NCBI GenBank assembly: GCA_024196135.1
Contig: JAMQCK010000241.1
Span: forward strand, 1-34,557
Origin: Pleurotus ostreatus/Saccharomyces cerevisiae fusant
Taxonomy: Eukaryota; Opisthokonta
DNA: 34,557 nucleotides
Direction: 5' to 3'
A program made the translations under genes and the position numbers. This document shows positions 1 to 34,557 of the stretch, piece after piece (the stretch's first letter is position 1; every line of letters begins with the position of its first letter). The notes under the pieces are model-generated. The model was not told the DNA's origin. It saw nothing but the letters and a program-made list of their open reading frames with translations, and did not search any database.

Positions 1-117
1 GCTGAATGCCGTGCCATCAAAGATCTCTTTTGATTCGAGGGGCACCAAGCTGCCAAAGGTCGGTTTCCAAGTTCATTAAGCTTGTCTGCGACGACCATCG
101 TCTCCGTTCCGCGTGCC

Positions 118-2257
118 ATGGCAGAGGCGCCGCACCACCACAAGCGCCGCTCCTGGTTCCACCCCTCGCGCCCGAGCAGCAGCAGCGGCCGGCCATCGTC
201 CAGCAGCGGCGGTCGCTCGCGGCCCGGGAGCAGCAGCGGTGGGAGCGGGAGCTGGTCGATCTCGCTGCCCGCGCCGCCCGAGGGCCAGCAGCTCGATCTC
301 TCGCGCCCCGCCACCCCGGCGACCGAGCACGCTCCGCCCCACCACGGCGTCCCGTTCACGCGCTCAGAGACCTATGACTCGCCCCCCGTCAGCCGCCCGA
401 CCACCCCGCGCCGTCTGTCAGCGATCGTACTCACATCTTCTTCTAAACAGGGCGGCGATGATAACAGCAACAAGGAGGACGGCTTCCAGCCGCTCGTGCG
501 CGCGCAGTCCGCGCAGCCACAGCTTTCGTCGGTGCGCTCGCACGAGAGTAGCACTGGCAAGGGATCGTTCGGGAAGATGTCGCTGACGTCGATGCTTTCG
601 ACCCTGTCGCTCTCCCGCACGACGAGCTCGCTGAGCCTGGTCGATAGCGCGAAGAACGATCGCGACAAGAAGAAGGACAAGGACGAGGACTCGCGCGGCC
701 GATCCATGTACAAGAGCAAGGGGCGCTCTGCATCGCAGACGCCGGCGCCCGAGAGCGAGCCATCGTCTCGCAGCGTCTCCCGCGCGCGCTCGATGTCGCC
801 CTTCACCTTCCGACGCAAGCGGCGCGAATCATCTCCCCAGCCACAGGCGATCCCGCTCAGCCAGTCCGATGTCGACGTAACATCTGATACAGCATCCGTG
901 CGCCCTCGCACAGCCTTCCAGGACGATGATTCCGGCGACGAAACGGAGACCGGCCCTGATGACGACTCTGAGGATGAATGGCCGGACGATGAAGACGACG
1001 TATTCGACCCCGTCACGGAGGCAAACACCGAGCGCAACGCGCAAATCGCAGACCTGCGCGTCGCGGACGGCGATCTTGAGCAGGAGCCCGATCCCCTCGG
1101 TGAAGGCGTAAACGTCGTGGTGCCGCCTGAACCATATTTCCCCACCACCCTCAACTCGTACTCGTCTAACCTGTCGACTTCGGCGTCGGTCCGAGGGAAG
1201 CGCAACCCGCGTCGGAGGCGCTCAATGAAGCCAATCGAGCCCCTGCCGCTAGACACGTCGCGTCCAGTCTTCCAGCGCGACCGGTGCACGATCACCCTGA
1301 CGCAAGGCGATCCCGACGCGAAGCTGGCTGAGGTCGGGCGGCGAGCGCGCAAATATATTGTGGCGAGCGATCTCAGTCAAGAGTCGCGGTATGCGGTGGA
1401 GTGGGGGATTGGCACGGTCTTGCGGGATGGCGATGAGATGATGATAGTGACGGTCGTGGAGAACGAATCGAAGGGTGCGTGGCGCGTACCAAAATGCGAC
1501 TGAAGGCTTATACCCCCTCAGTTGACCCAGCTATCCCGAATGCAGCGGATAGAGCGAACAAGCTGCGCTCGCAACAAGAGGTGCGCCGACTGAATATGGG
1601 TCGTATATAGAGTGCCAACGACATGAAATATAGCGTCAGGGACTGGCCTACATACTCGCGCGTCAGGCGACCTCGCTCCTACAGCGCACCAAGCTGCACG
1701 TCCGCGTCGTCTGCCAAGCCTGGCATGCGAAGAACATGCGACATATGCTGCTGGGTGCGTCCTTCAGGCCATACCACCTCTACTCTCACTAAAACCATAT
1801 TCCAGATATCGTCGACTACTACGAGCCCTCCATGCTCATCGTCGGCTCGCGCGGCCTCGGACAGATCAAGGGCATCCTCCTCGGCTCCACCTCCCACTAC
1901 CTCATCCAGAAGTGCTCCGTGCCCGTCATGGTCGCGCGCCGCCGCCTCAAGCGCCCGCCTCGCCGCCAGGCGCACCTCGCCAAGCACCGCGCGCACGTCA
2001 GTCTCGCGGAGGCCGCCATCGATCGTGTCGCGAGTCGCGTGGACGACGACGTGCAGACGATGCGCGAGGAGATCGACCGGGAGACGGTCGAGGCGGAGCG
2101 CGAGAGGCAAAGGCAGGGTGGTGGGATTGGCGCGAGCGAGTCGAATCGGCGGCTGGAGGATGAGGAGGCGACGGGGTCGGAGGAAGAGACGGAGGGCGAA
2201 GGCGAGGACGCGCCGAATGAGGACGAGTCGGGGGTGAAGGTTGCGGGCGGGGAGTAA
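118..2257 (+). CDS. Universal stress protein (UspA-fold) with long disordered N-terminus
   Basis: Joined exons 118-1474, 1522-1580, 1640-1754 and 1806-2257 give 660 residues. The first 410 or so residues are Ser/Arg/Pro-rich with an acidic stretch, and look disordered. The UspA-like domain follows. Its first strand and helix (KYIVASDLSQESRYAVEWG) end exon 1, and its last strand carries GSRGLG...GS at residues 524-538. That fits G-2x-G-9x-G-S, the ATP-binding pattern of UspA-type proteins, so nucleotide binding is likely (family knowledge). The C-terminal 100 residues are charged, with Arg-rich then Glu-rich runs. I chose ATG 118 (gccATGg); the frame is open a little further upstream but without an ATG. 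Role inferred: nucleotide-binding stress or signalling protein, probably cytosolic since no signal peptide or membrane segment is seen. Exact role unknown. Convergent with the next gene. Confidence 0.85.
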
Positions 2258-2683
2258 TTGTGACGAGAGGATAATGGGTGGTGGAGAACCGGTGAATACA
2301 GTGAAGGGCAGAGGCAGGACGTTCACTCCAGAACTATGTGGGAGCGTCATAATAGTGGAGGACGAACACGTACGTATCTATACTGTAGGTTGCTCATATT
2401 TTGGCCCAGGGGTTCGTTTTTATTCATACCGTCCTAGGGATATCCTTTCAGCTACTCGATACTGTGCAAGTAATAGACTTCGGACTTGATCTGGATGATC
2501 CTCAATTGTAGATGTGTGATGCTTGCTTGCTGGTCGTATGCCCGTCTGCTTGGGAGACCAGAATCAAGAGAGTGCCGTTTTTCGTTGAGGATCACAGTGC
2601 GTCAAGCGCGATAATTCAAGCTGGTTGTAACACAATAAATAAGAAAGCAAAGCGACAGACCCAATCCCTTTCTCAACACCCTC
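2258..2683. other. Convergent 3' intergenic region
   Basis: This stretch lies between the stops of the universal stress protein gene (+) and the DJ-1/PfpI gene (-). It should hold both 3' UTRs. An AATAAA-like motif (cacaataaataag, near 2630) is on the plus strand. Short open frames here lack coding character. Nothing else seen. Confidence 0.6.
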
Positions 2684-3468
2684 TTACAGGTTGTACAGAT
2701 CTGCGAACGGGTCGTAGCTCGGGTCGAGCTGGCGCTCGTACTCCATGCTGTTCGCCACATCCGTCGCCGTATCATTCCCATACACGCTCGCAATCCACGC
2801 CAGCGTCATGTCGATGCCCGCACTGATCCCCGACGACGTCCAGACATTCCCGTCCTCGACCCACCGCGCGTGCGCGATCCAGTTCGTGCCGTTCCCCAGC
2901 CCCTCGCGCCCCGCCCACGAGCGCTTGTTCGACGTCGCGTTCCGCCCGTCGAGCACGCCCGCGCGCGCCGCGAGCCACGAGCCCGTGCAGATCGTGAGCA
3001 CGTAGTCGGTCTCCTTAGACGCGTCCGCGATGTAGTCGATCAGCGGGTCGAGGTCGTCCGCGCGCGTGCCGAGGCCGCCGGGGATCATGAGCACGTCGAG
3101 CGCGGGGGCGTCCTGGATGGTATGCGTGGGCGCGATGGCCTCGGAGAAGTTGGAGTTGTGCGTGTTCATGCCGGCGGAGCGCGCTTTGGTGGAGACGGGG
3201 TCGAGCGTGGTGGAGGAGATGAGGTAGAGGTTGAGGGGGTATTGCATGGAGAGGAGGTTGAGCGCGTCGAGGGGCCCGAAGACGTCCAGGGCTTGGAAGG
3301 AGGGGAAGAGCACCATGCCGAAGTTGACGGGAAGGGTGGAGCTGGGGAGGTGTCAATTGATTGGGTCGCCTGGAAGACGGAGGCGACTGACTTGGTGCTG
3401 TTATCCTGCGCGGTCGCGAGCCCTGCGAGGGCGGCGAGCGCAAGTCCCTGAAGCCACTTCATAGACAT
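2684..3468 (-). CDS. Secreted DJ-1/PfpI family protein, copy A
   Basis: Exons 3392-3468 and 2684-3341 (minus) give 244 residues. The start at 3468 (MSMKWLQG) has A at -3 and begins a signal peptide (hydrophobic LALAALAGLATA, cut probably after Ala-20). The mature start is N-glycosylation-rich (DNSTNST). Class I glutamine-amidotransferase-like fold: FPSFQALDVFGPLDAL near residues 38-53, IPGGLGTR at 112-119, and the nucleophile elbow TICTGS with Cys-144. The family includes isonitrile hydratase-like, glyoxalase-like and ThiJ/PfpI proteins; I cannot name the substrate. Secretion is inferred from the leader and sequons. The single intron has phase and position identical to copy B at 16.7 kb. A TATAAA lies about 100 bases upstream of the start. 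Confidence 0.9.
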
Positions 3469-4258
3469 CGTGCACAGAAAGAGAACCTGGACGTGAGCGG
3501 AAAAGAAGGGTGCGTGAAGGAAAGGAAGGGTGAGTCTGGGGCGCGGAGCAATACTCCTGACGACACCTTTATACCTCGGTCTCCCTGTGGGGGACGACGG
3601 ACACCCCGCAAATGACACCTTCATCACCGCATGTTTTCTTACTTCCCTCAACAGTGTCAGCTTCCCCTTGTTGGCGACACCCGATCCCCGAAGTGCCTTC
3701 CGCAGGCATTGGCCGCAAGCAGCGAGAGATCAATTGCAACATGCAGCAAGCGCGCAAAGGATGATTGGTACCCGCACCTTTCATTCGGCTGAGGTAGCAG
3801 GCCTTGGCATCGCCGGTCGGTCTGAGTGGGCCTTCCGCGTTTGAGATGGCCTACAGCGTTTGGTCGCCATGTGAGTAAGCCGGGCAATTATTGGGCAATG
3901 AGGCCGAGGATACCTATCATCCTGATGCCGAATGCATTCGTCGCCTCCTTTGCCAAGTTGGACGTCGAAGGTCAAAGTCGCTGAGAAGTGACGTGACAGA
4001 AGGCCGTCACGGAAAGTTGAACTTGTCACATGAGCGGAATGGCCGACGCGGTCAGAATTGGCGTGAGGGTCAAAAAGGATTGACGAAGGGGTACGAAAGC
4101 TATCACAGCTTCAAGATATCATCGCGATCGAGAATCGCGATACTCGCCAGGGTTTGGAGGCAGGGATGTGCGGCGTGCGAGCTGCTCGCCGTGATAGTTC
4201 CAGAGTTTCTCCAAGGGCCCATACAAAGTCAACAAAATGGATAGTCGAGTATGATTGC
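3469..4258. other. Intergenic region, promoter of DJ-1 copy A and 3' flank of SCOC-like gene
   Basis: About 790 bases without a recognisable gene. The 3469-3650 part is the promoter and 5' UTR of DJ-1/PfpI copy A. I see no RNA gene or repeat in the rest. Confidence 0.5.
3568..3573 (-). promoter_or_regulatory. TATA box of DJ-1/PfpI copy A
   Basis: TATAAA on the minus strand about 100 bases upstream of the chosen ATG (3468). Distance and orientation fit a core promoter with a short 5' UTR. Confidence 0.5.
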
Positions 4259-4609
4259 TCATCGCTTCCTTGCCATCTGCTTCGTCAGGTTGTCGATGTA
4301 CATTTGCAGAGTCTCGTTGCCACCTGACAGCTTCTCGACCTCCTTCTGCAATGTCTGAACGCGGTTTAGCAACACTGGAACCCAAGTCAGTCACATTTCC
4401 TGTCGTAAAAAGCTTAAAACAAACATCGCAGGTCCTCCTGGGATGCTACAATCTCTCTATAGCGCATTTGAGTCTTTGCAGAACCATGCAGAGAGGGAAG
4501 ATACATACTTCAGCACCTTCTCCTTCTTGATCGCAGAAGTAACAATGTCCTCGCCAGCGGGCTCCGGGCCCCAGGCGGGCGACTCATCCAGGTCGGCGGC
4601 GAAAGACAT
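4259..4609 (-). CDS. Short coiled-coil protein, SCOC/Slo1-like
   Basis: Three small exons on the minus strand (4505-4609, 4425-4437, 4259-4374) join to 77 residues starting MSFAADLDESPAWG. The C-terminal half is a coiled coil: EDLRLLLNRVQTLQKEVEKL, then a Gly-Gly turn and ETLQMYIDNLTKQM. The ending motif (ENQVLxxYIxNLM in animals) is the hallmark of SCOC/Slo1, small Golgi/endosome proteins that bind Arl-type GTPases (family knowledge). The middle exon is only 13 bases. Its use is required to keep the frame, and it forces the GTATCT donor rather than the overlapping GTATGT. Divergent from RPN13, with the two start codons 186 bases apart. Main uncertainty: the exact splice sites around the micro-exon. 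Confidence 0.7.
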
Positions 4610-4795
4610 GGGGTGGCACCTGCGCTCGAGGATGATGGGAGTTTGAGGCAAGTGCCAGGTGGCGCAACACGACGAGCAAAGCGTGGGTCCATCTCCCAAA
4701 TGGAGCAATCTCATGACGCGTCGCGTCCAGCGCTTGCTCGCCATCGCCTCTGTACTTCCTTCCATCAGCACCTCACCACACAGCCTCGACTCACC
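4610..4795. promoter_or_regulatory. Bidirectional promoter, SCOC-like gene / RPN13
   Basis: Only 186 bases separate the two divergent start codons, so both core promoters and 5' UTRs must share this stretch or overlap. No clear TATA box seen. Confidence 0.6.
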
Positions 4796-5950
4796 ATGGC
4801 CTCCGAGACCCTCCTCGCCTTCAAAGCAGGGCGCGCTCTGCGCCGCGAGGGCACCAATTTTGTCGACCCCAGCCCGATCAAGGGCGCTGTACTCCTGGTG
4901 CGAGGCGACGATGAGCTGCTGCACTTTATCTGGAAGAACCGCACGACGAACAATGTCGAGGAGGATCTTATCCTCTTCCCTGGCGATGCGAGCTTTGTGA
5001 AAGTTGGCCAGGCCGGGGGACGCGTGTACGTCTTGAAGTTCTCCTCGTCGGATCAGAGGCACTTCGTGAGTGGTCTGCATGGTTGCGTGAAGGGAGTGGA
5101 AAGCTGATGAAGAGTAGTTCTGGATGCAGGTAAAGGACTGTCTAGTGTGAGGAAGGAGGACAGTACTGATCGAAATAGGACGCGTCTGCGGCGCGCGACG
5201 AAGAGTTCGTCAGCAACCTCAACCGCCTGCTGGAGGACCCCGATTACACGCCTGTGTGGCCTGAGCAAGCCGCCTCCACGTCTACTGGTCCCGGAACCGC
5301 GTACGTCTTCCCCTCCACTTCCATCGCGACGACCACTGACCACCGATCCAGGAGCGCCCCAAACCCGTCCGACTTCCAGGCCACACCCGAGCAGCTCGCG
5401 CAGCTGCAGCAGATCCTCTCTCGCGGGGGATCAGGTGGAGCAGGTCTTTCGGACCCCGCCTCTGGTGCGCCTCATACTCTTTCCAAGAGCCATTGCGTGT
5501 ACTGACCCTACATGCGTGTCGTTCAGACCTGTCCCTCACCGATATTCTTACGCCCGCGAATCTGAACCCGCTCTTCACCTCCCACCCGGAGCTGATCCCC
5601 ACGCTCTTCCCCCACCTTCCGCCAGACTTGCCGATGCCGCCATCGCCGGAGGTGTTGCAGCAAATTATCAAGTACGTTCTCCGTCCCGTTTTGCCACAGC
5701 CCGGATTCTTCTCATCGAGTTTTGATACTTTTTCAATCATACCTGCTTGTGCTAACTCTTCGCCACTAGCTCACCCCAATTCCGCTCCGCCGTCGCGAGC
5801 TTTGACCAAGCGCTACGCACCGGGTTACTCGGAAACCTTGTCCGCGCGTTTGGTTTACCTGAGGAGGCGGGCACGGGGATAGGTCCCTTCTTGCGAGCGA
5901 TTCAGGATCAGGCGGACAGACAGGGGGAGGACAATATGGAGACGGATTGA
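4796..5950 (+). CDS. RPN13: Proteasome ubiquitin receptor Rpn13 (ADRM1)
   Basis: Six exons (4796-5065, 5118-5129, 5179-5300, 5352-5464, 5527-5671, 5770-5950) join to 280 residues. Residues 1 to about 110 form the Pru domain (LLAFKAGRA... VLLVRGDDELLHFIWKNR... EDLILFPGDASFVKV... YVLKFSSSDQRHFFWMQ), which in this family binds ubiquitin and docks on Rpn2 at the 19S base. The conserved FWMQ is encoded alone by a 12-base micro-exon. A linker rich in Gly, Ser and Gln follows. The C-terminal part (SLTDILTPANLNPLF to QFRSAVASFDQALRTGLLG and FGLPEEAG) is the DEUBAD domain that recruits the deubiquitinase Uch37/UCHL5. ATG 4796 has an ideal CACCATGG context. Both domains appear complete, so it should be functional. 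Confidence 0.95.
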
Positions 5951-6324
5951 GCTGCATAGTTGCGTGTAATGTGTATACTTCCTTGCTTCGACCGAAGGGA
6001 TTATCAACGGCTTTACGCTATTCTATGGGTCTACCAAGTCCTATTTCTCGGCCCTGATCCATGACTATGATGCTATCGATACGGAAGGCATCGCAAAGTT
6101 CAGTAGAGTTAGAAAACTTCAGAGCGTTGGATTCTTGTGAATTGCTCCATAGCCTCCATTTCGAGAACAATAGATTAGACGCGCGGACCGGATGATCCGA
6201 AGTGCTAAACGCGGGGATGTGACGCTCGATGCGCGCATCGTCCTTGTGTCCTTCGCTTCGCACTTGCGACTCCTCATGCTACCCCGCCCATCCTAGTCCC
6301 TAGCATTGCAGCTCAAGCAGCGCA
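5951..6324. other. Intergenic region between RPN13 and the Spo71-like gene
   Basis: 374 bases: 3' flank of RPN13 and promoter of the next gene in the same direction. No TATA box, RNA gene or repeat stands out. Confidence 0.5.
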
Positions 6325-9300
6325 ATGGACGGACCCAACGGTCCAGCATCCTCCTCGTCCGCCTCCCAGAACACCTCTAGTACACCGCGCGGCAATGGCA
6401 CGCACGCCCACCTGCGCTACTTCATAGGGCCCCTCCCCGACAAGATCGTCACCGACACAGAGACACGACTCGAACGCTCGCGCTTCCGCACCTTCCTGCG
6501 CCTCCCCGGCTCCGCGGACGACGATGGCGGCGCAAACGCGGTCAGCGAGCTCGTACGCGACCAGGCCTTCAACATCTACATCCGCGAGGGCGGGCGTGAG
6601 GAGAACTGGGGCGAGGACCGCGAGGACACCGTCGTCGACGACCTCATGCGGCGCTGGCGCGAGAGCGAGTGGGCGCGCGCGCTGAGCCGGCGGAAGGGCC
6701 AGGGCCAGGCGCAGCGCTGGGTCGGGAACAGCTTCGAGGTGGGGAACTTCTTGGGGAGCAATGTCCTGACGGAGCGGATGTACAGCAGGAGTACGCGGAG
6801 CTTGGTGTCGACGCCGGGGAGGCCGAGCGTGTCGTCGCCGCCGCAGGAGCCTGTTTCGCCGACGACTGGGCAACAGTCCTATTTCACTGCGCATACGACT
6901 AATCCGACGCGACGTCCCGCGGATGGGGAGTCTTTCTTTAGTGCGGCCTTGGCGAACGATGAAGACGCCTCCTCGAGCACCGCACCCTCCAATAACAAAC
7001 TCCCTGATAATCCCCCTTCCCATCCTCGCCCTCACGCCTTGTCCCTTCAACCTCACACCGACACTCCCCTCAAATCCATCATCAGTCTACCCTCCCTCGC
7101 CATACAGAGCGACAGCGCCGTCAACACGCCTGGTGGCCCAAGAACACCCAACAAGCGCGTCGTGCACTACGCCGACTCGCCGGTCAAGTCGCCGAAGGCT
7201 ACGAAACCGCCGCGTTCGCCTATCAGTGGTTTACCAACCGAATCTGGCGGTGCATCGAGCGGTCAACAAGGTCCTTCGCATGCTGTAGAACCTCTATCTG
7301 CTTCTCCGACTGAGCCCAACTCGCCGAACGAAGAGGAATCGCCCGTGTCTCCGACAGAAGTCCTGCAGCGATCTGGAACCGACGTCCAGGATACAAGCGC
7401 AGGTGCTACCCAGGACTCGCTTGTTCAGGCCGTAGAGACGGACTACAATGGCGTCGTAATGAGAGGTTAGTCTTCATTTCATCTTCCCCTCCCTGTTGCT
7501 ATACTTGCGGTCTTGTTCGTCCCTTCCTCCTCGAATATTGCGCACTTGGTCCACGATCACTTATCCAGCTGCAAGCTAAACAACACCCTTCTCAGACCGC
7601 ATGCTTGTCCGACCTGCTTTCCTCCGCGAGGCCACCGTCTCCCCGCACTTCGACGAGGCGGAGAACCGCACGACACGGCACGTGCTGTACAGCGACTGGA
7701 AGGAGTACCTCGTCGTGTGGCGGCAGAATCGGGTGGAGTTGTATGAGGATTATGTGAGAGGGACTTGGGGTTTCAATCCTCAGGACAGCCTGTCTTCGTC
7801 GTTGCTCATGCTGCGCTCTAGAGCACGCCCGGCAAAGAATACATCACCGGCCACAAGCACCTCGCGCACACCATCTTTCTGTGGAAGCACAAGATCAACC
7901 TGACGATATACTCCTTTGTCGATCTGAGCTTCTGCTTGTTCTATAGGACGACGAGCTCGCGGTCAAGGCAGGTGAGCTATCTCATGACTTTCTATGCCGC
8001 CCATCGTTGACTGGCCTCATCCCCCTCTTCTAGGTCCTCCACATCGACACCCCAGGGACGAACATCTTCGTCTTCAAGGTCAAGACGCGATCACGGGCAG
8101 TGGACTGGTACTGGGCACTATGGCGCAGACTCGGCGGCGAGATTCCTCCTACACTCGAAGTGCACAACCCGCTGCTGGACACCCGCCTGCGCGTCGAGGT
8201 TCCAGACCTAAGTATCATGCCGATTGAGAAGGCGGCGCAATTGCTGAGCCGGGATAACCTGGTCAAGCTGTGCTTGAAGTCGCTGAGGGGAGCGGGGGAT
8301 TTTAAGGCGGAGGTGGAGAGGGCGGTGAGTGTTGGTTATCGGTGCCTAAGGCGATGGGAGTATTGTCGAGCGAAGCGCTGACACCGAACCGTAGCTCGAG
8401 AGGGGCGTCCGACTAGGACTTGCGTGGCGGATGAACACGAATCTTGACTGGATTTGGCTTGACGAGGATGTGAGGGGAAATCCAAGGTATTGGGCTGTAC
8501 TATATGGGCTGGCGCTCAAGCAGGTGCGTTCCACTCGACGACACCAACTCCTCTCGGTACCGCAACTCACTCCTCACCTAGGGCCGCACCCCCACCCACC
8601 TCGAAATTCGCCTTGGCCGCCACTACCCTGAGCACCTGCGCACCGGGCCGAGTAGACACCGCACCACCGGCGCAAACAGACATGACCCCACAGGAGCAAA
8701 CAGACACGACCCCACTGGGGCCAACAGACGCGACACAACCTCCCGCCGGCTCGACGAGCCGCTCTCCATCGAGGGCTACGTCGACCGCATCCGGCCGAAC
8801 ACGCAGACGAAGGACCCGGTGTACTTGAGCACGCACGACGGGTTTTTGTTCTTTGTGAACCAGGGCGTAGCGCAGCCGCCGCAGCCGCCCGGGTTTGTGC
8901 AGCTGCCGGTGAGGGAGGGGGTGGAGGGTGGTGGTGGTGGTGGCGGGACGTCGGTGCATGCCAATGGGAGCTCTTTGCACGCCAGCACGGTCGGTCCAGG
9001 AGAAGCTACCGCCGCGGCGCACCCCTCCCTCGAGGACTACGCTAACATCCTGCGCCGCTCAGAGGTCCGCCGCGGGGCGCGACAGGTCATGGCCGCGCAC
9101 GCAGTATGCGAACTGCGCGCGATCGTCGCCGTGCGCCGCGCCTTCCAAGTCGTCCCGCCCCGCGCGCACGACGTCCGCGAGGCGCACGCGGAGGCAGAGG
9201 ACGAGATGGTGATCTCGGGCATGCGGGACGAGCAGGCGGAGGGCGACGACCACGCGGATGCGGGCGGGGAAGAGGGCCTGCTGGACCAGGCGGGGGACCG

Positions 9301-10305
9301 GGGGCATAAGAAGATGCGGCGGTCGTTCGAGCTGCTGTTGAGGAATGGGCATGTTATGCGGTTTGAGGTGAGTCCTGGACAGCTCGTCGAAGGTCAAATT
9401 CACCTACACTGACCACTCCCCACTCCCTTCAGACCCACTCCTGCAATAACGCCATCGAGTGGATCACCAGACTTCGGCGGTTGACCTCGTATTGGCGCTT
9501 GCGCAAGCGCATCGACGCGCAGGAGGAGATGGAGCTCGCGCGGGCGCGCCGGCCGCTGATCACACCTCACCTGCATCCCTACCACCGGGACGAGACCGCG
9601 CGTGCGCCTGAGCCTCCGCCGGATGCGTCGGCGCCATTGCCGGCGTTGGGCTCGTTGTTCAACTGGTGTGTGATTGAGGGGTGCAAGCCGGTGGTCAGGG
9701 CGGGGAGGGTGTTCATGAGGCGGGGGTTGAATGGGCCGTATAAGTGAGTGCTGGTCTTACGTGGCTGGCAGTGTCAGAAAGAATACTGACTTGGTCGGCG
9801 CAGGGAGGTCCGCCTATTCCTCATTGCAGGACACCTGGTCTCCTTCCGCATGCGCCGCGGCTCCCTCGTTCACCGCGCGATGAAGCGCAAGCTTAACCTA
9901 GTCGACGCATACGTTGTCTCAGGATACTTCGCCGCTCTCGCCCTTCCTCGCGGTCAGTTCAGCCCCGGAGAGGAAAGCCTCCCCAGGCGTTACCAAGACG
10001 GCCTCGAAGCCGACGACCCCGAAGACGACCTCCTCTTCATGATCTGGTACCGCAAGCAGCCACCCTCCCTCGGCCCAGCGAACGTCACCGACGACGGGGT
10101 GATCGAAGCCCCGGCCGTGCCACCGCCAGCGGGTATTCCGGCGCTCAAGGCAAAGGAGACGGTAGCGGTGTTCCGCACGAGAAGTAAGTTGGAGAGGGAT
10201 GCGTGGTGTTGGGCTATCAATTGCGAGATTGAGAAGATTGTGCGGGAGCAGAGGGAGAGGGAGGAGAGGTTGAGGAATACGGGGAATTTGAGGCCGATTA
10301 GGTGA
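6325..10305 (+). CDS. Spo71-like multi-PH domain protein
   Basis: Eight exons (6325-7465, 7596-7753, 7822-7971, 8034-8324, 8395-8523, 8582-9367, 9433-9743, 9804-10305) join to 1155 residues, close to yeast Spo71. The N-terminus holds a conserved block (HLRYFIGPLPDKI... RDQAFNIYIREGG... RWVGNSFEVGNFLG, about residues 28-150) resembling the Spo71 N-terminal domain. A long Ser/Pro/Thr linker follows. The rest contains PH-like segments: VLYSDWKEYLVVWRQNRVELYEDY to WYWALWRRLGG; EGYVDRI... RRSFELLLRNGHVMRFE... EWITRLRR; and RLFLIAGHLVSFRMRRG to RDAWCWAINCEIEK. In yeast, Spo71 acts in prospore membrane growth with lipid-transfer partners; a membrane-lipid role here is inferred. An 8-residue repeat lies in exon 6. 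Confidence 0.8.
8654..8725 (+). repeat. 24-base coding tandem repeat (three units)
   Basis: Three in-frame units of 24 bases encode RHRTTGAN, RHDPTGAN, RHDPTGAN in the Spo71-like protein; a partial fourth (RRDTT) follows. It lies in a low-complexity linker just before a PH-like segment, so length change would be tolerated. Confidence 0.85.
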
Positions 10306-10489
10306 CGAGGAACTCGGGACAGTTGTGGAAGATGGACGATACCCTTGTTGCATTGTATACCAGTTGCATACTATACCACGGACAGTCACACTTATTATCT
10401 GGCACTCGTTTTGGAGGAGATGTGGGTTTATGGGTTTGCATGGGCAGTCTAAGTAGTATATGTGAAGATGCGACAGGGCACGAAGACGA

Positions 10490-11093
10490 TTACTTCTTCG
10501 GCTTCTTGGCGCTGAGGGGACAAGATTAGCATACTGCACAGGGCTGAAGCGCAGCACAACACACCCGTATCTACTGCGTGCAGACACACGGTTGACCACT
10601 CCACCCAGGTCGAGCGCGCCACGGACGAGACGGTACCTACGAAACATTAGCATAAGCAACTCCAGCCACGTTACATTACGCACCTGACACCAGGCAAATC
10701 CTGCGCCGCACCACCTCTGACCAGAACCACACTATGCTCCTGCAAGTTGTGGCCCTCACCAGGAATGTACGCCTGCAGCGGCTTGCCCGTCGAAAGCTTG
10801 ATACGCGCGACCTTACGCTTCGCAGAATTCGGCTTCTTCGGCTTTCCAATGACAATCTGCGTCACGACCCCCTTCCGCTGCGGCGCGCCCTCCAGCAGGG
10901 GCGACTTGCCCTTCGACGCCTTCTTGGGGCGCTTCCGGCGCATAGCCTGGTTCAGCGTGACCGACGCGATGGGGGAGGCGTGGAAGGCGCGGCTCTGGGC
11001 CAGGAGAGAGGTAGCGAGGGGCGTCCGCGCCGCCAGCAGCGGGCGGGGCACACGGAGCGCAGGGGCTGCAAGCGCTCGCAGCGCGGGCAGCAT
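10490..11093 (-). CDS. Mitochondrial small-subunit ribosomal protein uS12m
   Basis: Exons 10684-11093, 10565-10636 and 10490-10511 (minus) join to 167 residues. The first 50 or so residues are Arg/Ala/Leu-rich without acids, ending in QSRAFHASP, a typical mitochondrial presequence. The S12 core follows: [75 protein letters not shown], and the end SARSRYGAKKPKK. These are the invariant decoding-centre loops of uS12. The last exon is only 22 bases and is needed for the conserved KKPKK end; without it the frame runs on into unrelated sequence. Divergent from the Nse2 gene, starts 135 bases apart. Confidence 0.95.
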
Positions 11094-11228
11094 GGTTGTC
11101 GGGAGCGGAAGACTGCAGCCCGGAAAATAACATATTTTGCCAAATTGACGCGCGGAAATCAACACGCACAAATAACGCGTCTAATTGTCAATTGCTTGCC
11201 CCTTGTTTCCTGCGCCCAGCTTTGCAAC
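11094..11228. promoter_or_regulatory. Bidirectional promoter, uS12m / NSE2
   Basis: 135 bases between divergent start codons. It should serve both genes. No TATA box is evident, as usual for housekeeping pairs. Confidence 0.6.
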
Positions 11229-12518
11229 ATGTCTACATCGAGGAGACGCACGAACCGTCGCGTCGTCGACGAGGAGATTGAGGACGCGCAGCCCAGTCAG
11301 GACGCGTCACAGAGCCAGAGGAGGGGTTCGAACAGGCAAGCTCCTAGGCGCGCGCGATCGCAGCCAGAGAGCGACGATGGACTGGAGGTTGAGGATGACG
11401 AGGCGCCCATTGACGTCGACAACCTTGCGGATGCGCCCATTACAGATTCCGCTGCATTGACTATCAAGGGGTACGCGCAAGACTGGGGCAGAATCCAGGA
11501 AAGAATCATGCAGAGTGCGAGGACCATCACCGAGGTCGGAGAAGCGACAGCAGACGCGGCAGAGGGTCAAGAGAGGGAGAAGGTACGCATATATGCTATT
11601 GACTGCCCCGAATGGCTCATTGACTGTTCGAAGGGTATCAGAGACCTCGACAAGGTGATGCGCGAGCTCATCGACGTCGCTGCGGACATGAACGCGCACG
11701 AGATGAGCTTGGAGGATATCCATGGCAGATTAGTTGCGGGAGAAGAAATTGTGAGCAGCTCTCTGCCCCCTTCGTATCAATGACTAAGCACTGTACCAAG
11801 GTCGGCTTGCGAGAGAAGTACAAGGCCGACGTCGTCGAACGAATGAATGCGTACAACTCCAAGACGAGTCGCCAAAAGTATGCGAAAGTCAAGGAATATG
11901 CAACTTTTCGGGAGCAAGTCTTCGTACGTTTATATCCGCTTACTGTTGCTTTAAGTAGTTCACCTTGCTACAGCAAGTCGAACACCCCGACGAGCCCATG
12001 CCGCCCGTGTCAGAGTTCATACCGAAGGGTTAGCAACTTCTCGCTTTGCACCTCCCGCAAATACTGATCCCGAATTACAGAGGACGGCGACGAAAGCGAC
12101 GACGACGACATGGAAGTTGGCGGTGTCTCGCAGACCTTCACCTGCCCCCTCACCCTTGGTGTGCTTAAGGATCCTCACACATCGTGCGTGCCTTCCCTAC
12201 CCTTTCCTCACCCCATCACCTCCCTTTTCTTTCCCGTCTTCCCCTCTCCTACTACCCTCCTCCCTCCCCAACACCCAACTAACCCCCTCCAGCAAACTCT
12301 GCGGCCACTCCTACTCCGGCGCCGCGATCAAAGACTACTTCAACTCCGGCCGCAAGGGCGAGCGCAAGCAGTGCCCCGCCGCGGGGTGCAGCACGCAGCT
12401 CGCGCGCGCGGACGTGGAGGAGGACGCGGCGCTCGCGCGGCGTGTGAAGCTTTGGGAGCGAAGGCAGAAACGGGCGCAGGAGAAGGCGGATGAGGATGTG
12501 GATGAGGTGGTGGAGTGA
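11229..12518 (+). CDS. NSE2: SUMO E3 ligase Nse2/Mms21 of the SMC5/6 complex
   Basis: Six exons (11229-11582, 11634-11750, 11801-11923, 11974-12028, 12081-12183, 12293-12518) join to 325 residues. The N-terminus is basic then acidic; residues about 80-195 are helical, matching the part that packs on the Smc5 coiled coil. The SP-RING domain is clear: FTCPLTLGVLKDPHTS, LCGHSYSGAAIKDYF, QCPAAGC, with likely zinc ligands Cys-254, His-256, Cys-278 and Cys-283. It should direct SUMO transfer during DNA repair (family knowledge). The first intron is 51 bases with no in-frame stop, so the frame reads through it. I removed it because it has GTACGC, a CATTGAC branch site and interrupts a helix. C-terminal tail is Lys/Glu-rich. 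Confidence 0.9.
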
Positions 12519-12917
12519 GGGGAGGAGGGGGAGTGGTGGTGGTGGGGAGGAGGTGAGTTTGGGGATGGGGGTGGAGGGTCGAGGTACGTTCGAGATCATG
12601 CGTCAAGAGTCATAAGGTGTTGACTGAAGGGCGCCTCATAGACGCTTGCTTTTCTTGCTTAATGATACATGTACTGCTGCTCTAATCTGTACAGTATAGC
12701 CCGGTCGAGTTATGCAAAGCTCGCACGATCGACCGATATCTCATCGACGCGGACGTACAGCGGACATGCGCTTTTCATACAAGTGACAAGCCTTCATATG
12801 GAAGGGGCCGTCGTATTGACCTCATCTACTCGGATTTAGAAGCCCTTATTAGTGGCTGGAGCTTACTGCACGTTGCTAACGTGCAGGTTCATCTCTGCTT
12901 CGACGCTCGCCATCAGA
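12519..12917. other. Intergenic region between NSE2 and the DUF6535 gene
   Basis: About 400 bases. It begins with a G-rich GGT/GGA run just after the NSE2 stop and otherwise holds 3' UTR and the promoter of the next gene. No gene or RNA seen. Confidence 0.5.
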
Positions 12918-14268
12918 ATGGGTACTGGCCAATTTTCCTCCGTCTTTCCATCTCAACCCAGTGTGAGTGGTCTCCAGTATCGTTTCTTGGCGAAGCAAGG
13001 ACCTCACCGATAATAGACTTATCTACTCTCTAGGCCGCCTACGATCTTGGCTTCAGCGCGGGGCATGTAGATGAGCGCTTTGGTACGGGCTCTCTGCCCG
13101 ATCCCGTAGAAGGAAGTTCAGAATGGGTACGTGCGCGATTTGAGCCACTGTTCTCGACTATGCAAGTGGTCATTCAGTATTAACGCCCCGCGCAGCATGC
13201 AGACGATGAGGATCTTGACACGACAGCAGTGTGGACCGCGTACGTGCAGGATGCGAGTGCCTATGACCGCGAGCGATTTTCGACCTGGAGCCAGAGGCTC
13301 GATGTGCAATTGTTGTTTGTGAGTCACTCTTTTGACTATTATTCGCCTGCATTTCCATATAAACTCTCACTAATTCTGTCTCTGTTGGGCCGTGACGCTG
13401 ACGTCCCCTGCAGAATGGCCTGTACGTCGCCGTCACCATGCCCTTGCTGGCGGAAACGTCGCACCTCTTGCAGGTCGACTCTCCTACTCGAGCGGCATAC
13501 GTCACCAACACGGCTCTTGCGGTGGGCACGACGCTCAGCGTCATGTCTGCCGTCTTGTGCTTGCATTGTAAGCACTGGCTGGGCGGATATAAGGTGCGTT
13601 AGTAGCTGCTTTCACCCTGTCATTTATGGCCTCATAATGTGAACACCATGGTGGCAGGCGGAAGGCCTCTTCCGTGGCGCCACCGAGCGCGACGAAAACA
13701 TTCAGCAAGCAAGCCGACTGCGTCAATATGTGCGTTCATTTCTCCCCTGCCCCCCTGTCGGGTTCCCCATCTGACCCCTTCCCCCTCCACCCAGCGTCAC
13801 GATGGCCTCCAGCGCTTCCGCGTCCCCTTCATCATCGACAGCGTCACCCTCCTCATCTACTTCGCCCTCGTCGCCTTCGCCGTCGGCCTCATTGCCTTCC
13901 TCTGGGACCTCGCGCGCTTTATTGCGATTATCGTGCTCGCGATCTGCTTGATGGTCGTCCTCTTTCATGTGGGGACCACGATGATTCAGTGTGTGACGCC
14001 GCAAGCGCCGTATCGGACGCCGTTGGCGGAGTTCTTGTCAAGGGCGGGAGTGGCAATCCTTTTGAGGGCGAGGGCGCGGGATCTGAATGGTGGGCGGCGG
14101 GGTGGGTTGTCGCTGGAAGAGAGGGAAATGCAGGACATTGGGCGGAGGAAGGAGGAGTGGGACGCTCAAGCGCTGCGGTGGTTGAGGAAGCACGGACGAT
14201 GGGCGCGTACGAGGCGGATGGCGGCTATGGCTGAAGCTAAGCGCAAGAAATCCGAGGAGATGGTTTGA
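12918..14268 (+). CDS. DUF6535-domain multipass membrane protein
   Basis: Six exons, all in phase 0 (12918-12962, 13034-13126, 13196-13318, 13414-13593, 13658-13729, 13795-14268), join to 328 residues. The block VWTAYVQDASAYDRERFSTWSQ, then a hydrophobic segment (LLFNGLYVAVTMPLL), matches the opening of DUF6535, a domain abundant in mushroom-forming fungi. Three more hydrophobic segments follow: near AAYVTNTALAVGTTLSVMSA, VTLLIYFALVAFAVGLIAFLW and FIAIIVLAICLMVVLFHVG. The motif APYRTPL after the last segment is also typical. The tail is basic and cytosolic by the positive-inside rule. Function of the family is unknown. The short first exon (15 residues) is the least certain part. Confidence 0.8.
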
Positions 14269-15060
14269 CATTCTCGTTGGACATGGATATAACCCCCACG
14301 CTTTCTGCCCTTTGCCTCATCCCCCAACTCACCTATTCCACGTTCTCGTGTATTTATGGAATATCCCCTGTTCCTTGCCCTCACAGTCAACACACACACG
14401 TCGTCCAAATTGGCCCTTTCCCTCACGTGGGCGCGTGGGACCATGCAACGCCACGCGGGGGACCATAGTAACACGCGTCCTCCGCTCATTATGCCAGGAA
14501 CGGCCGCCATCCGGAAGGAGACCAGAGGCGACTTCAACATGACATACCTTTTGCAGCTATATATTCTCCGACAAGCAGCGCCCTTTCTGGGTATTAGCCT
14601 ATTCAACAGCGAACTTTGCAAGTGAGTATACCAACTTCAAGAAGAATCGTCGACGGAACGTCTGGGCCCTGGCCCTCGCCGGCAATCTCTCGGAAGAAAG
14701 CTGCTGATCACGGTCATATTGTCGCTAAGAGACCATCGGTCGTCGGGCTCCACTCGCATCCTGTTCCTCTGCCCGTTGCACTGGGCCGTTGTCATGTTCG
14801 CCATACTTATAGACGGCGTGGTCGCTATCAGGTCTCATTCCTTTCCTCGCTCTCACCGAAGTTCAAGCTCAGGTCTTGACTTCTCTTTCCTTCGTTTCTT
14901 CGTTCTTTCTGTGAGTAGCGGCATGGTCAAGCCCTGAAGATGATTGCATGCTAACTAGAGATTCGTAGATCGCTGGCGTATCCTCTTCTTCCCTCTTCAC
15001 ATCCCACTTCACTTTTCCATTCTAATCCGTAACTTTTCAACCCCATTACCGTCGTTCAAT
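14269..15060. other. Long promoter / 5' UTR region of the Ser-rich secreted protein gene
   Basis: About 790 bases. A TATATATT at 14558-14565, a possible splice donor at 14622 (GTGAGT), a long pyrimidine-rich tract around 14875-14910 and a clear UTR intron (14911-14968) suggest a long, spliced 5' leader for the gene starting at 15061. Open frames here are short and look non-coding. Confidence 0.5.
14911..14968 (+). other. Probable 5' UTR intron
   Basis: GTGAGT donor directly after a CT-rich tract, a perfect branch motif (tgCTAACt) near 14950 and a TAG acceptor, 58 bases in all, 92 bases upstream of ATG 15061. Size and signals equal those of the coding introns in this window. Confidence 0.6.
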
Positions 15061-16343
15061 ATGTTTGCGAAGGGTGCTATTCTCGCAATCACGTACTTGT
15101 CCCTCTGCCTTGTGAGGGCAGCACCGATCCCCCGTGAAGTGCCTCAGGGTCAGCTATCTCAGCTTTGAGATGGGACCGTAACGCTGATAATCTGTCAGAG
15201 CACTCACACGAGAAGTATCTCACCTTGGTCCGGGCGAGCTTGGCTCTCGACAACCCGCAGAACCTCGGTGACCCCGTCTTCGCCCTCCTCGGCAACGCCG
15301 CTGCCCAGCAAGGCCTCGGTGACTCCACCGACCCCGACTGCCTCCAGCAGGCGATCGCCGACCAGGCATTCACGAACGCGAAGGCCGCGAACGACGTCGA
15401 CGGCATGGTCGGCGCGCTCGTCTACCGCGCGCTCGAGCGCAACTCCGGCAAGGTCGGCGCGGCGAGCAACGCCTGCACGAGCGTGACCGCGACGAACCCG
15501 GAGATCGCCGCGCTGCAGCAGCACCAGGACCCGGCGAGCGATGGCGCGGCGGACACGAATAAGCAGATCACGCTCGAGCTCGCGCGGCAGATTGCCAGTG
15601 TGGGCGGCGACCCGCAGCAGGCGCTCGAGTCGGGCACGTTCGCGCCGGGCGATGTGAACGACCCGACGGCGGCGGGGAATACGTGCGACGACCAGAATGA
15701 TACGGAGGGCTGCATCTTCACGCAGAACCTTCTTGTGGAGGACGCTACGGCGGAGGAGATCGACGCGGCTGTCTCGGGCAGTGGTTCGTCTTCATCTGCT
15801 AGCTCGTCTGGCGTGAGCGGCGGCGCTGCTGCTGTCGCCTCTGGCAGCTCCAGCACGGCGTCCGCGGCTGCCTCGTCTTCCACTGCTTCGAGCAGCAGCT
15901 CAAACAGCGGCAGCATCAGCTGTGGCGGCTCCGCGGACTCGAGCAGCAGCTCCTCGAACAACTCGGGTAGCTCCTCCAACTCCTCGAGCAACAACTCCGG
16001 CAACGCCAACAGCAGTGCCGCCTCCGCCACCTCCAGCGCTGCCGCCTCTGCCTCATCCGCCTCTTCTAGCTCGGGCTCATCTTCGAGTTCGTCGTCCTCC
16101 ACCTCCGGCAACCTCCAAACCTTCACCGGCGACCTCGGCGGCGCCGCCCCCGCTGTCACCCCCGGTGGCCGCGGCTTCCAGGTCGAGGGCAACGACGACT
16201 TCCTGAACGCGGCCGCCGCGCTCGGCCGCTCGTGCGACGTGCAGCACAACAAGTGCGCGAACGCGGCGAACTCCGGTGGTGGGTTCTCCGTGGGCGACTG
16301 CGACCAGCAGAACACGGAGTGCCGCGCGGCGGCGAGTGCTTGA
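15061..16343 (+). CDS. Ser-rich secreted protein with conserved Cys-containing C-terminus
   Basis: Exons 15061-15148 and 15199-16343 join to 410 residues. The start MFAKGAILAITYLSLCLVRA is a clear signal peptide. Residues about 30-240 are an acidic, Ala-rich globular region with repeated FTNAKAANDVDGMVGAL-like helices and a few Cys. Then comes a run of roughly 130 residues of Ser, Ala, Gly and Asn, likely O-glycosylated. The end holds a conserved block (LQTFTGDLGG, PAVTPGG, FLNAAAALGRSCDVQHNKC, FSVGDCDQQNTEC) seen in many basidiomycete secreted proteins. Role inferred: cell-wall or matrix-associated protein; no GPI-type hydrophobic tail. A strong pyrimidine tract and a UTR intron upstream suggest high expression. 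No enzymatic motif recognised. Confidence 0.8.
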
Positions 16344-16673
16344 GGAGGTGTTGAGTGCTTGAGGGAGCAGGGAGCGTAGGATTGGGATCACTTGACGATT
16401 ATACGGATACTTTGGAACTTTTGGGTGTGTTTGTAGGAACTAGTTGGATGGTACATCACGCCGGTTTTATTCTTTTGCTTTTCTTTCGCTTGATGTCTCG
16501 GTCAGGATGAGTGAGTGAATGTAGAAGGGTGGGATAGAGACGGTTGCGCCTTCTACGGCTTCACCCTTTGGCCACTAATCAAGGTCAGCAGACACAGTAG
16601 ACCGTCCATAAGACAGGAGCACTGAGTAAGGGTACCGAGTCATTCGTCGCCCTCGCGCCATCCTATATATCAG
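16344..16673. other. Intergenic region with TATA-like motif beside DJ-1 copy B
   Basis: 330 bases: 3' UTR of the Ser-rich protein gene and the promoter of DJ-1/PfpI copy B. TATATAT at 16664-16670 lies only four bases before the chosen ATG, too close to drive a transcript that includes it. Confidence 0.5.
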
Positions 16674-17480
16674 ATGCTCACCGACTGGTTCAAGGGGCTT
16701 ACTCTCGCCCTCTTCGCTGGCTTTGCACCTATGGCGGACAACACAACCAGGTCAGCGATGCCACTGACATATGGATCCGAAGTTACTGACATGGGAGCCT
16801 GCAGCTCCCTCCCCGTCAACGTCGGCGTCATACTCTTCCCCGGGTTCCAAGCCCTGGATGTCTTCGGCCCCCTCGACGCCCTCAACATCCTCTCCCGCTC
16901 CTACTCCCTCAACCTCTCCCTCATCTCTAGCCTCCCCACCCTCGACCCCGTCTCCACCCAACCGCCCGCCTCCGTCAACGCCATCACCGGCGCACCCACC
17001 GCCAACTCCAAGTTCTCGCAGTCCCTCGTCCCCACGCACACCATCCACACCCCGCCCCCCACCCTCGACGTCCTCCTCATCCCCGGCGGCCTCGGTACGC
17101 GCGCGCCCGACCTCGAGCCGCTCATCGCCTACATCGCGCGCGCCGCGCAATCAACGAAGTACGTCCTCACCGTATGCACGGGCTCGTGGCTCGCCGCGCG
17201 TGCGGGCGTGCTCGACGGGAAGCGCGCGACGTCGAACAAACGGTCGTGGGCGGGGCGCGAGGGGCTGGGGAATGGGACGGAGTGGGTGGCGCACGCGCGG
17301 TGGGTGCAGGACGGGGATACGTGGACGTCGTCGGGGGTGAGTGCGGGGATTGATATGCTGCTGGCGTGGATGGAGAGCGTGTTTGGGGCGGGGGCGGCGG
17401 AGGAGGTGGCAAATGGGATGGAGTATGAAAGGCACACGGATCCGAGCTGGGATCCTTTCGCCGACCTGTATGGGCTGTAG
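16674..17480 (+). CDS. DJ-1/PfpI family protein, copy B
   Basis: Exons 16674-16750 and 16805-17480 join to 250 residues. The product closely matches copy A (2.7-3.5 kb): FPGFQALDVFGPLDALN, IPGGLGTR at 118-125, nucleophile elbow TVCTGSWLAARAGVLDG with Cys-150, and the same end DPFADLYGL. Exon 1 is 77 bases in both, and the intron has the same phase. The intron (54 bases) has no in-frame stop, so an unspliced reading would add 18 residues. The leader MLTDWFKGLTLALFAGFAPMA is a weaker signal peptide than that of A, with fewer sequons after it. A TATA-like motif almost touching the ATG raises the chance of a shorter, leaderless product from the next Met (MADNTT, 16731). Substrate unknown. Confidence 0.85.
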   Translation: MLTDWFKGLTLALFAGFAPMADNTTRSAMPLTYGSEVTDMGACSSLPVNVGVILFPGFQALDVFGPLDALNILSRSYSLNLSLISSLPTLDPVSTQPPASVNAITGAPTANSKFSQSLVPTHTIHTPPPTLDVLLIPGGLGTRAPDLEPLIAYIARAAQSTKYVLTVCTGSWLAARAGVLDGKRATSNKRSWAGREGLGNGTEWVAHARWVQDGDTWTSSGVSAGIDMLLAWMESVFGAGAAEEVANGMEYERHTDPSWDPFADLYGL

Positions 17481-17678
17481 GCTGTAGGAAAGAAGGAATA
17501 ACTCGAATCAAAGTGTAAAATGAGCTTTTCGCGGTATCTGGGAGACAGACGTCGTGTTGAGCAGCAGAGCTCACTGAAGTCTTGTAAACTTGTGAACATG
17601 ATCGAAGCCATGAAAGAGAGAGAATAATGATACACGGCGCACACAAAATACACCAACGTCCACGGTACGGCACACGCA

Positions 17679-18934
17679 CTACTGCCCAAAATACTCCTCC
17701 ACCAACGCCTTCTTCCGCAACTCCAACAGCAACTCCTCCATATCCCCATGCGTCGGCAGCTTCGGGGGTAGCAAGTTCTCTGTTGTGAGGAAGGGGATGT
17801 AGGACGCGGCGGCCTGTGCGTGCTGGTACGCGGGGTCGGTCGGCGCGGCGGCGAAGGCGTCGAGGGGTACGGGAGGGGTGGGTTTGGCATTGTTGGCGGC
17901 GGCGGATTTGGCGGTGGCAGAAGCGCCCTTGTCCGTCTTCGAGCGCTTCGCATCGTCTTCTGCGGACGCCATCTCTGCGTCGCCGTCCGCGTCTGCTTTG
18001 CGTTTCGTGGATGGGCGCAAGTCGTCTGTTGATGCAGCGCCGACTTTGATAGCGGATGGGGGGACGGATGGGGGTTTGGCGTCGGCGGGTAGTCCAAGTG
18101 CTTCGCGCACGGTTTCGAATGCGTCGGCCCATTCTGTGGGAGGGACGAATGTCAATAGGGGAGTCTTCTGGCGTTGTGGGTGGCCACGCACCTTCCTCCT
18201 CCGCATTCCTCTCGAACTGCAACAAGTTCTCGTCTGTCTCGTCCAGGTCACCGTAATACGCAGGCCCTTGGTTTAAGAACTTCTTGTAGAACGCGTAGGC
18301 CTGGTTTTCCTCCTCCTCTTCGTGTTTCTTGCTCTCGAAGAGCTCCTTGACACCAGGAAGTTCCTTCGCGCGACCAAAGTATCTGAAGAAACGTCAGTAA
18401 ACGCGGAAAGTAAAAGGGGACATGATCACGCACTTGTAACCCTTGGTCCCCGGTACTTCCTTCCCGTCTGCATCCAACATGGCCACATTTCGCCTGTAGT
18501 TCGCTCCTCCCAGTGCAATGATCTGGTTCTCCCAATGCCGCTTCTCGCGCAAAAGCTTGTTGATCTCGTCGTTCAAGTCTCGAACCTCATAGTCCGTCAG
18601 ACCGGCTAACAAGGTGTGTTAGCATGCTCGAGTACGGCCAGTACTTTCGGAAGTAAAGGGAAGGAAGACCACCAACTACACTCACCATCCTGAATTTTCG
18701 ACACCTTCCGACTGATCTCCCTCAGAATCTCCCCCCTCCAGCGCTCGCACTCGCGCATGCTCTTGCACGCGCTCGCCATCCTTGGACGGCGGTCCGCGCG
18801 CGTCCCGAGGCCCAGCTCGGCCGCCTGGGCCTCGCGGAAGCGGTAGAGCATAGACTGCGCCTTCTCCTCATTACGAGCCTGGTTGTGGGGGTCAGTATCC
18901 TTTCGTGGAATATGATGAAGGGAATTCTGACCAT
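17679..18934 (-). CDS. ISY1: Pre-mRNA splicing factor Isy1
   Basis: Five exons on the minus strand (18932-18934, 18686-18878, 18434-18605, 18192-18382, 17679-18133) join to 337 residues. The protein begins MARNEEKAQSMLYRFREAQ and continues RRPRMASACKSMRECERWRG, LTDYEVRDLNDEINKLLREK, WENQIIALGGANYRRN, KGYKYFGRAKELPGVKELFE and GPAYYGDLDETDE, all diagnostic of Isy1, a component of the Prp19 (NTC)-associated spliceosome active around the first catalytic step. The C-terminal third is low complexity with a likely nuclear signal (STKRKAD), ending in a conserved helix (ELLLELRKKALVEEYFG). Exon 1 codes only the ATG; the intron follows it directly. Convergent with DJ-1 copy B. Confidence 0.95.
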
Positions 18935-19209
18935 TTCGTCTTGGTGGTCGAGTGCGAAGCGCGCTAGACGCGTTACGTCAGCAATTGATCGAGGCGTGGG
19001 ATCGGCGCGGCGGGCCGGTGTGGGTCCGCATGGGTCCTTCGGCTCGCGTCACGTCCATGTCACGGTTGAACTTGCGATTTCGCCTGCTGCAGGTGGAGCT
19101 TTACTGGGATCCGTAGTAGAAGACGCTCTGACCAGTCTGGCACAGTCACTGGTAGCAACAGGTATTGCAGGGTATACAGTAAATACAAGTCACTATCCGT
19201 CTTCCCTCC

Positions 19210-21424
19210 TCAACACAACCACACCTTCCCCACACTAGGATCATGGTCACTAATCCTCTCCGCATACGTCTTCACCCAATTGTTTACATGCACATGCTCG
19301 ACCTCCACCCCCCTCCCCGCAATCGCCCGCGACACAAACGCGTGGTCCAGCTGCTGCGTGTTCTGATCGTACACGTACGTGTACCGCTCGACCTCCTCGA
19401 GCCCCGCCGCTTCGTCGATCTCGACTAGCCCTGCACCGTCTCCACCGATATCCTCCAGCGCCTGCAGCACCGACCGCGTCTGCGTGTACTCGTTGAAGTC
19501 GCCCGCGACGATGATATTGGCTTCCGGGTCGATAGCGAGTATATCACCAACGAAACTCGCGACCAGCTCAACCTGGCTCGTCCGCTGCTCGACACCGAGG
19601 TTGACCGGCGTCCGACCGTTCGCGTGCGTCGTGCTGCTGCCGCCCTTCGAGGTGAGGTGCAGGTTGATGGTGAAGAGCGAGGTGCCGGTGGGCGTGATCC
19701 AGTGCGCGACGAGGGGCTTGCGCGAGCTGTCCCAGGCGGGGTCGGTGGGGGCGATGCGGCCGGGGTTGAAGCTGGTAAGAGGGTAAGATTGGTTGGGTCT
19801 AAGGTATACAGGTGGATATATGCGCTTACTTTAACACGGGTGTCCCGTCATCCGACTCCTGCACCTCAACCGCATCGAGCGCCGTCCCAGCAGACGAGCC
19901 CAAAACGAGCTGCAGCTTGTCCGCGCGATACCTTTGAACACCCGTCATCATTGATCGCCGACCTCCTCGCCGTCCGGCCCACTCACAGATACGCCTGTCG
20001 AATGTTCCCACCCGGCTGCCCGCCATCCTTCCCGTCCTCCGGTGCAATATCCACGAAGTCATACACAACGCCGCTGACATTCTTGATGGCGTTGGCCAAG
20101 GTTGCCAGCGTTACATTCGCGCTGACCGTCCCGTCGTCCGTCGGCCCCGAATTGTCTTGAATCTCCTGCACGAAGAGGATATCGGGGCTGAGGAGGTAGG
20201 AGGCGATGTGCTCAGCGACGGCTGGGACGTGGGAGGAGGTGGGGGCCATGTTCTCAACCTGGGCAAGGGGTTAGCATGGGGGTTTCCTAGGAAGGCATAC
20301 CGACAACAGATGTAGGGATGGGATGACGCACGTTATAGTCGCCGAAGAAAAGACTGCAGGCATCGTCGTCTGCGACGATACTCGTCGGTGGGGCCACCTC
20401 AGACGGAGTTGTCAACACAGTAGGCGCCGTCAAGGGCAGCACTTGGTAGTAGCCGAACTGGTAATGCACGACGCCGACGATGTCGCTGAGGGTGACGCCA
20501 ACGGCGACCTTGGGGTTGTCCGTACCGTCGAGTGGACCGCCGACTTGGATAGTCTGCACGAGGATCGTCAGGCGGGAAACTAAGACGCATATATGCGCAT
20601 ACACACCTCGGGATTTGCATCTGGAACACCGTCGGGACCTAGCATGACTGATCAGCAACGAAGCAAACATCAAGTGGAGTGGGGGCATACCGAAGTTCAG
20701 CGACAGACCGCCTCGTCCATTCTTCCCCGTCACCGTCCAATTCCCGTACGCCCAGAACTCGCCGTAGCTATTCTCAAAATTCAACGCCGTAGGGCTCGGA
20801 ATCAGCACCAGCTGGCCCTCCAAACTCTCCCAGAAATCCAAGCCATACACGCTAGGCACCAGCGTGGGGTTGATCTCCTCAATCCTAGTCTGGTTGTTCG
20901 GCACCGACAGCCACCCATCGTCCCCTACGTCCAAAGAGGACAGCTTCTGCGTCGGCGGCGACCTGTCGTAGCCGAGGATGACCGGCGTGACGGTGTTGTT
21001 CGATGAGAGCACTTCGATGTCGGACGGGGACGCGAGCTCGGTGAGGAAGAGGTAGTCGGGCTTGGAAGACGAGCGGTACTCTTGTACGGTGCCGGATAGT
21101 GAGATCGAGTCGCCGACGGTGACGGAGTCGAGCACGTCGGACGAGGTGGTGTAGACGTAGAGCCCAGTGGAGACGCGTACGTCCTCGATTGGCTCGCCCA
21201 CGAGGTAGAAGCCCGAGTCCGCCTGTGAGTCGTGAGCTTCGTGCACTGGTAGCATCGCACGCAACACGCACCTTCGCAGTCACCAGCCCAGTGACGCCGC
21301 TGACTTTCTGCCCCGCGAGCGGCGACTGGTACGCGTTCCCCTGTATCTCAGCGATACTCGTCGACACCGCTCCCTCATATAGCGCCGACAGTACCGCCAC
21401 AGCGTGCAGGAAGCGTGTCGCCAT
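19210..21424 (-). CDS. Secreted endonuclease/exonuclease/phosphatase-fold nuclease (ExeM/NucH-like)
   Basis: Seven exons on the minus strand (21272-21424, 20691-21222, 20607-20638, 20332-20553, 19987-20258, 19830-19931, 19210-19771) join to 624 residues. The N-terminus MATRFLHAVAVLSALYEGAVS is a signal peptide. Residues about 25-260 contain an OB-like part (IQGNAYQSPLAGQKVSGVTGLVTA, GFYLVGEP, GDSISLSGTVQEY) as in bacterial extracellular nucleases. The catalytic EEP domain follows: DYNVENM, DILFVQEIQD, NLHLTSKGG (Asn-474, His-476), AGDFNEY (Asp-529, Asn-531), QLDHAFVS and ISDHDP (Asp-613, His-614). All expected metal and catalytic residues are present, so hydrolysis of extracellular nucleic acid is likely. 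Many N-glycosylation sequons. Exon 3 is only 32 bases. The architecture is best known from bacteria; old transfer or shared ancestry cannot be told apart here. Confidence 0.85.
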
Positions 21425-21960
21425 GTCAAGGAGCGGTGCAAACGTGCTACCTATTCCACCTATCGCGCTGCTGTCGAAGCTGAATATATGCAGTGAGCAT
21501 GAGAGGGGTATCCAGGTACCTTATAGCTTGGCTGCACATGGCGAGCGATAGCGATATGTTGACGTCCATGTTGAGAGGGACGAGGGCACATGGTGGAAGA
21601 AGGCAAGACGTCAGCGGAAGCTCTTTTGGGACCGAACAAAGAGATCGCCAAATGGGGACAGTCGATAATAATAGTTGACTTTGGAGGTGCCTCGATCAAG
21701 CCTCAACGGCAGGTCTATCCAGTTACTACGACTCGCATTCAGATTCAAAGCTCGGGAAGAGTACAAATCTAAGCGCGCGATCCATACAATAAAGCTATGC
21801 AAAGATGCGTTGGATTCTACGGTGGAAAATGCAATCACTTGGGTGCCGCTCGAACGTGCGTTCCAAGCCTTCGAACGCAGAGGGAGACACAGTTCGATGG
21901 CTAGCAGTAGAGCTGAAAGCACCCAAGGACCTCGTCAGCTCAGGCTCAACGAAAAAGAAA
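21425..21960. other. Region between the nuclease gene and the structured repeat array
   Basis: 536 bases with the nuclease promoter at the left. The rest is of lower GC than the genes and shows no recognisable coding or RNA feature until the decayed repeat copy at 21961. Confidence 0.4.
21483..21489 (-). promoter_or_regulatory. TATA-like element of the nuclease gene
   Basis: ATATATT on the minus strand about 60 bases upstream of ATG 21424. Confidence 0.4.
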
Positions 21961-22052
21961 GCGCTCTTTGACCCTCCCAAACTCGGGAGGCTCGTCCATA
22001 GACAGCATTGAGGTCTACCGCCGCTGCAAAAGGCCTATCCAATTCTCAAGGG
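21961..22052 (-). ncRNA. Structured element copy h (type II, decayed)
   Basis: Alignable with type II copy c over its whole length: the P4 hairpin (CCTCCC / GGGAGG with a GAGTTT loop) is intact, and gcattgaggtct and ctcaaggg remain. P1' is destroyed (the cccttgg block is replaced by tccatag) and P2 is mutated, so the pseudoknots cannot form. A relic. Confidence 0.55.
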
Positions 22053-22214
22053 AAACTTGAGGTACACGGTCTTGATGCACGTACGTTGACGTCTTGCGCC
22101 CTGCTACCACTCCGATGGCCCGACGAAGTCTTCATGCCCGGCTGCCGTGCCTTGGATTTGCTCGTCGCGTCTTGCTCTTGCCAGGCTTGAAGATGAAAGA
22201 TACGCCGAACGGCA

Positions 22215-22354
22215 CGCCAGTTGGCCTCTTCCACCAAAGGTAGAAGAGTTCACCCTTGGGCCGCGATGAGGCCTGGCGCCGGTCGTGCTTTTGAGCGCGG
22301 CCTACTCCAAGGGAAAGGCCGCGAGGGCCGGCCCCCCCCCCCGTCAGGGAGACC
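22215..22354 (-). ncRNA. HDV-ribozyme-like element copy a (type I)
   Basis: Core 22215-22313, minus strand. P1 CCCUUGG/CCAAGGG, P2 CGCCAG/CUGGCG, P3 GCC/GGC with L3 UCAUCGC, J4/2 GGCCAA. P4 is a 10-pair stem CUCUUCUACC / GGUGGAAGAG with loop UUU, fully different in sequence from P4 of copies e and f. The J1/2 hairpin is partly mispaired. The 5' hairpin (22314-22354) is disrupted by a run of 11 C on the plus strand. Confidence 0.7.
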
Positions 22355-22826
22355 TCATGAAGGAGCAAGGGGGGGTGGTGAGTGTCGACAGAGGGATGCG
22401 ATATGCGGACCGGCGTGATGGAGCAGGTGTCGATGTAGTGAGGAGTGTTCACTAGATGAGAGCAGAGAAAAGCGAGCGGCCTCTGACGGAGTTGAGCAGT
22501 CGGCGACCTATCGCAAGTTCGCAACACACTGGGCGCATGTTGTGTTGATGTTGGCGGGAGCGCGACTCGTTCACCCAAGACATGGGTGTCTGCGTAGGCG
22601 GCACGTAACCTTAGGCGGGTGCCACGAGTCGTGCACGCTCTCAACCTCAGCATGGCGCAACCAATGGCTAGACGGGGAGGTGGCGCGCAGTCGCTTGAAG
22701 CTGACGGGTGCGGTTGGCCGCGACCAAGCTCACTCAATCACACATCACTCTACAGAAGACCATCAACGACGATGAAGCAAAAAGCAGGGTGTCAACATAC
22801 CTCACGCTCACTCCGGCGAGCAAGAA

Positions 22827-22961
22827 CGCCAGTTGGCCCTCGCCCGCAAAGCAGGTGAGGTTCACCCTTGGGCCACGATGAGGCCTGGCGCCGGCACGCG
22901 CCCGAAGGCACGGCCTATTCCAAGGGGGGCTGTTGTGGCCCGGTCTCCCGTTGGGGAGACC
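22827..22961 (-). ncRNA. HDV-ribozyme-like element copy b (type I)
   Basis: Core 22827-22926, minus strand. P1 CCCUUGG/CCAAGGG, P2 CGCCAG/CUGGCG, P3 GCC/GGC, L3 UCAUCGU, J4/2 GGCCAA. P4 CCUCACCUGC / GCGGGCGAGG with loop UUU (nine of ten pairs). The J1/2 hairpin pairs CGUGCC with GGCGCG across a UUCG-like loop. 5' hairpin GGTCTCCC/GGGAGACC kept. A GAG|GTATGT donor-like site follows on the minus strand. Confidence 0.7.
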
Positions 22962-23731
22962 AGAAAGGATTCTCATGGGCTTGAGGTCGGCGAGTTGAGG
23001 CGACTACAGAGATGCGGATGGCGACGAAGGAGAAGAGTAAACAGAGAATGCTCAAGGGGAGGTGGACTCAAGGAGCTTGTGCTTGCTCTGGGAACTGACA
23101 TGAGTTTACGCCGGTTGTTGCACGGCACTAGAAAACGATCAGCGATGACCGGAACAAGTCGAAAACAGCGGAAACTCACGAAAATCTCACGCAACGCATG
23201 TCGTGCTCCATGTGCGTGAATAAGATAACCAAAGGTCGCGGCTCGTCTGTCTTAATAGAAGCTTGACAAAGGGCGAGAGAGCCTTTGAAATCCTGCGAAG
23301 ATCCTTACGAAAGCCGGCAGCGGCGACGACGCAGTGACTCAAATCTTAGCGAGGGCGAAGCTCAACGAGACTCAGGGCGGCATCCGAGTCGTCGCAGCAA
23401 CTCAGACGAAGGGGATGTTGGCGTCGGCGGAAGCACGACCACTGAAGAAGCGGATCAGCGCGAGTCGTAGGGAAGTGAAAGGAGACTGAACATACGAATG
23501 ACTCAGACTATAGTGCATGGGCTCAGGAACTCAATGCACCACGCATCGCCTGTCTCATGCGCGCGAACGAAAGCAGCTCAACCAGGAAGTTTCGGGAGCG
23601 TTTGACGGCGACCTCATGCTCATGCTCACGCCGAAACACGGATACAGCCCTGTGGAAGATTGTCAGCAATGAACATAGCAGGAAGAGCGAAGGAAAATCG
23701 TACCTCACACAAACAATAATGAGTCGGAAAA

Positions 23732-23820
23732 CGCCAGTTGGCCCTCCCAAACTCGGGAGGTTCACCCTTGGACCGCGATGAGGTCTGGCGCCGGTGTACA
23801 AAGTACACCTATCCCAAGGG
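23732..23820 (-). ncRNA. HDV-ribozyme-like element copy c (type II)
   Basis: The most compact copy. Minus strand: P1 CCCUUGG/CCAAGGG, J1/2 hairpin GGUGUAC UUU GUACACC (perfect), P2 CGCCAG/CUGGCG, P3 ACC/GGU (compensatory to GCC/GGC of type I), L3 UCAUCGC, P4 CCUCCC/GGGAGG, J4/2 GGCCAA. It lacks the type I 5' hairpins; a 51-52-base tandem repeat lies just upstream instead. Confidence 0.75.
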
Positions 23821-23975
23821 GGTCTTGAGGCACACCCGTTGAGTCTTGCGTCTTGCTCTCACTCCCCGATAGGTCTTGAGGCACGCGTCTTGAGGTCTTG
23901 AATCTTGCTCTCACTCCCCGGTCGGACTTGAGGACGTTGAAGTCTTGCTCCTTGCTCTCACCCACTTTGCCCGAC
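23821..23975. repeat. 51-52-base tandem repeat in the array spacer
   Basis: Units begin at 23821, 23872 and 23924 with gg(t/a)cttgagg and contain tcttgctctcactcccc (23851, 23903; a shorter form near 23950). About two and a half units. Diverged traces of the same cttgagg/tcttg words occur at 22050-22130 and 26050-26100, always beside type II copies. Confidence 0.7.
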
Positions 23976-24001
23976 GGAGTCTTCCTACGCACCGTCAGGC
24001 A

Positions 24002-24135
24002 CGCCAGTTGGCCTCTCCCACAAGGCGGGAGAGTTCACCCTTGGGCCGCGTTGAGGCCTGGCGCCGGTCGTGCTTTTGCGGCAGACCTATTCCAAGGGAA
24101 AGCCCGCAAGGGCCGGTCTCCCCGTTCGGGAGACC
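24002..24135 (-). ncRNA. HDV-ribozyme-like element copy d (type I)
   Basis: Core 24002-24098, minus strand. P1 CCCUUGG/CCAAGGG, P2 CGCCAG/CUGGCG, P3 GCC/GGC, L3 UCAACGC, P4 CUCUCCC/GGGAGAG, J4/2 GGCCAA. 5' hairpins GCCC/GGGC and GGTCTCCC/GGGGAGACC are intact. A pyrimidine tract ending CTCTAG precedes the element, like a 3' splice site. Confidence 0.75.
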
Positions 24136-24605
24136 TAGAGAAGGAGGAAGGTGGTGATGATAGTGATGGACATGCAAGCAGGGCGAGAGGGTATGACAAA
24201 GGAACGGGGATCGAGCACGGAAAAGCAAGCAATCTCTGACGGAGATAAGACGTCCACAACGTCCCGCAGCTGATCACACCAAGTATATGCTCATGTCGGC
24301 GGAGATGCTCGACACTGTGAAGATGGGTAAGCTGGGCACGATGACGAGGAGATCGGAGGGACGTACATTCAACTCAGACGATGGAGAACCTGCTACGCGA
24401 TGCACACGCTGCTACGCTCAGACCAAAGCGTCGGATGCAGAAACTCAGCGGTACGCAGCGCGCGTCAGCCATGCCGAACCGACTGTTGCGGTCGGCCGCG
24501 AGCAAACTCACTCAGTCACGCATCACACTGCGAGGGACTATAAGCATCGATGAAGTAAAAGTCAAGAAATAAAGCGTACCTCACACTCACTCCAGCGAGT
24601 GAGAA

Positions 24606-24740
24606 CGCCAGTTGGCCCTCTCGACAAAGCCGAGAGGTTCACCCTTGGGCCACGATGAGGCCTGGCGCCGGTCGCGCTCGGAAGCGCAACCTATTCCAAG
24701 GGAAAGGCCTCGAGGGCCAGGTCCCCCCGTTAGGGAGACC
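24606..24740 (-). ncRNA. HDV-ribozyme-like element copy e (type I)
   Basis: Core 24606-24702, minus strand. P1 CCCUUGG/CCAAGGG, J1/2 hairpin GGUUGCGC/GCGCGACC, P2 CGCCAG/CUGGCG, P3 GCC/GGC, L3 UCAUCGU, P4 CCUCUCGGC/GUCGAGAGG with loop UUU, J4/2 GGCCAA. CCCTAG precedes and GTGTGAG|GTACGC follows on the minus strand, so the module is framed like an exon. Confidence 0.75.
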
Positions 24741-25297
24741 TAGGGAAGAAGTAGGTTATGACGGTGGTGGAAGGGATCCGGAGAGCATAGGCGATGCGGA
24801 CGGTATGACGAGACTGCAAACGATAGGCGCGCGGACGGTAGTGCAGGAGGAACATCGAGTAGATGTGGAAGCGACTCCGACGAAGATGGCGTGCTGACAA
24901 CTCATGAGAGGAGAGGAGGAATCGCAACTATCACGCGGCGAGCAAGCTGATGTCGGCGGGAGCGCGACGCTGGGGACTAATCAGCTCAAGGCGACGGCAC
25001 AAGGTAGAAATGGCACGCACGTTCAACTTAAGACATAAATATAGGGATCGATGCAGATGGCGTGCAGCCTCAAGCGGATGCTCCAAGTCGCGCGCGCTCT
25101 TAAGCTCAGCATGACACATCGAGCGAAGAGAGTGCGATAAACACGCAGCACGCGTTCGCCATGCTGAACCGACTGTTGCGTTCGGCTAGGTCTCAAAGCT
25201 CAATCAATCACGCATCACACTGCGAGGGAGGATCAGCATCGATGAAGTGAAAGCCAAGAGTTAAAGCGTACCTCACGCTCACTCCTGCAAGCGAGAA

Positions 25298-25433
25298 CGC
25301 CAGTTGGCCCTCACTTGCAAAGCAAGTGAGGTTCACCCTCGGGCCACGGTGAGGCCTGGCGCCGGTCACGCTTTTGAACGCGACCTATTCCGAGGGAAGG
25401 CCCGTAAGGCCCGGTCTCCCCGCGAGGGAGACC
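25298..25433 (-). ncRNA. HDV-ribozyme-like element copy f (type I)
   Basis: Core 25298-25396, minus strand. P1 here is CCCUCGG/CCGAGGG: the U-A pair of the other copies is replaced by C-G on both sides, direct support for this pseudoknot helix. J1/2 hairpin GGUCGCG/CGUGACC, P2 CGCCAG/CUGGCG, P3 GCC/GGC, L3 UCACCGU, P4 a perfect ten-pair CCUCACUUGC/GCAAGUGAGG. One base is missing upstream of P1 relative to copy e, breaking any shared reading frame. Confidence 0.8.
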
Positions 25434-25951
25434 TAGAGAAAGGAAATGACGGTGGTAAAAGCGGAGGCGAGAGACGCAAGTGATGGTTGGACTCTGACTG
25501 GTGGGGACAGAGGGGCGGTGAAGGGAGGAGAAAGTGCGAGCCAGGATGTCGAGAGGGAGCGATGGTAGCGGGTATGCAATGTCGACGACTCAGAGGGCAG
25601 CAAGACCATCACGATTAATCACACGACGAACGCGTTGACGTCGGCGGAGGTGCACGACACTGTGAAGACTGGTCAGAGGGTGCCAGAAGACGAGAAGAGT
25701 GGAGGGAACGCACGTTCACCTCAGACGATGGCCAACCTCCTTCGCGATGCACACGCTCTTATGCTCAGACCAAGGCGCCCGATGCAGAAACTCAGAGAGA
25801 CGCAGCACGCGTCCGCCATGCGAAACCGACTGTTGGGGTCGGCCGCGCTCCAAGCTCACTCACTCACACATCACTCTACAAAAGACGATCAGCCACGTTG
25901 AAGTACGAATAGGGAAAGAAGACATACCTCACACTCACTCCCGCGCTCGAA

Positions 25952-26052
25952 CGCCAGTTGGCCCTCTCGACAAAGCCGAGAGGTTCACCCTTGGACCACG
26001 TTGAGGTCTGGCGCCGGTGTACCGCCCGCCGGCGGCACACCTATCCCAAGGG
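25952..26052 (-). ncRNA. HDV-ribozyme-like element copy g (type II)
   Basis: Minus strand: P1 CCCUUGG/CCAAGGG, long J1/2 hairpin GGUGUGCCGCC/GGCGGUACACC, P2 CGCCAG/CUGGCG, P3 ACC/GGU, L3 UCAACGU, P4 CCUCUCGGC/GUCGAGAGG, J4/2 GGCCAA. First copy of the array in minus-strand order. Followed by a GAG|GTATGT donor-like site. Confidence 0.75.
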
Positions 26053-27468
26053 GGTCTTGAGGCGCGCGCGTTGAGTCTCGCTCCTTGTTCTCACTCCGTT
26101 CAGTCGGTGGGCGGCGCAGAAGGTCTTCACTGCGCGCGTTGAGGTGTTGAGGTATTGGAGGTTGACATTGCGAGTGGTGTCGGGTCGTCTTGAGGTTGAA
26201 AGGGGCCTAGAGGCCGTGCTTGTGTCTTGAGGAAGAGGAAAGTCGAACGTGGCAAACATTGGGCCTTTCCCACGAGGTAGGAAAGTGTCCCGGTCGAAGC
26301 AGGTCTCGAGGGTAGCGATGGGTAGCTTGAGGTCGTGGATAGGTACTTGAGGGTATTGACGAAGATGCTTGACAATCTTCACGTCGGCGAGTAACGATAA
26401 TATGAAAGGGTGCGATCGGTCTTGACGCGCTTCAGTTCGGGGATCGAGTGACTTTGACGAGCTGCAGACGGAGTGAGCAAGTGGACAGTAGCAATTGCAT
26501 TGCCACGCACCTCAGTGGCCATAATTATCATCCTGGTACCCATCGGAGACGCTCTTGAGCGATCGGAGAGCGCGGCGCTAATCCGCCACAAAGTGGCGAA
26601 AGCGAAAGAAACCGGCGACGAGAAGCGCGTTGAGTCGCATAAGCTCAAGGCATGTACGTAGCGTATTGTAGAAGACACAATGGGGGACAGAATGGGGGTC
26701 GCAAAGAGCGGTGACGACCGAACGACGACGACGAGCGATGTGTGGCGCGGTGGGCACCGCGACGATCGCAAGCCGCCGGTGTACAGAGGAGCGCAGAGAG
26801 AAAGACAGAACAAGAATAGAAGGGAGAACGCGCCTTTCGACGCGCTCGCAACTTGGGGTACATGGGGGGAAAAGGGAAAGAAGGGAACTGGGGGAAACGA
26901 CGCGAAGACCCTGCCCTTATGTACCCGCCCTCGGCCCGATCACCGTGATCACATGACCTACACGAGGCGACACAAACGCAAGGCCCTTGAAAGGACAAAC
27001 AATTCGCAAACAAACACGTTGGGCACGAGGCGTGCGCTGGCGACTGCGCGGAAAGGCCGCCGAGTGGCATGATTCACGGAAACAACCCTCGACGGTCAAC
27101 GAGCGGAACCATCTGCGGCATGCCACGCGGCGAGATTTGCTTCCGCGACGGAGCTATTCTGAATTGCATCAAAAGAGGTCAAAGGTGGTCAAAGGCTCTT
27201 AAGGACTATCAAAGGCCATTGAGGTGGCGCGTTCGAGGCACTAACGGATAGCGGTAGACGCTGGTTTTCTCGCCTCGCTCAGTCATCAAGCTTTCAAGAT
27301 CAACACTGGCCCGCCTGGCATCGCAAGGTCGAGCTTCATTGACCGACTGCATGTGTGGAAAAATAAGATAATGCATCGAGGAGCAACAAGTACGCTAAGG
27401 GCTACATGAAGGTCCTACACCCAATAGCAATCGAATCCATGCACAATGAAAGCAGTACAGGTCCGCAC
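26053..27468. other. Gene-poor region right of the array
   Basis: About 1.4 kb with no convincing gene. 26053-26400 still has cttgagg-type words related to the array spacer. On the minus strand near 26510-26460 there is an intron-like pair, GAG|GTGCGTGG to CTGCAG. A purine-rich tract lies at about 26863-26895. Long open frames exist on both strands but show no family resemblance. Confidence 0.4.
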
Positions 27469-29060
27469 CTAATAAAACCTCGTCTCCCCGATCTCGCACG
27501 CCGTGAACGCGTCATCAGCCAACCCAGCTGCCGCAGCCTCCTTCTTGAGCAGCTGTGGCGGCTCCAGTACCGGCTCGTCGGAGAGTACCCATGTGCTGTT
27601 GATAGATATTGATCAGCCTGCAATCCACGAACCGCGCCGCAGATATTGGAGGCTAGCGGCGGCGTAAAAGAACTCACCCCCAATGCATGGCCACGGCGCG
27701 CTTTGCGCGGACGTCCTTGAAGATGTTGACACTATCGCCTGGCGAGGCATGCATCGGCGACATGAACCGACGTGGGAGGTAGCATCTGGGTAGAGAACAT
27801 CGCGTCAACACCGACGTATGCCAAATGAGGAGAGGAGCGTGAAGCTTACCCTATAGGCAACAACGCAACATCGAAGCCACCGAATCGCTCCCCAATCTCC
27901 TTGAACGCGGGGCACGAGGGGCAGTCCTTCTCGTCCCGCCCATCCCACAGCGCCTTGTAGGCGGTGTCCCCAGCGAAGTAGACCTTCTTGCTTGTGGAGG
28001 TGGTATTCTCAACGTCACCGTTCTTCTCCGCCCCCTCCACGACCTCCTCGAACGCCCACCCAGACCACAACGCCGGTTGTCCCCTCATCCGATCCAGCGG
28101 CGTCCGCCCCGAGTTGTGCTGCGCGGGTACGCAGTGGATGTCGACGCGGGTGGGCTGAGTAGCTTTAGCGGCGCCCCCGGGTTGGTCGCCACCGATAGAC
28201 GTCGAGGAAGGGATCTCAAGCTCGATGCGCTGCTTCTCCCACCAATCAAGGATGTGCAGGTGAGAGGCGGGGACGCCGAAGGACTTGAGAACGTTCTCGT
28301 TCCCCCGCGGGGCGAAGATGTGGGGGATGCGGGGGCGCTTGAAGAGGGCGTGGATGGTCTTGTAGTCGAGACTGAGGGGATGGGTCAGTGAGGAGTAAAG
28401 GCGAGGGGAAAATATTGAACGCACTGGTCATAGTGGTTATGCTGGATTCGGGGCAAGTCTGTTAGCGGCGCCTTCGTCGAATATGCTTAAGGTGACTCAC
28501 CGAGATGACCACCGCGTCAACGTCCGGCAGCTGATCGACTCTCGCTGCAGGTGCTAGAGGACCAACGATCAACACAGGGCATATATGGATAACTGAGGTG
28601 CGCACGAGTTATCCGCTTCAACTTCGCCGCTGACACAGGTGCACAATAGTCTCCAAGGACCGGGTCGGTCAGGATTCGTATCCCGCGCTCGGCCCCGGCG
28701 TGGTGAGGCATCTCGATGAGGAACGCAGCATGCCCCAACCACGTCGTCTTGACGTCGTCCTTGTGCGCCTCGCCGTGGTCCCAAACCGGCTTGCGTACAG
28801 GCATCCGCGCAGCGAGGTCGGCGGGAAGGGGCGCCATGCCCTTCAAGAGGTTTCCCGCGATCTATCCGCCGTAAGTCAGTCCCCTCTGAAGCACGCAAGG
28901 GTGTTACACCACGCACCCATTTCCCGTCAGTCCAGTCCATCTCGCGGAAGCTGCTCCAGGGGTTCTTGAAGTTCGTCCCACTCGCATTCGCCCAGTGCGC
29001 TGGCCGCATCTCCTGCGCGACGCCATTGTTCCTCACGACATCGAGGACCCTCAAGCTCAT
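27469..29060 (-). CDS. NAPE-PLD-like metallo-beta-lactamase-fold hydrolase
   Basis: Seven exons on the minus strand (28917-29060, 28606-28861, 28501-28553, 28425-28441, 27850-28371, 27678-27785, 27469-27595) join to 408 residues, near the length of animal NAPE-PLD. N-terminal FKNPWSSF and [13 protein letters not shown] match the family. Metal ligands are complete: HNHYDHLD (His-152, His-154, Asp-156, His-157), PAQH (His-242), FAGDTAY (Asp-292) and MHWGTW (His-365). Members cleave N-acyl-phosphatidylethanolamine to N-acylethanolamine and phosphatidic acid; the yeast relative is Fmp30 (family knowledge). A 17-base micro-exon encodes the heart of the metal-binding motif. No membrane segment or clear targeting peptide. 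TATAAA about 130 bases upstream. Confidence 0.9.
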
Positions 29061-29625
29061 GGCTAGAGATCGGCGGGTAAAGGAGGGAAGACGGAGGGCG
29101 ATGGACGACAGTTTGGAAAGGGGGCTGTCGAGAAAGAACTGTGACTTCTGCTACAGCTGGTGCTGGACTATCGACGCCCGCCGCTGAGGTTTATAGGATA
29201 GGAATAAGGATAAGTCTTGCAGATGACGAGGGCGTCCGGCAAGTTGCACGACACACGTCGGGCGGACGAGGGGCTGAGACATATATAACGCAAGCACTGC
29301 GGCAGGAAGACATGCGAGATGCGGTTTCGGATCGACGTTCCTGGCCATTGTTCAACGAGAGGCAGGCACCGTCACCAGATTCGTATGTCATGAACATCAG
29401 CCAAGCCTTCGCACGCACGTCGCGTGGCGTCCGAATCGGAACTTAGGGACACCGCTCTCACAGGCCCTCAGCCTCCTGGGCGAGTATCTCGGAAGGAGTT
29501 CATCACAATTACAGGGAGCAGTGCAAGGCATATCGTTACACAAATTACGACGGGTTCTTTTACGCGTCCGGGAAGGCGTTGTGCAAAGAAGTGCATAGTT
29601 CTGTAAGCAGAGAGGCAGCTTGATA
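29061..29625. other. Intergenic region upstream of the NAPE-PLD-like gene
   Basis: 565 bases: promoter of the NAPE-PLD-like gene at the left and the 3' flank of the small-protein gene at the right. A plus-strand tatataac at about 29282 has no gene behind it. Nothing else seen. Confidence 0.4.
29190..29195 (-). promoter_or_regulatory. TATA box of the NAPE-PLD-like gene
   Basis: TATAAA on the minus strand, 130 bases upstream of ATG 29060. Confidence 0.45.
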
Positions 29626-30156
29626 TTAGAAGGGAGCTCTCAGAAGCACCAAAGACGGCGTACAATCGTCATCAGAGTCCCAATGTACCAGCGCCCTACC
29701 GGGTCCGAAAGCGCCATCTGCCCACTCGGACTCGTGCAGCCGTAGATTTTGCATGAAATCTGCGACGTCGTCCATGTCGCTCCTATCGTACGTCCCCCAC
29801 CTGGTCGAATACACATTGCCCGGATAGAGGTCCGTCGTTTGATTAGATTTTTCCTTCCTCCTCTTCTTCGCCTCCTTCCAACGGGCATTCGCCATCGTCC
29901 GCTCGTGTTTAGCGTAGGCTTGGCGTACCTGCGGGACCGTAACCTCAGTGTCGAGCGTCGCATTTGTGATTCCGATGCGCTGGAAGCACTCTTCGGGAAT
30001 TGTAGATATGCCATATACGTCGCCAATCTCCGATATCTTGACGGTCAGGCGGCCATCTGGGTGGAATGGGCCATCCGCTACCCTGTAGCCCTTGTTCTTG
30101 CGCGTTAGACGTAAGCCGTTTTCACTGGGGAAGGCCTTCTTCTTATTTCTATCCAT
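29626..30156 (-). CDS. Small unknown protein, family member 1
   Basis: One exon, 176 residues from the first ATG (MDRNKKKAFPSENG); the frame is open further upstream without an ATG. The core FHPDGRLTVKISEIGDVYGI, ECFQRIGITNATLDTEVTVP and QVRQAYAKHERT is shared with the next gene (30571-30837) and with the broken copy at 33.9 kb: an I-x-I-x-x-I/A-x-VYG strand, a C-F-x-R-x-G motif, then a (T)P-x-Q-L/V-R-x-A helix. After a basic linker (KEAKKRRKEK) the C-terminus is acidic (RSDMDDVADFMQNL, VHWDSDDD). No signal peptide or enzyme motif. Not recognised as a named family; possibly lineage-specific. Confidence 0.55.
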   Translation of the reverse strand: MDRNKKKAFPSENGLRLTRKNKGYRVADGPFHPDGRLTVKISEIGDVYGISTIPEECFQRIGITNATLDTEVTVPQVRQAYAKHERTMANARWKEAKKRRKEKSNQTTDLYPGNVYSTRWGTYDRSDMDDVADFMQNLRLHESEWADGAFGPGRALVHWDSDDDCTPSLVLLRAPF

Positions 30157-30570
30157 CCGCTTTAGCACCGTCGCGGCGAGGAAAGACGAACGCACTTCTT
30201 GTTGGCCATAGCAAAACCGTCGCACGGACTTTACAGGAGTAGGGCGTCGCACGACTTGCGCACTTCAGCGAGTTCAGGGCAGGAAGCAAGAGAGGCCTAG
30301 GCTAAACAGGCCTTCAGGCGTGGGTAGAAGAAGCGCAGGTCATGAGATAAATCTCATCATTCGTCTGAACCGTACTAGGATTCAGAAGCACAAGGGAGCA
30401 GGACATATATGCCAGAATTAAGTCACTCGTGTGAAGAAATGGTGTCCAGCAACGAATCTGTATCCTGGGCTCGTAGTCAGTATAGCGAATGGATATCAGA
30501 GACAGCACGTACACAATTCCCCTAATCTAAATACTGCTCTTGTACGCTGTCACGGCGCAGGGCGAGCACT
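30157..30570. other. Intergenic region between small family members 1 and 2
   Basis: About 410 bases. No TATA box in the right place and no further gene seen. Short open frames only. Confidence 0.35.
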
Positions 30571-30837
30571 TCAAGATCCAATCTCGTCGTCCGACCCCGA
30601 GAATTCCGCAGGTACTGGAGCCTCATGTAGTTCGTAACTCTTGCGCGCCGCACGTAGTTGCTCAGGCGTAACACGAGACGCCTCGAAGGCGTATATGCTG
30701 ACCCCGACGCGTCGAAAGCAGCCCAGAGGGATGTCGAGCGCGGGTAACCCGTACACAAACGCGATCTGAGAGATCTTGATGTACGGTTGACCGTTGGGGT
30801 GTTTCTCTTTGGGTTTTTCTACTTCATTGACCGCCAT
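30571..30837 (-). CDS. Small unknown protein, family member 2 (short form)
   Basis: One exon, 88 residues, ATG at 30837 with good context (gtcATGgc). MAVNEVEKPKEKHPNGQPY is followed by IKISQIAFVYGLPALDIP, GCFRRVGVSIYAFEASRVTP and EQLRAARKSYELHE, colinear with member 1. It ends shortly after the shared core with a brief acidic tail (EFSGSDDEIGS) and lacks the basic linker and long acidic end of member 1. Same strand as member 1, 414 bases apart, so a tandem duplication followed by C-terminal shortening is likely. Function unknown. Confidence 0.5.
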   Translation of the reverse strand: MAVNEVEKPKEKHPNGQPYIKISQIAFVYGLPALDIPLGCFRRVGVSIYAFEASRVTPEQLRAARKSYELHEAPVPAEFSGSDDEIGS

Positions 30838-31609
30838 GACCGATGGTTCAGCGCACCCACTAGTGCTGCCCCTACTGCTGCCTGATACACGACTGCCGCT
30901 GAAGTCGTCCGTGGTGAGCCACCTATGGGAACCGTTCCTCGGGGCGTCTCCACGATGCTTGCGTCGTCATTTTATTCGGACAGCGAAGCGAGAGCAAGTC
31001 CGCATGATGGCAGGAGCCAGAGTGAGTCCGGCAAGTGCCGACGCACCACGTGCGTCCAAATCGGAAATTTAGGGTGACTCACAGTCACACAGTTCGAACC
31101 TTGACCACAACCTGCATACACATACATGCGGCGCACAGCTCCTTCATGCTCGCCTCTAAGCAGTGCGCGCCGCTGGAAATACGGCTGCATAACCCTCTGA
31201 TAGCTATCTCATCGATCCTGGGATCGCGAATGAAGACGTGACTGCGATGGCACTGTGAACCTCCGGGTGCAGCCTTAGACCCGCCGCTCATGTCGTTATG
31301 GCCAGGTTCACCTGACTAGCGGCTCATTGTAGGTCGCTGCATCGATGAATATGCCTCATTGATATCCATATAAGGGCGAAACAAGGACAGGTAATATACA
31401 CGAGGCACGATACCCGCAGGCAGCCTGCGGCGCAAACCCTATCGTGCTCTATTGTTTCTTGATCTCGGCTCCCGCGCTCTCAGCAGAGCATCGGCTATGA
31501 CATCCACTTGGCAAAGTCAGCTCTCTTATATATGCCCTCGCCCTCTTATCCAGCCTAATCCACGAGCTCTTCCTTCAGCGCTCACCTCACTGGCAGGTCC
31601 TCCGTCGCG
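30838..31609. other. Intergenic region with the P450 promoter
   Basis: 770 bases between divergent genes. TATATA at 31527-31532, about 80 bases before the P450 ATG, is a good core promoter. The remainder shows no gene; I checked a ttcgaacc word near 31093 as a possible tRNA box and found no arms. Confidence 0.5.
31527..31532 (+). promoter_or_regulatory. TATA box of the P450 gene
   Basis: TATATA 78 bases upstream of ATG 31610. Confidence 0.5.
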
Positions 31610-33639
31610 ATGACACTGCACGCGTTGCTTGTCATCCTTGCATCTGCATTGCTTCTCTGGAGGATATTATCGCGAAAGCGCCCTTCTCGACCTCCTGGAC
31701 CGGCGGGGTATCCGGTTGTAGGCAACCTCTTTGACATGCCCCTCGGCGGCTGGGAATGGGAGACCTTCACTCGATGGGCTGAACAATACGGTACGTTCAT
31801 CTCATAATATCTGTACATTCTCTCACTAACTCGCTTTAAAGGCCCTATCGTCTCGATTCGCATCCTCGGTCGTACTGTCGTCATCGTCAACTCCTACGAC
31901 AAAGCGTACGAGATGATGGAGCGGAAAAGCCAAATGTACTCTTCACGACCACGCCTCACGATGCCTGCCGAACTCATGGAATGGGGAGACGGACTTGCGT
32001 TCGTTGAGTATGGCCCGCGTCTGCGTGCGTATCGGCGCATTTTTCACCGCGAGCTGGGCAGCCGCGAGGCGGTGAGCGCCTACGCGCATCTGCAGGAGGC
32101 GCATGCGAAGAGTTTTGCGCGCAACTGTTGGCGGGAGCCGGAGCGATTCAGGGAGCATGCAGTGCAGTGAGTGGAGTCTCCGTACTCCATGACTTACTTC
32201 ATCTACTCAATTTCTCGACAGCATGTCCGGATCACTCGTCCTCGCCGTCGCTTATGGTGCGTCTGAGCCTTCGTTCGCCTTCGCTCCCCTCATGGCATCT
32301 TTAGGATATCACGCAAAGCCCGACAACGACCCCATCGTACGCGCCGCCAATGACGCTATTGAAGTATTCAACCTGGCGGCGTCGCCTTCTGCGTACCTCG
32401 TGAACCTGATCCCGGCATGTTCGTCCTCCTAGCCTGCGCTGACCTGTCAGAGTTCTGAATGACGCGCAGTGAAGTACGTCCCGGAGTGGGTGCCCGGTGC
32501 GAGGTTCAAGAGGCAGGCGCGGGTGTGGCGTCCGCTCTACGGTCGCATGGTCGATGCGCCGTTCGAGTTCGTCAAGGATTCGCTGGTGAGTGCTGTACAA
32601 TATATTGCTCACTCACGTCTCACGCGAACGAGGCAGAAGTCGCATAGCGTCGAACCATCATTTGTGGCAAAGGCATTATCGGCGGCGACGTCGAAGGAAC
32701 AGGAAGAAATCATCAAGCACGCAGCTGGCTCAATGTTCGTGGGTGCGTAGCAACTTCTTCCTTCAAGCGACCATAGCTAACACCATGTCTCAGCCGGCAG
32801 CGAGACGACGGCCCTCGTCATTCACGCATTCTTCTTTTTCATGGTCTTGCATCCCGAAGTGCAGACGAGAGCTCAAGCCGAAGTTGACACGGTCATTGGC
32901 CGTGATGCGAGGTTGCCTGAGATACAGGATCGAAACAGGCTCCCATACGTCGACGCGCTGTGCAAGGAGATGCTGCGCTATCACCCACCGGGTCCATGCA
33001 GTGAGTCGGGCGTGAAACTACTCTTGAAGTCCATGGCTGACGAAGTCAGGTCTGCCGCACGCAAGTACGCAAGACGATGTTCAGGACGGGTACCTCATAC
33101 CGAAGGGCAGCACCATAATTCCTAATATCTGGTGAAACGTGTGACTTGTCAGCGGCTCTCTTCGGCGGCTGATTTTATTACTTACGAAGGAAAATGAGCC
33201 GCGATACTGCTGTCTATTCCGACGCAGATACATTCGACCCGGAACGCTTTCTCGGTCCCACGCCAGAGCAAGATCCTAGGGGATATGTCTATGGGTACGC
33301 CTTCTCTCGTTCGCAGGTCGGCTGAACGTGGACTCACCATCGAATCCGCCAGTTTCGGTCGCCGCATCTGCCCGGGAAGATTACTGGCAGACGCATCTAT
33401 CTTCATCACTATTGCCGTGTGCTTGGTGACCTTCGATATAAGAGCGGAAGGAGCGCTTCCTGAATATAAGACGACTGGCGGGCCGATAAAGTGAGTCGCG
33501 TTGCTGTCCCCTGCGCGCGAGTTGTGGCTGACTCCTGTCTAGTCACATATGTCCCTTCAAGTGTGCCATAACTCCGCGGCACGATGATGATGTGATGGTC
33601 AGACTGCTTGGGGATTGTGGTCCTTCGACGTCTGCATAG
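31610..33639 (+). CDS. Cytochrome P450 monooxygenase
   Basis: Eleven exons (31610-31790, 31842-32166, 32222-32256, 32305-32418, 32470-32585, 32637-32742, 32794-33000, 33050-33131, 33190-33294, 33353-33490, 33543-33639) join to 501 residues, the usual length. An N-terminal membrane anchor (LHALLVILASALLLWRIL) precedes the Pro hinge RPSRPPGPAGYPVVGN. The I-helix oxygen motif is AGSETT (about 293-298), the K-helix E-x-x-R is KEMLR, the PERF motif is FDPERF (404-409), and the heme loop is FGRRICPG with Cys-430. All key residues are present. The sequence style resembles the basidiomycete P450s often annotated as O-methylsterigmatocystin oxidoreductase-like; the substrate cannot be told. Should be ER-anchored and need a P450 reductase. 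No other secondary-metabolism gene nearby. Confidence 0.92.
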
Positions 33640-33892
33640 ACACCATTCCAAATTACGCGTGCGGCTTCGATTTTGGGACGACCAAACGGTGAATATGTAG
33701 AAGTACAAAGCAGACGATCAAAGCCGCGATCAAAGGAGGAAGTGATTGCATAGTAGCGAGCATGGAGGACATGACCATCGCCAGTAGTAATTTATGATCT
33801 GATTTCGACGAGCGGTTCGATACGGTTCACTAAGCTTGCGGTCAGAAGAGCAGTCGAACGATAAAGAAGCACCACGCACAATTTGCGACCCA
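33640..33892. other. Convergent intergenic region after the P450
   Basis: 253 bases between the P450 stop and the stop of family member 3; presumably both 3' UTRs. Nothing else seen. Confidence 0.35.
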
Positions 33893-34330
33893 CTAGTCGT
33901 CCCAGTGCTTGTACGCCGTTCCCGGCGCAACGCAACCGAACCCAGACCCAATCAGTTCCACCAGATCGTGAAGATCGTCATCCGAGTATTCGTATCTCCG
34001 ATACAGTCCAGTCCGGGGCCGGAATCCATCATCCGAGCCCCAGTGGTCCGGGTCATCCGAGTCGTCAGAAGGATCTGAAGGATCTGACGGGTCTGTGGGG
34101 ACCTCAGGCTTCGAAGGGCCAGCTTCGGCCTCGCGCCTCCTCACATCCTCCTGCAGACGTTTGCGAGCCGCCTTGAGCTGTCCGGGGGTTATCAGGGTGG
34201 CGGGACTCGCGCTCTTCAGGCCGGTCTGCTTGAAGATGGGGATGGTGGGGATGTCGACCGAGGTCTGGTATACGAGTGCGATGTGGAATTCGGGTTTTCG
34301 GCGATCGCCGCACGCGCACGTGACCAGCGC
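33893..34330 (-). pseudogene. Small unknown protein, family member 3, without a start codon
   Basis: Open frame of 145 codons on the minus strand from just after an in-frame TAA (34331-34333) to the stop at 33893. It contains FHIALVYQTSVDIPTIPIF and ITPGQLKAARKRLQEDVRR, colinear with members 1 and 2, then an acidic Pro-Ser-Asp repeat and an end resembling member 1 (YSDDDLHDLVEL, AYKHWDD). There is no ATG in frame. A TATATAAG sits at 34331-34338 directly upstream, so the usual leader (MxxNxxK...) seems deleted between promoter and core. I looked for an upstream exon in the remaining 220 bases and found none that keeps the frame. Either a 5'-truncated pseudogene or a gene with an unusual start. 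Confidence 0.5.
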
Positions 34331-34338
34331 TTATATAC

Positions 34339-34557
34339 CGCGTTTTTGTAGATTTTTACCTTATCCGTTTATCCTCGTACCACCATACAGGACAACCGGA
34401 ACACACTCTATTCTTGCTGGACTCGAGGCAACAGACGACTACAACAACACAAACGGATCCTAGCCAGTCCAGCCGGCTAGTAAAACATAGGGCTGAAGAA
34501 GGCCGCGCTCACTCCGCGATGTGAGCCGCCTTGTCGTCATCACGAGTCCCCGACCGC
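34339..34557. other. Right edge of window
   Basis: About 220 bases beyond the TATA-like motif of family member 3. No gene seen within the window; a gene could start beyond the edge. Confidence 0.3.

Follow-up and report, generated by a model that had tools for sequence, protein, structure and literature searches.

Ordered HDV-like ribozyme folds in a putative noncoding transcription unit of a basidiomycete genome

The window analyzed here is a stretch of 34,557 nucleotides (assembly GCA_024196135.1, contig JAMQCK010000241.1, deposited as a Pleurotus ostreatus/Saccharomyces cerevisiae fusant). A single neighbouring gene suggests Schizophyllum commune, a laboratory mushroom, or a species near it as the source, in agreement with the basidiomycete origin assumed in an earlier note on this DNA. 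Descriptor and model searches identified seven complete HDV-type folds on the minus strand between 22214 and 26052 (Table 1). They consist of P1 (7 bp), a J1/2 hairpin, P2 (7–8 bp), P3 (3 bp), a 7-nt L3, P3', P1', P4, J4/2, and P2', and the searches confirmed the element order and the contiguity that the note had described. L3 was UCANCGY and J4/2 was GGCCAA in seven of seven copies each, again as had been claimed. The number seven holds for the complete folds; a decayed eighth copy is also there. The copies are spaced, start to start, by 656, 694, 604, 278, 894, and 613 nt, an irregularity that does not fit the proposed repeat unit of about 0.6–0.7 kb.

Table 1. Ribozyme folds and associated features of the window, in minus-strand order
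Feature	Position	Strand	Score or basis
TATA-like box GTACATAAGG of the putative transcription unit	26915..26924	-	aligned across loci
Leader hairpin GCCACTTTGTGGC, then GGATTAGCGCC	26574..26597	-	alignment of 8 leaders
Predicted leader intron GTGCGT...CTGCAG, 49 nt	26462..26510	-	sequence signals
HDV-like ribozyme 1, type A (leader/linker before, body after)	25950..26052	-	106.6 bits
Predicted intron 1, body 1, 52 nt	25876..25927	-	signals GTATGT, CTGAT, TAG
Predicted intron 2, body 1, 54 nt	25660..25713	-	alignment
Hairpins H1+H2, directly 5' of where ribozyme 2 is predicted to cleave	25397..25433	-	fold
HDV-like ribozyme 2, type B	25296..25396	-	103.8 bits
Predicted intron 1, body 2, 52 nt	25220..25271	-	alignment
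Predicted intron 2, body 2, 51 nt	24970..25020	-	alignment
H1+H2 before ribozyme 3	24703..24740	-	fold
HDV-like ribozyme 3, type B	24604..24702	-	107.8 bits
Predicted intron 1, body 3, 52 nt	24528..24579	-	alignment
Predicted intron 2, body 3, 52 nt	24315..24366	-	alignment
H1+H2 before ribozyme 4	24099..24135	-	fold
HDV-like ribozyme 4, type C (body before, linker after)	24001..24098	-	110.3 bits
CAAGAC-rich linker; ~52-nt tandem repeat inside at 23821-23933	23821..24000	-	
HDV-like ribozyme 5, type A	23730..23820	-	97.0 bits
Predicted intron 1, long body 4, 54 nt	23650..23703	-	read by eye; body outside the 17-unit alignment
H1+H2 before ribozyme 6	22927..22961	-	read by eye, no fold computed
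HDV-like ribozyme 6, type B	22825..22926	-	98.6 bits
Predicted intron 1, body 5, 51 nt (intron 2 absent from body 5)	22750..22800	-	alignment
H1+H2 before ribozyme 7	22314..22354	-	fold
HDV-like ribozyme 7, type C	22214..22313	-	94.2 bits
Decayed eighth ribozyme	21960..22052	-	25.8 bits + alignment

A loose descriptor gave eight matches on the minus strand of the window (the seven copies and one chance match at 22745–22840) and two chance matches on the plus strand. A strict descriptor, in which the helix sequences were left free, gave seven and none, respectively. It found nothing in 300 shuffled strands or in 68.4 kb of other DNA from this genome (both strands); a larger control yielded four matches in 2,500 shuffled strands (86.4 Mb). 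When the catalytic position was set to A, G, or U, the window scan returned no match on either strand, against seven with C.

Across the genome we found 36 complete and nine decayed copies. The complete set derives from 43 scan rows after removal of seven low-scoring ones (two each in the window and L043, one each in L045, L048, and L049), and the L045 copy was trimmed to the nearer P1. The scan tolerated no more than a single mismatch in P1 and another in P2, and it required UNNNCGY, the catalytic C, one A, and contiguity. All 36 showed the nested double-pseudoknot order P1–P4 with P2-P3-L3-P3'-P1' contiguous and P2 abutting P3 (contiguity being required by the scan), and all had the catalytic C of J4/2, likewise required. 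L3 was UCANCGY in every one, and J4/2 was GGCCAA in 35 and GGCTAA in the other. Searches that did not require the L3, C, and A motifs revealed no complete-looking copy without them in this genome. The cleavage-site pair is C-G, with C1 in 35 of the 36 alignment rows; the L045 row is one base short and its C is present. In P4 the first seven pairs were unbroken and 96.8% of the cells were standard. P1.1 lies between L3 and J1.1/4 in HDV-like ribozymes; here it was CA/UG in 36 of 36 copies, neither CA nor UG being required by the scan.

In the alignment of the complete copies 98.1% of the cells paired, 11 pairs changed on both sides, and 91 cells were two-sided; none of 500 shuffles reached any of the five measures, and slid registers gave at most 52.3%. 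With eight decayed copies added (model alignment, without P2 and P1.1) the values were 96.2%, 13 pairs, and 112 cells, and again 0 of 500 shuffles reached them. The covariation was located in P3, P4, and the J1/2 hairpin. No two-sided change was seen among the 36 copies in P2, which is one of the pseudoknot's two helices and draws its support from complementarity; P1 had one covarying pair, corresponding to one event. Because P2 and most of P1 are invariant, covariation gives these helices little or no support, and it gives none to the invariant P1.1. The ten type-A copies, and no others, had A-U as their first P3 pair, and the change at this pair may therefore be one event; for this reason we give little weight to the approximately 43 coincident double changes obtained by parsimony on trees of the short ribozymes. 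G-U cells outnumbered A-C cells 31 to 6, an asymmetry that points to an RNA on the minus strand. Thus, covariation that survives the decayed copies, strand asymmetry, and negative controls strongly support, at the level of sequence, an HDV-type fold on the minus strand. Covariation and strand had been named beforehand as possible grounds for abandoning the fold; both were tested, and both favour it.

Six of the nine decayed copies retained the catalytic C and fail elsewhere in the fold. The leading type-A copy at L042:3955-4050 lost J4/2, though the copies after it are intact. In C746 and C43 no body follows, and their single ribozyme lacks five of the seven L3 bases.

The earlier note had recommended a check with the Rfam HDV covariance models, and no HDV family matched at curated thresholds, whether the query was the window, the array, one ribozyme alone, or L049; nor did any other family, hammerhead included, reach threshold in the window. 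RF02682 gave two sub-cut-off matches over the organism's own genome, both outside the arrays (61 of 4,614 candidates scored). This is a set of HDV-type folds missed by Rfam's models. The plasmid collection contained no match, nor did the viral collection with a long core pattern. Looser core patterns produced 16 matches in GTDB and eight in viruses, in none of which P1 and P2' occurred together; all 24 lacked the remainder of the fold (best model score, 16.9 bits), and Rfam gave no match on the eight of these loci submitted to it.

The note had missed the promoter-like box, the leader, and the intron signals that accompany the ribozymes. Counterparts of the TATA-like box are TATATAAGG in one C630 unit and TACAAAAGG in C963, C964, the other C630 unit, and C818; similar boxes were read by eye in C373 and C638, and in C556, where the homology ends short of this position, none was seen. 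The leader hairpin was identical in seven of the eight aligned leaders and altered in C746; the leader intron signals were complete in the same proportion, C746 being without the 3' AG. Within the bodies, all 17 aligned units had a set of intron 1 signals (~52 nt, after the ribozyme), and 15 of them had those of intron 2. Splice-site columns were 0.85–0.94 conserved, versus 0.73 and 0.63 inside the introns, and intron 2 was cleanly missing from one body and its homologue. The alignment comprised the 21 units within the length limits minus the four longest, and one of its units lies behind the decayed copy L042:3955; at C373/C648 the adjacent body was over the length limit. A Y-rich tract before H1 was considered as a 3' splice site and discarded, as the AG before H1 is not conserved.

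Much the same layout as in the window recurs at other loci of the genome, several of which have the TATA-like box, leader hairpin, and leader intron in common. The number and order of ribozymes were equal on the homologous contigs C438/C556 and C963/C964. In C638 the leader is directly followed by one lone ribozyme, of type C, and the A-B-C scheme is a poor match for C373/C648. Given the box, leader, and intron signals shared between loci, the ordered arrangement repeated elsewhere, and the irregular spacing, the satellite-like repeat suggested earlier is not supported, and plain satellite DNA was rejected.

H1 and H2 fold in 17 of 17 aligned units. No conserved ORF was found in the 17 aligned bodies: after in silico splicing the longest ATG ORFs had 18–123 aa and were apparently unrelated, and internal gap runs were distributed 10:26:17 for length mod 3 = 0:1:2, which argues against coding bodies. 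Six of the 17 bodies were folded with their hairpins, and no unusual structure was detected (z from −2.0 to +0.5); viroid-like self-complementarity was not seen in these six. Since they have neither unusual structure nor a conserved ORF, nothing indicates the role of a released RNA. Pooled identity between homologous contigs was 93.4–98.0% for ribozymes versus 82.1–88.5% for bodies; in one pair the ribozymes were barely above the body (77.8 vs. 76.2%), and in another the body was slightly above the ribozymes (95.3 vs. 94.5%). Identity over the 45 bases that precede the C373/C648 ribozymes was only 76.7%. One body query matched only array contigs and a 35-nt patch in C1088, and another only C438 and C556. 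The C1088 patch is shared with body exon 2, and no ribozyme was present in the 1.7 kb examined there. Likewise, no ribozyme was found in the stretches examined of C54 and C56, which are weak leader-pattern matches, or in the pieces examined of C503 and C725, which carry the 12-base string GGCCAACTGGCG (among the matches listed).

The minus strand from about 26.9 to 21.9 kb is probably a transcription unit of Pol II type that encodes no protein and whose RNA is divided by its own ribozymes into separate, spliced molecules. From the TATA-like box, transcription would pass through the leader hairpin and leader intron into ribozyme-bracketed bodies, in the order A-body-B-body-B-body-C, linker, A-body-B-body-C. 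Each ribozyme would cut directly 5' of its own P1, freeing RNAs of ~0.6–0.9 kb. The ribozyme fold itself would form the 5' end, and a pair of stable hairpins, in most cases with two or three U behind it, the 3' end, which may stabilize the product; one or two small introns would be spliced out of each. The loss of most of L3 at C746 and C43, where no body follows, fits this reading. Weighing against it are the scant covariation of P2 and P1, the pairs of contigs in which ribozymes and bodies are about equally conserved, the low identity upstream of the C373/C648 ribozymes, the ordinary structure of the six folded bodies, the L042 copy that lost J4/2, the deviating layouts of C638 and C373/C648, and the C556 homology that ends before the box. 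More tentatively, such loci might form a family of polycistron-like eukaryotic noncoding genes in which a single Pol II transcript yields several spliced RNAs in series, freed by HDV-like ribozymes rather than by protein nucleases, with n bodies, n+1 ribozymes, and both product ends protected by structure. Should the ribozymes be active, the locus would be a clear example, beyond viruses and retroelements, of ribozymes organizing the processing of a eukaryotic transcript, and would offer a testable role for dozens of HDV-like ribozymes in one genome; self-cleavage and spliceosomal splicing would be united in one RNA.

The main rival, which we regard as unlikely, is a retrozyme-like non-autonomous mobile element, whose ribozyme-cut monomers would be circularized, reverse-transcribed by another element, and reinserted, giving arrays and dispersed loci. 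Tandem ribozyme-bearing units of retrozyme-like size agree with it, as do dispersed loci whose flanks (7–10 kb pieces), homologous contigs apart, have little in common outside the units; the clean loss of an intron is expected if spliced RNA was reverse-transcribed. However, a promoter-like box, leader, and introns recur at several loci, and the equal number and order of ribozymes on C438/C556 and C963/C964 indicate no recent movement there. The restricted matches of the two body queries and the lack of unusual self-pairing in the six bodies also speak against it.

We give still less credence to a function in turnover or transcription termination, in which the ribozymes would self-destroy a readthrough or regulatory transcript and the bodies would be spacers. 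The greater divergence of the bodies in the pooled comparison agrees with this, and bodies with no conserved ORF and, in the six folded, no special structure are compatible with it; yet the bracketing order, H1/H2 directly at the predicted body-side cleavage sites, and the kept intron signals suggest that the bodies matter, and seven copies seem more than a signal for destruction should require. That the copies are a conserved DNA repeat or a chance fold lacking ribozyme function is very improbable: this reading could appeal to the lack of an Rfam HDV match in the window and to the invariance of P2 and most of P1, but covariation in P3, P4, and the J1/2 hairpin, the one-strand G-U bias, conserved L3 and J4/2, a chance rate of four per 86 Mb, and the failure of 24 of 24 core matches elsewhere to show the rest of the fold all oppose it.

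We found no published report of such HDV-like ribozyme arrays, in agreement with the novelty claimed for the array; HDV-like ribozymes as such were already known in fungi (Li and Breaker, 2017; PMC5640933), with 230 examples in 26 species and with cleavage demonstrated on constructs from Penicillium chrysogenum and Aspergillus niger. Its main text does not contain the words 'tandem' or 'basidiomycete', and its supplementary species table may include S. commune. That fungal variant, as described there, shares the C-G first P1 pair with our copies, but it has an extra base between P2 and P3 and a loop E in P4, both absent here (the latter judged from P4 pairing).

In the mosquito ribozyme drz-Agam-2-1 a structured J1/2 (P1.2) speeds cleavage, and that account places P1.2-type ribozymes in subviral transcripts, non-LTR retrotransposons, and the CPEB3 gene (PMC4908430). 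Our copies have the same nested double pseudoknot, with the J1/2 hairpin where P1.2 sits; unlike that class, they start with C-G instead of the more general R-Y and lie in noncoding arrays with introns. Retrozymes (PMC7761336) also combine tandem noncoding units, ribozymes, and possible circular products, but their ribozyme is a hammerhead, and those of plants are described with LTRs, a primer-binding site, and a polypurine tract, whereas the units here have intron signals, a promoter-like box, and a leader. The theta ribozymes of gut phages (PMC10879173) are, like these, HDV-like and tied to noncoding RNA genes, in that case tRNAs, but they are presented as a minimal type without P4.

Seven complete folds were found on the minus strand of the window by a scan with an HDV-type descriptor, which also matched by chance once on that strand and twice on the plus strand. 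Each fold has a P1 of 7 bp, a J1/2 hairpin, a P2 of 7–8 bp, a P3 of 3 bp, an L3 of 7 bases, P4, and J4/2, and P2-P3-L3-P3'-P1' run without a gap in all seven. The minus-strand series described in the earlier note is confirmed. A stricter descriptor, with helix sequences left free, matched seven times on the minus strand and never on the plus strand; it gave no match in 300 shuffled strands or in six array-free pieces of the same genome (68.4 kb), and four matches in 2,500 shuffled strands (86.4 Mb). Because the seven folds are related, they amount to a single, highly improbable event with conservation in addition. We are highly confident that these ribozymes are of HDV type.

The assembly comprises 40.05 Mb in 1,277 contigs, of which the window is C438. 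Pattern and DNA searches located ribozymes in C373, C438, C556, C630, C638, C648, C818, C963, and C964, and one decayed copy apiece in C746 and C43. The copy scan returned 43 rows, with 36 complete copies; the covariance model R2, run over 12 loci, found 44 copies (36 complete and 8 decayed), and C43 holds a ninth decayed copy beyond these, all genome-wide counts being lower bounds. The decayed copies lack core parts of the ribozyme; those in C746 and C43 have no body (the RNA stretch between ribozymes) downstream and have lost most of L3.

In the alignment of the 36 complete copies, standard pairs occupied 98.1% of cells and 11 pairs (91 cells) changed on both sides, in a set chosen by a scan that required P3, UNNNCGY, the J4/2 C with one A, and P1 and P2 with at most one mismatch each, and thus favoured these parts; P4 and the J1/2 hairpin were unscored. 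None of 500 shuffles reached any of five measures, and slid registers gave at most 52.3% pairing. With the 8 decayed copies added (aligned by the model, leaving out P2 and P1.1), the values were 96.2%, 13 pairs, and 112 cells, again with 0 of 500 shuffles. The fold thus held with more homologues, as the earlier note had proposed to check by covariance, and the support is uneven between helices: six of seven pairs covary in P4, two of three in P3, two of four in the J1/2 hairpin, one in P1 (seen only in C438 and its homologue C556), and none in P2 among the 36 copies. P1.1, which joins CA of L3 to UG of J1.1/4, does not vary. An A-U first pair in P3 is found in the ten type A copies and in no others, and may therefore reflect one event. 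L3 is UCANCGY in all 36 copies and J4/2 is GGCCAA in 35 (GGCTAA in the other). With a near-constant P2 G-U pair excluded, there are 31 G-U cells against 6 A-C cells, which agrees with an RNA made from the minus strand. Both the leader hairpin and the P4 hairpins of many copies carry a CUUUG loop, which may be a common binding site or simply a stable loop.

Reading of the flanks distinguished three kinds of copy: A (ten), B (ten), and C (twelve), with four copies of C373/C648 matching them poorly. H1 and H2 are two hairpins just 5' of the predicted cleavage site.

Copy types, decayed copies, and positions of other features
Feature	Position	Description
Seven complete folds	window 22214–26052	minus strand
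Type A		upstream, leader or CAAGAC-rich linker; downstream, body with predicted intron
Type B		upstream, H1 and H2; downstream, body with predicted intron
Type C		upstream, H1 and H2; downstream, linker
Decayed copy	L042:3955	without GGCCAA
Decayed copies	L046:4981; L083	five L3 bases missing
Decayed copies	L042:2473; L047:5461	GGCTAG, P2 broken
Run of 11 G	window 22332–22342	within the H1 that precedes ribozyme 7, minus strand
Leader hairpin	window 26574–26597	CUUUG loop
Promoter-like patches	C297:7062–7138; C657:14417–14501	about 80 bases around TATA-like box
Exon 2 patch	C1088:12996–13030 (L082)	35 nt, 97% identity to hairpin block of body exon 2
Contig ends	window 34304–34557; L042:1–254	100% identical (C438 end, C630 start)
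Inverted duplication	window 2694–3336; 16807–17470	77% identity, overlapping DJ-1/PfpI gene
Cytochrome P450 fragments	window ~31.8–33.0 kb	plus strand, beyond array

In the window a first series reads A, B, B, C and a second A, B, C, with a decayed copy behind them; ribozymes thus flank every body on both sides, three bodies in the first series and two in the second. C963 and C964 each read A, B, C followed by A, C; in C630 one unit is A, B, C and in the other a broken A precedes B and C; and in C638 one type C ribozyme and a decayed copy come right after the leader, so no body is bracketed there. The G run enlarges the H1 hairpin and is either a sequencing error or a true variant.

In the leader, a TATA-like box lies some 0.9 kb ahead of the first ribozyme, with a hairpin and then a predicted intron after it. 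The boxes align in C438, C963, C964, both C630 units, and C818; in C556 homology ends before this position and no box was seen. Seven of eight aligned leaders share the hairpin sequence and complete intron signals, C746 being the exception in both, and by eye C373 and C638 keep the same order with small changes. The promoter-like patches in C297 and C657 resemble the leader over their ~80 bases only, and no ribozyme was found in the pieces fetched.

Intron signals (50–63 nt, GTRNGN, CTGAT-like branch site, YAG) follow the ribozyme in all 17 aligned units (in L041_2357 the script set the end one base early), and a second set (48–54 nt) occurs in 15. In columns of our choice, mean conservation was 0.85 and 0.94 at the splice sites vs 0.73 inside intron 1, and 0.93 and 0.91 vs 0.63 for intron 2. 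Intron 2 is absent almost to the base from the homologous bodies after 22825–22926 and L041:3844–3945, which looks like loss of a real intron. In most window bodies UGAG/UGA repeats flank intron 1 (e.g., GAGUGAGCGUGAG, intron, AGUGAUGCGUGAUUGAGUGAGC), placing several UGA triplets on each side of the junction.

We read the homologous contig pairs as two haplotypes, with an old duplication as the alternative. Pooled identity for C438/C556, C963/C964, and C373/C648 was 94.0%, 93.4%, and 98.0% in ribozymes, 82.1%, 88.0%, and 88.5% in bodies, and 91.0%, 94.7%, and 76.7% in the 45 bases upstream of ribozymes. Single cases depart from the pooled pattern: ribozyme 23730–23820 matches its partner at 77.8%, hardly above the 76.2% of their bodies, and one C963/C964 unit has a slightly better conserved body (95.3%) than ribozyme (94.5%). 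No conserved ORF was found in the bodies, their gap lengths are mostly not multiples of three, and folding energy was ordinary in the six tested.

The satellite-like repeat suggested by the earlier note is not supported for these loci, whose flanks show ordered types, bodies with intron signals, and a leader. We consider it rather probable that they are transcription units whose ribozymes would release bracketed, spliced RNAs. A mobile element of the retrozyme kind seems unlikely. Retrozymes carry hammerhead ribozymes (PMC7761336); the copies here are HDV-type. Li and Breaker (PMC5640933) describe an HDV ribozyme variant with 230 examples from 26 fungal species and demonstrated cleavage for two. 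Our copies share its C-G first P1 pair but lack its extra base and, judged by pairing, its loop E. The J1/2 hairpin sits where drz-Agam-2-1 has P1.2, an element that accelerates cleavage there (PMC4908430). No fungal array of HDV-like ribozymes appeared among the literature matches listed, which came mostly from open-access papers.

Among the best 120 of 4,744 matches, Schizophyllum commune proteins show 91% and 84% identity to the DJ-1-type gene of the window, a single gene. A protein from a 770-base ENA contig matches the reading frame through ribozyme 7 (22214–22313; 71% identity over 102 residues), which indicates a further similar copy elsewhere. C438 and C630 probably adjoin, their ends being identical; C630, the apparent neighbour, carries two more ribozyme units. 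The C1088 patch locus showed no ribozyme in the 1.7 kb fetched and no further similarity to the arrays. Sequence like the P450 fragments also lies near the array in C818.
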